A DNA stretch of 59,376 nucleotides, from assembly GCA_903862245.1 (NCBI GenBank), contig CAIOXL010000096.1:1-59376 (forward strand). The letters run 5' to 3'. This DNA comes from an uncultured Geobacteraceae bacterium (GTDB lineage Bacteria; Desulfobacterota; Desulfuromonadia; Geobacterales; Pseudopelobacteraceae). Under the pieces are notes generated by a model. It was given only the letters and a program-made list of their open reading frames with translations, was not told the DNA's origin and made no database searches. Of this stretch, positions 1 through 59,376 are shown in pieces; positions within the stretch are counted from its first letter, which is position 1, and every line of letters starts with the position of its first letter. A program made the translations under genes and the position numbers.

Positions 1-118
1 GTAGCGCGCGACCCACGACCTTGACCCCGCTGTCAAGCTGTTTTTTCGGGCAAAGCAACTTTTTTCAAAGATCACTACAGAAGTCTAAAGTCCAGTATTG
101 TACAGAGGAGCGGTCCCT

Positions 119-1144
119 ATGCTGAAGAGAATTTTATTGTTGGCCTGTGCACTATGCATGTTTTCTGTCGTCTGCGCCGGAGCGGCCGAAACCAAGGACA
201 TCAAGTTCAACTTTAAAAATGCCGATTCTGTTGTATTCAGCCACGATTTTCACCTGAAAAAGTATAACAACAATTGCAAGATATGCCATGATGCCATCTA
301 CAACCTGAGAAATAAAAAACGCTCCACCATGGCAGAAATGGAAAAAACCAAGTCCTGCGGTGCATGCCATAGCGGGGTTAAAGCGTTCAGTGTCGCCAGC
401 GAGACGGACTGTTCCCGCTGCCACGTCGGTAAACCGCGTGATATTGCCTATGCCGTAAAAGGCCTCGGCACCACCCAGTTCAGCCATTCACTGCATATCG
501 CTAAAACGGGGGGCGCCTGCAAAGGGTGCCACAACGGCAAAGTCATCACCGGTAAGGATAAAGCGGTGACCATGGCGGAAATGGAAAAAGGGCGCACCTG
601 CGGCGCCTGCCACAATGGCAAACGCACATTTGCCGTTACGGCAAACTGTGACCGCTGTCACAAGGGGCTTAAACCGGCAGAGGTTACCTTTGCCCTGAAA
701 GGGATAGCATCTGCGACCTTCAGCCACGCAATCCATACCCAGGCTTACAGCTGCAAAGAGTGCCATACTAAAATATTCCCGTTCAAATCAGTCGTCGGCA
801 AAAGCACCATGGATGATATGGAGAAGGGTAAATCCTGCGGCGTCTGCCATAACGGCAAGGATGCCTTTGCATCTACCGGCGATTGCGCCAAATGCCACAA
901 AGGGCTGAAACCGGGCAAGATTCTTTTCAACACATCGGCTGGTGAGGCCGCGTTCAGCCACGAGTTCCATCTCCAGTCATACAAATGCGCCGATTGCCAT
1001 ACAAAAATATTCCCCTACAAAGCCGGCGCCCTGAAAGCAACCATGGCCCAGATGGAGGCGGGAAAATCATGCGGTACCTGTCACAACAAGGGAAAAGATG
1101 CGTTCCCGGTGCAGGATGATTGCAGCAAGTGTCATAAAATGTAG
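119..1144 (+). CDS. Dodecahaem c7-type cytochrome (four tandem trihaem units)
   Basis: A 341-residue exported cytochrome. A cleavable signal peptide ends near residue 23 (VCAGAAE). The mature part is four repeats of about 75-80 residues, each with an FSHxxH-like distal histidine motif and three CxxCH haem sites, 12 in all (for example CKICH, CGACH, CSRCH in unit 1). The order is constant: site 1, a conserved segment like STMAEMEK, site 2 (CGxCH), site 3. This is the layout of the 'nanowire' c7 proteins of Geobacter built from four trihaem domains. The likely role is periplasmic electron transfer or storage. The start is the ATG at 119, because GGAG at 107-110 lies 8 bases upstream; an in-frame TTG at 98 would be an alternative. 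The gene stands alone and is followed by a terminator. Confidence 0.9.
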   Translation: MLKRILLLACALCMFSVVCAGAAETKDIKFNFKNADSVVFSHDFHLKKYNNNCKICHDAIYNLRNKKRSTMAEMEKTKSCGACHSGVKAFSVASETDCSRCHVGKPRDIAYAVKGLGTTQFSHSLHIAKTGGACKGCHNGKVITGKDKAVTMAEMEKGRTCGACHNGKRTFAVTANCDRCHKGLKPAEVTFALKGIASATFSHAIHTQAYSCKECHTKIFPFKSVVGKSTMDDMEKGKSCGVCHNGKDAFASTGDCAKCHKGLKPGKILFNTSAGEAAFSHEFHLQSYKCADCHTKIFPYKAGALKATMAQMEAGKSCGTCHNKGKDAFPVQDDCSKCHKM

Positions 1145-1188
1145 AATCCACCAGGCACGCAGTATTCTGCCCGGATAGTTGCAGATAC

Positions 1189-1228
1189 AAAAAAGGGGAG
1201 CAGACACTAGTCTACTCCTCTTTTTTTG
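1189..1228 (+). terminator. Rho-independent terminator after the dodecahaem cytochrome
   Basis: The left arm AAAAGGGGAGCAGAC (1191-1205) and a right arm starting GTC at 1210 form a stem of about 14 pairs with one mismatch. The loop is ACTA and a run of seven T follows. Confidence 0.85.
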
Positions 1229-1248
1229 TGCGTTGACTGCTCCAGGGA

Positions 1249-1269
1249 GGGGACCGGCAAGCGGTCCCC
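1249..1269. other. GC-rich 8-bp hairpin
   Basis: GGGGACCG (1249-1256) is complementary to CGGTCCCC (1262-1269) with a 5-base loop. No T-run follows, so it is probably not a terminator. It lies between the terminator of the dodecahaem gene and a possible small gene. Its function is unknown. Confidence 0.4.
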
Positions 1270-1394
1270 TGTATACTGTATTCAATTTCGTTGCTATTGT
1301 GAATGGACTTCGTGTATACAACCAATGACTTGGGCATTTCCTCCGTTTGTGCCACACAGTGGGCCGCTGCCGTGCGGCATTGAAGGGCGACACT

Positions 1395-1709
1395 ATGCAG
1401 AAACGCTCGACAGGATGCAGACAATTACTTGTTACGCAGGCGTTATTCATACTCCTGCAGGTAACTCTTGCTCTACAACACCATCAGCATTTCTCGTCAG
1501 ATCACAGCGTTAAAGACGCGCTACACTCCTTCCCCTCAATATTTCAGCTTGATCTTGGCAAACAGGATGCCCTGGCTTTTTTCCCTGCGGACTTCCTGTT
1601 ATCCCCCCCTCCATCGTTATTTACCCGTAACCGGGAAAGCGCTCAAACCCCGGTCACGGTTCTTATCACGGACCCCCCCCAGAGCCGGGCACCGCCAGCG
1701 GTCACCTGA
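1395..1709 (+). CDS. Possible small exported protein, unrecognised
   Basis: An open frame of 104 residues in an otherwise empty 656-base gap (1145-1800). It starts MQKRSTGCRQLLVTQ, followed by a hydrophobic stretch that could be a signal peptide or anchor, then LQHHQHFSSDH and a proline-rich tail ending PPQSRAPPAVT. A basic N-terminus, hydrophobic core, histidine cluster and proline-rich tail recall small proteins found beside metal-efflux genes, but I cannot assign a family. GAAGGG at 1382-1387 is a weak ribosome site. The other overlapping frames here look like noise, and this one may be too. The rest of the gap holds hairpins and no recognisable gene. Confidence 0.3.
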   Translation: MQKRSTGCRQLLVTQALFILLQVTLALQHHQHFSSDHSVKDALHSFPSIFQLDLGKQDALAFFPADFLLSPPPSLFTRNRESAQTPVTVLITDPPQSRAPPAVT

Positions 1710-1800
1710 TCGCTCTGCACCGGCGCATGCATAACAACCTGGACCCGTTTTACGGTTCTGTCTCAGGTTTAAATACAATCAATTCTGGAGGATTTCGTTT

Positions 1801-3684
1801 ATGTCTTCACCCCTTTACCGATTCATCATACTGACGTTCCTGGCAGCCATCTGGGCTTTTCCCGCTCATGCCGAGCAGGGTATGGCCATTGACCCGGCCA
1901 CCTGCCTCGGGTGCCACAGCAACAAAATGTCCATCCATGATTTTGCCGCGTCTGTCCATGGCAAAAATGCCTGCACCAGCTGCCATGTGGACATCGTTGA
2001 TCTTGCCAAGCACATGCGAAAAGAGATCAAGGTCCAAAAGGTTCAGTGCGAGCGGTGCCACAAAAAACAGAACTCAGAACATTATGCCAGTGTGCATGCC
2101 GAGAAAGGAGTCACCTGCGCCCAGTGCCATACGGATATCCATACCCATAATTACTGGAAAAATGACAAGCGCATTGCGGTCGCCAAGTGTGTCCAGTGCC
2201 ACGACAAGGAAGCGGTCTACCGGAAGTCGGTTCACGGCAAGGGTGTTGCCGCCGGCAACATGGATTCGGCCGCCTGTCACGACTGTCATAACCTCCATGC
2301 CATTGACAAGCTGGCCGGCGCAAAGGATCACAAGGGGCGGGAGTTCCATACCAAAGTCTGCCTGAAGTGCCATAGTGATGAAAAACTGATGGCCAAGAAC
2401 AAGGTCACCAACGTGGCGGTCAAATCCTACATGGAGAGCTACCACGGCAAAAACTACCGTCTCGGCTTCCCGGACAAGGTCGCCGGCTGTGCAGACTGCC
2501 ACACCGCACACTCGGTTCTGCCGAAAGCCGATCCCCAGTCCAGCATCAACCCCGCCAATATGGTGAAGCAGTGCACGCCGTGCCACCCCAGGGCGACACC
2601 GCTCTTCGCCCAGTATTATGCCCATGGCGAGATGACGGACCGCCATAATTATCCGATTCTGTACTACACGTTTGTCGCCATGACCGGCCTGCTTGTTTCC
2701 ACATTTGCTGTTTTCTGGATCCACACGCTGCTCTGGATGTTCCGCGGCTTTGTTGAAAACCGGGAGAAGGCTGACCATCTTGCCGCCGGCCTGCACGAGC
2801 ACGTTACTCCCGCAGGCACCCATCATCACGTTGTTCCCGATGCGCATAAACAGTACCGGCGCTTCAACCGGGTGCACATCTTCATGCACCTGCTCGTTAT
2901 CACCAGCTTCCTGATACTTTCAATAACCGGCCTGCCGCTGAAGTTCTGCACCCAGGCATGGGCAATAGCACTTATGAAGGTATACGGCGGTGCAGCGAAT
3001 GCCGCTCTGCTGCATCGCGTCGGTGCCGCAATCACATTCGTCTATTTCGGTATGGCTCTTGCCATGAGCATCAACTTCCTTTTCATCAGAAAGGATATCA
3101 AGGGGAATCCACTGCAGCGCCTCTTTGGCCCGGATTCACTCTGCTTCAATCTGCGAGATATCAAGGACGTGTTCTTCATGGTTAGATGGTTCCTCTTCAA
3201 AGGACCGAAACCGACTTTTGAGCGTTGGACCTACTGGGAAAAATTTGACTTCGTTGCCGTCTTCTGGGGTATGTTCGCCATCGGCGGCTCCGGCCTGATG
3301 CTCTGGTTCCCCGAATTTTTCGGTCTGTTCCTGCCGGGGTGGGCGTTTAACGTCGCCACCATCGTACACTCCGACGAAGCGCTTCTGGCCACCGGCTTCA
3401 TCTTCTCGGTGCACTTCTTCAACACCCACGGCCGCCCCGAGAAGTTCCCCATGGACTTCGTCATCTTCAACGGTCAGATCGGCAAGGAAGAGATGATTGA
3501 AGAACGTGGTGACCAGTGGAAGCGCTATGAAGAAGAGGGCATCACTGAAACATTCGCCTGCAAAAAAACCAGTGGTGTCGTGTATGACTTCCTCTTGAAA
3601 GGGTTCGGCTTCACCGCCCTCTTAATCGGCATCGGCCTGTTGCTGCTGATGATCCTGGCCCTCCTGGGAGGCGGCGGGCACTGA
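1801..3684 (+). CDS. cbcL: CbcL-like nine-haem cytochrome c fused to dihaem cytochrome b
   Basis: A 627-residue inner-membrane protein. A signal sequence (to about residue 24) is followed by a periplasmic region with nine CxxCH sites (CLGCH at 35-39, then CTSCH, CERCH, CAQCH, CVQCH, CHDCH, CLKCH, CADCH, CTPCH). A membrane half follows from about residue 285, with several helices and histidines in the style of HydC/FdnI cytochrome b, for example the segment HIFMHLLVITSF. This c-then-b fusion with nine c haems matches CbcL of Geobacter sulfurreducens, a menaquinol oxidase needed for electron transfer to low-potential acceptors. Orthology is inferred from domain layout. GGAGG lies about 12 bases before the ATG. 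The gene is monocistronic, with two terminators after it. Confidence 0.75.
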   Translation: MSSPLYRFIILTFLAAIWAFPAHAEQGMAIDPATCLGCHSNKMSIHDFAASVHGKNACTSCHVDIVDLAKHMRKEIKVQKVQCERCHKKQNSEHYASVHAEKGVTCAQCHTDIHTHNYWKNDKRIAVAKCVQCHDKEAVYRKSVHGKGVAAGNMDSAACHDCHNLHAIDKLAGAKDHKGREFHTKVCLKCHSDEKLMAKNKVTNVAVKSYMESYHGKNYRLGFPDKVAGCADCHTAHSVLPKADPQSSINPANMVKQCTPCHPRATPLFAQYYAHGEMTDRHNYPILYYTFVAMTGLLVSTFAVFWIHTLLWMFRGFVENREKADHLAAGLHEHVTPAGTHHHVVPDAHKQYRRFNRVHIFMHLLVITSFLILSITGLPLKFCTQAWAIALMKVYGGAANAALLHRVGAAITFVYFGMALAMSINFLFIRKDIKGNPLQRLFGPDSLCFNLRDIKDVFFMVRWFLFKGPKPTFERWTYWEKFDFVAVFWGMFAIGGSGLMLWFPEFFGLFLPGWAFNVATIVHSDEALLATGFIFSVHFFNTHGRPEKFPMDFVIFNGQIGKEEMIEERGDQWKRYEEEGITETFACKKTSGVVYDFLLKGFGFTALLIGIGLLLLMILALLGGGGH

Positions 3685-3700
3685 TCCGTTTGACTGAATA

Positions 3701-3727
3701 GAGAGAGGGGGTTCTCCCCCCTCTCTG
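3701..3727 (+). terminator. Strong hairpin after the CbcL-like gene
   Basis: GAGAGAGGGGG pairs with CCCCCCTCTC around the loop TTCT. There is no T-run directly after it. It is the first of two stacked hairpins. Confidence 0.6.
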
Positions 3728-3740
3728 CACTCCATGAACA

Positions 3741-3776
3741 AAAAAAGGATGCCGGTATGCGGCATCCTTTTTTTGT
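3741..3776. terminator. Bidirectional terminator
   Basis: AAAAAAGGATGCCG (3741-3754) pairs perfectly with CGGCATCCTTTTTT (3760-3773). The A-run and T-run let it stop transcription from both sides. It serves the CbcL-like gene on the plus strand and probably the converging operon that ends at 3952. The bases 3777-3951 show nothing convincing. Confidence 0.85.
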
Positions 3777-3951
3777 GAACCATACTAACTGGCTTTTTTT
3801 CCTGAAGGTTCTCTTCTCATTTAAGATTTTATACTGTGACCTCTGTACCTTGGTGAACAGCTTGCAAAAGTTGCGTTCTCAGGACAGCACGCTTTTTCCG
3901 CTCACAACCTTTTCGGCTGAACCTCCCAGATCCTGCATTTCCGGCACCGTA

Positions 3952-5775
3952 CTACTCGTTCTCTTCCACATCGTTGTCTGCTTTTGGCAATTGCTTCTGC
4001 CATTTACTCAGGGCAATTGACTCGATAGCTGCTGCCGTTCCGAAGGAGAAAATACTGAACACCAGCGGCAGCCCGTGGATGCCGAGCAGATCGTACAGAA
4101 ATACTTTTACAGCACCGACGACCGTGACCAGAACAGCGACATTGCGCAGTTCCTTGTCCCGCCGCAGGTAGGCAATCACGATAAGGACGATGACTGCACC
4201 GTTGATTAGCACCGACTGGCCTGAGCTGAAGGTATCCCGCTGCAGCTGTTGCGGGATATACTGCAGTGCCTGGGCAAGCCCGATCCTTACCATGAAGAAC
4301 CCGCTGGCCAGTCCGCCCAGCAACAGCAGGGCTGCACTCCGGTCATTGCGGTCAAAGGTGTCAAAAAGGGCTGATTTCTCCGGGGCGGGCCACCACCGGC
4401 ACCACTGGTAATGATACATCGAGATGAACGCCAGAAGCCCGGCGGGCAGCATATTAAGCGGGTCCGTCGCTCCCGGACCGTCTCCGCGCAGCATCAGCGC
4501 AAGTGCTGTACAGGCGTAAATATTCATCAGGTAGGAAGTCGCCCGCAAGCCGCCGTTCTCCCAAACGCGGGATATGATCGCCATGGTAATGGCCACCAGC
4601 GAAACCACCGGCAGCGAGATGGTATATGCACCGGTTGCCGCCGGCAGGGCCAGGGCAAGGAGCGCCCCCCCGGCAAAAGCAAAGGTGTTGGTACCGGGTG
4701 ATCCCTCAACGCCGCGGCGTGCACACCAGAACGTCATGCACAGGAGTACCACGGCACCAATCAACCCGATAACACCGAGAAGCTTCACATTCATCTGCGC
4801 TGCTCCGGCCACGTGGTTGGCGAGGGTAAAGGCCCAAAGGACGTTGAGGGTCGGCAGACTGAAGTCAAACCGTGATATTTTCCGGTCGCCGCCGCTGATG
4901 ATGCCAAACAGCGACAGAACGATAAAGCAGAGGAAGAACAGTGCCAGAACCGGAAGGAACCAGGTGACCGCAAGTTCAGGCGGGACCGCTTCTCCTTTGG
5001 GCAGCAGAATGGCCAACCTGAGGCCCCACATCTGCAGCATGAGCATCGTAACGATCAGCACCGACCAGCGGAGCCAGGAGCAGCGTTTCAATTGGGCCGC
5101 AAAGTAACCAAGCACGTTGGCGGTGAACAGCACCAGAGAGAGGTAGGGGAAGAACGGATGCGGATAATCAATCGCCGCACCGGCAAAGCACATGCCGAGC
5201 ACCCCGACCGAAATAGGGACAAACGCGTTGAAGCGGCGGCTCATGATGGCCATGGCGAAACCGGTTGCCATCAGCGTCAGATAGGCCGGCACCAGCGGAA
5301 GCGATTTGAAATGGGCATGTGTTTCCACCACTATCGAGGACATAAGCACAACGCCGCAGGCCGCAAATACCGGGGCCAGCGGACTTTCCTTGGCATACTT
5401 GTACCAGGCGAAGATCATCAGCGCCGCTGCGTATCCCATACCGATGCCTGAACCGGGCAGTTTCCCGACGAGACCGCTGTCGGTGATGGTGCGGAGGATG
5501 AGCGCAATGACCATGAGGAAGCAGACTGTGGCAAGACGCGGCAGAACCGCATTCCTGGTGGCCCAGCCGAGCACCTCTTCCGAAAGTTCGGGCATCTCCT
5601 CTTCAGCATAGACCTTGGCACGAGACGGCTCTGGCTTGGGAGCCGCTTCTGCGGCCGGAGGGACTGGCTCATCGCTGATGCGCGAACTGAGCCGGTCCAG
5701 CTGCCGTTCCAGCATTTGTATCCGGTTAGCAAGTTCCTTTTCCCGATCCTCAAGAGTATGGTCTTCCGTCGACAT
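3952..5775 (-). CDS. Polytopic membrane protein (DUF2339-like), last gene of the Cbc-type operon
   Basis: A 607-residue protein. Residues 1-45 are charged and predicted coiled coil (DREKELANRIQMLERQ), followed by a Pro/Glu/Ala linker. About 18 or more hydrophobic helices then run to the end, finishing in a short acidic tail (DNDVEENE). The layout resembles DUF2339 membrane proteins, whose function is not known. No haem, Fe-S or nucleotide motif is visible. It follows the second NrfD gene by about 100 bases, with a hairpin between, so it may be read at reduced level. AAGGAGG precedes the ATG at 5775. The family assignment rests on general architecture only. Confidence 0.65.
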   Translation of the reverse strand: MSTEDHTLEDREKELANRIQMLERQLDRLSSRISDEPVPPAAEAAPKPEPSRAKVYAEEEMPELSEEVLGWATRNAVLPRLATVCFLMVIALILRTITDSGLVGKLPGSGIGMGYAAALMIFAWYKYAKESPLAPVFAACGVVLMSSIVVETHAHFKSLPLVPAYLTLMATGFAMAIMSRRFNAFVPISVGVLGMCFAGAAIDYPHPFFPYLSLVLFTANVLGYFAAQLKRCSWLRWSVLIVTMLMLQMWGLRLAILLPKGEAVPPELAVTWFLPVLALFFLCFIVLSLFGIISGGDRKISRFDFSLPTLNVLWAFTLANHVAGAAQMNVKLLGVIGLIGAVVLLCMTFWCARRGVEGSPGTNTFAFAGGALLALALPAATGAYTISLPVVSLVAITMAIISRVWENGGLRATSYLMNIYACTALALMLRGDGPGATDPLNMLPAGLLAFISMYHYQWCRWWPAPEKSALFDTFDRNDRSAALLLLGGLASGFFMVRIGLAQALQYIPQQLQRDTFSSGQSVLINGAVIVLIVIAYLRRDKELRNVAVLVTVVGAVKVFLYDLLGIHGLPLVFSIFSFGTAAAIESIALSKWQKQLPKADNDVEENE

Positions 5776-5795
5776 GTGCGAACCTCCTTACATTA

Positions 5796-5821
5796 AAGGC
5801 CGGCTTTTTACAGCCGGCCTT
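5796..5821 (-). terminator. Intergenic hairpin inside the Cbc-type operon
   Basis: AAGGCCGGCT and AGCCGGCCTT form a perfect 10-bp stem with a 6-base loop. On the minus strand it is followed only by TTTAAT, so it may act as a partial terminator or RNA stabiliser between the NrfD gene and the DUF2339-like gene. Confidence 0.55.
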
Positions 5822-5873
5822 CTACCCGTGTTCCTGAAGTTACGTGTATCTCCGCGTGGTTGCGGGGTGCAAC

Positions 5874-7169
5874 TCAGTGCGTTGACTCTTCCTTGAGGAA
5901 AGCCGGAAGAAACTTGTTGATGAAATAGAAGAGTATAAATGGCGTCGCGATTACCGCCAGGGCTCCGCCCAGACCCTCTTTGAATGTCTCAATGCTGTGA
6001 GGGATTATGGGGAGATGGTAATCCATGAACCCGGCAAAACTGAGTGAGAATGCCTGGCCGCCGATAACGACATTGTAACGCATCATGAAAACGCCGAACA
6101 AAACCAGAACCGTGGCGATCGTAGTGCGGCGCACGGTACGACCCGGCAGCGCCATCATCAGGAACGGCAGCACATTGCCAATTCCGTACTGCATGACAAA
6201 TATTTTCACGAAGTCACGCTCCATGATGACCTCGCGCAGGATGTCCCACGATTTGACCTGGGTATAACCGCGGAAGATCAGGTCGAGGATTTCCAGGGTC
6301 AGAGCCGCCATCATGAAATAGAGCAGGTAGTTGGAGGAGAGCATGACCTCCATATGCTTAGCACCTTCAAGCTCCTCCACAGTCGGTGCGTCGCTGTCGT
6401 TAGCCCAGCGTGCCAGTTTCCGCTTGGCCAGGAATTTACGGAACTCCTGAACCACCACGTAGCAGAGAATGCAGAGTGCCACCCCGGAGACAACCGCAGA
6501 GCAGATGAAAATAACCGGCATGAGCGGCGTCATCCAGAGTGCGTTCGCCTTGACCGAACCGAAGATGAAGCCGGCATAGCCGTGGAGAAAGCAGGCTACC
6601 GGAATACCGATACCAGCCATGATCTTGCACGCCTTGTGATCTTTTTCAATGGCTTCATGACTTATATCCCACGCCCCGAGGGTCAGGGCCGTAAACACCA
6701 GGCGGCGGAATTTGTCGACCAGGCCGGGGTTCTGCTTGGCTTTCAGTTCAAGTGCTGACTGGACAAAATGCTTGCGGTAAACCAGCCAGAGTTCGGTCGC
6801 CACAATGCAGGCGTAGGTGCTGAAAACGATGCCGAAGGCGGCGATTGCCGAGGTAAAATGGGGCGTCATCATGACATGTATGCCGCGCAGCGGTTGCTGC
6901 AGGTGCATCATCAGCGGCATCATGGCGACCGGAAGCAGGGCAAAGGAGAAAACCAGCGAAAATCGAGCAATTTCTTTTAGTTTTTCCACCCCGAAGACAT
7001 GATAGAGGGACGAAAGAACGAACGCCCCGGCCACCAGGCCGGTCATAAACGGGTACATGACGATCTGGATTGACCAGTAGATGTATTCGTTCGGCAGGGT
7101 GAACAGTTCTTTGATTGTCCAGGCTTCCCCATGGACTTCCATAACGTGTTGTGCGATTTGCTCTACCAT
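5874..7169 (-). CDS. NrfD/PsrC-family quinone-binding membrane subunit, second module
   Basis: A 431-residue integral membrane protein with about ten helices, typical of the NrfD/PsrC/HybB family. These subunits bind quinone in the inner membrane and exchange electrons with a ferredoxin subunit. The family assignment comes from helix pattern and context: the gene starts 2 bases after the four-cluster ferredoxin and has AGGAGG upstream of its ATG. It is unlike the first NrfD of this operon in detail (HGYAGFIFGSVKANALW against HTVTAFLYNGLGARPFW), but the position of this central segment is shared. Probably part of a Cbc-type menaquinol:cytochrome c oxidoreductase. Confidence 0.85.
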   Translation of the reverse strand: MVEQIAQHVMEVHGEAWTIKELFTLPNEYIYWSIQIVMYPFMTGLVAGAFVLSSLYHVFGVEKLKEIARFSLVFSFALLPVAMMPLMMHLQQPLRGIHVMMTPHFTSAIAAFGIVFSTYACIVATELWLVYRKHFVQSALELKAKQNPGLVDKFRRLVFTALTLGAWDISHEAIEKDHKACKIMAGIGIPVACFLHGYAGFIFGSVKANALWMTPLMPVIFICSAVVSGVALCILCYVVVQEFRKFLAKRKLARWANDSDAPTVEELEGAKHMEVMLSSNYLLYFMMAALTLEILDLIFRGYTQVKSWDILREVIMERDFVKIFVMQYGIGNVLPFLMMALPGRTVRRTTIATVLVLFGVFMMRYNVVIGGQAFSLSFAGFMDYHLPIIPHSIETFKEGLGGALAVIATPFILFYFINKFLPAFLKEESTH

Positions 7170-7171
7170 GA

Positions 7172-7945
7172 CTAACGCACCTCCTGGGCAAGGCCGATAT
7201 AAAACGCCTGGGGCTTGGTTCCAAACTCATCCTTGAGAACCCCGACCCGCTCGTTCATGATGATCTGGGTAATCGGGTCGTTGGGGTCGTGAATGTTACC
7301 CATTCTGCGTGCACCGAAGGGGCAGGCATTGACACAGGCCGACTGAAGCCCTTTGCTGAGACGGTGGTAGCAGAAGGTGCATTTGTCGGCAACCTTCAGC
7401 ACCGGATGGAAGAAGCGGGCCGCGTAAGGACAGGCCATAATGCAGTAACCACACCCGATGCACCATTTTCGGTCGACGAGGACAACGCCGTCATCGGTCT
7501 TGTAGGTTGCTCCGACCGGGCAGACCTGGGTACAGGGTGGTGTTGTACAGTGATTGCAGAGCTTCGGCACAAAGAACGCTTTGCCGACGTTCTTGGGATC
7601 AATTTCCTTGAATTCCCCTTTGCCAAGGTCGATGCGCGACTCGGTAAAACCATTAAGCGCACCCTTGGGGCTGTCCACATACCTGCGGTCATCCTTGGTG
7701 TACACGTACCGCTCCACCCAAGTCCGGGTTACGTTGGCGTCCAGAGGGATATCATTCTCGGTTTTGCACGCCTTGACGCAGAAACCGCAGCCGGCGCACT
7801 TGTTGGTATCTACCAGAAAAGCCCACTGGATGTCGGGGTTGGCCGCCAGAACCTTTCTGGGGTCTACCAGCGTCAGGGCCGAAAGCGGTACTGAAGCGCC
7901 CGCAACGACCATTACACATTTTTTAAGAAAGTCACGTCGATCCAT
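7172..7945 (-). CDS. Tat-exported four-cluster ferredoxin subunit, second module
   Basis: A 257-residue protein starting MDRRDFLKKC, a twin-arginine signal, so it acts on the periplasmic face. It has four cysteine groups for [4Fe-4S] clusters: CAGCGFCVKAC, CNHCTTPPCTQVC, CIGCGYCIMAC and a final group CTFC...C...C. This is the NrfC/PsrB/DsrO type, which passes electrons between an NrfD-type quinone site and cytochromes. I chose the ATG at 7945 over an in-frame codon at 7996 because the Tat motif follows it directly, GGAGG lies just upstream, and it overlaps the TAA of the preceding cytochrome gene by one base (TAATG). Confidence 0.9.
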   Translation of the reverse strand: MDRRDFLKKCVMVVAGASVPLSALTLVDPRKVLAANPDIQWAFLVDTNKCAGCGFCVKACKTENDIPLDANVTRTWVERYVYTKDDRRYVDSPKGALNGFTESRIDLGKGEFKEIDPKNVGKAFFVPKLCNHCTTPPCTQVCPVGATYKTDDGVVLVDRKWCIGCGYCIMACPYAARFFHPVLKVADKCTFCYHRLSKGLQSACVNACPFGARRMGNIHDPNDPITQIIMNERVGVLKDEFGTKPQAFYIGLAQEVR

Positions 7946-8433
7946 TATTTCATATCCTCCAGTTTCGGATTGTGTGGGTTGTGGCATTTGACGCACTGCT
8001 CACCCGGGTTATGCCCCTTTGGATCAATGCCGGGGATACGTTTACGTTCACTCGTCGTATAGGGGAGGTTCGTATGGCACCTCAGACAGAGTTCCCGACT
8101 CCGGTCAATGTTCAGTTTTTCAGGCGCTTCCGGATGGTTCATAGCCGGCCCGTGGCAATCTTCACAGGGGATTATGCCGTGAAAATTTTCCGAGCGTACT
8201 TTTACCACCGCGCCGTGGCAGGCACTGCAGTACTCGTGCATTCTTTCACGACCTGTGGTGCCGTATTTTGCCGGCTGCTCTTTCCACTCCGCCTCATTGG
8301 ACAGGCGGTGGAAGGAATACATGAACCCTCGTTTTCCGGAACCGAAATCATGGGGCACGTAGAAAAAACGGAATACCAGTAACCCAACGACTAATGCAAT
8401 GACCACGTACAGCGGCCGCCAGACATGACTTTT
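7945..8433 (-). CDS. Membrane-anchored tetrahaem cytochrome c, second module
   Basis: A 162-residue protein with one N-terminal helix (YVVIALVVGLLVFRFF) that is probably uncleaved, then four CxxCH sites: CSACH, CEDCH, CLRCH, CVKCH. I prefer the GTG at 8433 (VKSHVWRP...), because AAGGAG lies 5 bases upstream and the alternative ATG at 8481 would place coding sequence inside a perfect hairpin. It is likely the cytochrome of the second cytochrome-ferredoxin-NrfD module and hands electrons to periplasmic carriers such as the PpcA-like protein. Its stop overlaps the start of the ferredoxin gene. Confidence 0.85.
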   Translation of the reverse strand, partial: KSHVWRPLYVVIALVVGLLVFRFFYVPHDFGSGKRGFMYSFHRLSNEAEWKEQPAKYGTTGRERMHEYCSACHGAVVKVRSENFHGIIPCEDCHGPAMNHPEAPEKLNIDRSRELCLRCHTNLPYTTSERKRIPGIDPKGHNPGEQCVKCHNPHNPKLEDMK

Positions 8434-8471
8434 CACTCTCTCTCCTTTTTGACGCATGATGTGTAACAGGC

Positions 8472-8507
8472 CATTGGCCAAACCTCATCCTTGGGGCTTG
8501 GCCAATG
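8472..8507 (-). other. Perfect 10-bp inverted repeat between the two redox modules
   Basis: CATTGGCCAA (8472-8481) and TTGGCCAATG (8498-8507) enclose 16 bases. It sits between the first NrfD gene and the second tetrahaem gene. There is no T-run, so it is more likely an RNA processing or stability element than a terminator. Confidence 0.5.
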
Positions 8508-8538
8508 CGAAATGACGGGACTACTTTGTCTATCAGGC

Positions 8539-9846
8539 TCAGTCGGCGTACTCATCTCCGAAATCCACCGGTTTGGCGACGTCTTCAGGCCCCTGTTGAA
8601 CCAGGAACAACTGGTCACCGATGAAAGAACCGACACCATCATCAGCGACATGAAAGTCGCCGTTCAATATGGGGATTGCCACCCTCAGCAGCATGGTGAA
8701 CACAAAAAGTCCGGTGGCCCAGATGCCCATGGAGATCAGCAGTTCAACCCCTGTCGGTGAGTACTCGTAGATTTCATGCAGTACATCCGGAATAAATCCC
8801 GGAATAACCAACCCCATCCCCTTCTCGATATATACCCCGACAAAAACCAGAATACAGGCGATCATCAGGGTCACATTATTCCTGCGTGTGTCGGGGACCA
8901 GAAAGAGGAAAAAGGCGGTGATATTAAAAACCATCGCCGTCCAGATCCAGGGGACGAGCGCCGAATGGCCGTGCAGTCCCTGGAAAAGGTATTGCACCGG
9001 CGCCAGGTGGGCCGAAGCTGTGTAATATTCCTTGAACAGTTCTGCCCCCAGCAGGAGCAGGTTGACAAACATCGCATAGGCAATCAGCTCGGCCACCTTC
9101 TGGATGGCTTTGTCGTCAATCCGGAACTTGGTGTATTTACGCACCAGAAAAAAGATGATGATCATGAAGGCCGGCCCGGAACAGAAGGCTGAAGCAAGAA
9201 AACGGGGTACCAGAATCGAGGAGTTCCAGAACGGCCGCGCGCCGAGACCGTTGTAAAGGAAAGCGGTCACCGTGTGGATGGAGATCGCAGACGGAATCGA
9301 CAGCAGCAGCAGCGGCGTGGTGAAACTCTTATTCGGTGTACGTTTGTAATACAGGCTGTACAGGATGTAGACCGCTATTGTCAGGTTGAGAGCAAGATAG
9401 GTGTTAAGCACCACCACATCCCACGCCAGCAGTGACTGGGGGAAATTAAGCCGTCCGATCTTGGGGATCAGATGCCAGAAACGTTCCGGATGGCCGAGAT
9501 CCGCCGTCACGAAAAGCAGACACATGACGATCGCCGACACCGCCAGCAGCTCGCCAAGCACGGCAATCTCCTTGATCGGTTTCCAATGGTACACGTAGGC
9601 AGGAATAACCAGCAGTACCGCAGCAGCAGCCACCCCCACCAGAAAGGTAAAGTTGGAAATATAAAAGCCCCAGGAGACCTGATCCCGCATGCTGGTAATG
9701 ATCAGCCCTTCATTCATCTGCTGAACATAGGCCGTGGCACCGATTGCCATCAGGGTCAGCAGGATGAGGACCCAGCCGTAGTAGGCCTTACTCCCCTTGG
9801 AGACCAGCACCAGGGTGCCCGTAAAAAAATGCCAGATATTTTTCAT
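8539..9846 (-). CDS. NrfD/PsrC-family quinone-binding membrane subunit, first module
   Basis: A 435-residue polytopic membrane protein of the NrfD family with about ten helices. It has a typical loop at about residues 110-120 (FVTADLGHPERFWHL), as seen in DsrP/HmeB/PsrC relatives, and a hydrophilic C-terminal tail of about 35 residues. It is the quinone-reactive partner of the ferredoxin encoded just upstream (20 bases). GGGAG precedes the ATG at 9846. Together with its neighbours it forms a cytochrome-ferredoxin-NrfD module that is repeated downstream. Confidence 0.88.
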   Translation of the reverse strand: MKNIWHFFTGTLVLVSKGSKAYYGWVLILLTLMAIGATAYVQQMNEGLIITSMRDQVSWGFYISNFTFLVGVAAAAVLLVIPAYVYHWKPIKEIAVLGELLAVSAIVMCLLFVTADLGHPERFWHLIPKIGRLNFPQSLLAWDVVVLNTYLALNLTIAVYILYSLYYKRTPNKSFTTPLLLLSIPSAISIHTVTAFLYNGLGARPFWNSSILVPRFLASAFCSGPAFMIIIFFLVRKYTKFRIDDKAIQKVAELIAYAMFVNLLLLGAELFKEYYTASAHLAPVQYLFQGLHGHSALVPWIWTAMVFNITAFFLFLVPDTRRNNVTLMIACILVFVGVYIEKGMGLVIPGFIPDVLHEIYEYSPTGVELLISMGIWATGLFVFTMLLRVAIPILNGDFHVADDGVGSFIGDQLFLVQQGPEDVAKPVDFGDEYAD

Positions 9847-9866
9847 TGTCGCTCCCTGCGGACGAG

Positions 9867-10793
9867 TTACGTCGCGTAGAAGTAGAAGAACTTAGGTTGC
9901 GTATTAAGTTCTTCCTTGAAGATAAAGACCCGCTTGTTTTCAATCAGGTAGCGGATTTCACTCTCCGGATCAAGCAGGTTGCCGAACTTGCGGGCTCCGA
10001 CCGGGCAGATTTCCTCGCATGCCGGGTAGCGGCCCGGTTGCTCCCTGGTCCGCTGAATACAGAAGGTGCATTTTTCCACCACTCCCTTGGGACGGGGGCG
10101 GTTACCCAGATAGTGGGTGTTTGTATTGACATCCTTAGCCGGAAGCCCCGGCTTGCCCCAGTTGAAGTGGCGGGCACCGTACGGGCAGGCCGCCATGCAG
10201 TAACGACAGCCGATACACCAGTTGTAATCGACAACGACAATCCCGTCATTTTCTTTCCAGGTGGCCTGCACCGGGCAGACTTTAGTGCAGGGAGGCTTCT
10301 CGCACTGCTGGCACTGAACCGGCATGTAGAAATGCCCTTTTTCCGGGACCGTGGCCGGATTGTAGTAATGTTCCGCGTGGGAGAGGTCAACGCCTTTTTC
10401 CTTGTCAAGCTGCATAACCCTGATCCAGTGAATCTGAGGATCACGCGACTGGTTGTTCTCCCCCACACAGGCGTACACGCAGCGTCGGCAACCAATGCAG
10501 CGCGAGAGATCGAGGCCGTATCCATATTTAACCCCCTCGATCGGCGGAGTCGCCTTAACGTTGACCTGTTTGCCGAACTGCTGGCTGTATTTTTTTTCCA
10601 GGCGGGTAATGACCTGCTTGAGCTCATCCTTGGAGAGCTCCCGGAAGTGCTTCTGGAAGAACTCCTCCCAGACCGAGGCTGACGCCTCTTTGCCGGGCAG
10701 CGCTATGAGGCCGATACCGGCAGCCAGGCTCTTTAATACCTTGCGGCGTGACTTGTGCAGGACGTGATTATCGCATTTGCTGTTATCTGACAT
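9867..10793 (-). CDS. Tat-exported four-cluster ferredoxin subunit, first module
   Basis: A 308-residue protein with a twin-arginine signal (HKSRRKVLKSLAAG) at about residues 13-26. Four [4Fe-4S] groups follow: CIGCRRCVYAC, CQQCEKPPCTKVC, CIGCRYCMAAC and CTFC...CEEIC. A segment of about 60 residues between the signal and the first cluster (EEFFQKHFRELSKDE) is absent from the second module's ferredoxin. The likely role is electron transfer between the NrfD quinone site and the tetrahaem cytochrome encoded 31 bases upstream. Confidence 0.9.
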   Translation of the reverse strand: MSDNSKCDNHVLHKSRRKVLKSLAAGIGLIALPGKEASASVWEEFFQKHFRELSKDELKQVITRLEKKYSQQFGKQVNVKATPPIEGVKYGYGLDLSRCIGCRRCVYACVGENNQSRDPQIHWIRVMQLDKEKGVDLSHAEHYYNPATVPEKGHFYMPVQCQQCEKPPCTKVCPVQATWKENDGIVVVDYNWCIGCRYCMAACPYGARHFNWGKPGLPAKDVNTNTHYLGNRPRPKGVVEKCTFCIQRTREQPGRYPACEEICPVGARKFGNLLDPESEIRYLIENKRVFIFKEELNTQPKFFYFYAT

Positions 10794-10824
10794 GTGGCAA
10801 GGCTCCTGGTGCGTAAAGATACGG

Positions 10825-11436
10825 TCAGTGGCGTATGCTGCCCGGACGTTCCGGCGGCGACAGCGGCTTTAGTGGTTTGAACTTCGGATCATGGGGATTG
10901 TGGCAGTGGACACAGAGCAGATACTGTTTGTCTCCGTTCCAGTTGCCGGTCCGTTTGCCGTGGACGCCGACCTTCCAGTCGCGGAACTTGTCGCCGTGAC
11001 ACTGACCGCACAAGCGGTAAGACTCGGAAAAATCGATCAATTCCCCGGAAACAAGCCGCAGTTTGTCACGGTTCAACAGGTTATGACAATCCGTGCACCA
11101 GCGCTGACCTTCGGCATGGTGCAGCACAATCTCCTCATGATAGTCGGTCAGAACCCGCTGTTTCGGATTCGGCTTGATGTATGAGTGACACTGGGAGCAA
11201 GGAAAAACCCCTTCAGAAAACGGGGGGCGCGGCACCGGATATATTTTTTCCGGCTGCTTGTTTTTTATGTTGTATGTGGGCAACTGTTCAGCACCCGTTT
11301 TTTCCACAACAACAAGCTTCCCTGAACGGTCGAATTCCTTGACCCTGGCAGCCTCACTCCGGGCGGCAGACAGACACTGCACCGAAAGCAGGGCAACGAG
11401 AACCAGCATGGGACGAGCTAAGCTCCGTGTTTTCAT
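10825..11436 (-). CDS. Periplasmic tetrahaem cytochrome c, first gene of the Cbc-type operon
   Basis: A 203-residue protein with an N-terminal signal (MKTRSLARPMLVLVALLS, cleavage near SEA) and four CxxCH sites: CSQCH, CTDCH, CGQCH, CVHCH. I place the start at the ATG at 11436, with GAGG upstream, rather than at an in-frame codon at 11490. This is the leading gene of the minus-strand operon and the cytochrome of its first module. The last site, CVHCHNPHDPKFKPL, resembles CVKCHNPHNPKLEDM at the end of the second module's cytochrome, which supports common ancestry. Confidence 0.88.
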   Translation of the reverse strand: MKTRSLARPMLVLVALLSVQCLSAARSEAARVKEFDRSGKLVVVEKTGAEQLPTYNIKNKQPEKIYPVPRPPFSEGVFPCSQCHSYIKPNPKQRVLTDYHEEIVLHHAEGQRWCTDCHNLLNRDKLRLVSGELIDFSESYRLCGQCHGDKFRDWKVGVHGKRTGNWNGDKQYLLCVHCHNPHDPKFKPLKPLSPPERPGSIRH

Positions 11437-11554
11437 CGCAACCTCAAGATCATTTGATTGGAGTATCGCCAGCAAAAACTTACTGTGCAAAAGCAGACTG
11501 CTGAATATTTGTACGTAATACGATTATCATCTTTTCACCGTAACGACGACAGAA

Positions 11555-11583
11555 GTAATATTAAAACCTCGGCAGCTTGTCAA
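11555..11583 (-). promoter_or_regulatory. Sigma-70-type promoter of the Cbc-type operon
   Basis: On the minus strand, TTGACA (11583-11578), a 17-base spacer and TATTAC (11560-11555). The start codon of the first gene lies about 120 bases downstream. The -35 match and the spacing are perfect. Confidence 0.65.
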
Positions 11584-11655
11584 TAAAAAAACTGTTTTAT
11601 TACATACATTTTTTTTGTTGATCTATAGTGCCACCCCGCCCAGCGACAGTGATAA

Positions 11656-11673
11656 GAAACATTATATTGTTTC
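11656..11673. promoter_or_regulatory. Near-perfect 18-bp palindrome, possible operator
   Basis: GAAACATTATATTGTTTC equals its own complement at 16 of 18 positions. It lies in the 328-base gap between the divergent Cbc-type operon and the trihaem gene at 11765, about 70 bases from the minus-strand -35 box. The regulator is unknown. The rest of the gap is AT-rich and shows nothing else clear. Confidence 0.45.
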
Positions 11674-11764
11674 AAAACAGTTGATTCTTTCCGCAAAAAG
11701 CATTATGACGTGTACTGAAATAGCACAAAGAGCTGTTCGCAGGTCAACTTAATGGAGGTGGTGC

Positions 11765-12082
11765 ATGAACCGTTTGACAGTGGTTATGGTAGCGTTGGCT
11801 GGTGGTCTGCTCGTGAGTAATGCACAGGCAATACAGCCCGGAAAGACGGTTACCTGGGAAACACCCATGGGAAAAGTTGTCTTCGACGGTAAAAACCATA
11901 TGGATGCGGGTGTTAAATGCCTGGAGTGCCACTCGAAGATCTTCAAGATGAAAAAAGGGTCCACCGTAATGAAAATGGCTGATATTACGGCCGGGAAGTA
12001 TTGCGGAAAGTGCCATAACGGTACCAGGGCCTTTTCCGCCAAGGATGCAGATAATTGCAATATTTGCCACAGCAAAAAATAG
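11765..12082 (+). CDS. Single-unit trihaem c7-type cytochrome
   Basis: A 105-residue exported protein with a signal to about residue 22 (VSNAQA) and three CxxCH sites: CLECH, CGKCH, CNICH. Between sites 1 and 2 is a segment (GSTVMKMADITAGKYCGKCH) that matches, in place and type, STMAEMEK...CGACH in each repeat of the dodecahaem cytochrome at the start of the window. It therefore looks like one free unit of that polymer. GGAGG lies 9 bases before the ATG. The gene is 118 bases upstream of the PpcA-like gene, which appears to have its own promoter. Confidence 0.88.
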   Translation: MNRLTVVMVALAGGLLVSNAQAIQPGKTVTWETPMGKVVFDGKNHMDAGVKCLECHSKIFKMKKGSTVMKMADITAGKYCGKCHNGTRAFSAKDADNCNICHSKK

Positions 12083-12123
12083 CTCCGCCCGGTTGCGTTT
12101 TTGCCCACCCTCAAAAAATAGGA

Positions 12124-12153
12124 TTGACATTCTGGGCTGATTTGCTCTATTTA
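12124..12153 (+). promoter_or_regulatory. Promoter of the PpcA-like gene
   Basis: TTGACA, an 18-base spacer and TATTTA. The hexamers and spacing are the same as those found upstream of the ImcH-like gene. Confidence 0.6.
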
Positions 12154-12200
12154 AAATGCCGTTACATTAATTCACACACAAAACAAGAAGGAGTCGAAAC

Positions 12201-12479
12201 ATGAAAAAAACCGTTGTAGCACTGCTTGCCGCTGTCGCTTTCTCAGCAACAGCCTTCGCCGGAGACGTAATTGAGTTTGCCGCACCAAAGATGGGTAAAG
12301 TGACTTTCCCTCACAAAAAACACCAGGGAATGCTGAAAGGCTGTACAAAATGCCATGAGAAAACTCCCGGCAAAATAGAAGGCGGCTTCAGCAAGGATTG
12401 GGCGCATAAAACCTGCAAAGGGTGCCACACTGAAGGCAAAAAAGGGCCGACCGGCTGCAAGGATTGCCACAAGAAGTAA
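12201..12479 (+). CDS. ppcA: PpcA-family trihaem periplasmic cytochrome c7
   Basis: A 92-residue precursor. The signal ends AFA at about residue 20, leaving a mature protein of about 71 residues, the usual size of PpcA. Three sites are present: CTKCH, CKGCH, CKDCH. The segments KVTFPHKKHQ, CHEKTPGKIEGG and the ending CHKK closely follow the Geobacter PpcA family, which shuttles electrons from inner-membrane quinol oxidases to outer-membrane conduits. Which of the PpcA-E paralogues it is cannot be settled from this sequence. GAAGGAG precedes the ATG, and a terminator follows, so the gene is its own unit. Confidence 0.93.
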   Translation: MKKTVVALLAAVAFSATAFAGDVIEFAAPKMGKVTFPHKKHQGMLKGCTKCHEKTPGKIEGGFSKDWAHKTCKGCHTEGKKGPTGCKDCHKK

Positions 12480-12505
12480 CATTCCCGGAATCTGTTCGAC
12501 CGGTA

Positions 12506-12541
12506 AAAAGGGGCGGCGCTATAAGCGGCGCCCCTTTTTCT
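12506..12541 (+). terminator. Terminator after the PpcA-like gene
   Basis: GGGGCGGCGCT and AGCGGCGCCCC form a stem with one mismatch and a short ATA loop, flanked by an A-run and a T-run. Confidence 0.85.
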
Positions 12542-12632
12542 TTTTCCGCTCTATCATCCATCTGAGACACTCCGCATACGTTCCTCTGCCCATGGCAAAA
12601 CCGTTGACTATTCACGGTATACAATATTCTTT

Positions 12633-12662
12633 TTGACAAAAATGCCGGCTTTGGAGTATTTA
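12633..12662 (+). promoter_or_regulatory. Promoter of the ImcH-like gene
   Basis: TTGACA (12633-12638), an 18-base spacer and TATTTA (12657-12662), about 77 bases before the ATG. This mirrors the promoter of the PpcA-like gene. Confidence 0.6.
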
Positions 12663-12738
12663 TGTCGCTTCTTATTCTGTGGGACCCATCTTTTAACGGT
12701 ATCAATCGGGCAACTTTATTTTAGTGTAAGGAGAATTT

Positions 12739-14295
12739 ATGGCCATTCGTAAAACAGCCGGGTACGCCTGGAACCTGATCAGTCTCATCGGGATGCTCCT
12801 GGCGGTAACCGCAGCCGCACTCATCGTCGTATTCTTCGCTTTTGAGGCGATTACCGGCGTTGAGCACGCCTATCTGGGGCTCATGACCTACTTCATGTTC
12901 CCGGGCATGCTGATATTCGGATTGCTGCTGGTCCCGTTCGGGGCCTGGCGGGTACGCAATGAACGGCGGAAATCGGTTATTGAAGGGATGGTGTCACTTG
13001 AGGAGGAGATACCGCAGTTTCCCCGCCTTGACCTGAATATTCCTGCACGGCGGCACATGTTTCTCTTTTTTATCGCTGCAAGCGTGGTGTTCGTTGTTAT
13101 CGTTGCCATCGCCTCCATCAAGGGTTTTGAGTTCACCGAATCCACCACCTTCTGCGGTGAAGTCTGCCATGTGGTAATGGAACCGGAGCACACCGCCTGG
13201 AGCAACTCACCACATGCCAAGGTTAAGTGCGTTGAGTGCCACGTCGGCCCCGGCGCTGCCTGGTATGTAAAAGCTAAAATTTCCGGCATGCGGCAGCTGT
13301 ATGCCGTTGCATTCAAAACCTACCCGGAAACCATTGAAACCCCCATTGACAACCTCCGCCCCGCCCGGGAAACCTGTGAGCATTGTCACTGGCCGGAGAA
13401 GTTTTATGTCGGCCGGCAGAAAATTTTCAACCATTACGCACCGAACGAGGCAAACACACCCCGTCAAATCGACATGCTGATTCATATCGGAGCCAACCCG
13501 GCATCAAAGAACGCCAACGGCATCCATTGGCACATCGGCAAAGAAGTCACCTTCATTGCCCGCGACAAGAAAAGAATTGATATCCCCTATATCGCTGTCA
13601 AGGGTAAGGACGGCAAAGTGACCGAGTTTACAACGTCGGAAAAACCGCTCACCAAAGACGAGATCGAAAAAGGGAACAAACGGCTCATGGACTGCACCGA
13701 CTGCCACAACCGTCCGACCCATATTTATCATTCGCCAGGTGAAGAGATGGACTTGAGCTTTATCTCAAATCGTGTCGACCGGTCGCTGCCGTTTATCAAA
13801 AAAGTTGCCGTCGAAATACTCGAGCGGCCGTATAAAAACAAAGAAGAGGCCTTTGCCTCCATCACCAAAGAGATTCCGGCCTATTACGCCAAGAGTTACC
13901 CTGCCGTTGCGAAGGATAAGGGCGCTGCCATCAACCAGGCCGTCGAACGCGTGAAGGAGATTTACTCGCAGAACTATTTCCCGGCCATGAAAGTAAAGTG
14001 GAGCACCTATCCAAATTACATCGGCCACTTCTACACCCCCGGCTGCTTCCGCTGCCACGACGGCAAGCACAAGTCCGCCGAAGGCAAGGTCATCTCCAAG
14101 GATTGCAAACTCTGCCACGATGTTCTGGGGCAGATTCAGGAGAACATCCCGGCCGGAAAGCGTGTTACCGAATTCGTTCATCCGTTTGACATCGGAAACG
14201 AACTGTATAAAACCAACTGCAGCGACTGCCACTCTGTTGGCGGCCATGATGTCACCGCCGAAGGCAAGGGCAAACAGGTGGAAAAGAAACACTGA
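12739..14295 (+). CDS. imcH: ImcH-like NapC/NirT-family heptahaem inner-membrane cytochrome
   Basis: A 518-residue protein with three hydrophobic helices (about residues 12-36, 46-66 and 106-130), then a periplasmic region with seven haem sites. Site 1 is the unusual CxxxCH form (CGEVCH, residues 139-144); the others are CVECH, CEHCH, CTDCH, CFRCH, CKLCH and CSDCH. Three helices plus seven haems match ImcH of G. sulfurreducens, a quinol oxidase needed for reduction of high-potential acceptors. AAGGAG lies 7 bases before the ATG. The gene stands alone between the ppcA terminator and a bidirectional terminator. Orthology is inferred from architecture. Confidence 0.8.
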   Translation: MAIRKTAGYAWNLISLIGMLLAVTAAALIVVFFAFEAITGVEHAYLGLMTYFMFPGMLIFGLLLVPFGAWRVRNERRKSVIEGMVSLEEEIPQFPRLDLNIPARRHMFLFFIAASVVFVVIVAIASIKGFEFTESTTFCGEVCHVVMEPEHTAWSNSPHAKVKCVECHVGPGAAWYVKAKISGMRQLYAVAFKTYPETIETPIDNLRPARETCEHCHWPEKFYVGRQKIFNHYAPNEANTPRQIDMLIHIGANPASKNANGIHWHIGKEVTFIARDKKRIDIPYIAVKGKDGKVTEFTTSEKPLTKDEIEKGNKRLMDCTDCHNRPTHIYHSPGEEMDLSFISNRVDRSLPFIKKVAVEILERPYKNKEEAFASITKEIPAYYAKSYPAVAKDKGAAINQAVERVKEIYSQNYFPAMKVKWSTYPNYIGHFYTPGCFRCHDGKHKSAEGKVISKDCKLCHDVLGQIQENIPAGKRVTEFVHPFDIGNELYKTNCSDCHSVGGHDVTAEGKGKQVEKKH

Positions 14296-14326
14296 CCAGC
14301 AATTTAGTACTGCCAATATGCCATAA

Positions 14327-14365
14327 ACAAGAAAAGCCTCCCAATACATGGGGGGCTTTTCTTGT
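14327..14365. terminator. Bidirectional terminator between imcH and the trxB unit
   Basis: A 16-bp stem with an A-rich 5' side and a T-rich 3' side: ACAAGAAAAGCCTCCC (14327-14342) against GGGGGGCTTTTCTTGT (14350-14365). Confidence 0.88.
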
Positions 14366-14386
14366 CTGTTGCCACTGCTCTGTTCG

Positions 14387-14557
14387 TTACAGCTCTTCAA
14401 AGTCTCCCTCACCCGGATCGCCGTCCGCGTCATCCTCAGGCTCAGGGTCAGTTTCCAGCGCTTCATCAACCAGCCGTTCCATAAACAGCTTGTTGTCACT
14501 GATGGTTTTGCGTACATCTGTCAGAAGTTTTTCAAGGTCGTCGGCCACCTCTGCCAT
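14387..14557 (-). CDS. Small acidic protein downstream of trxB
   Basis: A 56-residue protein beginning MAEVADDLEKLLTDVRKT. The first half is predicted amphipathic helix (LEKLLTDVRK...LFMERLVDEAL) and the second half is strongly acidic (TDPEPEDDADGDPGEGDF), ending in EEL. The ATG at 14557 has GGGGG 6 bases upstream, lies 9 bases after the trxB stop, and the frame ends just before the shared terminator, so it looks translated with trxB. I do not recognise the family. The acidic tail suggests a binding or regulatory protein, but this is a guess. Confidence 0.6.
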   Translation of the reverse strand: MAEVADDLEKLLTDVRKTISDNKLFMERLVDEALETDPEPEDDADGDPGEGDFEEL

Positions 14558-14566
14558 AGCGTCCCC

Positions 14567-16843
<2,277 letters not shown>

Positions 16844-16932
16844 GCTGTTTGCGTTCAATCATAGAGTACGTACAGTTGTTTCATGACAAGAATTGTTTTT
16901 CTGTATGACAACAAACTTCCTGAGGAGCAGCC

Positions 16933-17904
16933 ATGCAGAACACCTGTGTTATCGGCATAGATATCGGCGGAACCACCACTTCATTCGCCCTCGTTGACCG
17001 CTCTGGGGGAGTGCTGGGCGAAGCGACTCTCGCCACCCATGCGGAGCAGCCGGCGCACATTCTGGTTGACCGGCTGTGCGCTGCCGTCGCTACGTTGCAC
17101 GCGGCACTCCCGCCGCACACGATCATTGCCGGAATCGGCATCGGTGCCCCCAACGCCTGCTATCAGCGAGGAACGGTGGAAAACCCGCCCAACCTCAACT
17201 GGGGAGCATCAACCAATCTGGTGGCGCTATTCCGGCAGCGCTACGACCTGCCGACCGCCATCACCAATGACGCCAACGCCGCCGCACTTGGAGAACTGCT
17301 GTTCGGCGGCGCCCGCGGTATGGAGCATGCCCTCGTCATCACGCTGGGCACCGGCCTGGGGAGCGGCATCATCGTCAACGGCACGCTGCTGTACGGTGCC
17401 GGCGGGTCTGCCGGCGAACTCGGCCACACGACCGTCGCTCCGGACGGACGCAGTTGTGCCTGCGGAAAGCGGGGATGTTTGGAAACTTACGTATCCGCCA
17501 CCGGCCTCTGCCGGACCGCCTGCGAACTGCTGGCACAGCGGCGCGAACCGAGCCCCCTGCGGGACCTGAGTTTCAACACGTTGACCTCGAAACAGGTGTA
17601 TGAAGCAGCATGCGGGGGGGATGTGATCGCCCTGGAAGCATTTGATATAACGGCCCGGATTCTGGGGATGAAGCTGGCCGATGCCGTAGCCCACACCGCT
17701 CCGGAAGCGATCTTTCTTTCCGGCGGACTGGCCGCTGCGGGAGACCTGCTGATCGAGCCGGCCCGGCGCTATATGGAAGAGTTCCTCTTCACGGCATACA
17801 AGGGAACGATCAAGTTGTGCCGCTCGGAGCTGCCGGAAGGAAACGGTGCGGTGCTGGGCGCTGCGGCACTGGCGTGGCATGAAGTTGATATGACAGCACG
17901 ATAA
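16933..17904 (+). CDS. ROK-family sugar kinase (glucokinase-like)
   Basis: A 323-residue kinase. The phosphate motif GIDIGGTTTSFALVD is at the N-terminus. A second phosphate loop, LGTGLGSGIIV, follows the base-binding segment TNDANAAALGE. The ROK zinc motif GHTTVAP...CACGKRGCLE is intact. The family phosphorylates glucose or another hexose. The sugar cannot be read from the sequence, so glucokinase is the most likely but not the only choice. GAGGAG precedes the ATG. The next gene has its own promoter starting 3 bases after this stop codon. Confidence 0.85.
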   Translation: MQNTCVIGIDIGGTTTSFALVDRSGGVLGEATLATHAEQPAHILVDRLCAAVATLHAALPPHTIIAGIGIGAPNACYQRGTVENPPNLNWGASTNLVALFRQRYDLPTAITNDANAAALGELLFGGARGMEHALVITLGTGLGSGIIVNGTLLYGAGGSAGELGHTTVAPDGRSCACGKRGCLETYVSATGLCRTACELLAQRREPSPLRDLSFNTLTSKQVYEAACGGDVIALEAFDITARILGMKLADAVAHTAPEAIFLSGGLAAAGDLLIEPARRYMEEFLFTAYKGTIKLCRSELPEGNGAVLGAAALAWHEVDMTAR

Positions 17905-17906
17905 TA

Positions 17907-17935
17907 TTGACATTGCATCATGTGCCCGCTAGTAT
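17907..17935 (+). promoter_or_regulatory. Consensus promoter of the toxin-antitoxin pair
   Basis: TTGACA (17907-17912), a 17-base spacer and TAGTAT (17930-17935). Transcription would begin near 17942, so an in-frame ATG at 17942 is unlikely to be used and the antitoxin should start at 17978. Confidence 0.75.
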
Positions 17936-17986
17936 TACAAAATGGGTTACATTCCAGCATACAATATGGGGTACAAAATGACTACA
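17936..17986 (+). repeat. Direct repeat over the toxin-antitoxin start, possible operator
   Basis: TACAAAATG followed after two or so bases by TACATT occurs at 17936 and again at 17972, 36 bases apart. The pair brackets the likely transcription start and the antitoxin ATG, where a ribbon-helix-helix autoregulator could bind. Confidence 0.45.
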
Positions 17987-18214
17987 TTATCATTGCGGCT
18001 TCCCGATGAACTATTGCACGATATCGATCTGTATGCCGATGAGATGCATATTCCCAGAGCCACCTATGTGCGCAGGGCGCTGGAGCAGATGAACGCGTTG
18101 GTGGCGGCCCAGCGCCGCCGGACGCAGCTCATGGAGGCCAGCCTGAAGGTCAGGGCTGAGAGTATGCAGGTTAATGCTGAATTTGACCGGTTCGAGGACG
18201 CCCCCCATGCGTAA
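17978..18214 (+). CDS. Ribbon-helix-helix (CopG-type) antitoxin
   Basis: A 78-residue protein. The N-terminal beta strand and two helices MTTLSLRLPDELLHDIDLYA...RATYVRRALEQM are a typical ribbon-helix-helix DNA-binding fold. The C-terminal half, rich in charged residues, would bind and block the toxin. The ATG at 17978 is chosen from promoter position and family N-terminus. It overlaps the toxin gene by 8 bases, which suggests translational coupling. It presumably represses its own promoter with the toxin as co-factor. Confidence 0.8.
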   Translation: MTTLSLRLPDELLHDIDLYADEMHIPRATYVRRALEQMNALVAAQRRRTQLMEASLKVRAESMQVNAEFDRFEDAPHA

Positions 18215-18575
18215 CCAAGGCGAAGTGTGGCTGGCCAACCTCAACCCGGGACGGGGCACTGAACCGGGCAAGACCAGACCGGTACTGATTGTGCAGAATC
18301 AGGCGCTCCTCGATTCCGGTCACCCCTCGACACTGGTAATCCCCCTTACAACCAATCTCGTCGAGAATGCCGAACCTCTCCGCCTACGCATCCCTCCCCG
18401 CGACAGCCTTGATTACGAATCGGACCTGCTTATCGATCAACTCCGTGCCATTGACAACAGGCGTCTGGTCGAAGGACCTTTGCTCCGCCTTGACAATGAT
18501 GCCATGGGGCGGATTTACCAAGCAGTTGCAGTGGTACTGGGGATGGAGAATATCGACACTGTCACCCCGAAATAG
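18207..18575 (+). CDS. MazF/PemK-family endoribonuclease toxin
   Basis: A 122-residue protein. The N-terminal strand GEVWLANLNPGRGTEPGKTRPVLIVQN is the hallmark of the MazF/PemK fold, with the conserved RPVLIVQN segment, and VIPLTTN follows. The family cuts single-stranded RNA at short sequences. The ATG at 18207 overlaps the antitoxin stop, and the frame could also begin upstream inside the antitoxin, which is unlikely. The stop lies 3 bases from the end of the converging oxidoreductase gene. Confidence 0.87.
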   Translation: MRNQGEVWLANLNPGRGTEPGKTRPVLIVQNQALLDSGHPSTLVIPLTTNLVENAEPLRLRIPPRDSLDYESDLLIDQLRAIDNRRLVEGPLLRLDNDAMGRIYQAVAVVLGMENIDTVTPK

Positions 18576-18577
18576 CC

Positions 18578-20590
18578 TCAGCCCTCCCCCCGCACCTCCA
18601 CCGTCACATCATACAGAGTACTCCCCCGCCCGCCGTCGGTCAGACGCTGCGACGTCAGAGCATTGACCCCGCGATCGCCCGGAATGAATTCCCGCCACCA
18701 GACCCCTTCGGTGACCACCGTTCCGACCGGAACCCGCCCGGAAATCCGCAGGGTAAAACGGACCGCCCCCCGGTCATTACGAGCCGTTACACTCTCCCCG
18801 TCATTTAGACACCGCGCTTCGGCGTCGGCCCGGTTCATCAGCAGTTCCATGCAGCCCTGTTTCCCACGGAGATCATCCTGCTCATAGAAACTTGAATTGA
18901 GCGCGAATGGCGTCACCGCCGGCTGCAGGTGCAACGGGTAGCCGTCGCCCGCCGCATGTGTCGGAAGGAGACGCGGCAGCGGCTCATCATGCCGCACGTT
19001 CAGAATTTCGATCCGCCCCGAAGGGGTCAGCCACTCCCGCTTTGGCTCCGTGGGCGGAGTCAGGATGACCGGTTCCCCCCGGCGGAGCAGTTCCGTTACG
19101 GTGCCGTCCCGCCAGCGGTTTTCTCCCGCCAGCAGCTGTTCGATCAGCTCCTCCGCCGTCAGGCGGAAAAACGGTTCACTCCATCCCATTCCGGCCGCCA
19201 GCAGGCTGAACAGATCCCAATTGCTTTTGGCTTCTCCCACCGGAGGGATGGCGGCTGTGCAGCGCTGGGCGTGATAGCTGCCGTAGCAGCGATACAGGTC
19301 CGGATGTTCCAGCGAAGAGGTGGCCGGCAGAACGATGTCGGCATACCGGGCGGTGTCGGTCAGGAAGCGCTCATGGACGACCGTGAACAGCTCCTCCCGT
19401 TCCAACCCCCGAATAACCGCATTCTGGTCCGGAGCGATGGCCGCCGGGTTGGAGTGGTATACGTACAGGGACATGATCGCCGGTCCGCCCAGTTCCGTCA
19501 GCGCCCCCCCCAGCTGGTTCATGCTGACCAGTCGCGATGGGGCCGTGATGAAATCCTCCCGCGTCACCGGCTGCAGCGGGAACGCCCCCCCGGTGGAGCT
19601 GCCGATGAAAATCCCCCCCCCACGTGTGGACCAGGCACCAACGGCGGCCGGCAGACAGCTGATAGTACGGACAGTCATGGCGCCGTTGCCGTAGCGGGTC
19701 AAGCCGCTCCCCAGCCGGATGAATGGAGCCCGGGCCCGGGCATACTCCCGCGCCATCCGCTCGATGACTTCGGCCGGCAGGCCGCAGATATCCGCCATCC
19801 GAGACGGGGAACATTCCGGCAGGGTCTGTGCCGCCAGTTCGTCAAAGCCAAGCACATTGGCGGAAATGAAGGCCCGGTCAAGCAACTTCTCCCGGTTAAT
19901 GACATGGAGCATCCCCAGCGCCAGTGCGCCGTCACCGCCCGGGCAGACCAGAAACGCTTCATCGGCCGCGTCACAGGTCGGGGTACGGTAGGTATCCACC
20001 GCCCAGATCCGGGCACCCCGCCGGCGTGCCGCCTGGGCATCACGCATGGCGTGGATGCTGGTAGCAGCGGCATTGATCCCCCACAGGATCACAAGATCAC
20101 TTTCCTCGGCCTCAGCCGGGTCCATGGCCGGAGTTTCCCCCATGAGCACCGTCCAGCCGGCATCCTTGGCCGGCGAGCAGATGGTACGCTCCAGCCGTGA
20201 TGCGCCCAGTTTATGGAAAAAGGCATGCCCGGCATTGCGCTGCACCAGCCCCATTGTGCCGGCGTATGAATAGGGGAGGATGGCTTCCGCGCCATGCTCC
20301 GCGATGATCTCCCGCCAGCGCGAGCAGATGAGTTCGATCGCACGCTCCCAGGAAATCGGCTCGAATTCCCCGCTCCCCTTCTGCCCGACCCGCAGCAGCG
20401 GTGTCGTCAACCGGCGGGGAGAGTGAACCGTCTGTTCGTAATGGGCCATCTTGGGGCAGAGCAGACCGCGCGTGACCGGATGCTCCGGATCGCCGGCAAC
20501 GGCGGTGGCGCGGCCGTTTTCAACGGTGACCAGAAGGCCGCAGGCATCGGGGCAGTCATAGGGGCAAACGGAACGGATGGTGGCGGGCAT
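18578..20590 (-). CDS. Molybdopterin-dependent oxidoreductase, cytoplasmic type
   Basis: A 670-residue enzyme. The N-terminal [4Fe-4S] site is CPYDCPDACG...LLCPK, and the molybdopterin domains follow, with RLTTPLLRVG and the C-terminal dinucleotide-binding domain (LHLQPAVTPFALNSSF, ending EVRGEG). A candidate molybdenum-ligand cysteine is in RTICSPAKDAGW. There is no Tat signal, so it acts in the cytoplasm, unlike respiratory relatives. No small Fe-S or membrane subunit is adjacent. The substrate cannot be assigned. Downstream it converges on the toxin gene with almost no gap. Confidence 0.82.
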   Translation of the reverse strand: MPATIRSVCPYDCPDACGLLVTVENGRATAVAGDPEHPVTRGLLCPKMAHYEQTVHSPRRLTTPLLRVGQKGSGEFEPISWERAIELICSRWREIIAEHGAEAILPYSYAGTMGLVQRNAGHAFFHKLGASRLERTICSPAKDAGWTVLMGETPAMDPAEAEESDLVILWGINAAATSIHAMRDAQAARRRGARIWAVDTYRTPTCDAADEAFLVCPGGDGALALGMLHVINREKLLDRAFISANVLGFDELAAQTLPECSPSRMADICGLPAEVIERMAREYARARAPFIRLGSGLTRYGNGAMTVRTISCLPAAVGAWSTRGGGIFIGSSTGGAFPLQPVTREDFITAPSRLVSMNQLGGALTELGGPAIMSLYVYHSNPAAIAPDQNAVIRGLEREELFTVVHERFLTDTARYADIVLPATSSLEHPDLYRCYGSYHAQRCTAAIPPVGEAKSNWDLFSLLAAGMGWSEPFFRLTAEELIEQLLAGENRWRDGTVTELLRRGEPVILTPPTEPKREWLTPSGRIEILNVRHDEPLPRLLPTHAAGDGYPLHLQPAVTPFALNSSFYEQDDLRGKQGCMELLMNRADAEARCLNDGESVTARNDRGAVRFTLRISGRVPVGTVVTEGVWWREFIPGDRGVNALTSQRLTDGGRGSTLYDVTVEVRGEG

Positions 20591-20718
20591 GACGGGTATC
20601 CTTTCACTGCATGAATCGGCGGGCCATTGTAGCTGATTTCAAAAAACATTTGCAGATGAAATCGTTTTGATGCGATAAACGACCCAGACGGTGGATACCA
20701 TACGCAGAGAGGTTCATC

Positions 20719-21279
20719 ATGACACAGCAGCAGGAAATCCTGCATTACGCCGTATCCGTGGTCGGCAAGGACCGCCCCGGCATCGTGGCCGCTATCACCG
20801 GCGGACTTTTTAACCTTGGCTGCAATATCGCCGATTCCAGCTGCACCATGCTGGGGGGCGAATTTGCCATGATCCTGATTGTCTCCCTGAAAAAACCGTT
20901 CAGCAAATCTCGCCTGATCGAAGAGCTGAAACCGGTCTGCGACCAGATCGGGATGAGTCTTGGGGTACGCACCCTCCATCCGGACGAAATCACCCGCCAG
21001 GAGAGCGACGGTGAAATCTGCATGATCTCCGTCTATGGCGCCGACCAGCCGGGCATCGTGTATCGCGTCACCCGCGAGCTGGCCGCACGGAACATCAACA
21101 TCACCGATCTTAATACCAAACTGATCGGCACCGACGAAGAACCGGTGTATGTACTGATGCTGGAGGTAGCGCTACCGGAAGGAGAGAGCCCTGAAGGGGT
21201 GGAGCATATCCTGGCCGGCCTGAAGAAAGAGCTGAACGTGGAAATCGGCGTGCGGATCATTACACCGGTGGCGTTCTAA
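20719..21279 (+). CDS. Double ACT-domain protein (GcvR-like)
   Basis: A 186-residue protein made of two ACT domains, about residues 8-85 (VSVVGKDRPGIVAAIT) and 99-180 (ISVYGADQPGIVYRVT). This is the layout of the glycine-cleavage regulator GcvR and related amino-acid sensors. ACT pairs bind amino acids and control a partner protein; the partner is not visible here. It is 2 bases from the deformylase gene, so the two are co-transcribed. It is divergent from the oxidoreductase. Confidence 0.85.
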   Translation: MTQQQEILHYAVSVVGKDRPGIVAAITGGLFNLGCNIADSSCTMLGGEFAMILIVSLKKPFSKSRLIEELKPVCDQIGMSLGVRTLHPDEITRQESDGEICMISVYGADQPGIVYRVTRELAARNINITDLNTKLIGTDEEPVYVLMLEVALPEGESPEGVEHILAGLKKELNVEIGVRIITPVAF

Positions 21280-21281
21280 CA

Positions 21282-21785
21282 ATGCCGGTCCAGCCGATTT
21301 TACGCTACCCCCATCCGGTACTGAAAAAACTCTGCAACAGGGTAGACCAGATCGACCAGAGTATCCACGCCCTGATTCAGGATCTGGTTGACACGATGCA
21401 CGAGGGGCCCGGTTCCGTTGGTGTCGCCGCGTCGCAGATCGGCGTTACCCTCCGGGTCTGTGTGGTGGATGTTTCCAAAAACCGTCACGGCAAGGAGAAC
21501 AACCACGGCCTGCTGCTCATGATCAATCCGGAAATCACCGCCCGCAGCGGCTCGGCCACCATGCGCGAGGGGTGCATGAGTGTGCCGGACTACACCGGCG
21601 ACGTCGACCGGGCCACCAACATTACGCTGCAGTTCTCGGAGCCGGAGGGTGCTGTTCGGGTCATCAGCGCCAGCGGCTTTGAAGCGGTAGCCATCCAGCA
21701 CGAAATGGATCATCTGGATGGTGTCCTGTTTTTGGACCGGGTGACCAGCATCAAAACCGGGCTGTTCCGGCGGAAGAGTTATTGA
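21282..21785 (+). CDS. def: Peptide deformylase
   Basis: A 167-residue metalloenzyme that removes formyl from N-terminal methionine. All three motifs are present: GVAASQIG (motif 1, a slight variant of GxGLAAxQ), EGCMSVPDY (motif 2, metal cysteine) and QHEMDHLDG (motif 3, HExxH). Length is normal. It starts 2 bases after the double-ACT gene. Its stop codon touches an inverted-repeat element. Confidence 0.95.
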   Translation: MPVQPILRYPHPVLKKLCNRVDQIDQSIHALIQDLVDTMHEGPGSVGVAASQIGVTLRVCVVDVSKNRHGKENNHGLLLMINPEITARSGSATMREGCMSVPDYTGDVDRATNITLQFSEPEGAVRVISASGFEAVAIQHEMDHLDGVLFLDRVTSIKTGLFRRKSY

Positions 21786-21921
21786 AACACAGGGGCACCG
21801 AGACACTGAGAAATTCAGGAGCAAAAGAGACAGGGAAAAAGAAGGTAAACGGCGCTTTTTATGGTTTTGGTTTCCCCCAAAAAGGTTCTAGTTTCCTCTG
21901 TGTCTCGGTGCCTCAGTGTTT
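21785..21921. repeat. Small inverted-repeat element between def and the AMMECR1 gene
   Basis: Terminal arms of about 26 bases, imperfectly inverted. The left includes GGCACCGAGACAC (21793-21805) and the right its complement GTGTCTCGGTGCC (21900-21912), with further matches outside. The 90 or so internal bases encode nothing. This class of CACCGAGACAC repeat is dispersed in several environmental genomes; here it looks like a miniature mobile or REP-type element. Confidence 0.65.
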
Positions 21922-21959
21922 AGTTCTTTTTGAATTTTGAAATGCAGGGGAGAAAAACC

Positions 21960-22505
21960 ATGGCGCAACTCTTGACCGGTGAGGAACAACAGGAACTGCT
22001 GAAGATCGCCCGGAAAACGATTATCGACTATGTCACCAGCCGGACTATGCCGACGCTCGCATCGACAGCGCCGGGGCTGAATCTCCACTCCGGCTGTTTT
22101 GTTACGGTCAAGAAGAAGGGGGAGTTGCGGGGATGTATCGGCAACTTCGTTTCCGAGCAGCCGCTGTATCTGCTGGTGCAGGAGATGGCGGTGTCGGCCG
22201 CAACCCGCGACCCCCGTTTTTACCCCATGAAGGAGCCTGATCTGGCTGATTTCACCCTTGATATTTCAGTGCTTTCTCCACTGGTAAAAGCCGCTTCGAC
22301 CGAGGAGATCCAGGTAGGACAGCACGGCATCTACATCATCAAAGGGAGTCACCGGGGAGTGCTGCTTCCCCAGGTTGCCATCGAATACGGCTGGAACCGC
22401 GACCAGTTTCTGCAGCATACCTGCGTCAAGGCCGGCCTGCCACAGGACGCCTGGCAGGGGGAGTGCGACATCTACCTCTTCACCGCCCAGGTTTTCGGGG
22501 ATTAG
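21960..22505 (+). CDS. AMMECR1-domain protein (AmmeMemoRadiSam system protein A)
   Basis: A 181-residue protein almost entirely made of the AMMECR1 domain, with the signature motif LRGCIGNF at about residue 53 and a conserved segment VSAATRDPRFYPM. The family often works with MEMO and radical SAM partners in the AmmeMemoRadiSam set, but neither is nearby here, so its role is open. I chose the ATG at 21960, with AGGGGAG upstream. It ends overlapping the stop of the converging pseudouridine synthase gene by 4 bases. Confidence 0.88.
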   Translation: MAQLLTGEEQQELLKIARKTIIDYVTSRTMPTLASTAPGLNLHSGCFVTVKKKGELRGCIGNFVSEQPLYLLVQEMAVSAATRDPRFYPMKEPDLADFTLDISVLSPLVKAASTEEIQVGQHGIYIIKGSHRGVLLPQVAIEYGWNRDQFLQHTCVKAGLPQDAWQGECDIYLFTAQVFGD

Positions 22506-23389
22506 CCGGAAGTCGCCGGCTCAAGAGCGCACACCAGCTCTTTAAATTCACCGTCAAGCGGTGCGCTGACGGTGATCTCCACCCCCCTCGAACTCCGGAT
22601 CGTCATGGACGAACAGTGCAGCATCATCCGCCCCGCCGCCCCGCCGCCATAGGTCCCGTCACCACATATCGGCAGGCCGACCGAAGCCAGATGCACCCGA
22701 ATCTGATGGGTGCGGCCGGTCAGCGGGCGCGCTTCAACCAGGGAGATACCGCCGGATGACGCCACCGTGCGGAATTCGGTGATGGAGCTCTTGCCGCCGT
22801 CAACGATGCCGTACCGTGCCGACGCGATCTTGCCGATCGGCCCGTCCACGGTCCAGCGTTCCTCCTCATGTCGTCCTGATACCAGCGCCAGATAATGTTT
22901 TTCCACCAAACCGTCCTGAAACTGCGAGGAGAGCCAGGCGGCAGCGCCCCTGCTTTTGGGAAAGAGCATGGCCCCCGATGTGCCGCGATCGAGCCGGTGA
23001 ACAACACGGGCCGCTTCGCTGAGCCCCGCCGCTTTGAAATATTCGGACACCCAGTATTCCAGCGTCCCCTTCAACTGGTACGGGGTACGCTGGCTATTGA
23101 TCCCGGCCGGTTTGTTCACCGCTATCAGCTCCGCATCTTCATACAGCAGCGCCTCCGGCGGCAGCTGCAGTTCCTGGAAGCGCCCCGTTTCCATGACGCC
23201 GATTTCGATGACATCGCCGCTCTTGACGCTCCGCGATGCCACCCGCACCAGAGCCACATTGACCGTGCATCCCCCCCGGTCGATGATGCGGCGTGCCTCC
23301 GTTTTGCTGACCCCCGCGCAGAGGGTTGCAATAGCGTCATCCAGACGGAATCCGCCCTGTTCTTTGCCAACCATTTTCCGTAGTATCAT
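22502..23389 (-). CDS. RluA-family pseudouridine synthase
   Basis: A 295-residue RNA-modifying enzyme. An S4-like RNA-binding domain covers about residues 12-70 (FRLDDAIATLCAGVSKTEARRI), and the catalytic domain carries the aspartate motif VVHRLDRGTSGAM at about residue 138 and the GRTHQIRVHL motif near 232. It isomerises uridine in rRNA or tRNA; the site cannot be told from the sequence. Codon usage and length are ordinary. Confidence 0.92.
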   Translation of the reverse strand: MILRKMVGKEQGGFRLDDAIATLCAGVSKTEARRIIDRGGCTVNVALVRVASRSVKSGDVIEIGVMETGRFQELQLPPEALLYEDAELIAVNKPAGINSQRTPYQLKGTLEYWVSEYFKAAGLSEAARVVHRLDRGTSGAMLFPKSRGAAAWLSSQFQDGLVEKHYLALVSGRHEEERWTVDGPIGKIASARYGIVDGGKSSITEFRTVASSGGISLVEARPLTGRTHQIRVHLASVGLPICGDGTYGGGAAGRMMLHCSSMTIRSSRGVEITVSAPLDGEFKELVCALEPATSG

Positions 23390-23474
23390 GCTGTCGTAAG
23401 TACGCTTTTTGGGCGCCGATTACAAACAAATTCCCTATGGCTAAAGCCCCCTGATTCTGCTACCCTCTGCCGCC

Positions 23475-24065
23475 ATGACTGATTGCTCCTCCCCTTCCAT
23501 AACGGCGCTGCGCGGGCCGGTACCGCTTGCCCACCTGTTCCTGCACAGCTTCCTCAGCACCGGCCACCACGCCGTGGATGCCACCTGCGGCAACGGGCAT
23601 GACACCCTGCTGCTGGCACATCTGGTCGGCAGCGGCGGCCATGTCTGGGGATTTGATATTCAAGCACAAGCAATTGCCGAGACCGGACGTAGGCTGGCGG
23701 ACGCCGGACTGGCTGATCGGGTGACGCTCCTGCAGGCCGGGCACGAAGAGCTGGACCGGCATGTCACCGGACCGGTCCGGGTTGTATTGTTCAATCTCGG
23801 CTACCTCCCCGGAGGGGACCGGAATGTCGTTACCCGCCCCTCGACAACCGAAGCCGCCCTGGTGCAGTCACTGCACCTGCTTGAAACCGGCGGGGTTCTG
23901 CTGGTGACGCTGTATCCGGGGCACAGCGGCGGCACGGAGGAGCGGGACACCGTCGAGGAGTGGGCGGCCGGACTTGATCCGCGCACCTGCCACTCCTGGC
24001 GCATGGCTCAAACCACTGTGGCACCTTCGGCGCCATATCTGCTGCTGGTCCAGAGAGCATCCTGA
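23475..24065 (+). CDS. SAM-dependent methyltransferase, MnmM/YtqB type
   Basis: A 196-residue class I methyltransferase. Motif I is DATCGNGHDTLLLA at about residues 35-48, the acidic adenosine contact is FDIQ, and NLGYLPGGD is the substrate-side loop seen in the YtqB/MnmM group, which methylates modified tRNA wobble uridines. That group assignment is moderate. It ends 1 base before the next ATG, so it is probably coupled to hpnI. Confidence 0.78.
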   Translation: MTDCSSPSITALRGPVPLAHLFLHSFLSTGHHAVDATCGNGHDTLLLAHLVGSGGHVWGFDIQAQAIAETGRRLADAGLADRVTLLQAGHEELDRHVTGPVRVVLFNLGYLPGGDRNVVTRPSTTEAALVQSLHLLETGGVLLVTLYPGHSGGTEERDTVEEWAAGLDPRTCHSWRMAQTTVAPSAPYLLLVQRAS

Positions 24066-24066
24066 G

Positions 24067-25212
24067 ATGATCCGCTCCCTGCTCCCCTTCATAGTCATCC
24101 TGCCGGCACTGATCTATCCCCTGATATCGCTCCGCTGCGCGGCGAACTATTTCAGACCCCGCCGTCGCCCCATTTCCCCTCCCCCCTTCCCCGGGGTTTC
24201 CATCCTGAAGCCGGTCAAGGGGATGGATGCGGAGAGCTACGCCAATTTTTCCTCGTTCTGCAGCCAGGAATATCCGGGAGAACTGCAGCTTTTGTTCGCC
24301 GCCGCTTCACCCGACGACCCGGCCATACCGGTCATCGAACGGCTGATGAAAGATTTCCCCGGCCACGACATCAGCTTGTGCATTAATCCGGCGCTGCATG
24401 GACCGAATCATAAGGTTGCCAACCTGATCAACGCATTTCCGCAGACGCGGCATGACATCATTATCGTCTGCGACAGCGACGTCAGGGTCCCGCCGGAGTA
24501 TCTGCAATCGGTGACCGCCGGTTTTGCTGACCCGCAGGTCGGCCTGGTCACCTCGCTGTACCGCACCTCCCGCGTCCATGGCGTTGCCACCGCCCTTGAA
24601 GCCACCGGCTTCACCGCCGAAATGATCCCCAACGTGCTCGTGGCACGTCAGCTGGAAGGACTTACCTTCGCCCTCGGCGCATCCATGGCGGTGCGGCGAG
24701 ACGCGCTGGCAGCGATCGGGGGGTTCGGGGTACTGGCCGACTACCTGGCCGATGACTACCAGCTCGGCAACAAGGTTCATGGCGCCGGGTGGCGCATTGC
24801 CCTTGATCCCTGTTTTGTCGAAAGCGTCATCAAGCCGGAGAAGCTTGCGGCGGTACTGTCCCGGCAGCTGCGCTGGGCCCGGACCATGCGGGTCAGTCGC
24901 CCAGGGGGCTACCTGGCTTCCGGCATCACCCTCCCCTTCCCCGCAGCCCTGCTGGCAGCACTGCTGGCTCCGTCGCCGGCAACCGGATTGACGGCCGTGG
25001 CGCTGCTCTACGGCGTACGCCTGATCGTCTGCACGCTCTTCAGCCGCCGCTTTGTCCGGGACGGTCTCTTTCCCCGCTGGCTCTGGCTGCTCCCCCTGCG
25101 GGATATGCTCTCCTTTTTCACCTGGGCGCTCTCATTTCTGGGCAACCACGTCGAGTGGCGCGGGAGCCGGTTTGTCCTGAAACCTGGCGGCAGGCTCGAG
25201 GAGCTGCTTTGA
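24067..25212 (+). CDS. hpnI: HpnI-type hopanoid glycosyltransferase
   Basis: A 381-residue membrane GT-2 enzyme related to ceramide glucosyltransferase. An N-terminal anchor is followed by SILKPVKGMD, the DxD-type motif CDSDVRV, the acceptor segment DYLADDYQLG and the (Q/R)xxRW-type motif RQLRWARTM. Two or three C-terminal helices complete it. HpnI transfers N-acetylglucosamine to bacteriohopanetetrol in hopanoid-making bacteria. The other hpn genes are not in this window. It starts 1 base after the methyltransferase and its TGA overlaps the ATG of the sensor kinase. Confidence 0.85.
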   Translation: MIRSLLPFIVILPALIYPLISLRCAANYFRPRRRPISPPPFPGVSILKPVKGMDAESYANFSSFCSQEYPGELQLLFAAASPDDPAIPVIERLMKDFPGHDISLCINPALHGPNHKVANLINAFPQTRHDIIIVCDSDVRVPPEYLQSVTAGFADPQVGLVTSLYRTSRVHGVATALEATGFTAEMIPNVLVARQLEGLTFALGASMAVRRDALAAIGGFGVLADYLADDYQLGNKVHGAGWRIALDPCFVESVIKPEKLAAVLSRQLRWARTMRVSRPGGYLASGITLPFPAALLAALLAPSPATGLTAVALLYGVRLIVCTLFSRRFVRDGLFPRWLWLLPLRDMLSFFTWALSFLGNHVEWRGSRFVLKPGGRLEELL

Positions 25213-26978
25213 TGCCACACATACACCGATACAAAATCATGGGCATTAATACTGCGGCTTTCGCCCTTCTGGCGCTGCTTTTTCTCTACTCACCCGCAGC
25301 TTACGCCTCCAATCCCGTGGCAGAAGTTCCTTCCCAGCCGATTATAACTGTCGGCGGAGACCGGGACTACCCACCGTATGAGTTTCTGGACGAAAAGGGC
25401 CAGCCGGCAGGTTATAACGTCGATCTCACCAAGGCGATTGCCGAGGTCATGGGGATAAAGGTCGAATTCCGCTTTGGAGCCTGGTCGGACATACGGCACG
25501 CCCTTATAAACGGCTCCATAGATGTTCTGCAGGGCATATCCTACTCTAGTGACCGTACCAGAACCCTCTCGTTCTCACCACCTCACACCATTATCAATCA
25601 TGCCATTTTTGCCCGTAGGGAAACACGTCCGGTCAGTACCATCGAAGAGTTGCGCGGCAGGGAAATCGTTGTATTTCGTGACGGCATCATGCATGACCAC
25701 CTGAAATCGCTCGGACTCGAGGCAAACCTGATAATGACCGAGACTCCCGACGATGCTCTGCGTCTGCTGGCGGCCGGCCAGCATGATTATGCCGTGCTGG
25801 CCATGCTCCCCGGTATGTATATCATCCGTGAACACAAGCTCTCCAATCTTGTCCCGGTTGCAAAAAGTATTTCCTCCCAGAAATACTGCTATGCGGTGAA
25901 GAAAGGTAATGAGGAGCTGCTGGCCCGTTTCAACGAGGGGATGGCGATTTTGAAGAAAACCGGCCAGTATCAGGAAATCTATGACCGGTGGCTGGGGGTG
26001 CTCGGTCCTCCCAAAGTTACCTGGGAAAAGGTGCTCTGGTTTGGTGCCATGGTCATGGGGCCTTTGCTTCTTATTCTGGTCGGCACGGTAATCTGGTCGA
26101 GGACGCTACAGAAGAGAGTTGCCCAGCGCACGGAAGAGCTGGCACTGGAAGTAGTCGAGCGGAAACGCGCCCTGGACGAATTAAAACTCCATCAGGACAA
26201 GTTGGTCCAGACCGACAAGATGGCCTCACTCGGAATTCTTGTGGCGGGAGTGGCCCATGAGATCAACAACCCGAACGGTCTGATCCTGCTCAATATGCCG
26301 ATCCTGAGGGAGGTGTACCAAGACGCCGAGGAGGTTCTCGAAGCGCACTACCAGAACAAGGGTGATTTTACGCTGGGCGGACTACCCTACTCACGAATGC
26401 GCAATGAGGTCCCTCATCTCCTGGAAGAGATGCAGGATGGAGCCAATCGCATCAAGCGAATTGTGGAGGAGTTGAAGGATTTTGCCCGCCAGGATACCTC
26501 GGCCACGGTTGAAGCTGTCGATTTTAATGCTGTCGTGCAGACAGCCGTCCGACTGGTGGATTCATCGATTCGAGCCTCCACAAGTCGCTTCAAAGCTCAC
26601 TATTCTCCCTCTCTGCACCCCATCCTTGGCAACGCCCAGAGGATCGAGCAGGTGGTCGTCAATCTGATTCTAAACGCCTGCCAAGCGTTGCCGGACATGG
26701 GGTGCGGCATCTCCCTGACCACCTTCTACGACCAGAAGACCGGGACTGATGTGCTCAAACTGACTGATGAGGGTGTCGGCATCGCTCCGGAACATTTACC
26801 GCATCTGACGGATCCTTTTTTTACCACCAAACGAGAAAGCGGCGGTACCGGGCTCGGATTGTCGGTATCGGCCACCATCGTAAAAGAGCATAACGGTTCA
26901 CTGAAATTCGATTCCACCACAGGGGCCGGCACCATCGTGACCCTGACTTTCCCGTGCAGTGCGAGGAACCAACCATGA
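25212..26978 (+). CDS. Sensor histidine kinase with periplasmic solute-binding domain
   Basis: A 588-residue membrane kinase. A signal peptide (to about residue 33) is followed by a type 3 solute-binding domain (residues 45-265; GGDRDYPPYEFLDEKG), one transmembrane helix near 280-300 and a coiled coil. The kinase core has an H-box VAGVAHEINNPNG, an N-box LILNACQAL, a G1 box TDEGVGI and a G2 box GGTGLGLSV. Such binding domains usually hold polar amino acids or organic acids. The ATG at 25212 overlaps the hpnI stop (TGATG). Its own stop overlaps the regulator ATG (ATGA), so they form one signalling pair. Confidence 0.92.
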   Translation: MPHIHRYKIMGINTAAFALLALLFLYSPAAYASNPVAEVPSQPIITVGGDRDYPPYEFLDEKGQPAGYNVDLTKAIAEVMGIKVEFRFGAWSDIRHALINGSIDVLQGISYSSDRTRTLSFSPPHTIINHAIFARRETRPVSTIEELRGREIVVFRDGIMHDHLKSLGLEANLIMTETPDDALRLLAAGQHDYAVLAMLPGMYIIREHKLSNLVPVAKSISSQKYCYAVKKGNEELLARFNEGMAILKKTGQYQEIYDRWLGVLGPPKVTWEKVLWFGAMVMGPLLLILVGTVIWSRTLQKRVAQRTEELALEVVERKRALDELKLHQDKLVQTDKMASLGILVAGVAHEINNPNGLILLNMPILREVYQDAEEVLEAHYQNKGDFTLGGLPYSRMRNEVPHLLEEMQDGANRIKRIVEELKDFARQDTSATVEAVDFNAVVQTAVRLVDSSIRASTSRFKAHYSPSLHPILGNAQRIEQVVVNLILNACQALPDMGCGISLTTFYDQKTGTDVLKLTDEGVGIAPEHLPHLTDPFFTTKRESGGTGLGLSVSATIVKEHNGSLKFDSTTGAGTIVTLTFPCSARNQP

Positions 26979-28399
26979 ATTCGTCCCTGTATCCACATTT
27001 CGGTGTTCTCCTGGTCGATGACGAACCGGCTTGGCTCCGCTCCCTTCGGCTTACCCTTGAACGCTCTGCCGGCATCACCAACATCGTCACCTGCCAGGAC
27101 AGCCGTGCCGTTATGGAGCTTCTGGAGCGGCACGAAATCGGGCTTGTCCTGCTGGATTTGACCATGCCGCATCTGAGCGGAGACCAGCTGATAGAACTGA
27201 TAGCTGAACGCCATCCGGAAATCGCTGTCATTGTCATCAGCGGCATGAACCAGATCGAGAGTGCGGTGAACTGCATCAAACAGGGGGCCTTCGATTATTT
27301 CGTTAAAACGGTTGAGGAGGACCGCCTGGTCAGCGGCGTGCTACGGGCCATACGAATGCTGGAACTGGAGCGGCAGAATCGCGAGATGTCCAGCAGGATG
27401 CTGTCGGGAGAATTGAAGTGCCCGGCGGCCTTTGGCGGCATTATCACGGCTGATCGAGCCATGCACGCCATTTTCTCCTACATCGAGGCGGTGGCCCTGA
27501 GCACGGAACCGTTGCTTATCATGGGGGAAAGCGGCGTCGGCAAGGAGCTGATAGCCAAAGCGGCTCATACCCTGAGCGGCTGCCGTGGACAGCTGGTTTC
27601 GGTCAATGTGGCCGGCCTGGATGATGCGGTCTTCGCCGACACTCTTTTCGGGCATACGCGCGGAGCCTTCACCGGAGCCGATCAGCCGCGGCGCGGCATG
27701 GTGGAGGAGGCGGCCGAAGGCACCCTTTTCCTTGACGAAATCGGCGACCTGAGCATCGCTTCCCAAGTCAAGCTGTTACGGCTGCTCCAGGAAGGCGAAT
27801 ACTTTCCGCTCGGGAGCGACCGCCCCAAGCGCCTCAAAGCCCGGGTGGTCGTCGCCACTCACCAGAATCTTTCGCTCAAGCAGGAAACCGGATCTTTCCG
27901 CCGCGACCTTTATTACCGGCTCTGTACGCATATGGTCCATGTTCCGCCTCTTCGTGAGCGGAAAGGTGATCTCCCACTGCTTCTGGACCATTTTCTGGAA
28001 GATGCCGCCCGCTCCCTCAGCAAAAAGAAGCCGACCCCTCCGCGTGAATTGCTGCAACTGCTGGCAACCTATGGTTTCCCCGGTAACATCCGTGAATTGA
28101 AAGCACTGGTGTACAACGCCGTCAGTGTGCACCGCGATCGGGTTCTTTCGATGGAAACCTTTCTGAAGACGGTCCTTCGCCCGGAAGCAAAGCAGAATCC
28201 CAGCACGCCGCCTCAATCGGAAAAGAATCTGTTTGCCGGGCAGGAACGTCTGCCGACTTTCGGTGAAGCGGCTGAATTGCTGGTTGGAGAGGCCATGTTG
28301 CGGGCAAACGGCAACCAGACCATTGCCGCCCGGCTTCTCGGGATATCACAACCAGCCCTCAGCAAGCGCCTCAAACTTCGCGGCATAGTTCCCGAATGA
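26975..28399 (+). CDS. Sigma-54-dependent response regulator (NtrC/DctD type)
   Basis: A 474-residue regulator. The receiver domain (1-120) has LLVDDEPAW and the phospho-aspartate in LVLLDLTMP. The AAA+ domain has Walker A GESGVGKE, the sigma-54 contact loop GAFTGA and Walker B TLFLDEIGD. A C-terminal Fis-type helix-turn-helix is at the end (QTIAARLLGISQPALSKRL). It overlaps the sensor gene by 4 bases. Downstream lie a long palindrome and a sigma-54 promoter before the DctA-type symporter, the likely target. AGGAA upstream of the ATG supports the start. Confidence 0.93.
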   Translation: MNSSLYPHFGVLLVDDEPAWLRSLRLTLERSAGITNIVTCQDSRAVMELLERHEIGLVLLDLTMPHLSGDQLIELIAERHPEIAVIVISGMNQIESAVNCIKQGAFDYFVKTVEEDRLVSGVLRAIRMLELERQNREMSSRMLSGELKCPAAFGGIITADRAMHAIFSYIEAVALSTEPLLIMGESGVGKELIAKAAHTLSGCRGQLVSVNVAGLDDAVFADTLFGHTRGAFTGADQPRRGMVEEAAEGTLFLDEIGDLSIASQVKLLRLLQEGEYFPLGSDRPKRLKARVVVATHQNLSLKQETGSFRRDLYYRLCTHMVHVPPLRERKGDLPLLLDHFLEDAARSLSKKKPTPPRELLQLLATYGFPGNIRELKALVYNAVSVHRDRVLSMETFLKTVLRPEAKQNPSTPPQSEKNLFAGQERLPTFGEAAELLVGEAMLRANGNQTIAARLLGISQPALSKRLKLRGIVPE

Positions 28400-28440
28400 T
28401 CATAAACCTGATTGCCTATTTGCCATCCGCAATCCCACCT

Positions 28441-28493
28441 TTAAACGATCATAACCCAGGTTATGGCATATAACCTGGGTTATGATCGTTTAA
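28441..28493. promoter_or_regulatory. Perfect 24-bp-arm palindrome, candidate upstream activator site
   Basis: Two perfectly complementary arms (28441-28464 and 28470-28493) around 5 bases. Each arm contains a smaller dyad: CATAACC-CA-GGTTATG and ATAACC-TG-GGTTAT. The result is two operator-like dyads about 20 bases apart, plausible tandem sites for the NtrC-type regulator encoded just upstream. No T-run follows, so it is not a simple terminator. Nothing else coding lies in the 306-base gap 28400-28705. Confidence 0.7.
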
Positions 28494-28602
28494 CATACTA
28501 AAAATATTACGTAATTTCTGTTTTCTCCTCGTCGGCTACAACTCAAGGTTATACCTCTTTTTAATCCACAGCATCGTCGCTCCCTCACTTTACCCTTTTA
28601 TA

Positions 28603-28669
28603 ACGGTTAGTTACGTCCGCATACACAGTTGGCATTTCTATTGCTAATATAAACACCATAACTAACCGT
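28603..28669. repeat. Inverted pair flanking the sigma-54 promoter
   Basis: ACGGTTAGTTA (28603-28613) and TAACTAACCGT (28659-28669) are perfect 11-base inverted copies. The sigma-54 -24/-12 element sits between them and the second copy lies near the predicted transcription start. A repressor or second activator site is possible. Confidence 0.5.
28629..28646 (+). promoter_or_regulatory. Sigma-54 (-24/-12) promoter
   Basis: TTGGCATTTCTATTGCTA has GG (28631-28632) and GC (28643-28644) exactly 10 bases apart, with the TTGGCA and TTGC contexts of the consensus. Transcription would start near 28656 and run into the DUF551 and symporter genes. Confidence 0.75.
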
Positions 28670-28705
28670 AACTGCAGCAAAATCGCCTGGGGGAAGAAAG
28701 GTTAC

Positions 28706-28915
28706 ATGGCCATGGAATGGATTGCCACAGAAGTACAACTGCCAAGGGAATGTCAGAGAGTTTTGCTCTACACTCCGTATCCGGTTTTTGGAGATGACTA
28801 CACCTGCGTCGGAAATCGGGAGAGCATCACGGTCTGCACGACAAGCGTAGGGAAAAAACCGGTCCGTATGTTCACACACTGGATGCCTTTGCCTGAAAAA
28901 CCGAAAACCACCTGA
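28706..28915 (+). CDS. DUF551-like small protein
   Basis: A 69-residue protein. The pattern [21 protein letters not shown] at the start and [14 protein letters not shown] at the end is the DUF551 signature (W near the start, THWMPLPxxP near the end). The family's function is unknown and it is often phage-borne. Here it is the first gene of the sigma-54 unit, 17 bases before the symporter. GAAAGG lies 5 bases before the ATG at 28706; a second ATG two codons later is possible. Confidence 0.75.
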
Positions 28916-28932
28916 ACAAAAGGAGTCACACC

Positions 28933-30258
28933 ATGATCGGTAAAAAGTTTTACAAGCATCTCTATTTCCAGGTTTTGACTGCCATCAGCATCGGAGTTTG
29001 TGTCGGACATTTCTACCCCGAAACCGGCGCTGCCATGAAGCCGCTGGGTGACGGTTTTATCAAGCTGATCAAGATGATCATTGCACCAGTCATCTTCTGC
29101 ACCGTGGTGACCGGCATCGCCGGCATGGATGACATGAAAAAGGTTGGCCGGGTCGGGGCCAAGGCGCTCCTCTATTTTGAGATTGTCTCGACACTGGCCC
29201 TGGCGATCGGCCTGTTTGTGGTCAGCTTCATCAAACCGGGAGCCGGCATGAACGCCGACGTTTCCAAGTTGGATACATCGGCACTGGCAAATTACACGTC
29301 CAAGGCGCAGTCGCACAGCACAGTCGACTTTCTGATGAATATCATCCCCAACAGTGTGGTGGATGCCTTTGCCAAGGGCGATATCCTACAGGTTCTGTTT
29401 TTTGCCATACTATTTGGTTTTGCCCTCTCCGTGCTTGGCAAGCGCGGCAAGGTCGTCTTTAAGCTGATCGATGACATTGCCCACGTACTGTTCGGCATCG
29501 TAGGCGTTATCATGAAGGCTGCTCCCATCGGCGCTTTCGGAGCCATGGCCTTTACCATCGGTAAATTCGGGATCGGTTCACTCAGCAAACTTGGTATGCT
29601 AATGGGAAGCTTCTATCTGACCTGCGTGCTGTTCGTCGTTATTGTTCTCGGCACCATCGCCAAACTGAGCGGATTCAACATCTTCAAGTTTATCAAGTAC
29701 ATCAAGGAAGAGTTGCTGATAGTGCTGGGGACCTCCTCCTCGGAAGCGGTACTGCCACGTATGATGGTCAAGCTGGAGAATCTGGGATGCTCCAAATCGG
29801 TGGTCGGTCTTGTTATCCCCACCGGCTATTCCTTTAACCTGGACGGCACTTCCATTTATCTGACCATGGCGGCGGTCTTCGTCGCCCAGGCCACCAACAC
29901 GCCCCTGACCTGGACCCAGACCTTCACCATATTGGGCGTACTGCTGCTTACTTCCAAAGGGGCGGCGGGAGTCACCGGCAGCGGCTTTATAACCCTGGCG
30001 GCCACTTTTGCCGCAATCCCCACCATTCCGGTAGCCGGCCTGGCGTTGATTTTGGGAATAGACCGATTCATGTCCGAAGCACGGGCCCTGACCAATCTGG
30101 TCGGCAATGGTGTCGCTACAGTCGTGGTTTCCCGCTGGGAGAATGAGCTGGATAGGTCTAGAATGGAGCGCGTACTTAATAATGAAAGCGATATTGAAGC
30201 CGATGAACCCGAACTTGAATTTGACGAACTGGATGCAGAACCGGCTCCCGCCGAGTAA
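28933..30258 (+). CDS. dctA: DctA-type dicarboxylate/amino-acid:cation symporter
   Basis: A 441-residue transporter of the DAACS family (about eight helices plus two hairpins). The hallmark segments are [11 protein letters not shown] (first hairpin), [12 protein letters not shown] (helix 7) and [10 protein letters not shown] (second hairpin). A 25-residue acidic tail ([19 protein letters not shown]) is extra. C4-dicarboxylates (succinate, fumarate, malate) are the usual substrates of DctA, but the neighbouring sensor has an amino-acid-type binding domain, so glutamate or aspartate is a real alternative. AGGAG precedes the ATG. Confidence 0.88.
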
Positions 30259-30275
30259 CCTGTTGGAGATTTACG

Positions 30276-30467
30276 ATGGCACATAACAGCAAAAAAAAAC
30301 CACGCTACAATGTCGTATCCTTGAGGATTACCGACGAGGAAAAGGCGGCTCTTGAAGAGGTGACAAAGCGTACTCGAAAAAGTCTTTCCGGGGTGATGCG
30401 GGAGGCGATCGTGCTTTACTCGCGTGAGGTGACCTTTTTTTCGCCATCCACAAGTTTTTTGAGCTGA
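30276..30467 (+). CDS. Small ribbon-helix-helix protein
   Basis: A 63-residue basic protein. NVVSLRITDEEKAALEEVTKRTRKSLSGVMREAIVLY fits a ribbon-helix-helix DNA-binding fold, with an aromatic/serine tail (VTFFSPSTSFLS). It starts 17 bases after the symporter stop with GGAG upstream and precedes a terminator, so it is the last gene of that unit. It may repress its own operon. There is no toxin partner next to it. Confidence 0.7.
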   Translation: MAHNSKKKPRYNVVSLRITDEEKAALEEVTKRTRKSLSGVMREAIVLYSREVTFFSPSTSFLS

Positions 30468-30480
30468 AGGATCAAACTGC

Positions 30481-30540
30481 GCCTGTTTCGACAGGCACCC
30501 ATGACCGCACGAGCCGGAGGTAAAACGCCTCCGGCTCTTT
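30481..30540 (+). terminator. Hairpins closing the DUF551-dctA unit
   Basis: A short hairpin GCCTGT/ACAGGC (30481-30496) is followed by a perfect 10-bp stem GAGCCGGAGG / CCTCCGGCTC (30511-30537) with T-rich sequence after it. Confidence 0.75.
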
Positions 30541-30615
30541 GTTTCAAGTCTGTACTCCTGCCCGCAACCCTCATCAGTCAGGGCCCGTTAGCATGAATAA
30601 TCCATGAAAAAGAGA

Positions 30616-30645
30616 TTGACTCCCAACATGCAAAAGCGCTATACG
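30616..30645 (+). promoter_or_regulatory. Promoter of the TetR-family regulator
   Basis: TTGACT (30616-30621), an 18-base spacer and TATACG (30640-30645), overlapping the operator palindrome at its 3' end. Confidence 0.65.
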
Positions 30646-30662
30646 GAATGAACGTTCATTCC
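30645..30662. promoter_or_regulatory. Perfect 18-bp palindromic operator
   Basis: GGAATGAACGTTCATTCC is an exact palindrome immediately after the -10 box and before the TetR-type gene, the expected place for an autorepressor site. Confidence 0.8.
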
Positions 30663-30680
30663 TTCATGGAGCACTACAGT

Positions 30681-31256
30681 ATGTCAAAGGTTGAAAAACG
30701 GAGTGAGATCGTCCATGCGGCCCTGGAACTGATTGCTGAAAACGGCTTTCACGGCGCCCCCATGGCCATGATTGCCGAACGGGCAAATGTCGGTGCCGGA
30801 ACCATCTACCGCTATTTTGAAAACAAGGACGTACTGATCAACGGGCTCTGTCAGGATCTGGAAGAGCGGATGTATCCGATCATTCTGAAGGGGTACGCTG
30901 CCGATACCCCGCTCAGAGAGCGTTTTCTCCACCTTGGGGCCGCACTGCTGCGATATTTCATCGGGAACCCACTGGATTTCCGCTTCCTTGAACAGTTCCA
31001 CAATTCTCCCTACGGCGTGGAACACCGCCGGGACAAGATTCTGGGGAAAAATGCCGAGTATAACGTTTTCCGTGAACTGTTCGAGGCCGGGGTCTCCCGG
31101 CAGGTAATGAAAGATCTCCCCCTGGTGATCCTCTTCGCCCTGGCTTTCGGCCCGCTCCTCGCGGTGGCGCGGGATCATATCCTTAATTTCATCTCGCTGG
31201 ACGATGACCTGATTGCCCGGACGGTTGAAGCATCCTGGGACGGCATCAGGAGATAA
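30681..31256 (+). CDS. TetR-family transcriptional repressor
   Basis: A 191-residue regulator. The N-terminal helix-turn-helix (VEKRSEIVHAALELIAENGFHGAPMA...GAGTIYRYFENKDVL) is typical of TetR; the ligand domain is divergent, as usual. I start at the ATG at 30681 (MSKVEKRSE). The in-frame ATG at 30648 lies within the operator and next to the promoter, so it cannot be used by a transcript from that promoter. It is followed by the efflux genes and probably represses them and itself, released by a toxic compound. Confidence 0.9.
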   Translation: MSKVEKRSEIVHAALELIAENGFHGAPMAMIAERANVGAGTIYRYFENKDVLINGLCQDLEERMYPIILKGYAADTPLRERFLHLGAALLRYFIGNPLDFRFLEQFHNSPYGVEHRRDKILGKNAEYNVFRELFEAGVSRQVMKDLPLVILFALAFGPLLAVARDHILNFISLDDDLIARTVEASWDGIRR

Positions 31257-31338
31257 CGAAGAGCCCGCAGCTTTGTGCTTTATTTAATTTGACTCAGAGA
31301 ATTACGCATTCATTTTCATACTAAACCCAGAGGTGTTT

Positions 31339-32544
31339 ATGCAAATCACGTACAGAACGTCACTATGTGCCAGCGTTGCAATTCTTGCTGCCAGCATTAT
31401 GCTGGCAGGCTGCGGCAAGCCGAAGTCCGCCGGGCAGATGCCCCCGGGTGCCCCCCCCGAAGTCGGGATTGTCACCATCCAACCCCAGCGAGTAGCCCTG
31501 ACCACGGAACTTTCCGGCCGGACGTCACCGCAGCTGATCGCTGAGGTACGTCCCCAGGTAGGCGGGATTATCCAGAAACGGCTCTTTACCGAAGGGTCCG
31601 ATGTCAAGGCCGGACAGGTTCTGTACCAGATTGACCCCGCGACCTACCAGGCCGCGTTTGCCAGCGCCAGTGCAGCCCAAAGCAGAGCGGAGGCGAACCT
31701 GAATACGGTGCGGCTCAAAGCGGAGCGCTATCGCGATCTGGTGGGTATTAAGGCGGTCAGTCAGCAGGATAACGATGATGCCCAGGCCGCATTCAAACAG
31801 GCTGAAGCCGATGTCGCCTACAGCAAGGCTGCGGTGGAGACCGCCCGGATCAATCTGGCGTACACAAAAATTACCGCACCGATTTCTGGACGGATCGGGC
31901 GTTCCACCGTGACCGACGGTGCCCTGGTAACGGCCAGCCAGCCGGCTGCCCTGGCCACCATTCAGCAGCTTGGTTCCATGTATGTGGATGTGACCCAGTC
32001 CAGCGCCGATTTATTGAAACTCAAACAGAATCTGGCCAGCGGCCTCCTGAAAAAGGGCGCCCCTGCCCAACAGGCTCGGGTAAAACTGCTGCTGGAAGAC
32101 GGCAGCGCGTATCCGCTCCCCGGTACCCTGAAATTTTCCGAAGTGACGGTGGACCAGAGCACCGGTTCGATTACCCTGCGGGCAATCTTTCCAAACCCTA
32201 AACAAGCTCTGCTGCCGGGCATGTTTGTTCGTGCAATCCTGGAGGAAGGGATCAGCGAGAACGCCATTCTGGTGCCTCAGCGCGGTGTGACCCGTACTCC
32301 GAAAGGGAGTGCCCTGGTTATGGTGGTCGGCGCCGGAGAAAAGGTTGAGCCGCGACCGGTCACGGTCATCCGGACGGTCGGTGACTCCTGGCTGGTGGGG
32401 GACGGGTTGAAAGCGGGGGACCGCGTCATCGTGGAAGGGCTTCAGAAAGGGCGGCCGGGAGCAGTGGTCAAGGCGGTCCCCTTTGGAGCCAAACCGGAAG
32501 CGCCTCCTGCAGGAACGTCACAACCAGCAGCAGCCAAAAAGTAA
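31339..32544 (+). CDS. acrA: RND efflux periplasmic adaptor lipoprotein (AcrA/MexA)
   Basis: A 401-residue adaptor. The signal ends in the lipobox MLAGC, so the mature protein is a lipoprotein. Lipoyl and hairpin segments follow: VRPQVGGIIQKRLFTEGSDVKAGQVLY, a long coiled region and YTKITAPISGRIG. The C-terminal domain is complete. It links the pump below to the outer-membrane factor. I start at the ATG at 31339 with AGAGG upstream; an in-frame GTG two codons earlier is less likely. It is the first gene of the three-gene pump operon. Confidence 0.92.
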   Translation: MQITYRTSLCASVAILAASIMLAGCGKPKSAGQMPPGAPPEVGIVTIQPQRVALTTELSGRTSPQLIAEVRPQVGGIIQKRLFTEGSDVKAGQVLYQIDPATYQAAFASASAAQSRAEANLNTVRLKAERYRDLVGIKAVSQQDNDDAQAAFKQAEADVAYSKAAVETARINLAYTKITAPISGRIGRSTVTDGALVTASQPAALATIQQLGSMYVDVTQSSADLLKLKQNLASGLLKKGAPAQQARVKLLLEDGSAYPLPGTLKFSEVTVDQSTGSITLRAIFPNPKQALLPGMFVRAILEEGISENAILVPQRGVTRTPKGSALVMVVGAGEKVEPRPVTVIRTVGDSWLVGDGLKAGDRVIVEGLQKGRPGAVVKAVPFGAKPEAPPAGTSQPAAAKK

Positions 32545-32556
32545 AGGAGCCGCTCC

Positions 32557-35500
32557 ATGCCTAAATTTTTTATCAATCGCCCGATTTTTGCCTGGGTGAT
32601 CGCCATAATGATCATGCTGATCGGGCTGTTGGCGGTGAAATCGCTGCCGGTATCCCAGTATCCGCCGATCGCCCCGCCGCAGATCACCATTAATGCCGTG
32701 TACCCGGGGGCATCCGCCCAGACCGTACAGGACACGGTCACCCAGGTTGTTGAGCAGAAGCTGAACGGGATCGACAACCTGATCTACATGTCATCTACCA
32801 GCGACTCTGCAGGCGCCGTGGCCATCAACCTGACCTTCAAGGCCGGCACCGACCCGAATATCGCCCAGGTGCAGGTGCAGAACAAACTGCAGCTGGCCGT
32901 ACCGCTCCTCCCCCAGATAGTTCAGCGGCAGGGGATTCAGGTCGTCAAATCCACCAAAAACTTTCTGCTGATAATCGGCCTCGTCTCCGAGGACGGCTCC
33001 ATGAGCCGCTATGAGCTGACCGATTATGCGGTTTCCAACGTGCAGGATATCGTCAGCCGGGTTGAGGGGGTTGGTGAGCTGCAGATGTTCGGTTCCCAGA
33101 ACGCCATGCGGATCTGGCTGAACCCGACCAAGCTGAACAGTTACCACATAACGACCAATGACGTGGTCGCCGCACTGCAGGCCCAGAACACCCAGGTGTC
33201 CGCCGGCCAGTTCGGCGGCATGCCGGCGGCACAAGGACAGCAGCTGAACGCCACCATAACGGCGCGGACCCTGCTGCAGAATGTTGACCAGTTTAACGCC
33301 ATCATCCTTAAAACCAACGGCGATGGCTCCACCGTGGCGTTGAAGGATGTGGCCGAGTGTAAGATCGGCACCGAGAATTACGATGTGGAGGCCCGTTTCA
33401 AGGGTAAGCCGCTGGGCGGCATGGCCATTCGTCTGGCCGCCGGAGCCAACGCTCTGGACACCGCCAACAGGGTCAAGGCAAAGATGGTGGAGCTGTCGAG
33501 ATTCTTCCCCGCCGGTATGAAGGTGGTCTATCCCTACGACACCACACCGTTTGTCAAAATTTCCATCGAAGAGGTGGTCAAAACCCTTGCCGAAGCGGTA
33601 TTCCTGGTTTTTGTCATCATGTTCCTCTTCCTGCAGAATATCCGGGCAACACTGATACCGACCATTGCCGTGCCGGTGGTACTGCTCGGCACCTTCGGGG
33701 TGCTTTCTGTCAGCGGTTTTTCCATCAATACGCTCACCATGTTCGCCCTGGTTATTGTCATCGGGCTGCTGGTTGACGATGCCATCGTGGTGGTGGAGAA
33801 CGTGGAACGTATCATGACCGAGGAGGGGCTGTCGCCACGAGATGCCACCATTAAATCCATGGGACAGATCACCAGCGCTCTCTGGGGCATTGCCACCGTA
33901 CTGGTGGCGGTCTTTCTGCCGATGGCGTTTTTCGGCGGTTCAACCGGCGTCATCTACCGCCAGTTTTCCATTACCATTATTTCCGCCATGGTCCTCTCGG
34001 TGCTGCTCGCCATGACCCTGACACCGGCCCTCTGCGCCACCCTCCTCAAGCCGGTGGCAAAAGGGCATACCCCCGGAGAATCCGGCTGGTTCAAGGGATT
34101 TTTCCACTGGTTCAACACCTGGTTCGACCGACGCAAAGATCAGTACGAAGGGCTTGTCGGACGCTCTCTGGGCAAGCCGGTGCGCTACCTGATCGTGTAC
34201 GGCGCCATTGTTGCCGGAATGGTGCTGCTCTTCCTCCGGCTCCCGACGGCCTTCCTGCCGGATGAGGACCAGGGGTTCATCGTCTGCCAGATTCAGCTCC
34301 CAGCCGGGGCGACCATGGAGCGGACCCTCAAGGTCATTGAACAGCTGGAACAGCACTTTCAGGAACGCGAACAAAAAACGGTGGAATCGGTGATCACGGT
34401 TGCCGGATTCAGTTTTGCCGGCCGTGGCCAGAACATGGGACTTGCCTTTGTCAGGCTGAAAGACTGGAAACTGCGCCAGACCCCGGATCTGAAGGCACCT
34501 GCCATTGCCGGCAGGGCCATGGGGGCTTTTTCAAAGATCAGGGACGGCCTGGCATTTGCCTTCTCGCCTCCGGCGGTGGTTGAGCTGGGGCAGGCGAACG
34601 GCTTTGACTTCATGCTGCAGGATCGCGGCGGCCTGGGGCATGAGAAGCTGATGGAAGCGCGCAACCAGATGCTCGGCATGGCAATGAAAAACCCGAAACT
34701 GATCGCGGTGCGCCCCAACGGCCAGGATGATTCTCCCCAGTTCAAGCTGGACATCGATGACGTGCGGGCCGGCGCCCTGGGGGTCTCCCTGCTGAGCATC
34801 AACGAGGTTCTTGCCACCGCCTGGGGAAGTTCCTATGTCAACGACTTTATCGAGAATGGCCGGGTCAAGAAAGTCTTCCTCCAGGCCGATGCGAAGTACC
34901 GTATGCTCCCCGAGGATATCGACCGCTGGTATGTGCGCAACAACCAGAGCGAAATGGTGCCGTTCTCAGCCTTTGCCAAACCCCGCTGGCAGTACGGCTC
35001 ACCCCGGCTGGAACGGTTCAACGGCATTTCATCGGTAGAGATCATGGGCCAGGCGGCTCCCGGGATCAGCACCGGTGAAGCCATGGCTGAAATGGAGAAG
35101 ATGGCGGCGCAGCTGCCGCCGGGAATCGGCTATGAGTGGACCGGCCTCTCCTACGAGGAAAAGAATGCCGGTGCACAGGCCCCGGCGCTCTATGCCATCT
35201 CGCTGCTGGTGGTGTTTCTCAGCGTGGCGGCACTGTATGAAAGCTGGACCATCCCGTTTGTCAACCTGCTGATGCTGCCGCTCGGTCTGGTGGGCGCGGT
35301 CACGGCCGTTTCGTTGCGGGTACTTCCCAATGACGTGTATCTCCAGATCGGACTTCTGACCACCATCGGCCTTTCCACCAAAAACGCCATCCTGATCATC
35401 CAGTTCATCAAGGAACAGATGCACCAGGGGCATGAACTGGTGGAAGCGACCCTGGCGGCGGTGAAAATCAGGCTCCGTCCGGTTATCATGACTTCGCTGG

Positions 35501-35727
35501 CGTTCTTCTTCGGCACCCTGCCGCTGGCTCTTACCAAGGGAGCCGGTGCAGCTGCCCAGAACGCCATCGGCACAGCCGTCACCGGCGGCCTCCTCTCGGC
35601 GACCTTTATCGATCTGATTTTCATCCCGTTTTTCTTCGTACTGATATCCCGGTTGTTCGCGAAGAAAAAACCGCTGGCCGCGCTGGAGCAGCCAACCGCT
35701 GCACACAACTCCCCGGAGGTGAACTGA
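32557..35727 (+). CDS. acrB: RND multidrug efflux pump, HAE1 family (AcrB/MexB)
   Basis: A 1056-residue proton-driven inner-membrane pump of full length. It starts with the typical [18 protein letters not shown], has twelve helices and two large periplasmic loops, and the proton-relay aspartates in [16 protein letters not shown] (helix 4). Helix 10-11 sequences such as [13 protein letters not shown] also match. Substrates are probably hydrophobic drugs, detergents or solvents. It lies 12 bases after the adaptor gene and ends 1 base before the outer-membrane factor. Confidence 0.95.
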
Positions 35728-35728
35728 C

Positions 35729-37162
35729 ATGGTCCAGATAAAACGCATGGCATCAGCTTTCTGCCTCCCACTCGGCGCGTTTCTCTGCCTGAGCGGCTGC
35801 TCAACCATGGCGCCGAACTATGTGCAGCCGACCGCACCGGTCCCGGTTGCCTGGCCCGCCGGGGATTCCTACAAAGTGGTGTCGGCCGCACAGAGCACGC
35901 CGTTGGCCGATATTCCCTGGAAAGAGTATTTCGTTGATCCGCAGCTAAGAAAAGTAATCGCACTGGCGCTGGAAAACAACCGCGATCTGCGGGTCGCCGT
36001 TCTCAACATCGAGCGGGCACAGGCCCTGTACCAGATTCAGCGTTCCAACCTGCTGCCGAAAGTTGAAGCATCTGCCGGCGCAGCGTTTCAGCGGATCCCT
36101 GAAAATTTTTCCAGCACCGGCCAGGCGGTCACAACCAATCAATATACGGTCGGTGCCGGACTCCTCTCCTATGAGCTTGACCTGTTCGGTCGCGTCCAGA
36201 GTCTGAAGGATCAGGCTCTGGAACAGTACCTGGCCACCGATCAGGCCCGGCGCAGCGTGCAGATCAGCCTGATTGCAGAGGTTGCCGCCGGCTACCTGAC
36301 ACTGGCCGCCGACCGTGAACGGCTGAAGCTTGCCAAGGACACCCTGGCAAGCCAGAATGAATCCTATCAGCTTATTTCACGCCGTTACGAAGCGGGCGTT
36401 TCATCCTCCCTCGATCTGCAGCAGGCCCGGACGACCGTTGAGGCGGCGCGGGTGGACACGGCCCGTTATACCACGGTGGTCGCCCAGGATATGAATGCCC
36501 TGACTCTGGTGGTCGGTTCACCGATCCCGGCGGCAGTGCTGCCGGCAGCCCTGTCAGAAACAGTTGCCGCAGTGAAGGACGCAACACCCGGCCTGACGTC
36601 TGACGTGCTGCTGCGCCGTCCCGACATCCTCCAGGCCGAAGGGCAGCTTAAGAGTGCAAACGCCAATATCGGTGCGGCCCGGGCGGCATTCTTTCCCAAA
36701 ATTACGTTGATTTCGTCCGTCGGTTTCGGCAGCAATGAGCTGTCCGGACTTTTTAAGGATGGTTCTTTTGCCTGGAGTGTCGCCCCGCGTATTTCGCTGC
36801 CGATCTTTGACGGAGGGAGCAACTCGGCGAACCTGAAGGTGGCTGAAGTTGACCGCGACATCACCGTGGCACGGTACGAGAAAGCAATCCAGACCGCCTT
36901 CCGGGAGGTGGCAGATTCCCTGGCCCAGCGCGGGACCATCGACGAGCAGCTGACGGCACAGCAGTCCCTCACCAACGCCACAGCGGAAAGGTACCGCCTT
37001 TCCCAGGTCCGTTTTGAGAAGGGCGTGGACAGCCACCTGAATGTTCTCGATGCGCAGCGTTCTCTTTACGGGGCGCAACAGAACCTCATCAGCACCCGTC
37101 TGGCACGGCTGGCCAACCAGATAACATTCTACAAGGTTATGGGAGGAGGCGAGCGCAACTGA
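35729..37162 (+). CDS. Outer-membrane efflux factor, OprM/NodT type
   Basis: A 477-residue lipoprotein with lipobox LSGC (CLSGCSTMAPNY), then two outer-membrane efflux repeats (RAQALYQIQRSNLLPKVEA, LRRPDILQAEGQLKSANANIG). It provides the outer-membrane channel of the AcrAB-like pump. GGAGG precedes the ATG, which lies 1 base after the pump's stop. A second channel of a different lineage is found in the Mla operon further on. Confidence 0.93.
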   Translation: MVQIKRMASAFCLPLGAFLCLSGCSTMAPNYVQPTAPVPVAWPAGDSYKVVSAAQSTPLADIPWKEYFVDPQLRKVIALALENNRDLRVAVLNIERAQALYQIQRSNLLPKVEASAGAAFQRIPENFSSTGQAVTTNQYTVGAGLLSYELDLFGRVQSLKDQALEQYLATDQARRSVQISLIAEVAAGYLTLAADRERLKLAKDTLASQNESYQLISRRYEAGVSSSLDLQQARTTVEAARVDTARYTTVVAQDMNALTLVVGSPIPAAVLPAALSETVAAVKDATPGLTSDVLLRRPDILQAEGQLKSANANIGAARAAFFPKITLISSVGFGSNELSGLFKDGSFAWSVAPRISLPIFDGGSNSANLKVAEVDRDITVARYEKAIQTAFREVADSLAQRGTIDEQLTAQQSLTNATAERYRLSQVRFEKGVDSHLNVLDAQRSLYGAQQNLISTRLARLANQITFYKVMGGGERN

Positions 37163-37257
37163 CGACAGTGCGCCCGTCAGAAGCATGATACCTCCTTGCT
37201 TTTCCAAAGAAGTGTTGTATTGTTTTTCATTACTCATCTGTTCTTAAAAGGATTGAC

Positions 37258-38019
37258 GTGGTTCAGGCTCTTGGACATGCAACCATAGCTCTTGTGCGCG
37301 ACCTGGGACGGGCCGGCTGGTTTCTTCTTTACTCATGCTACATGATCGTCCGTCGTCCGGGCAGTCTGGTGCATGTGCTGAAGCAGCTCCGTTTTATCGG
37401 GACGAAGTCCCTTTTCGTGATCGTGCTGACCGCCGGATTTACCGGCATGGTGCTCGGCCTGCAGGGGTATTATACCCTTGCCAAATTCGGTTCCGAAGGG
37501 ATGCTGGGCACGGCGGTGGCACTGTCGCTCATCCGTGAGCTCGGACCGGTTCTTGCCGCCCTGATGGTGACCGGGCGTGCCGGCAGCGCTATTACGGCCG
37601 AAATCGGTATCATGCGGATCACCGAACAGATTGATGCGCTGGAAACCATGGCGCTTGACCCTTTCAAATACCTGGTCACCCCGAAGTTTATTGCCGCGAT
37701 GATTTCACTTCCCCTGCTCTGCGCCATCTTTGACGTGATCGGTATCTACGGCGGCTGGCTGGTCGGGGTCAAACTGCTGGGGGTCAATCCGGGCGCGTAT
37801 TTTTACGAAATGGAAAAATCGGTTGTCTGGCGCGATGTGTACTCCGGTTTTGTGAAATCATTTTCCTTCGGATTGATTATCGCGTGGATCGGCTGCTATA
37901 AAGGGTACTACGCCGGGCACGGCGCCGAAGGTGTTGCCAAGGCGACAACCGAATCGGTTGTGCTGACCTCCGTTATTATCCTCGTGTGGGACTATTTCCT
38001 CACCTCGGTGCTGCTCTGA
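37258..38019 (+). CDS. mlaE: MlaE-type lipid ABC transporter permease
   Basis: A 253-residue permease with about five helices. The MlaE signature is ALMVTGRAGSAITAEIGIMRITEQIDALETM. It forms the inner-membrane channel of the Mla/Ttg2/Mce phospholipid transporter. The start is a GTG at 37258 with AAAAGGA upstream. First gene of the Mla operon, which has a 95-base gap from the efflux genes and no clear terminator between, so some read-through is possible. Confidence 0.93.
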   Translation: MVQALGHATIALVRDLGRAGWFLLYSCYMIVRRPGSLVHVLKQLRFIGTKSLFVIVLTAGFTGMVLGLQGYYTLAKFGSEGMLGTAVALSLIRELGPVLAALMVTGRAGSAITAEIGIMRITEQIDALETMALDPFKYLVTPKFIAAMISLPLLCAIFDVIGIYGGWLVGVKLLGVNPGAYFYEMEKSVVWRDVYSGFVKSFSFGLIIAWIGCYKGYYAGHGAEGVAKATTESVVLTSVIILVWDYFLTSVLL

Positions 38020-38020
38020 T

Positions 38021-38767
38021 ATGATTACCCTGAGAAATGTGCATAAGTCGTTCGGCGGGCAAAAGGTGCTTGACGGCCTCGACCTGGACATCCCCGCCGG
38101 CCAGATTACCGCCATCATCGGCCCCAGCGGCGAAGGGAAGAGTGTGCTGCTGAAGCATCTGATCGGCCTGCTGCAGCCGGACAGTGGCACGGTGGAAGTG
38201 GATGGCGAAAGCATCGTTGACCTGCGCCGCTCCGAATTGAACCGGATTCGCGAAAAGTTCGGCATGCTGTTCCAGAACGTGGCGCTGTTTGATTCCATGA
38301 CGGTTTTCGAAAATGTCGCCTTCCCGCTGCAGGAGAAAACCTCCCTGGCAAAAGAGGAGATCCGGAGCAGGGTTGTCTCGGCCCTTGAGGATGTGGGGCT
38401 GAAAAATATTGAGAACAAATTCCCGGATGAGCTTTCCGGCGGCATGAAAAAGAGGGTTGGCCTGGCCCGGGCTGTGGTGCTCAAGCCAAAGATTATTCTG
38501 TTCGACGAGCCGACCACCGGGCTTGACCCGATTATAAAACGGGCGATCCACGAGCTCATCAGGGATACCCATGCCAAGTTCGGCTTTACGGCAGTGATTG
38601 TCACCCATGAAATTCCGGATATTTTTGACGTCGCCCAGAATATAGCGATGTTGTTCCGGGGCAGGATTTTGCAGCACGGGACGCCGGACGACATAAAAAA
38701 TTCATCCGACCCGGCAATCCGGCAGTTCATCAGCGGCAGTCTGGACGGCCCGATCCGGATGGTGTAG
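38021..38767 (+). CDS. mlaF: MlaF-type ABC ATPase
   Basis: A 248-residue ATPase. Walker A is GPSGEGKS, the signature is LSGGMKKRVGLARA, Walker B is ILFDEPTTGLDP, and the switch histidine is in VTHEI. It powers phospholipid movement by MlaE/MlaD. The ATG is 1 base after the mlaE stop, indicating tight co-translation. Confidence 0.95.
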   Translation: MITLRNVHKSFGGQKVLDGLDLDIPAGQITAIIGPSGEGKSVLLKHLIGLLQPDSGTVEVDGESIVDLRRSELNRIREKFGMLFQNVALFDSMTVFENVAFPLQEKTSLAKEEIRSRVVSALEDVGLKNIENKFPDELSGGMKKRVGLARAVVLKPKIILFDEPTTGLDPIIKRAIHELIRDTHAKFGFTAVIVTHEIPDIFDVAQNIAMLFRGRILQHGTPDDIKNSSDPAIRQFISGSLDGPIRMV

Positions 38768-38795
38768 TAACTGCACATCAACAAAGAGGTACTCT

Positions 38796-39248
38796 ATGAA
38801 CATGGTAAAATTGGAAATGATGGTCGGCACGTTCATGCTGATCGGTATCCTCTGCCTGGGATATGTGTCGATCAAACTGGGCAAGATGGAGATTGTCGGC
38901 GGTGATTTTTACGCCGTTGCCGCCGCTTTCGATTCGGTTTCCGGCCTGAAACCGGGGGCACGCGTCGAAATCGCCGGTGTCGAGGTCGGCAAAGTTGACC
39001 GGATAGAGCTTGATTCAAAAAGCGGCGACCGGGCGCTGGCGTACCTTAAAATCAAAACCGGCGTAAAAATCACCGATGATGTCATCGCCTCGGTACGAAC
39101 CAGCGGAATTATCGGCGATAAATTCATCAAGCTTCGGCCGGGCGGTTCTGAGAGAATGCTGAAAAATAATGATAAGATTCGTGAGACCGAATCGGCCATC
39201 GACATCGAAGAGCTGGTAAGTAAATTTATCCACGGCAAAGTGGAGTAA
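38796..39248 (+). CDS. mlaD: MlaD/MCE-domain lipid-binding protein
   Basis: A 150-residue protein with one N-terminal helix (VGTFMLIGILCLGYVSI) and a single MCE domain (FDSVSGLKPGARVEIAGVEVGKVDRI...VRTSGIIGDKFIKL). It would form a hexamer that takes lipid from or to the periplasmic carrier. Length is that of the short single-MCE form. AAAGAGG precedes the ATG. Confidence 0.93.
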   Translation: MNMVKLEMMVGTFMLIGILCLGYVSIKLGKMEIVGGDFYAVAAAFDSVSGLKPGARVEIAGVEVGKVDRIELDSKSGDRALAYLKIKTGVKITDDVIASVRTSGIIGDKFIKLRPGGSERMLKNNDKIRETESAIDIEELVSKFIHGKVE

Positions 39249-39270
39249 CTGTTTTTTAAGGGATGCCGCG

Positions 39271-40656
39271 ATGAACTTTTTAATCCGTATTTTTTTTCTG
39301 ACCCTCTGGGCACTGTCCGCCTCCGCCGTTGCCGGTTATGCAGCGGAACAGACGACCGCCAGTATCATTGTAAACCTGGATGACTGTATCCGCATGGCGC
39401 TGAAAGCGGCCCCCGAACTGGGGGAAGCGGACAGCGACATCGCCCTTGCAACCAGCAAGCTGGACCAGGCCAAATCCTACCGTTTTCCGCAGATACAGAT
39501 GACCACACTGTTCGGGCCGGCACCGATCGCCTATAGTAGCGCCATAGATCCTGCAATAAAAACCAACGAGGCGTTATTCAGCATCAATTCGCTTACCTGG
39601 TTCACCAGCGCCGATGCCAGTCTCATTCAGCCGCTCTACACATTTGGCAAGATTTCCGAAAACATGAAGGCCGCCACCCACGGCATTGAGGTCGATCGTT
39701 CCCGCAAGGAGCAGCGCGCCCACGAGATCGTCCTGAAAGTCCATGAGTACTATAACGGCCTGCTGCTGGCGCGCGAAATGAAGGAACTGGTGCTGGAGGT
39801 GGAGGAGATCCTGATCAAGGCCCGCGAAAAAGCCCAAAAACTTCTGGACCAGGGATCAGACACCGTTGACGAGATGGATCTGTATAAACTGGATGCCTTT
39901 TCCGGGGTGGCTTCAAAGTATCTGGAGGAAGCTAAAAAAGGGGAGGCGCTGGCCCTGGCCGCACTGAGGGCCCGCATGGGCCTTCCGGTGGATGCGCCGC
40001 TGGTAACCGGCACCGAGCGACTTGTTTTGGTTGATGTCGAAATTCCCCCACTTGCAACATATCTGGAAAACGCCCGCCGGAGACGCCACGAATTCCACCA
40101 GATCGCCGAAGGACTTAAAGCCCGCTCGGCCCTGGTTGAAGCGGCAAAAGCTGAATATTATCCTGACATCTTCCTGGGAGGGCTTTTTTCCTGGGCCTAT
40201 GCCGACGAGCGCGACAAGGTTCAGAACCCGTACATCAACGACCCGTTCAATCATATCAATGGCGGCGTTGCTCTGGGTGCCCGCTGGAAACTTGATTTCG
40301 GTATCACCGGAGCAAAAGTCTCCGGCGAGCGCGCCCAGTATAATCGCCTGCTTAGTACCCGGGATTTTGCCGATACCAACATCCCGCTCCAGGTGGAAAA
40401 GTATTATCTGGACCTTAAGGAAGCCAAAAAGAGCACGGCGGCAACGCGCAGCGCGTATTTGAATGCGAAGAAGTGGGCCGTCACTGCGATCGCAAATTTT
40501 GACTTCGGCATGGGACCCGCCAAGGAGATTTTTGAAGCCCTTCAGGCCTATTCCGGTATGCGCGCCGATTATTTCAAATCGATTTATAATTATCGCATCG
40601 CCGCGGCCAACCTGGACTATGCGACAAGCGAGCCGTTACGCGGCAGTGATAAATAA
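39271..40656 (+). CDS. TolC-family outer-membrane factor within the Mla operon
   Basis: A 461-residue exported protein with a signal ending near SAVAGYAAE. The rest shows TolC-type periplasmic helices in two halves: CIRMALKAAPELGEADSDIA near the start and AKKSTAATRSAYLNAKKW in the second. It lacks a lipobox, so it is not an OprM-type lipoprotein. It is 22 bases after mlaD and 15 bases before mlaC, so it is surely co-transcribed. It may act as an outer-membrane exit for lipids. There is no MlaA (VacJ) gene in the operon. Confidence 0.85.
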   Translation: MNFLIRIFFLTLWALSASAVAGYAAEQTTASIIVNLDDCIRMALKAAPELGEADSDIALATSKLDQAKSYRFPQIQMTTLFGPAPIAYSSAIDPAIKTNEALFSINSLTWFTSADASLIQPLYTFGKISENMKAATHGIEVDRSRKEQRAHEIVLKVHEYYNGLLLAREMKELVLEVEEILIKAREKAQKLLDQGSDTVDEMDLYKLDAFSGVASKYLEEAKKGEALALAALRARMGLPVDAPLVTGTERLVLVDVEIPPLATYLENARRRRHEFHQIAEGLKARSALVEAAKAEYYPDIFLGGLFSWAYADERDKVQNPYINDPFNHINGGVALGARWKLDFGITGAKVSGERAQYNRLLSTRDFADTNIPLQVEKYYLDLKEAKKSTAATRSAYLNAKKWAVTAIANFDFGMGPAKEIFEALQAYSGMRADYFKSIYNYRIAAANLDYATSEPLRGSDK

Positions 40657-40671
40657 CCGGGAGGAACCCGC

Positions 40672-41262
40672 ATGCTGAAACAAATCTTACTGGTGCTGAC
40701 GGCGTCCATATTCATGGTATCCGCAGCATCGGCAACCCCGACAGATGATGTGAAAAAAACGGTGGATGAAGTTGTCCATATCGTCGCTGACAAGGAAATG
40801 AAGAAGAATGAGGGGAAACGGCGCCAGGCTCTGAAAAAATCAATCAGTGCGATCTTTGATTATTCTGAAATGGCAAAGCGCTCGCTCGGCAAGCATTGGA
40901 ACACACGCTCAGCTTCGGAGAAAAAGCAGTTCTCCGAACTGTTCGCCACACTGCTGGAAAACTCATATGCCGGAAAGATCGAATCATACAACAATGAGAA
41001 GATTGTCTACATCAAGGAGAGCGTGGATGATCAGTATGCCGAGGTGAAGTCGAAAGTTGTCACCGCCGCCCGGGACGAGTTTACGCTCGATTACCGCCTG
41101 TTCAAGGAGAACGGCAGGTGGATGGTGTATGATGTTGTTATTGAGGGTGTCAGCCTTGTTTCCAACTATCGCAGCCAGTTTAATAAAATTATCACCTCCA
41201 GCGGCTATGAAAAGCTTGTTAAAAAATTACAGAGTAAAAATGATGAATTGAAGGCTCCATGA
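40672..41262 (+). CDS. mlaC: MlaC-type periplasmic lipid-binding protein
   Basis: A 196-residue protein with a signal to about residue 21 (SAASA), then the MlaC/Ttg2 domain: FDYSEMAKRSLGKHW and YRLFKENGRWMVYDVVIEGVSLVSNYRSQF. It ferries phospholipid between the inner-membrane MlaEFD complex and the outer membrane. It is the last gene of the operon. GGAGG precedes the ATG. Confidence 0.93.
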   Translation: MLKQILLVLTASIFMVSAASATPTDDVKKTVDEVVHIVADKEMKKNEGKRRQALKKSISAIFDYSEMAKRSLGKHWNTRSASEKKQFSELFATLLENSYAGKIESYNNEKIVYIKESVDDQYAEVKSKVVTAARDEFTLDYRLFKENGRWMVYDVVIEGVSLVSNYRSQFNKIITSSGYEKLVKKLQSKNDELKAP

Positions 41263-41455
41263 ATTGATGTAAATTATCTTGACACCCTGTTTCCGGCTGT
41301 GATAAACGACTCGGGCACGCAGTTTCGGAAGTTTTTGCAGAACGTTGCAAGCAACACGTTTGACCAGGCATTGCGCTTTTCCTGCATCAGACTCCAGAAA
41401 CTTTAGCGGTAACCAATCGTTCCGGCATAGGACCGGACAAAAAAGGGGGCAGGAA

Positions 41456-41656
41456 ATGGCACAGGGCAAAGTAAAATGGTTTAACGACACGAAGGGTTTT
41501 GGCTTTATCGAGCAGGAGGGGGGCGAAGACGTTTTTGTTCATTTCTCTGCAATCACCGGTGACGGCTTCAAATCACTGGCAGAAGGCGATGCCGTAACGT
41601 TTGAAATCACTCAGGGACCGAAAGGCCTGCAGGCAGCGAACGTAGTTAAAAAGTAA
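41456..41656 (+). CDS. Cold-shock family protein
   Basis: A 66-residue single-domain nucleic-acid chaperone. [20 protein letters not shown] and VFVHFSAI are the RNP1 and RNP2 motifs. The name cspA/cspC cannot be decided. The ATG at 41456 has a GGGGG run upstream. The stretch from 41263 to 41455, about 190 bases, could hold the long structured leader typical of cold-shock genes. Confidence 0.93.
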
Positions 41657-41678
41657 TCCAGCCTGACATTGTATGATC

Positions 41679-41710
41679 AAAAAAGCCCGCTGAAATCAGC
41701 GGGCTTTTTT
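41679..41710. terminator. Bidirectional terminator, shared by the cold-shock and YgiQ genes
   Basis: AAAAAAGCCCGCTGA and TCAGCGGGCTTTTTT form a perfect stem with a very short loop. The stop codon of the converging gene (41696-41698) lies inside it. Confidence 0.85.
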
Positions 41711-43516
41711 TGTCGAAAATGCTTTTCGCGCCGGCAGGGAGTGGCGTCCGGTTACCGGCCCGGAGTCAAGAAGCAGTCCCCGTTCACCGTCACGCCCCAA
41801 TTCCTTCAGCGCTTCCAACACCTTGGCCCGTTCTTTTGGCAGATGCCAGAGCAGCAGAGACTTCTGCAGCCCCTTTTCCCGATCGCTTGTTGCTGTGTAG
41901 ACCCGCGCTCCGGTCATTGGATCGACCCCGCTGTGGAACATGCAGGTGGCTATCGTGCCGGGAGTAGGGGTAAAGTCCTGAACCTGTTCCACGGTCATGC
42001 CCATTTTTTTAAGGGTAACCGCCAGTTCAAGCATATCAGCCAACGTGCAGCCGGGATGTCCGGAGATCAGGTACGGTACGACATATTGGCGTTTGCCGAG
42101 GCGTTCGCTTTCGGTGTGAAACTTCTGCAGAAACGTTTCAAATGATTTTTTCCCCGGTTTGCGCATGACGTCCGTAACGCGGTCAACCAGATGTTCCGGG
42201 GCAATTTTGAGCAGGCCGCTGACGTGGTGCCCGACCAGCTCCCGAAAATAGGCGGGCTGTCTTTCAAGCAGGTCAGGACGGACCCCGGAGGAAACCGCCG
42301 TGTGCTGGATTCCCGCCAGGGAACGGGCCGCCTGGAGCAGTGCTGTTGCCGCCGTATCACCGGTACGGAGATTACTGCAGATTTTCGGGAAAAGGCAGCT
42401 TTCCCGCACACATTTTTTCATGGCATCGGAGTTGCCGCAGCCAAGGCCGTACATATTGGCGGTCGGTCCGCCAATATCGCTGATGCTGCCGCGAAACCAC
42501 TTTTTCCTGGTCAATGACGATAGTTCCGCAAGAATGGAGCGTTGGCTGCGGGATTGGATCGTTTTGCCCTGATGCATGGTGATGGCGCAGAAGGCACAGC
42601 CGCCGAAGCAGCCGCGATGGCTGGTGATGGACGTTTTTATCTGCTCCCAGGCCGGAATCGCTTCGAGATACGCCGGGTGGGGGGCCTTTTCAAACGGCAG
42701 GGCGTACACTGCATCCATTTCACTCTCCGTAAGGGGGAGCGCCGGTGCGGTGCAGACCAGCTGCCGATTGCCGTGCTGCTGCAGTACCGTTCTGCCTGAC
42801 CAGGGATTTTGCTGGAGGTACGCCAGACGGAACGCCTCGGCAAATTGCTCCTTGGAGGCGGCCACCTCCTCGAACGACGGCAGGACAACAGAGTCGCCGG
42901 CATCATAGCTGCTGCAGTGGAATGCCGTCCCCCGCACGTCTTGAAGGTCAGGCAGCCGCTCACCATCCCGCAGCCGGCCGGCTACTTCCAGAAGTGCCCG
43001 CTCGGCCATGCCGTAGATCAGCAGGTCAGCTTTGGCATCAAACAGGATCGAACGGCGCACCTTGTTTTCCCAAAAGTCGTAATGAGCGAAGCGGCGCAGC
43101 GATGCTTCAATGCCGCCGATCACAACCGGGACATCCTTGTAGGCTTCCTTCAGGCGGGACGTGTAGACCGTTGTGGCGCGGTTGGGACGGGCACCGTGAC
43201 GGTTGCCGGGCGTGTAGGCATCATCGTGCCGCAGCTTGCGGGCCGGTGTGTAGTGGGAAACCATGGAATCCATGGCGCCTGCGGCAACCGCAAAGAACAG
43301 CCGGGGACGGCCAAGCGTCATGAAGGGATCTTTTGAGCGCCAGTCCGGCTGGGCGATAATGCCGACCCGAAAGCGGTGGGCTTCAAGCCAGCGGGCCAAC
43401 AACGGCACGCCGAACGCCGGGTGATCAATATAGGCATCGCCGCTGACAAAGATAACGTCGAGCTCGTTCCAGCCCCGCTGCCGCATCTCCTCCTGTGTGG
43501 TGGGAATGAACGGCAT
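41696..43516 (-). CDS. YgiQ-family radical SAM protein
   Basis: A 606-residue protein of the UPF0313/YgiQ family. The N-terminal domain ([21 protein letters not shown]) precedes the radical SAM core, whose cluster cysteines are in [10 protein letters not shown] near residue 305. The C-terminal region has [10 protein letters not shown]. The reaction is not known. Its 3' end is inside the bidirectional terminator. It starts 3 bases after the argC stop, so the two may share a transcript. Confidence 0.9.
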
Positions 43517-43519
43517 GGG

Positions 43520-44560
43520 TCAGGGAAACAGCGCCAGACCATCCAGCCCCATGGTTTCCGGAAAGCCGCAGATGAGGTTCATATTCTGTACCGCCTGACC
43601 GGAAGCGCCTTTTACCAGATTATCAATAGCCGAAATGATGATAATCCGGCCGGTTCGATGGTCCATGAGCGGCGCGATATCACAGAAGTTGGAACCACGC
43701 ACGAACGCGGTGGAAGGGAGGCTGCCGGCGGGGAGTACCCGCACGAACGGTTCGCCGGCGTAGAACTCCCGGTACAGGGCCGCGATCTTTTCTCCGGTGA
43801 GTGCCTTCTTGGGCGCAGCATAGATTGTGGAGAGTATCCCCCTGTCCATCGGCACCAGATGCGGAGTAAACGTGATTTTCAGCGGTTCCCCCGCCAACAG
43901 GGAGAGCTCCTGCTCGATCTCGGGAGTATGCCGATGCACTCCGCCGACTCCGTATGCTTTATATCCCTCATTCACTTCACAATACAGGCTGTCAACTTTT
44001 GCAGAACGGCCGGCTCCGGTCACACCGGATGCTGAATCGGCGATGATGCTTGACAGGTCAATCAATCCCTTCTTAAGGAGCGGCGCCAGACCGAGGATAA
44101 TGCTGGTGGGATAGCAGCCGGGATTGGCGACCAGTTTTGCACCCCTGATCTTTGACCGACGAATCTCCGGCAGTCCGTACACCGACCTCTTCAGGACGGC
44201 CGGGTTGAGATGGGGTTCATACCACCGGCCATATACCGCCGGGTCGGAAAGGCGGTAATCGGCTGACAGATCGACCACCTTTTTCCCCAGTTTCAGAAAG
44301 GTCGGTACGACCTCCATGGCTGCCTTGTGGGGCAGTGCCGTGAAAATTATATCCGCCTTTTCGGCAACCCGGGTCGGCTCAAGATTTTCCAGCACGATAT
44401 CGCAGCGCCCCCGCAGAGTGGGGAACACCTCGGAGATGCGCTTGCCAGCGCTCTGTTCAGAGGTAAGACAGGTCACCGCCACCTCCGGGTGACAATGGAG
44501 GATGCGGATCAACTCCAGCCCGGTGTAGCCGCTGGCTCCAACAATAGCAACATTCAACAT
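43520..44560 (-). CDS. argC: N-acetyl-gamma-glutamyl-phosphate reductase
   Basis: A 346-residue enzyme of arginine synthesis, reducing N-acetylglutamyl phosphate to the semialdehyde. The nucleotide motif is [18 protein letters not shown], the catalytic cysteine is in [10 protein letters not shown], and a conserved histidine segment is [14 protein letters not shown]. Length is normal. I start at the ATG at 44560 with AAAGGAG upstream; the frame continues open upstream into rpsI, but that part is not coding. It is separated from rpsI by a terminator. Confidence 0.94.
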
Positions 44561-44579
44561 GGACGTGGCTCCTTTCAAA

Positions 44580-44613
44580 GAAAAAAGGGGAAACCCTTGC
44601 GGATTTCCCCTTG
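44580..44613 (-). terminator. Terminator after rpsI
   Basis: On the minus strand, AAGGGGAAA and TTTCCCCTT form a stem of 9 or more pairs, followed by a run of six T. It ends the rplM-rpsI transcript before argC. Confidence 0.8.
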
Positions 44614-44642
44614 TAACATACCAGTGTGGTGTAATCCAGCGA

Positions 44643-45035
44643 TTAACGCTTGGAGAACTGGAAACGGGCGCGAGCAGCTTTTCTGCCGTACTTCTTACGC
44701 TCTTTGACCCGTGAATCGCGGGTAATGAAACCAGCTTTTTTGAGAACGCCGCGCAGCTCCGGCTCATGCAGCAGCAGTGCCTTGGTGATGCCGTGCTTGA
44801 TCGCGCCGGCCTGACCGGTATCGCCGCCACCGGAAACAGTGACGTACACATCAAAGATGCCGACTTTTTCAACAAGTTCAAACGGCTGACGCACAACCAT
44901 TTTGGAGGTTTCGCGGCCGAAGTATTCATCAAGGGTTTTGTGGTTGACGGTGAAAGTGCCGACACCCGGTTTAAGCCATACACGGGCTATTGAACTCTTG
45001 CGTTTGCCTGTTCCATAATAACTGACTGCTGCCAT
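44643..45035 (-). CDS. rpsI: Ribosomal protein S9
   Basis: A 130-residue protein with [16 protein letters not shown] near the start and the ending [17 protein letters not shown], in which the last lysine and arginine reach the P-site tRNA. Length is standard. It follows rplM by 20 bases, the usual L13-S9 pair. Confidence 0.97.
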
Positions 45036-45055
45036 ATCGTGTTCTCCTTGGAGTA

Positions 45056-45484
45056 TTAAAGTACCAGGTTCTTGGGCTGCTGAGCTTCGTGAGGATGGCT
45101 CGGTCCCGCATAGATCTTCAGCTTGCTGAGCATGGCCCGTGCAAGTTTATTCTTGGGGAGCATTCCCTTGACAGCTTTTTTGATGAGGTCTTCAGGTTTC
45201 TTTTCAAGCAGTTTGCCAGCGGAGATCTCTTTCAGCCCGCCGACATACCCGGAGTGGCTGTAATAGATTTTATCGGCAAGCTTACGGCCGGTCAGAGCGA
45301 TCTTTTCGGCGTTTACCACGATGACGAAGTCACCGGTATCAACGCTTGGTGTGAAAAGAGCCTTGTTTTTACCGCGCAGGACATTGGCGACCTGGGTGGA
45401 GAGACGCCCCAAAACCGCATCCTGAGCATCAACTACGTACCAGTCACGTTTAACATTTTCCGCTTTAGCAACTTCTGTTTTCAT
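45056..45484 (-). CDS. rplM: Ribosomal protein L13
   Basis: A 142-residue protein; [25 protein letters not shown] and [17 protein letters not shown] identify L13. First gene of the L13-S9 operon, with its own minus-strand promoter 80-100 bases upstream. Confidence 0.97.
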
Positions 45485-45558
45485 AAATTCCTCACCCGCA
45501 GTACAGCCCGTACACTTCAGTTATTAGAATACAGGCTATGATTTTTTTGAAGAGGTGT

Positions 45559-45587
45559 AACTTACTGAAAGAGTGTGGTCGTGTCAA
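45559..45587 (-). promoter_or_regulatory. Promoter of rplM-rpsI
   Basis: On the minus strand, TTGACA (45587-45582), a 17-base spacer and TAAGTT (45564-45559). Confidence 0.55.
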
Positions 45588-45625
45588 GGGAAAAATTTTC
45601 ACGGCAACTAATTGATCTTATCAAT

Positions 45626-45655
45626 GTTGTAACGAAACCGATTTCATGTTACAAC
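45626..45655. promoter_or_regulatory. Inverted repeat upstream of gatC
   Basis: GTTGTAAC (45626-45633) and GTTACAAC (45648-45655), with an inner GAAA/TTTC pair, form an almost continuous dyad 37 bases before the gatC ATG. An operator or leader hairpin is possible. A second short dyad, ATTGATCTTATCAAT, lies at about 45610-45624. Confidence 0.45.
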
Positions 45656-45691
45656 CGCGCGGCAATTATCAGATTTTTTGGAGTTCAACCT

Positions 45692-45979
45692 ATGAAGTTG
45701 ACGGTAGCTGAAGTTGAAAAGGTAGCACGTCTGGCGCGGCTTGAACTTACCGCAGAAGATAAAGAGCTGTTCGCCGGCCAGATGGGCGCGATCCTCGGCT
45801 ATGTGGAAAAGCTGAAGGAACTGAATACGGACGGGATTGTACCGACTTCACACGCAGTACCGATGGAAAATGCTTTCCGCCCCGATGTAGTTCGGCCTTC
45901 AATAGGCCTGGAAAAGGCACTGGCCAACGCACCGGAGAAGTCAGGCACCTTTTTTGTCGTACCGAAAGTTATTGAGTAG
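45692..45979 (+). CDS. gatC: Asp-tRNA(Asn)/Glu-tRNA(Gln) amidotransferase subunit C
   Basis: A 95-residue protein with [20 protein letters not shown] at the start and the conserved [14 protein letters not shown] segment. It stabilises GatA in the GatCAB complex. The ATG at 45692 has TTGGAG upstream; the longer upstream frame lacks family sequence. It is the first gene of gatCAB. Confidence 0.95.
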
Positions 45980-45998
45980 GGCAGGGGGCACCATTACC

Positions 45999-47453
45999 AT
46001 GAATATTTTTGATCTGACCATCCATGAGCTTCATACTGCGCTGAAGGGGAAGCAGGTTTCATCTCTGGAAGCCACCTCCGCCATGCTGAAGCGCATTGAA
46101 TCTGTAGAGCCGCAGGTCGGCTCTTTCATCACGGTGACACCTGAGCAGGCCCTGGCCGCCGCACGGAGTGCCGACCAGCGCATCGCACGGGGTAACTGCG
46201 CCAAGCTGACCGGTATACCGCTGGCCCTCAAGGACATTTTTCTGACGGAGGGGGTACGTACAACCTGCGGCTCCCGCATCCTGAACAACTTTATCCCCCC
46301 GTACAGCGCGACCTCATGGGAGAAGCTGCATGATCACGGCGCGGTGCTGCTGGGGAAACTGAACCAGGATGAGTTTGCCATGGGCTCCTCCAATGAATCG
46401 AGCGCGTTCGGCAGCACCCGCAATCCCTGGGATACCAGCCGCATTCCGGGGGGCTCTTCCGGCGGTTCGGCAGCGGCGGTTGCCGCCAGGCAGGCAATTG
46501 CAACGCTCGGCACGGACACCGGCGGCTCCGTTCGGCAGCCTGCGTCCCATTGCGGCTGTGTCGGCATGAAACCGACCTACGGCAGGGTTTCCCGCTACGG
46601 CGTCATCGCCTATGCCTCATCTCTTGATCAGGTCGGGCCGCTGACCCGGGATGTGGCCGACTGTGCACTCATGCTGGAGGCGGTGGCCGGCTACGACCCC
46701 AAGGACTCCACCAGTGTCGACACACCGGTGCCGGACTACAGCACCGCACTGGGGGGGGGAGTCAAGGGGCTGAGGATCGGCCTGCCGAAAGAGTATTTCA
46801 TCGACGGCCTCGACCCGGACGTACAGAAGGCCATGGCAGCCGCCATTGACACCTTCCGGCGCCTCGGAGCCGAATTCGTCGACATTTCACTGCCGCACAC
46901 CGACTACGCGGTGGCAACCTATTACCTGATTGCCACAGCGGAAGCCAGCTCCAACCTGGCACGCTACGACGGCGTCCGTTTCGGTCACCGGGCCCAGGCG
47001 GGCAACCTGCTCGACATGTACACAAAAAGCCGCAGCGAAGGTTTCGGTTCCGAAGTCAAGCGGCGCATCATGCTCGGCACCTACGCACTGTCATCCGGCT
47101 ATTATGACGCCTATTACGTCAAGGCCCAGAAAGTCCGCACCCTGATCATGAATGATTTCATTCGCGCGTTTAACGACGTCGATGTCATGCTGACCCCGGT
47201 AGCACCAACCCCGGCGTTCAAAATCGGCGAAAAGATCAACGACCCGCTGCAGATGTACCTGTCCGATATTTTCACGATTCCGGTCAACCTTGCCGGCACC
47301 TGTGCCATGTCGCTCCCGGCCGGTTTTTCGGCGGAGGGGCTCCCGATCGGGCTGCAGCTGATCGGCAAACCGTTTGGCGAAGAAGCCATCCTGCGCGCCG
47401 GCTACGCATTTGAGCAGGCCACGGAGTGGCATACCAGAACAGCAGCACTATAA
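45999..47453 (+). CDS. gatA: Asp-tRNA(Asn)/Glu-tRNA(Gln) amidotransferase subunit A
   Basis: A 484-residue amidase-signature enzyme that releases ammonia from glutamine for GatB. The catalytic Ser-cisSer-Lys set lies in the usual segments: [27 protein letters not shown] and [12 protein letters not shown]. Length is standard. The start is the ATG at 45999, with AGGGGG upstream. The gatC stop is 19 bases before. Confidence 0.97.
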
Positions 47454-47468
47454 CTTCCGGAGCACACT

Positions 47469-48920
47469 ATGAACTACCAACCCGTCATCGGTCTTGAAGT
47501 CCACGTCCAGCTCCTGACCGACACGAAAATATTCTGCGGCTGTTCCACAACCTTCGGCTCGGAGCCGAACTCCCAGACCTGCCCGGTCTGCCTGGGACTG
47601 CCGGGCGCCCTGCCGGTGCTGAACGGCACGGTGGTGGAATTTGCCGTCAAGGCCGGCCTCTCCACCAACTGCACCATCACCCCGCGCAGCATTTTTGCGC
47701 GGAAGAACTACTTCTATCCGGACCTTCCCAAAGGATACCAGATCAGCCAGTTCGAAGACCCGATTTGTCAGAGAGGCTGGCTGGACATCACCCTTGCCGG
47801 ACAGGAGCCGAAACGGATCGGCATTACCCGCATCCATATGGAGGAGGACGCCGGCAAGCTGGTGCATGGCGACTCCGACATGGGTGCCGGCTCGGGAGTT
47901 GACCTGAACCGGGCCTGTACTCCGCTGCTGGAAGTTGTTTCCGAACCTGACCTCCGCTCGTCCGATGAAGCGGTGGCCTACCTGAAACAGCTGCACCAGA
48001 TCGTAACCTGGCTCGGCATCTGTGACGGAAATATGGAAGAGGGGAGTTTCCGCTGTGATGCCAACGTATCGGTCATGCCGGTCGGCTCGCAAACCCTCGG
48101 CACACGGGCTGAAATAAAGAATGTCAACTCCTTCAAATTCGTCAAACAGGCCATTGAATATGAGATCCAGCGCCAGATCGACCTGATAGAGGACGGCGGC
48201 ACGGTTGTTCAGGAAACGCGCCTTTTTGACCCGAACAGCGGGAAAACCCGCTCCATGCGGAGCAAAGAGGAAGCCCACGATTACCGTTATTTTCCCGACC
48301 CCGATCTGGTACCGCTGGTGATCAGTGAACAATGGATTGAGCGCTCCCGCTCGGAGTTGCCGGAACTCCCGGGACAGCGGCAGCAGCGTTTTATGGCCGA
48401 TCTGGGGCTCCCCCCCTACGACGCGGAAGTGCTGACGGCAAGCAGGGCCCTGTCCGACTATTTCGAGGCGGGTGTTGCCGCCCATGGCAATGCCAAAGCG
48501 GTCGGCAACTGGGTGATGGGTGAAATAACCCGGGCCCTCAATGACAGCGGGTCCTCAATCGAGAACTGCCCGGTCCCCCCGGAGCGTTTGGCCGAACTGC
48601 TGAAACTGATCGACAACGGCACCATTTCGGGTAAGATTGCCAAAACCGTTTTTGATGAAATGTGGAAAAGCGGCAAAGCTCCCCGGACCATTGTGGAAGA
48701 GCAGGGTCTGGTGCAGGTTTCCGACAGCGGCGCCATTGAGGGCATTATAGACGAGATCCTGGCCGCAAACGCCGGCCAGGTGGAAGAGTACCGCAGCGGG
48801 AAAGAAAGGGTATTCGGGTTTTTCGTCGGTCAAGTCATGAAAGCCAGCAAAGGGAAGGCGAACCCGGCTCTGGTGAATGAGCTGCTTCTGGGCAGACTTA
48901 AAGGGCAGGACGGAGGATAG
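47469..48920 (+). CDS. gatB: Asp-tRNA(Asn)/Glu-tRNA(Gln) amidotransferase subunit B
   Basis: A 483-residue kinase/transamidase subunit. [20 protein letters not shown] is the family start, with the zinc cysteines CGC and [23 protein letters not shown] follows. The C-terminal tail domain ([21 protein letters not shown]-like) binds tRNA. Completes gatCAB; the response-regulator gene begins 2 bases after its stop. Confidence 0.97.
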
Positions 48921-48922
48921 CA

Positions 48923-49285
48923 ATGAACCGGACGGCGATGATTGTTGATGATTCCCTCTTCATGCGCAAAATTTTGTGCGCCATTCTTACTGAAAACGGC
49001 TACACCGTGATCGCCGAGGCGGCGAGCGGTATCGAAGCCATGAAAAATCTGCATTCCAGCCATCCGGACCTTATCCTGCTGGACATAATCCTCCCTGATT
49101 CAAGCGGCCTTGACCTTCTTACGTCGCTTATTACAACCTGCCCCGCCTCGAAGGTCGTCATCTGCTCGGCCATCGGTCAGGAGCAGGTCACCAAAAAAGC
49201 CCTCGAGCTGGGGGCCATGGCGTTTATCCAGAAGCCTTTTACCCCCGAAACGGTAACTGACGTGCTGAAAAGTCTGGGGGATTAA
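48923..49285 (+). CDS. CheY-type single-domain response regulator
   Basis: A 120-residue receiver domain without an output domain. The acidic pair is MIVDDSLFM, the phospho-aspartate is in LILLDIILPD, and the switch lysine is in FIQKPFTP. It starts 2 bases after gatB and ends 3 bases before the CheA gene, so it is likely the direct target of that kinase and is co-transcribed with the translation genes. Confidence 0.92.
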   Translation: MNRTAMIVDDSLFMRKILCAILTENGYTVIAEAASGIEAMKNLHSSHPDLILLDIILPDSSGLDLLTSLITTCPASKVVICSAIGQEQVTKKALELGAMAFIQKPFTPETVTDVLKSLGD

Positions 49286-49288
49286 GCG

Positions 49289-50908
49289 ATGGACATGTCC
49301 CCCTATCGGGATCTGTTCATCTCCGAAGCCCGCAAGCACCTCTCCACCTTCAGCGAGCTGATTGTTCAGCTGGAAGACTCCCCTGATGACAGCGCCGCAC
49401 TTGATGAGCTTTTCCGCCATGCCCATTCTCTCAAAGGAATGGCGGCGACCATGAGCTATGAGCAGGTTGTGGGTATAGCCCACCTCATGGAAGACCAGCT
49501 CGGCCGGGTCCGGAAAGGAGATTACGGTCTGCCGCCGGCTCTCGCCGACATTTTGCTGGAGGGGGTCGATGCCCTTTCCCGCATGGTGTCAGCCATCGAA
49601 TCCGGAAGCGACTCCCATGAGGACAGTTCCCGGCTGATGGAGCAGCTTGAAGCATTCAGTCCGCAGAGCGAAGCCCTCCCCCTCTTTCAGGGCGATCTGC
49701 CGGAAGCACCTCTCCTGGAGTCAGCCCCCCTGGGACCACGGCAATTTCAGGGGAAAGATTCCTTCCAGAGCATCCGCATCAAGACCGAAGTACTTGATCA
49801 TCTGGTCAATATCACCGGTGAACTGATAACCAACCGCCACTTTCTGGCTGAAGCCATCCGACAGGCTGATGCGGCCGAATGCCGCCAACCGCTCCAGCAG
49901 ATCACCACGCTGCTCCACGGTCTGCGCGACGAGGTTTTCAAAGCGCGCATGCTGCCGTTCACCGTTATAGCGGAACGCTTTCCACGGTTGATACGTGATC
50001 TGGCCCGCCAACTGGGAAAAGAGTCTCATTTTCATCTTTCAGGAAAAGAGATCGAACTTGACCGGGGGATTCTGGAAGAGATCGCCGAGCCGATTGTCCA
50101 CATCCTGCGGAACGCCGTCGATCACGGCCTGGAAACGGCTGATGAACGGCGCGCAGCAGGCAAGCCGCGCAACGGCCTGATAACCCTGGCGGTCATCAGG
50201 GATAAAGAGCATGTTGAAATTATCATTACCGATGACGGCTGCGGCATGGATCCGGAGCAGCTGAAACTCAAAGCGGTTGAAAAGGGGGTTATCTCCCCGG
50301 AACAGGCGGCACGGATGTCTCCGCACGAAGCCCTCAACCTGATCTGCACCCCCGGATTTTCCACCGCCACAGCGGTCAGTGATATTTCCGGGCGGGGGGT
50401 CGGCATGGATGCGGTGCGCGAAGCGGTGCACACTCTTTCTGGCACTCTGGCGATTCAATCGCAGCCCGGACAGGGGAGCCGTTTTGTCCTGCGCTTTCCG
50501 CTCACGATCTCGATCATCAATGCTTTGATTGTGCGCTGCGGCCCGTTTGACATGGCCTTCCCGCTGAATGTCGTCACCCGGACTATGGAATTGAAAAGCT
50601 CTGATATCCGGGAAGAATCCGGGTGTTTAACCTTCCGTTACGAAGAGGACACCCTGCAGCTCCGGAGCCTGCGGCAGGCGTTGCACCTGCCCCCGCTGGC
50701 CGGTGCGGAAGCGGCTCTCCAGCCGGTGATCATCTGTCATGTCGGCACGACTCTGCTGGCCTTCAGTGTTGATCGGATCTTCGGGCAGCAGGAAATATTT
50801 ATCCGCCCGCTCCGCGCTCCCCTGTCACATCTGCAGGGAGTCAGCGGCGCAACCGTCACCAGTGACGGGCGGGTGCTGTTTGTTGCCGATGCGGCGGCAC
50901 TGGCCTGA
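49289..50908 (+). CDS. CheA-type histidine kinase, compact form
   Basis: A 539-residue kinase. The HPt domain carries the phospho-histidine H46 in HAHSLKGMA. A linker replaces the P2 CheY/CheB-docking domain. Dimerisation (VLDHLVNITGELITNRHF), ATPase (HILRNAVDHGLE, TDDGCGMD, GRGVGMDAV) and CheW-like domains follow. It pairs with the adjacent CheY. No methyl-accepting receptor, cheW, cheR or cheB lies in the window, so it may serve another signalling system than swimming. Confidence 0.9.
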   Translation: MDMSPYRDLFISEARKHLSTFSELIVQLEDSPDDSAALDELFRHAHSLKGMAATMSYEQVVGIAHLMEDQLGRVRKGDYGLPPALADILLEGVDALSRMVSAIESGSDSHEDSSRLMEQLEAFSPQSEALPLFQGDLPEAPLLESAPLGPRQFQGKDSFQSIRIKTEVLDHLVNITGELITNRHFLAEAIRQADAAECRQPLQQITTLLHGLRDEVFKARMLPFTVIAERFPRLIRDLARQLGKESHFHLSGKEIELDRGILEEIAEPIVHILRNAVDHGLETADERRAAGKPRNGLITLAVIRDKEHVEIIITDDGCGMDPEQLKLKAVEKGVISPEQAARMSPHEALNLICTPGFSTATAVSDISGRGVGMDAVREAVHTLSGTLAIQSQPGQGSRFVLRFPLTISIINALIVRCGPFDMAFPLNVVTRTMELKSSDIREESGCLTFRYEEDTLQLRSLRQALHLPPLAGAEAALQPVIICHVGTTLLAFSVDRIFGQQEIFIRPLRAPLSHLQGVSGATVTSDGRVLFVADAAALA

Positions 50909-51053
50909 AACAACCGGCCGCATAGCGCCGGCTGCGGGACCGGCACTCATTGAAACGGTTGCGGCTACCGCCCATCTATGGCAGTATCACAGGCCGGTAC
51001 AACAGCAGTCCATACGCTGCGCCGAACCAATTGACGTGTAAGGAAATAACCCC

Positions 51054-51776
51054 ATGAAACTCAGGAGCACACTGCCGGTATACCTGGTGCTGTCAATGTT
51101 GGTTGTACCGTTTTCGCTGGCGGCCGCAGCGCCACCGGCACCCCTCAAAGATGTCGTCACCGCACTTGAGAAGGGATATGCCGGGCTGCAGGACGTTCAG
51201 GCCGATTTTGCCCAGAAAACCACCGTTACGGCCGTTAATCGCGAGCAGAAGGGAAACGGCGAAGTACTGCTGAAACGCCCCGCATCGGCAGCTGCCATGT
51301 TCCGTTTCAACTATGCCCGGCCGAAGCAGCAGATCATCTCCAACGGCAGACAGGTCTGGTTTTACACACCGGACAACAAGCAGGTAGTGGTCAACAGTGT
51401 CGCCGCCATGTTCGCAGGGGGCAACTCCATCGCCCTGTCGTATCTGACCGGTCTCGGCCACGTTTCACGTGACTTTGATGTCTTCTTTGCCCCTGAACCG
51501 CGGGACAAGAACGGCAACTATCAGCTTGAATTGACCCCGAAAAAACCGAGCCCGGTTCTGTCGAAACTGCAGCTCACGGTCTCTGCTGAGGCCGTAGAAC
51601 AGTTGCAGAATTCCGGTGAAGTCAAAAACGTTTTTCCGGTTGTTTCCTCGGTAGTCCATGACGCCGGCGGCAACCGGACACGGATCGACTACAGCAGGGC
51701 GCGAGTCAACAAGGGACTCGACAACGGAAAATTCAACTTCAAGGTCCCTGCCGGGGTTGAGGTAATAAAACCGTAA
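51054..51776 (+). CDS. lolA: Outer-membrane lipoprotein carrier LolA
   Basis: A 240-residue exported protein with a signal to about residue 25 (SLAAAA) and the LolA fold: ALEKGYAGLQDVQADFAQKT near the start and FRFNYARPKQQIISNGRQVW in the middle. It ferries lipoproteins across the periplasm. AAGGAA precedes the ATG. The 145-base gap before it has only a GC-rich hairpin. Confidence 0.92.
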   Translation: MKLRSTLPVYLVLSMLVVPFSLAAAAPPAPLKDVVTALEKGYAGLQDVQADFAQKTTVTAVNREQKGNGEVLLKRPASAAAMFRFNYARPKQQIISNGRQVWFYTPDNKQVVVNSVAAMFAGGNSIALSYLTGLGHVSRDFDVFFAPEPRDKNGNYQLELTPKKPSPVLSKLQLTVSAEAVEQLQNSGEVKNVFPVVSSVVHDAGGNRTRIDYSRARVNKGLDNGKFNFKVPAGVEVIKP

Positions 51777-51809
51777 GCAGCAGGCCAATCTATCTACGGA
51801 GGGTTACTC

Positions 51810-52295
51810 ATGCCGTCATTCGACATCGTTTCAAAGGTAGACATGCAGGAGGTCGACAACGCCATCAATCAGGCGGTCAAGGAGATCGGCCAGCGCTATG
51901 ATTTCAAAGGGTCCAAAAGCCAGATCACCCCGGAGAAGGATTCGGTCAAAATTCTGGCGGATGATGACTACAAACTGAAAGCGGTTGTGGATGTACTGCA
52001 ATCCAAATTCCTCAAGCGCAACATCTCCATCAAAGCGCTTCAGTACGGCAAGGTTGAACCGGCGTCCGGCGGCATGGTGCGTCAGATCATCACCGTCCAG
52101 CAGGGCATTTCCAAGGAGAAGGCCAAGGACATCATCGCTGTTATCAAGGAGAGCAAACTCAAGGTACAGGCCCAGATCCAGGATGATCAGGTGCGGGTGA
52201 TCGGTAAAAACCGGGACGACCTCCAGGATGCGATCCAGCTGCTGAAGGGGAAGGATCTGGATGTGGAAATGCAGTTCACCAATTTCAGGGAATAG
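51810..52295 (+). CDS. yajQ: YajQ-family nucleotide-binding protein
   Basis: A 161-residue protein. [20 protein letters not shown] at the start and [10 protein letters not shown] at the end are the UPF0234/YajQ signatures. Members bind cyclic di-GMP or nucleic acid in some species; the role here is unknown. GGAGG lies about 10 bases before the ATG. Confidence 0.93.
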
Positions 52296-52310
52296 AGAAC
52301 GAGGGATAAC

Positions 52311-53657
52311 TTGAGCGAAATAGTAAAACAGAAAGTAAGCATGGTCAGCCTCGGCTGCCCGAAGAATCTGGTGGACGCGGAAGTAATGCTGGGGGTGCTC
52401 TCCAGGCAGGAATACGAGATCACCATGGATGAAAAAGATGCCGACGTCATCATCGTCAACACCTGCTCCTTCATCAAGGAAGCCAAGCAGGAAAGCATCG
52501 ACGCCATCCTCGATCTGGCCGAGCGGAAGCATGACGGGCGCTGCCATACCCTGATCGTCTCCGGCTGCCTGCCGCAGCGCTATCAGGAAGAGCTGGCCAA
52601 GGAACTCCCGGAAGTTGACATCTTTATCGGCACCGGTGACTACCCCCGTATCGCCGAGATTCTGGCCGAGAAAAGCGGTGTGGAGGGGCAGCTTCGCTAT
52701 GTGGGCGATCCCGATTTTATCTATGACGAAACGCTGCCGCGATTGAACTCTTCCCCCGCCTGGTTTTCGTACCTCAAAATCGGCGAAGGATGCTCCAACT
52801 GCTGTTCGTACTGCATCATCCCGACCCTGCGCGGGGCATACCGCTCGCGGCCGATCGATGCACTGGTGGCCGAAGCAGAGCGACTGGTCGCCCGGGGGGT
52901 CAAGGAGATCAACGTCATTTCCCAGGACATCACCCGCTACGGCAGCGATCTGGCTGACGGCAGCACACTGGAAACACTGGTACGGAGGCTGGCCGCCATT
53001 GACGGTTTGCGCTGGATACGGCTGCTCTACGCCTATCCGGACGGTATCACCGACAGCCTCATCGCCCTGATCCGCGATGAACCGAAGGTCTGCAAGTATC
53101 TGGACATTCCGATCCAGCACATCTCCGATCGGGTACTGCACGCCATGAAGCGCAGAAGCACGGAACAGCAGATTCGCGATCTGATCATCAAGCTGCGGGG
53201 TGAAATTCCCGGCATTGCCCTGCGCACATCGCTCATTGTGGGCTTTCCGGGGGAAACAGTCGAAGACTTTGCCACCCTGACGCATTTTGTCGAACAGACC
53301 CGTTTCGACCGCCTGGGGGTATTCTGCTATTCACGAGAAGAGGGGACCCCGGCGGCCGAGATGGCGGACCAGGTGTCGGAGCGCGTCAAGCGGGAGCGCT
53401 ACCGCAAGCTGATGCGCACCCAGGCGCGGCTCTCCTTCCGCCATAACCGCACCCTGATCGGAACCACCGAGCAGGTTATTGTGGAGGGGTACAGCGAAGA
53501 GACCGAACTGCTGCTCAAGGGACGCTCCTCACGTCAGGCGCCCGACATCGACGGTCAGGTTTATATCACCTCAGGAACTGCCGACGTCGGCGATATTATC
53601 ACCCTCAAGATCACCGACTCTTCCGATTATGACCTGATCGGCGAAATGGTGGAATAG
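52311..53657 (+). CDS. rimO: Ribosomal protein S12 methylthiotransferase RimO
   Basis: A 448-residue radical SAM enzyme that adds a methylthio group to an aspartate of S12. The UPF0004 domain has [23 protein letters not shown] and SGCLPQRY cysteines; the radical SAM cluster is [16 protein letters not shown] domain is at the C-terminus. The start is TTG at 52311, with GAGGGA upstream; no ATG fits. Confidence 0.95.
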
Positions 53658-53664
53658 CCAGCCC

Positions 53665-55077
53665 ATGAAGCTCAATGCCAAACTGATCATCATCATGCTC
53701 TCCATGCTGATTCTGGCGATGCTGACCCTCTTCATCCTCAATCAGTTCGCCCAGACCGCCCTGGTGAACGAAATTCAGGAAAGCTCCCAGGAGATATCCA
53801 AAGCGATTCAGATGAGTATCGAGGATCTCACCTCCAATGCCGAGACCTCCCGTCTGACCGATTATCTGATCAAAGCCCGCGAAAAGGGTATCAACGAAAT
53901 CAACATCATCAACACGGAGGGGGAGATTATCGACTCCTCCGACCCGGACAAAATCGGCAAAAAACGCGAGCTGAAGAAGCTGGAGAAGGGGGTTCACGCC
54001 GTACAGCGGCCGATCGGCGGCGCGGTACTTTCCCAGAAACCGTATGAAGTGGTCGTGCCGGTCATCGTCGGTGATGAACAGCTCGGGTATGTCCAGATCA
54101 ACATGCTGCTGGACAATATTCGCGACATTCAGCGGGCCAATTTCATCCGCCGCCTGTTCGCAACCGGTATCGTTTTCACAGTCGGTATCGCCCTCACAAT
54201 TTTCCTCGCCCGCCGCTACACAACCCCGATAAAAAACCTGGTGGGGGACTTCAAACGGATCTCGGCCGGCGACCTGTCGGTCACCATTCCGGTGGAAAGC
54301 ACCGACGAAATCGGGGAGATGGCGGAAGGGTTCAACAACATGGTTGAAAAACTGCGGGAGCGGGAGGCGCTTGAAAAACGGCTCTACGAAGCCGAGCACC
54401 TGTCCCGGGTTGGACAGCTGGCATCCGGCATCGCCCATGAAATCCGCAATCCGCTTAATTACATCAGCCTGGCGATTGATCACCTCAAAACCGAGATGCT
54501 CCCCTGCTGCGGTGACAAATGTGCCGAACTGGAGGAACTGACGGACAAGATCAAGGAAGAGGTCCGCCGTGCAAACTACATGGTGGTAAACTTCATGAAC
54601 TACGGCCGGCCGCTCAAACTGCGCCGGACGAAGGTTGTTTATCGGGAACTGCTGGGCAAGGTACTGCCGGTACTGGAAAGCCGCCTGACGGAGCAGCATA
54701 TTGTCGTTGATCTCCGGATTCCGGCCGATCTGCCGCCACTCTGGATCGACGGCGAGCTGTTTCGAAACTGCATCCTCAATTTTGTCATGAACGCCTCACA
54801 GGCCATGCCGGACGGCGGCACGATCACCCTCGGAGCGACCGTGGAGCCGGAGCGGCTGAAGTTAACCTTCAGCGACCAGGGGAGCGGTATAACCCCCGAC
54901 GATATTGGTAAGATTTTCCAGCCCTATTTTACGACCAAGGACGTGGGTATCGGCCTGGGGCTGGCAATTACCGAACGGATCATCAAGGAGCATGGCGGCG
55001 AGATAGAGGTCGGAAGCACCCCCGGTGCGGGCACGACCTTTACCGTTTCACTGCCGCTGCAACCGGAGGAAAGCTGA
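53665..55077 (+). CDS. Membrane sensor histidine kinase
   Basis: A 470-residue kinase. Helices at about 7-28 and 165-187 enclose a periplasmic sensing domain. A HAMP domain follows, then the phospho-histidine in SGIAHEIRNPLNYI. The ATPase boxes are NFVMNASQAM, SDQGSGI and VGIGLGLAI. Between the H-box and the ATPase is a CCGDKC cysteine group that is not part of the usual core. It starts 7 bases after rimO and is followed by its regulator. Confidence 0.93.
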   Translation: MKLNAKLIIIMLSMLILAMLTLFILNQFAQTALVNEIQESSQEISKAIQMSIEDLTSNAETSRLTDYLIKAREKGINEINIINTEGEIIDSSDPDKIGKKRELKKLEKGVHAVQRPIGGAVLSQKPYEVVVPVIVGDEQLGYVQINMLLDNIRDIQRANFIRRLFATGIVFTVGIALTIFLARRYTTPIKNLVGDFKRISAGDLSVTIPVESTDEIGEMAEGFNNMVEKLREREALEKRLYEAEHLSRVGQLASGIAHEIRNPLNYISLAIDHLKTEMLPCCGDKCAELEELTDKIKEEVRRANYMVVNFMNYGRPLKLRRTKVVYRELLGKVLPVLESRLTEQHIVVDLRIPADLPPLWIDGELFRNCILNFVMNASQAMPDGGTITLGATVEPERLKLTFSDQGSGITPDDIGKIFQPYFTTKDVGIGLGLAITERIIKEHGGEIEVGSTPGAGTTFTVSLPLQPEES

Positions 55078-55081
55078 AACC

Positions 55082-56467
55082 ATGGAAACCAACGGCAGCA
55101 TACTGATAGTTGATGATGAAAAGGGACAGCGCGAGATTCTGAACCTGATCCTGAAAAAAGAGCACTACGATGTCGTTGACGTGCCCGGTGTGCGCGAAGC
55201 GCTGGAACAGCTGGAACAGCGCGAGTTCGACCTGATCATGACCGACCTGCAGATGCAGGGACAGAGTGGGCTTGACCTGCTGGAGAGGGTTCTGGCTGAC
55301 GATCCACAGCAGTGCATCATCATGATGACCGCCCACGGCTCGGTGGATTCCGCCGTTGAAGCCATGCGCAAAGGTGCTTTCGATTATCTGGAAAAACCGC
55401 TGGAACGCGACAATCTGGTGCTCACCCTGCTGCGGGCTTTCGAGCGTATCAATCTGATGCGCGAAAACCGGGTCCTGCAGAAACGGGTCGAATCCATTGC
55501 AACGATCCCCAACATGCAGGGTGAACATCCCAAAATGAAGGAAGTTTTCCGGATTGTGGCCAAGATCGCCCCGTCAAACTCGACGGTTCTGATTGTGGGA
55601 GAATCGGGTACCGGCAAAGAGCTGATCGCCCGGGCCATCCACGAAGGGAGCCCCCGCCGGGGTAAACCCTTTATCGCCATCAACTGCGCCGCCATTCCGG
55701 ACACCCTGATCGAAAGCGAACTGTTCGGCCACGAGAAGGGGAGCTTTACCGGTGCAAATGCCCGTGAAATAGGCATTTTTGAAGCGGCCAACGGCGGCAC
55801 GGTTTTTCTTGATGAAATCGGCGAAATGAACGTGGCCATGCAGGCCAAACTGCTGCGGGCCATCCAGGAACGGGAGATCCGCCGGGTGGGCGGCAAGGTG
55901 AACATCGGGCTGGATGTGCGTCTGGTTTCTGCGACCAACAAGGAGCTTGAGCAGGAGATCAAAAAGGGGACGTTCCGTGAGGACCTGTTCTACCGCCTGA
56001 ATGTTATCCGCGTCAATCTCCCCCCCCTGCGCGAGCGGGGGAGCGACATCAAGAGCCTGGCGGAATTCTTTCTGGATAAATACAGCAAGGCGGCCGGCAT
56101 CACGATGGACGGCATCTCGAAACAGGCGCTGAAACTGCTGCTCAGCTACACCTGGCCCGGCAATGTGCGGCAGCTTGAATCGGTGATCGAGCGTTCCATC
56201 CTCATGGCCGAGAGCAACTATATCGAACCGGACGATCTTCCGGGCGAGATCACCGCCTGCGGGTCACTGGCCGGGGGGATTAATTTTGACCTGCCGCCGG
56301 AAGGGATCGATTTCGAGGCGCTGGAAAAGGGGCTGATCATCAAGGCGATGGAGCGGGCGGAAGGGGTCATCGGCAAAGCGGCCCCGCTCCTCGGCATGAG
56401 TTACAAGACACTGCAGTACCGTCTGGAGAAGTTCGAGATTGATCGCCCGGAAAAACGGGCACGGTAG
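55082..56467 (+). CDS. Sigma-54-dependent response regulator (NtrC type)
   Basis: A 461-residue regulator. The receiver has LIVDDEKGQ and the phospho-aspartate in DLIMTDLQM. The AAA+ domain has Walker A GESGTGKE, sigma-54 loop GSFTGA (a serine variant of GAFTGA) and Walker B TVFLDEIGEM. A Fis-type helix-turn-helix ends it (GKAAPLLGMSYKTLQYRL). The ATG at 55082 lies 4 bases after the sensor stop. The target genes are not in view. Confidence 0.93.
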   Translation: METNGSILIVDDEKGQREILNLILKKEHYDVVDVPGVREALEQLEQREFDLIMTDLQMQGQSGLDLLERVLADDPQQCIIMMTAHGSVDSAVEAMRKGAFDYLEKPLERDNLVLTLLRAFERINLMRENRVLQKRVESIATIPNMQGEHPKMKEVFRIVAKIAPSNSTVLIVGESGTGKELIARAIHEGSPRRGKPFIAINCAAIPDTLIESELFGHEKGSFTGANAREIGIFEAANGGTVFLDEIGEMNVAMQAKLLRAIQEREIRRVGGKVNIGLDVRLVSATNKELEQEIKKGTFREDLFYRLNVIRVNLPPLRERGSDIKSLAEFFLDKYSKAAGITMDGISKQALKLLLSYTWPGNVRQLESVIERSILMAESNYIEPDDLPGEITACGSLAGGINFDLPPEGIDFEALEKGLIIKAMERAEGVIGKAAPLLGMSYKTLQYRLEKFEIDRPEKRAR

Positions 56468-56575
56468 GTTTTGAAACAGGAGTCACGTGCAAAAGTTTTA
56501 AAAACGTTCCATTCAGGTAAAAATTGATTCTCCGTTGCTCAGTTGCTCCGTGTTATTCGAACTGCCGTTGTCGGA

Positions 56576-57844
56576 TTAAAACGGATACCCCAGCCCGACA
56601 AACACCGCCGGACCGTCCCTGCCGATCCCCAGGTCAACCCTGCCGACGATGTTCGGCCGGACAATGGCCCGAAAACCGATCCCCGGGTTAAACTCGAAGT
56701 TGGCACCGTTCGCCTTGTTCAGCGATTCCATCACCGCCCCCATATCAATAAACGGGGCCACTTCCCAATCAGCCGTCACACCGAACACCTCCCAACGGAA
56801 AAGACGGATGCGCTCTTCCAGATTGCAGAGCAGAAAGCTGTTGTCGATGAACCGGTTGCGGCCGTAGCCGCGCAGGGTGTTCTCCCCTCCGAGGATACTC
56901 TGTTCCAGAAACGGGACATCGTCACCGATGGTCTGGTTGTACATCAGGCGGAATACGCTGATAAACCTGCCGTTGCTGACCGGAATGAACCCCTTGGCTT
57001 CAACCTCGTAGTGCCGGTAATCGGCAGCCCCCCCCAACGCCTTCAGCGTCGGCTCGATGGTGATCCGGGTATACCCGCCGTAGGTCGGCGTATCCCGGCT
57101 GTCCAGTGTGCTGTAGGACAGCGAGACCCGCAGGGCATGGGTGCTAAAGCCGTTAATACCGGGGACATTCTGCTCACTGAATTTTGAGCCGATGAACGGA
57201 ATCCCCTTCACCGCCCCCGCGCCGATGGCCACGTTACGAAGACGGTCCCCCACCGAAAGCTGGAGATGATGGCCGATATCAAAGCCGACCGAAACATTCG
57301 CACCGATCTCCCGGTCCGCGTAGTTGGTTTCCCGCTGCCGCAGCGTCCGGGCCTCAAACCCGAAAAACCGCGCCGAACCGTCAGAGAAACCGAACAGGAA
57401 GGCATTCAACTCCCGGTTCTGGCCCAGCAGCGAGGTATCCCGCAGCTTGACTTCATAATCCTCGTTGACCCTGGTGGACTTTGAAAGGTTGATCTCCCAG
57501 CTTTGCTCCGGGCTCGGATAAAACGCTCCGTACAGGGAAGTGGTTATACCGAACGAGTCATTGTGGTTTACCTGCGGGGCCAGCAGGGTTGTGACCTCAT
57601 CCCGGCTGTTATGTATCAGGAATGCCGTCAGAGCGCCGCCCGTGATCCCTTCGTTCGGACTCGCAGCGATGACCGGAAGCGGAATTGTAACCACTTTAAC
57701 GGTTTCACTGGCTGGCGTGTCGGTCAGAAATCGGGGCAGGTCCTCGCGGGGGATGAGGCTCGTGCAGCCAGCCAACAGCAGAATCGTGCAGAGCATGGCA
57801 CAACCCTGCGAAATCGGGCGGAATGTCGGACAAATTTTCGGCAT
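56576..57844 (-). CDS. Omp85-family surface-antigen lipoprotein
   Basis: A 422-residue outer-membrane protein. A lipobox ILLLAGC near residue 27 predicts a lipoprotein. A beta-barrel of the bacterial surface antigen (D15) type follows, with GYGRNRFIDNSFLLCNLEERIR and a terminal phenylalanine (GLGYPF). No POTRA repeats are seen, so it is a barrel-only member. Start options are ATG 57844, GTG 57859 and ATG 57796; I choose 57844 because basic residues precede the hydrophobic core. It is divergent from proA. Confidence 0.75.
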   Translation of the reverse strand: MPKICPTFRPISQGCAMLCTILLLAGCTSLIPREDLPRFLTDTPASETVKVVTIPLPVIAASPNEGITGGALTAFLIHNSRDEVTTLLAPQVNHNDSFGITTSLYGAFYPSPEQSWEINLSKSTRVNEDYEVKLRDTSLLGQNRELNAFLFGFSDGSARFFGFEARTLRQRETNYADREIGANVSVGFDIGHHLQLSVGDRLRNVAIGAGAVKGIPFIGSKFSEQNVPGINGFSTHALRVSLSYSTLDSRDTPTYGGYTRITIEPTLKALGGAADYRHYEVEAKGFIPVSNGRFISVFRLMYNQTIGDDVPFLEQSILGGENTLRGYGRNRFIDNSFLLCNLEERIRLFRWEVFGVTADWEVAPFIDMGAVMESLNKANGANFEFNPGIGFRAIVRPNIVGRVDLGIGRDGPAVFVGLGYPF

Positions 57845-57956
57845 GGCTTTTTGTAGCACTGAGTACCGAGCAGTGTCAATTATCTTGCTGGACGGCCCGT
57901 TTTTGCGTAAGATTCACCGCCATCACCCAACTATTTCAACTTCCGGAGCAGACATC

Positions 57957-59213
57957 GTGAGTATTGCAGAAAAGGTCAAAAAGATTGCACAGGACGCCCG
58001 TCAGGCATCACTGGTCATGGCCCGTCTTTCATCAGCGGTTAAGAACACCATGCTGCTGCACATGGCCGAAGCCCTTGAAAAAGCGGCACCGGAGCTGATT
58101 GCCGCGAACAGGAACGACCTGGATACCGGGCGGCAGAAGGGGCTTTCTTCCGCCATGCTGGACCGGCTGATGCTGGATGAAGCGCGCATCCGGGGAATTG
58201 GCAGCGCCCTGCGCGAGGTTGCCGCCCTCCCCGATCCCGTTGGCGAAGTGACCGGAATGTGGAAGCGCCCCAACGAGCTGATGGTCGGCAAAATGCGCAT
58301 CCCGCTCGGCACCATCGGAATCATCTACGAATCGCGGCCGAACGTCACCGCCGATGCCGCCGCCCTCTGCCTCAAGGCGGGCAACGCCGTGGTACTGCGG
58401 GGGGGCTCGGAAGCGATCAATTCAAACCTGGCCATCGCCGGAGTTCTGCAGGGGGTTCTGCAAAACATGAATCTTCCCGCCGCAGCGCTGTCCCTGATTC
58501 CATTCACCGAACGGGAAGGGGTGCTGGAGATGCTGAAACAGGTGGAATCCATTGACCTGATCATCCCGCGCGGCGGTGAGAGCCTGATCCGGTTCGTCGT
58601 CGAGAATTCGCGTATTCCGGTCATCAAACATTACAAAGGGGTCTGCCACATCTTTGTTGATCAGTCGGCTGATTTTGACAAGGCGGAGCAGATTATCATC
58701 AACAGCAAAACCCAGCGTCCCGGCGTCTGCAATGCGTTGGAAACCCTGCTGATTCACCGTGATGTGGCCGCCACGTTCATTCCGCGCATTGCCGCCGCCC
58801 TGGCCGGACGGGGTGTGGAGCTGCGCGGTGATGCCGAGTTCTGCCGCCTCGCACCGGCCGCTCTGCCGGCCACGGAAGAAGATTGGCATGCCGAATATCT
58901 GGAGCTGATCCTGGCCTGTCGCGTTGTGGATGATATCGATGCCGCCATCGACCACATCAACCGCTACTGTTCGCTGCACACCGAATCGATCATCACCAGT
59001 GACTACGGCCGCGCCCAGCGTTTTATCCGCGAAGTCAACTCATCATGCGTCATGGTCAACGCCTCCACCCGGTTCGCCGACGGCGGCCAACTCGGTCTGG
59101 GAGCCGAAATCGGCATATCCACCACCAAGCTCCACTCCTTCGGTCCCATGGGGCTGGTGGACCTGACCACCACCAAATTCATCGTGTATGGCGACGGGCA
59201 GGTACGGGAATAA
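57957..59213 (+). CDS. proA: Gamma-glutamyl phosphate reductase
   Basis: A 418-residue enzyme of proline synthesis. PLGTIGIIYESRPNVTADAAALCLKAG, the catalytic cysteine segment KTQRPGVCNALETLL and the C-terminal RFADGGQLGLGAEIGIST match ProA. The GTG at 57957 has CCGGAG upstream and gives the usual length. proB is not adjacent in the window. Confidence 0.95.
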   Translation: MSIAEKVKKIAQDARQASLVMARLSSAVKNTMLLHMAEALEKAAPELIAANRNDLDTGRQKGLSSAMLDRLMLDEARIRGIGSALREVAALPDPVGEVTGMWKRPNELMVGKMRIPLGTIGIIYESRPNVTADAAALCLKAGNAVVLRGGSEAINSNLAIAGVLQGVLQNMNLPAAALSLIPFTEREGVLEMLKQVESIDLIIPRGGESLIRFVVENSRIPVIKHYKGVCHIFVDQSADFDKAEQIIINSKTQRPGVCNALETLLIHRDVAATFIPRIAAALAGRGVELRGDAEFCRLAPAALPATEEDWHAEYLELILACRVVDDIDAAIDHINRYCSLHTESIITSDYGRAQRFIREVNSSCVMVNASTRFADGGQLGLGAEIGISTTKLHSFGPMGLVDLTTTKFIVYGDGQVRE

Positions 59214-59234
59214 ATTCAGGATCACTGCAAATAC

Positions 59235-59272
59235 AACGCGCCCCGTCGGAGGTATCCCGGCGGGGCGCGTTT
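59235..59272 (+). terminator. Terminator after proA
   Basis: AACGCGCCCCG and CGGGGCGCGTT form an 11-bp stem, followed by TTTATTG. Confidence 0.8.
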
Positions 59273-59318
59273 ATTGATTCTTCGTGAAGATCTTCTTTAC
59301 TGGACTTTAGAGTTACAG

Positions 59319-59354
59319 CGCCACCTTTCCGCCGTAAAGGCGGGTCGTGTGGCG
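59319..59354. other. Nested hairpin near the window end
   Basis: CGCCAC (59319-59324) and GTGGCG (59349-59354) enclose CCGCC/GGCGG. It may be the leader of a gene beyond the window. No known riboswitch was recognised. Confidence 0.35.
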
Positions 59355-59376
59355 GTTATTTGATTGTCAAACCAAC

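Follow-up and report, generated by a model that had tools for sequence, protein, structure and literature searches.

Gene content of the locus

The window analysed here is a stretch of 59,376 nucleotides from an uncultured Geobacteraceae bacterium (assembly GCA_903862245.1, contig CAIOXL010000096.1). The locus of interest occupies positions 119-14295, where profile, motif, and PDB matches located the genes named in a first-pass annotation, as well as a DUF2339-like gene that is absent from the gene list of that annotation.

119-1144, plus strand: dodecahaem c7-type polymer cytochrome with four trihaem c7 domains (12 CX2CH; TIGR04257, E 2.5e-100; best PDB relative 3ov0, E 3.7e-129)
1801-3684, plus strand: CbcL, nonahaem c / membrane b-type quinol oxidase (627 aa; 9 CX2CH)
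3952-5775, minus strand: DUF2339-like polytopic membrane protein (PF10101, E 2.2e-7, below cut-off)
5874-7169, minus strand: NrfD2, module 2 membrane subunit (PF03916, E 4.1e-35)
7172-7945, minus strand: FeS2, module 2 ferredoxin-type subunit (Fer4 domains; Tat-like start MDRRDFLKK)
7945-8481, minus strand: cyt2, module 2 membrane-anchored 4-haem c subunit (4 CX2CH; one TM-like segment)
8539-9846, minus strand: NrfD1, module 1 DsrP-like membrane subunit (NF045798, 433.6 bits against a cut-off of 350; PF03916)
9867-10793, minus strand: FeS1, module 1 ferredoxin-type subunit (Tat-like SRRKVLK)
10825-11490, minus strand: cyt1, module 1 4-haem c subunit (4 CX2CH)
11491-11764, no strand: intergenic region that separates cyt1 from the divergent trihaem c7 gene (palindrome GAAACATTATATTGTTTC at 11656-11673)
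11765-12082, plus strand: trihaem c7-type periplasmic cytochrome (PF14522, E 3.2e-18; above the TIGR04257 cut-off)
12201-12479, plus strand: Ppc-family trihaem periplasmic carrier (Ppc-type PDB chains)
12739-14295, plus strand: ImcH, heptahaem NapC/NirT-type quinol dehydrogenase, clade A by tree (CX3CH plus six CX2CH; 518 aa)

No regulator is among the 12 annotated genes, in agreement with the earlier claim (small overlapping open reading frames in the gap 1145-1800 lie outside this count), and no Rfam family reached its gathering score, either in the window or in any of six related loci. The Cbc genes and the DUF2339-like gene are oriented opposite to cbcL and imcH. Between ppc and imcH, at 12515-12532, there is a terminator-like stem that was recognised by consensus match only. 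Because of the opposed strands and this stem, the locus is probably not one operon. It is flanked on one side by trxB and ilvA, read from translations, and on the other, as seen in a 97%-identical relative, by aminotransferase, coaBC-type, tol-pal-type, and dksA-type genes; these flanking genes are housekeeping, not mobile.

ImcH, CbcL, and the periplasmic carriers

The ImcH of the window (CX3CH at residue 139, three TM-like segments by simple hydropathy) agrees with the published family in length, haem motifs, and membrane segments, namely 495-519 residues, one CX3CH plus six CX2CH, and three N-terminal TM segments (PMC6295460). Identities of at least 53.6% have been reported inside the Geobacter group and of 31.5-49% to other proteins (PMC6295460); compared with relatives, not with G. 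sulfurreducens ImcH itself, the window protein is 55-97% identical to the listed ImcH-group matches, apart from one end fragment at 50%, which places it inside the group, and 35-43% identical to the matches listed outside Geobacterales. A second ImcH homologue, 37-43% identical, is listed in six Geobacterales genomes. In a tree drawn from genomes among which none was recognised as G. sulfurreducens, the window sequence falls in clade A with genomes of family f4 (SH-aLRT 84), within a 23-row subclade of SH-aLRT 99. In family f1, clades A and B both precede a convergent trxB, with 16 genomes carrying A only, 21 B only, and 2 both; the ImcH clade that stands at the locus thus varies between sister genomes.

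The nine CX2CH motifs of CbcL lie between residues 35 and 262, in the N-terminal half as described for the family in the accessible text of PMC6295460, and nine are found in all 76 CbcL sequences with more than 90% coverage from the fetched loci, window included. For the C-terminal half, the same text gives six TM helices and three conserved histidines; a simple hydropathy cut finds five TM segments in the window protein, and eight histidine positions after residue 270 are invariant in 76/76 sequences. The identities first proposed for ImcH and CbcL are supported by published features of their families.

The small carrier at 12201-12479, one of three matches in its genome, is similar to PDB chains named PpcA, cytochrome c7, and cytochrome c3 with E values of 1.2e-17 to 8.5e-21 (best 16 of 20), several Ppc-type chains scoring alike. 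PpcA to PpcE are inseparable by sequence alone, a conserved ppcA gene neighbourhood being the mark of the PpcA orthologue (PMC12977616), so that the earlier label "PpcA trihaem carrier" holds at the level of the Ppc family, an assignment to PpcA itself going beyond what the sequence allows.

The Cbc-type modules and the DUF2339-like protein

Two c/Fe-S/NrfD modules span 5874-11490. Each combines an NrfD protein with a single c subunit of four haems and a single Fe-S protein whose start is Tat-like. In make-up both are closest to CbcSTU (Cbc4), which the accessible parts of PMC11434368 and PMC10989804 describe as a 4-haem c subunit, a ferredoxin, and a membrane subunit; the 4-haem c and 4Fe-4S ferredoxin subunits recur in both window modules. 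The differences are the tandem pairing, the DsrP-like membrane subunit of module 1, and, compared by description, the NrfD-family matches of the window against a CbcU that these sources name a b-type cytochrome. The "Cbc-type operon" of the first-pass annotation bears little likeness to CbcMNOPQR (Cbc6), since the c subunits of that complex are tabulated as 10-haem and 5-haem in the available part of PMC10989804 against two 4-haem subunits here. An assignment to DsrMKJOP fared no better: NrfD1 scores above the DsrP cut-off, recalling DsrJOP, and both Fe-S subunits match the DsrO profile below cut-off (174.1 and 186.5 against 200), whereas DsrM, DsrK, and a trihaem DsrJ are lacking from the cassette, whose c subunits are four-haem.

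Of 78 NrfD2 matches, 60 lie within 12 kb of imcH or cbcL, 3 within 30 kb, and 15 on contigs with neither gene. A branch with SH-aLRT 97 sets apart the tandem two-module NrfD2 (13 of 55 rows), which extends across f1, f3, and two outside families, and other genomes of the window's own genus carry the one-module type beside imcH. In G062, G065, G081, and G085 the pair of modules is found upstream of cbcL, and not between cbcL and imcH, so that the place which the modules share is the locus and not one gap.

The DUF2339-like protein scores 30.5 bits against the PF10101 gathering cut-off of 33.6 and has a structure model with a pLDDT of 79.4; judged by this match, it may at best be a divergent DUF2339 relative. 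It occurs as a single copy in each of 42 of 112 Geobacterales genomes and in all 42 stands by imcH, cbcL, or a Cbc module (37 within 12 kb of imcH or cbcL, 2 within 26 kb, and 3 at 118-1447 bp from an NrfD2 gene), counts that, like those for modules and linkage, are uncorrected for kinship. DUF2339 is bound to this locus.

Conservation of the neighbourhood

Among the 112 Geobacterales genomes, cbcL matches were found in 103 and both genes in 91. With linkage defined as a distance of at most 20 kb, imcH and cbcL are linked in 41 of these 91 (30/43 in f1, 4/4 in f2, 6/9 in f3, and 1/35 in f4), and cbcL stands upstream of imcH on the same strand in 41/41 linked genomes; in one of them, G092, 387 bp separate the two genes. 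In f1, the two genes are on different contigs in 13 of 43 genomes, in at least one of which (G057) a contig end truncates imcH beside cbcL, and 11 further f1 genomes have cbcL matches (partial in G063) and no imcH match.

Outside the order, the linked, co-oriented, cbcL-upstream layout is present in 21 of the 34 genomes for which coordinates of both genes are listed, the 21 coming from eight families and 8 of the 21 having a gap of 423-632 bp; where both genes lie within 20 kb, order and orientation are kept in 21/23. The order cbcL, DUF2339, cbc, imcH-family gene recurs in 11 of 28 fetched loci. The imcH place is taken in 26 of these 28 by a deeply diverged homologue with six haems, 34-39% identical to the ImcH of the window. 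That this homologue forms one clade with Geobacterales ImcH was rejected by the AU test (p-AU 0.0144; the group was named after the tree had been seen), and any class-wide claim therefore concerns an ImcH-family place and not one orthologue.

Interpretation and alternatives

The window most probably holds its genome's copy of an old Desulfuromonadia menaquinol-oxidation locus that would provide alternative routes into a common pool of periplasmic cytochromes. The core would comprise cbcL, the DUF2339-like gene, one or two CbcSTU-like modules, and an ImcH-family gene, to which the window adds Ppc, the trihaem c7, and the 12-haem c7 polymer. By homology and work on relatives, menaquinol in the inner membrane would be oxidised separately by ImcH, by CbcL, and by each of the two NrfD modules, each handing the electrons through its own c-haems to trihaem carriers such as Ppc and the c7 proteins, with outer-membrane conduits next in line; a search of the genome for porins of the MtrB type, one kind of conduit, found none. 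The earlier picture of several quinol exits beside one Ppc feeding a common periplasmic pool is a fair reading. Clustered exits might render acceptors of different potential usable with different energy yield, the model being G. sulfurreducens, where ImcH serves above about -0.1 V and CbcL below, ranges known from mutants according to the accessible text of PMC12307469.

The same co-location had been read as a respiratory island peculiar to this lineage, built by joining genes that are presumably unlinked in G. sulfurreducens. The complete set (c7 polymer, two modules, c7, and Ppc round cbcL and imcH) was indeed encountered only in the window, G084, and G078, three loci in all, yet the housekeeping flanks and the common core pairing inside and outside Geobacterales speak against such an origin, which is very improbable and, as regards the core, largely refuted. 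Recurrence of the arrangement across most Geobacterales had been named as an outcome that would count against it, and in part this is what is observed: the pairing is found in 40 of 56 genomes outside f4 and in 1 of 35 within it, 41 of 91 in all. That the neighbourhood persists by chance, inheritance, or co-transfer, its enzymes serving unrelated routes, fits the variable gene content, the differing strands, and f4, which retains both genes mostly unlinked, so that linkage is not needed; the constant order and orientation of cbcL and imcH, the locus-bound DUF2339, and the alternative modules at the locus make this explanation distinctly improbable.

Somewhat less improbable, though still unlikely, is a two-module cassette devoted to sulfur-compound or other periplasmic respiration (DsrJOP/Psr-like) and a mere neighbour of the extracellular-electron-transfer exits. 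The NCBIfam DsrP score of NrfD1 and the sub-cut-off DsrO matches point that way, against which stand four-haem instead of trihaem c subunits, a cassette without DsrMK or a catalytic subunit, and Desulfuromonas versatilis, where the CbcS homologue (DESUT3_40060) falls by locus tag between those of CbcL (DESUT3_40040) and ImcH (DESUT3_40090) in the accessible text of PMC8465243. Within the preferred reading of an old menaquinol-oxidation locus, we further propose, tentatively and with the balance against it, that the DUF2339-like protein may be a dedicated, unrecognised membrane component of menaquinol oxidation in extracellular electron transfer, and the locus an exchange site at which quinol dehydrogenases of different kinds (ImcH of clade A or B, its six-haem homologue, and Cbc with one or two modules) swap while the neighbourhood is kept.

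Comparison with known systems

Studies of G. sulfurreducens established the electron exits of this metal-respiring group. In that species the genes have been described as unlinked, in contrast to their linkage in the window, and it may be this scattered layout that is out of the ordinary. Should linkage be the older state, linked species would be better suited for asking how several quinol exits are chosen, and the uncharacterised DUF2339-like protein would be a candidate partner which work on the model organism could overlook. ImcH, CbcL, and Ppc belong to the same families in both by the features given in the accessible text of PMC6295460.

In D. acetexigens, ImcH has the accession TRO80643.1 and CbcL TRO80642.1, both being significantly expressed on an electrode as described in the available part of PMC12133095. 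The imcH-cbcL region of Desulfuromonas soudanensis (DSOUD_0207, DSOUD_0214; presumed to be G199) differs from the window in its single Cbc module, co-stranded with imcH where the window has two on the opposite strand, in an imcH-family protein with six haem motifs and 36% identity to window ImcH, and in a LuxI/LuxR region near its ImcH and CbcL homologues, noted in the accessible text of PMC4914508. It shares with the window cbcL, DUF2339, a cbc module, and an imcH-family gene in the same order.

Gene content of the locus

Positions 119-14295 are occupied by twelve genes, in a source genome of 2.92 Mb with an estimated completeness of 92.65%. The first-pass annotation had described a cluster of ImcH-, CbcL- and PpcA-like genes here with no regulator inside; the observation is sound, the gene identities match, and none of the twelve genes encodes a regulator.

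Genes within 119-14295
First gene: c7 polymer, 12-haem (PDB 3ov0, E 3.7e-129)
CbcL
DUF2339-like membrane protein
Two modules of three genes each: 4-haem c protein, Fe-S protein with Tat-like start, NrfD-type membrane protein
Remaining genes: trihaem c7, Ppc and ImcH

The window ImcH agrees with the published family features (length, one CX3CH, six CX2CH and three TM-like segments; PMC6295460), its closest named record being an uncultured Geobacteraceae MAG at 97%. Haem motifs were 6+1 in 94 of 98 extracted Geobacterales ImcH sequences, 5+1 in two and 3+1 in two, and nine CX2CH were present in all 76 CbcL sequences from fetched loci (window counted) that cover >90% of the window CbcL. Judged by its sequence the trihaem carrier belongs to the Ppc family, and an assignment to PpcA would go beyond sequence alone. 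Both modules are nearest CbcSTU in make-up, and the NrfD protein of module 1 is DsrP-like (433.6 bits against a cut-off of 350). Another gene encoding four trihaem c7 domains lies elsewhere in the source genome (G000:C23:4114-5022).

Downstream stand trxB and ilvA, identified from their translations, and the window begins shortly 5′ of the c7 polymer gene. Pfam assigns the upstream flank of a relative, G084, to housekeeping genes (aminotransferase V, metallo-beta-lactamase fold, coaBC-type, MotA/TolQ, TonB-C, TolB, OmpA), with a DksA-type gene about 8 kb off; DksA-type proteins are capable of regulation. Between ppc and imcH, a terminator-like stem with a T-rich tail (12515-12532, a consensus match only) would fit separate transcription of the two genes. 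The palindrome GAAACATTATATTGTTTC (11656-11673), in the spacer from which cyt1 and the trihaem c7 gene diverge, is a possible local operator: its pattern occurs once in the whole source genome and, among 232 loci, in copies of the window site, a 97%-identical relative (L001, L090) and one unrelated Bacteroidia locus (L069).

Conservation of the cbcL-imcH neighborhood

Among 112 Geobacterales genomes, each at least 90% complete, ImcH was matched in 93, CbcL in 103 and both in 91; the two genes lie within 20 kb in 41 of these 91, in every case with cbcL upstream on the same strand.

Genomes with both genes within 20 kb, by Geobacterales family
f1: 30/43
f2: 4/4
f3: 6/9 (2 further at 24-27 kb)
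f4: 1/35

The unlinked remainder is on separate contigs (13 f1, 1 f3, 25 f4) or on one contig at least 65 kb apart (9 f4). Eleven f1 genomes have cbcL without imcH (the G063 match is partial). Family f1 is taken to include Oryzomonas japonica and Pelotalea chapellei, and f4 Geomonas silvestris, Geotalea sp. SG265 and Geobacter sp. AOG1; f4 appears to be the family of G. sulfurreducens.

Across 200 genomes of the class, 139 gave an ImcH-family match and 165 a CbcL match. Of the 34 genomes outside the order with both coordinates among the matches listed, 21, from eight families, place cbcL upstream of the imcH-family gene, co-oriented and no more than 20 kb away; in the others the two genes are equally close but differently oriented (2), farther apart on one contig (2) or on different contigs (9). 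The core of what the first-pass annotation read as a single respiratory island is a conserved neighborhood rather than a peculiarity of this genome, although the complete window gene set is rarer than this core.

In 28 fetched out-of-order loci, mostly picked for closeness of the two genes, the order cbcL, DUF2339, cbc, imcH family occurs in 11, and G162 and G164 have cbcL, imcH, DUF2339, cbc. DUF2339 and cbc stand next to imcH in G114 and G144, on a stretch without cbcL, and G191 has both modules with the DUF2339 match absent; in the remaining loci DUF2339 and cbc are absent between cbcL and the imcH-family gene. In seven loci (L190:4252-4728 and its counterparts in L191-L196, imcH oriented +) an eight-CX2CH open frame of 395-405 codons follows cbcL; a portion of this frame matches ImcH at 27-30%. 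In L209 and L216 (G180, G181), cbcL lies ~10 kb from a six-haem imcH homologue on the opposite strand, and the intervening DNA carries a c7-like gene plus a different Fe-S/NrfD pair (identities of 33-35% and 22%).

Variation in gene content at the locus

In f1, the cbcL-imcH interval may be empty (ten genomes, gaps of 47-429 bp) or hold DUF2339 alone, a one-module Cbc set with or without DUF2339, or the two-module form of the window, which in G062, G065, G081 and G085 stands upstream of cbcL instead. In a quick tree of NrfD2, the membrane subunit of module 2 (55 rows), a branch with SH-aLRT 97 has the 13 tandem two-module rows all to one side, drawn from f1, f3 and two families outside the order; G191, whose diverging modules were labelled one-module under a 5-kb rule, fell outside this set. 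With the types separated by identity (at least 81% versus <80%; the partial G044 match assigned two-module), NrfD2 is single-copy in 76 of the 77 genomes having it, and G097 alone has both types. For 60 of 78 NrfD2 matches imcH or cbcL is no more than 12 kb away, and for 3 no more than 30 kb; the other 15 are on contigs that lack both genes.

A relative of the window DUF2339-like protein occurs as one copy in each of 42 of the 112 genomes. In 37 of them its gene is no more than 12 kb away from imcH or cbcL, and in 2 no more than 26 kb; the remaining 3 genomes have it at 118-1447 bp from the gene for NrfD2. NrfD2 is also present in 40 of these 42 (Fisher p 8e-7, genomes counted without kinship correction). 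The predicted model is all helical (pLDDT 79.4), and a fold search with it returned no informative match.

ImcH itself varies at this place. Clade A of the ImcH tree (45 rows, SH-aLRT 84), which holds the window protein, and clade B (33 rows, SH-aLRT 98) both occur before trxB in f1, and G079 and G081 carry both. Tandem imcH pairs were seen in G081:C19 (clades A and B) and G004:C21 (two from one group). A 5+1 motif count is the rule at the out-of-order loci, seen in 26 of the 28 imcH-family genes, and a 59-row tree, which took 17 of the 98 Geobacterales sequences and an outside sample selected by similarity to the window ImcH, separated the 5+1 proteins, joined by one Acidobacteria-type row, from the ImcH of Geobacterales and the heptahaem homologues of other groups (99/90). 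A constraint uniting the two Desulfuromonadia groups was rejected (p-AU 0.0144), the group having been defined after viewing a tree with long branches. Because of these branches, the post hoc group and the similarity-picked sample, possible displacement at the imcH place is a lead, short of a result.

Functional implications and published comparisons

Going by their families, ImcH, CbcL and the NrfD modules would oxidize menaquinol and pass electrons through their c-haems to the Ppc and c7 proteins, and quinol oxidation and electron hand-over may proceed in this way in the window's organism. Three points merit specialist attention: the model-organism view is reversed, a single locus accommodates alternative parts, and the DUF2339 protein is bound to that locus. 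In G. sulfurreducens, according to passages of PMC12307469, ImcH is active above about -0.1 V and CbcL at low potential, and both are described as electron donors to PpcA. Nearby locus tags for ImcH, CbcS and CbcL homologues in D. versatilis (PMC8465243) and neighboring ImcH and CbcL accessions in D. acetexigens (PMC12133095) are in print, the proximity passing without remark in the portions available of both papers; the latter portion reports both genes expressed on an electrode. For D. soudanensis, taken to be our G199, the vicinity of the ImcH and CbcL homologues is mentioned in the available part of PMC4914508.
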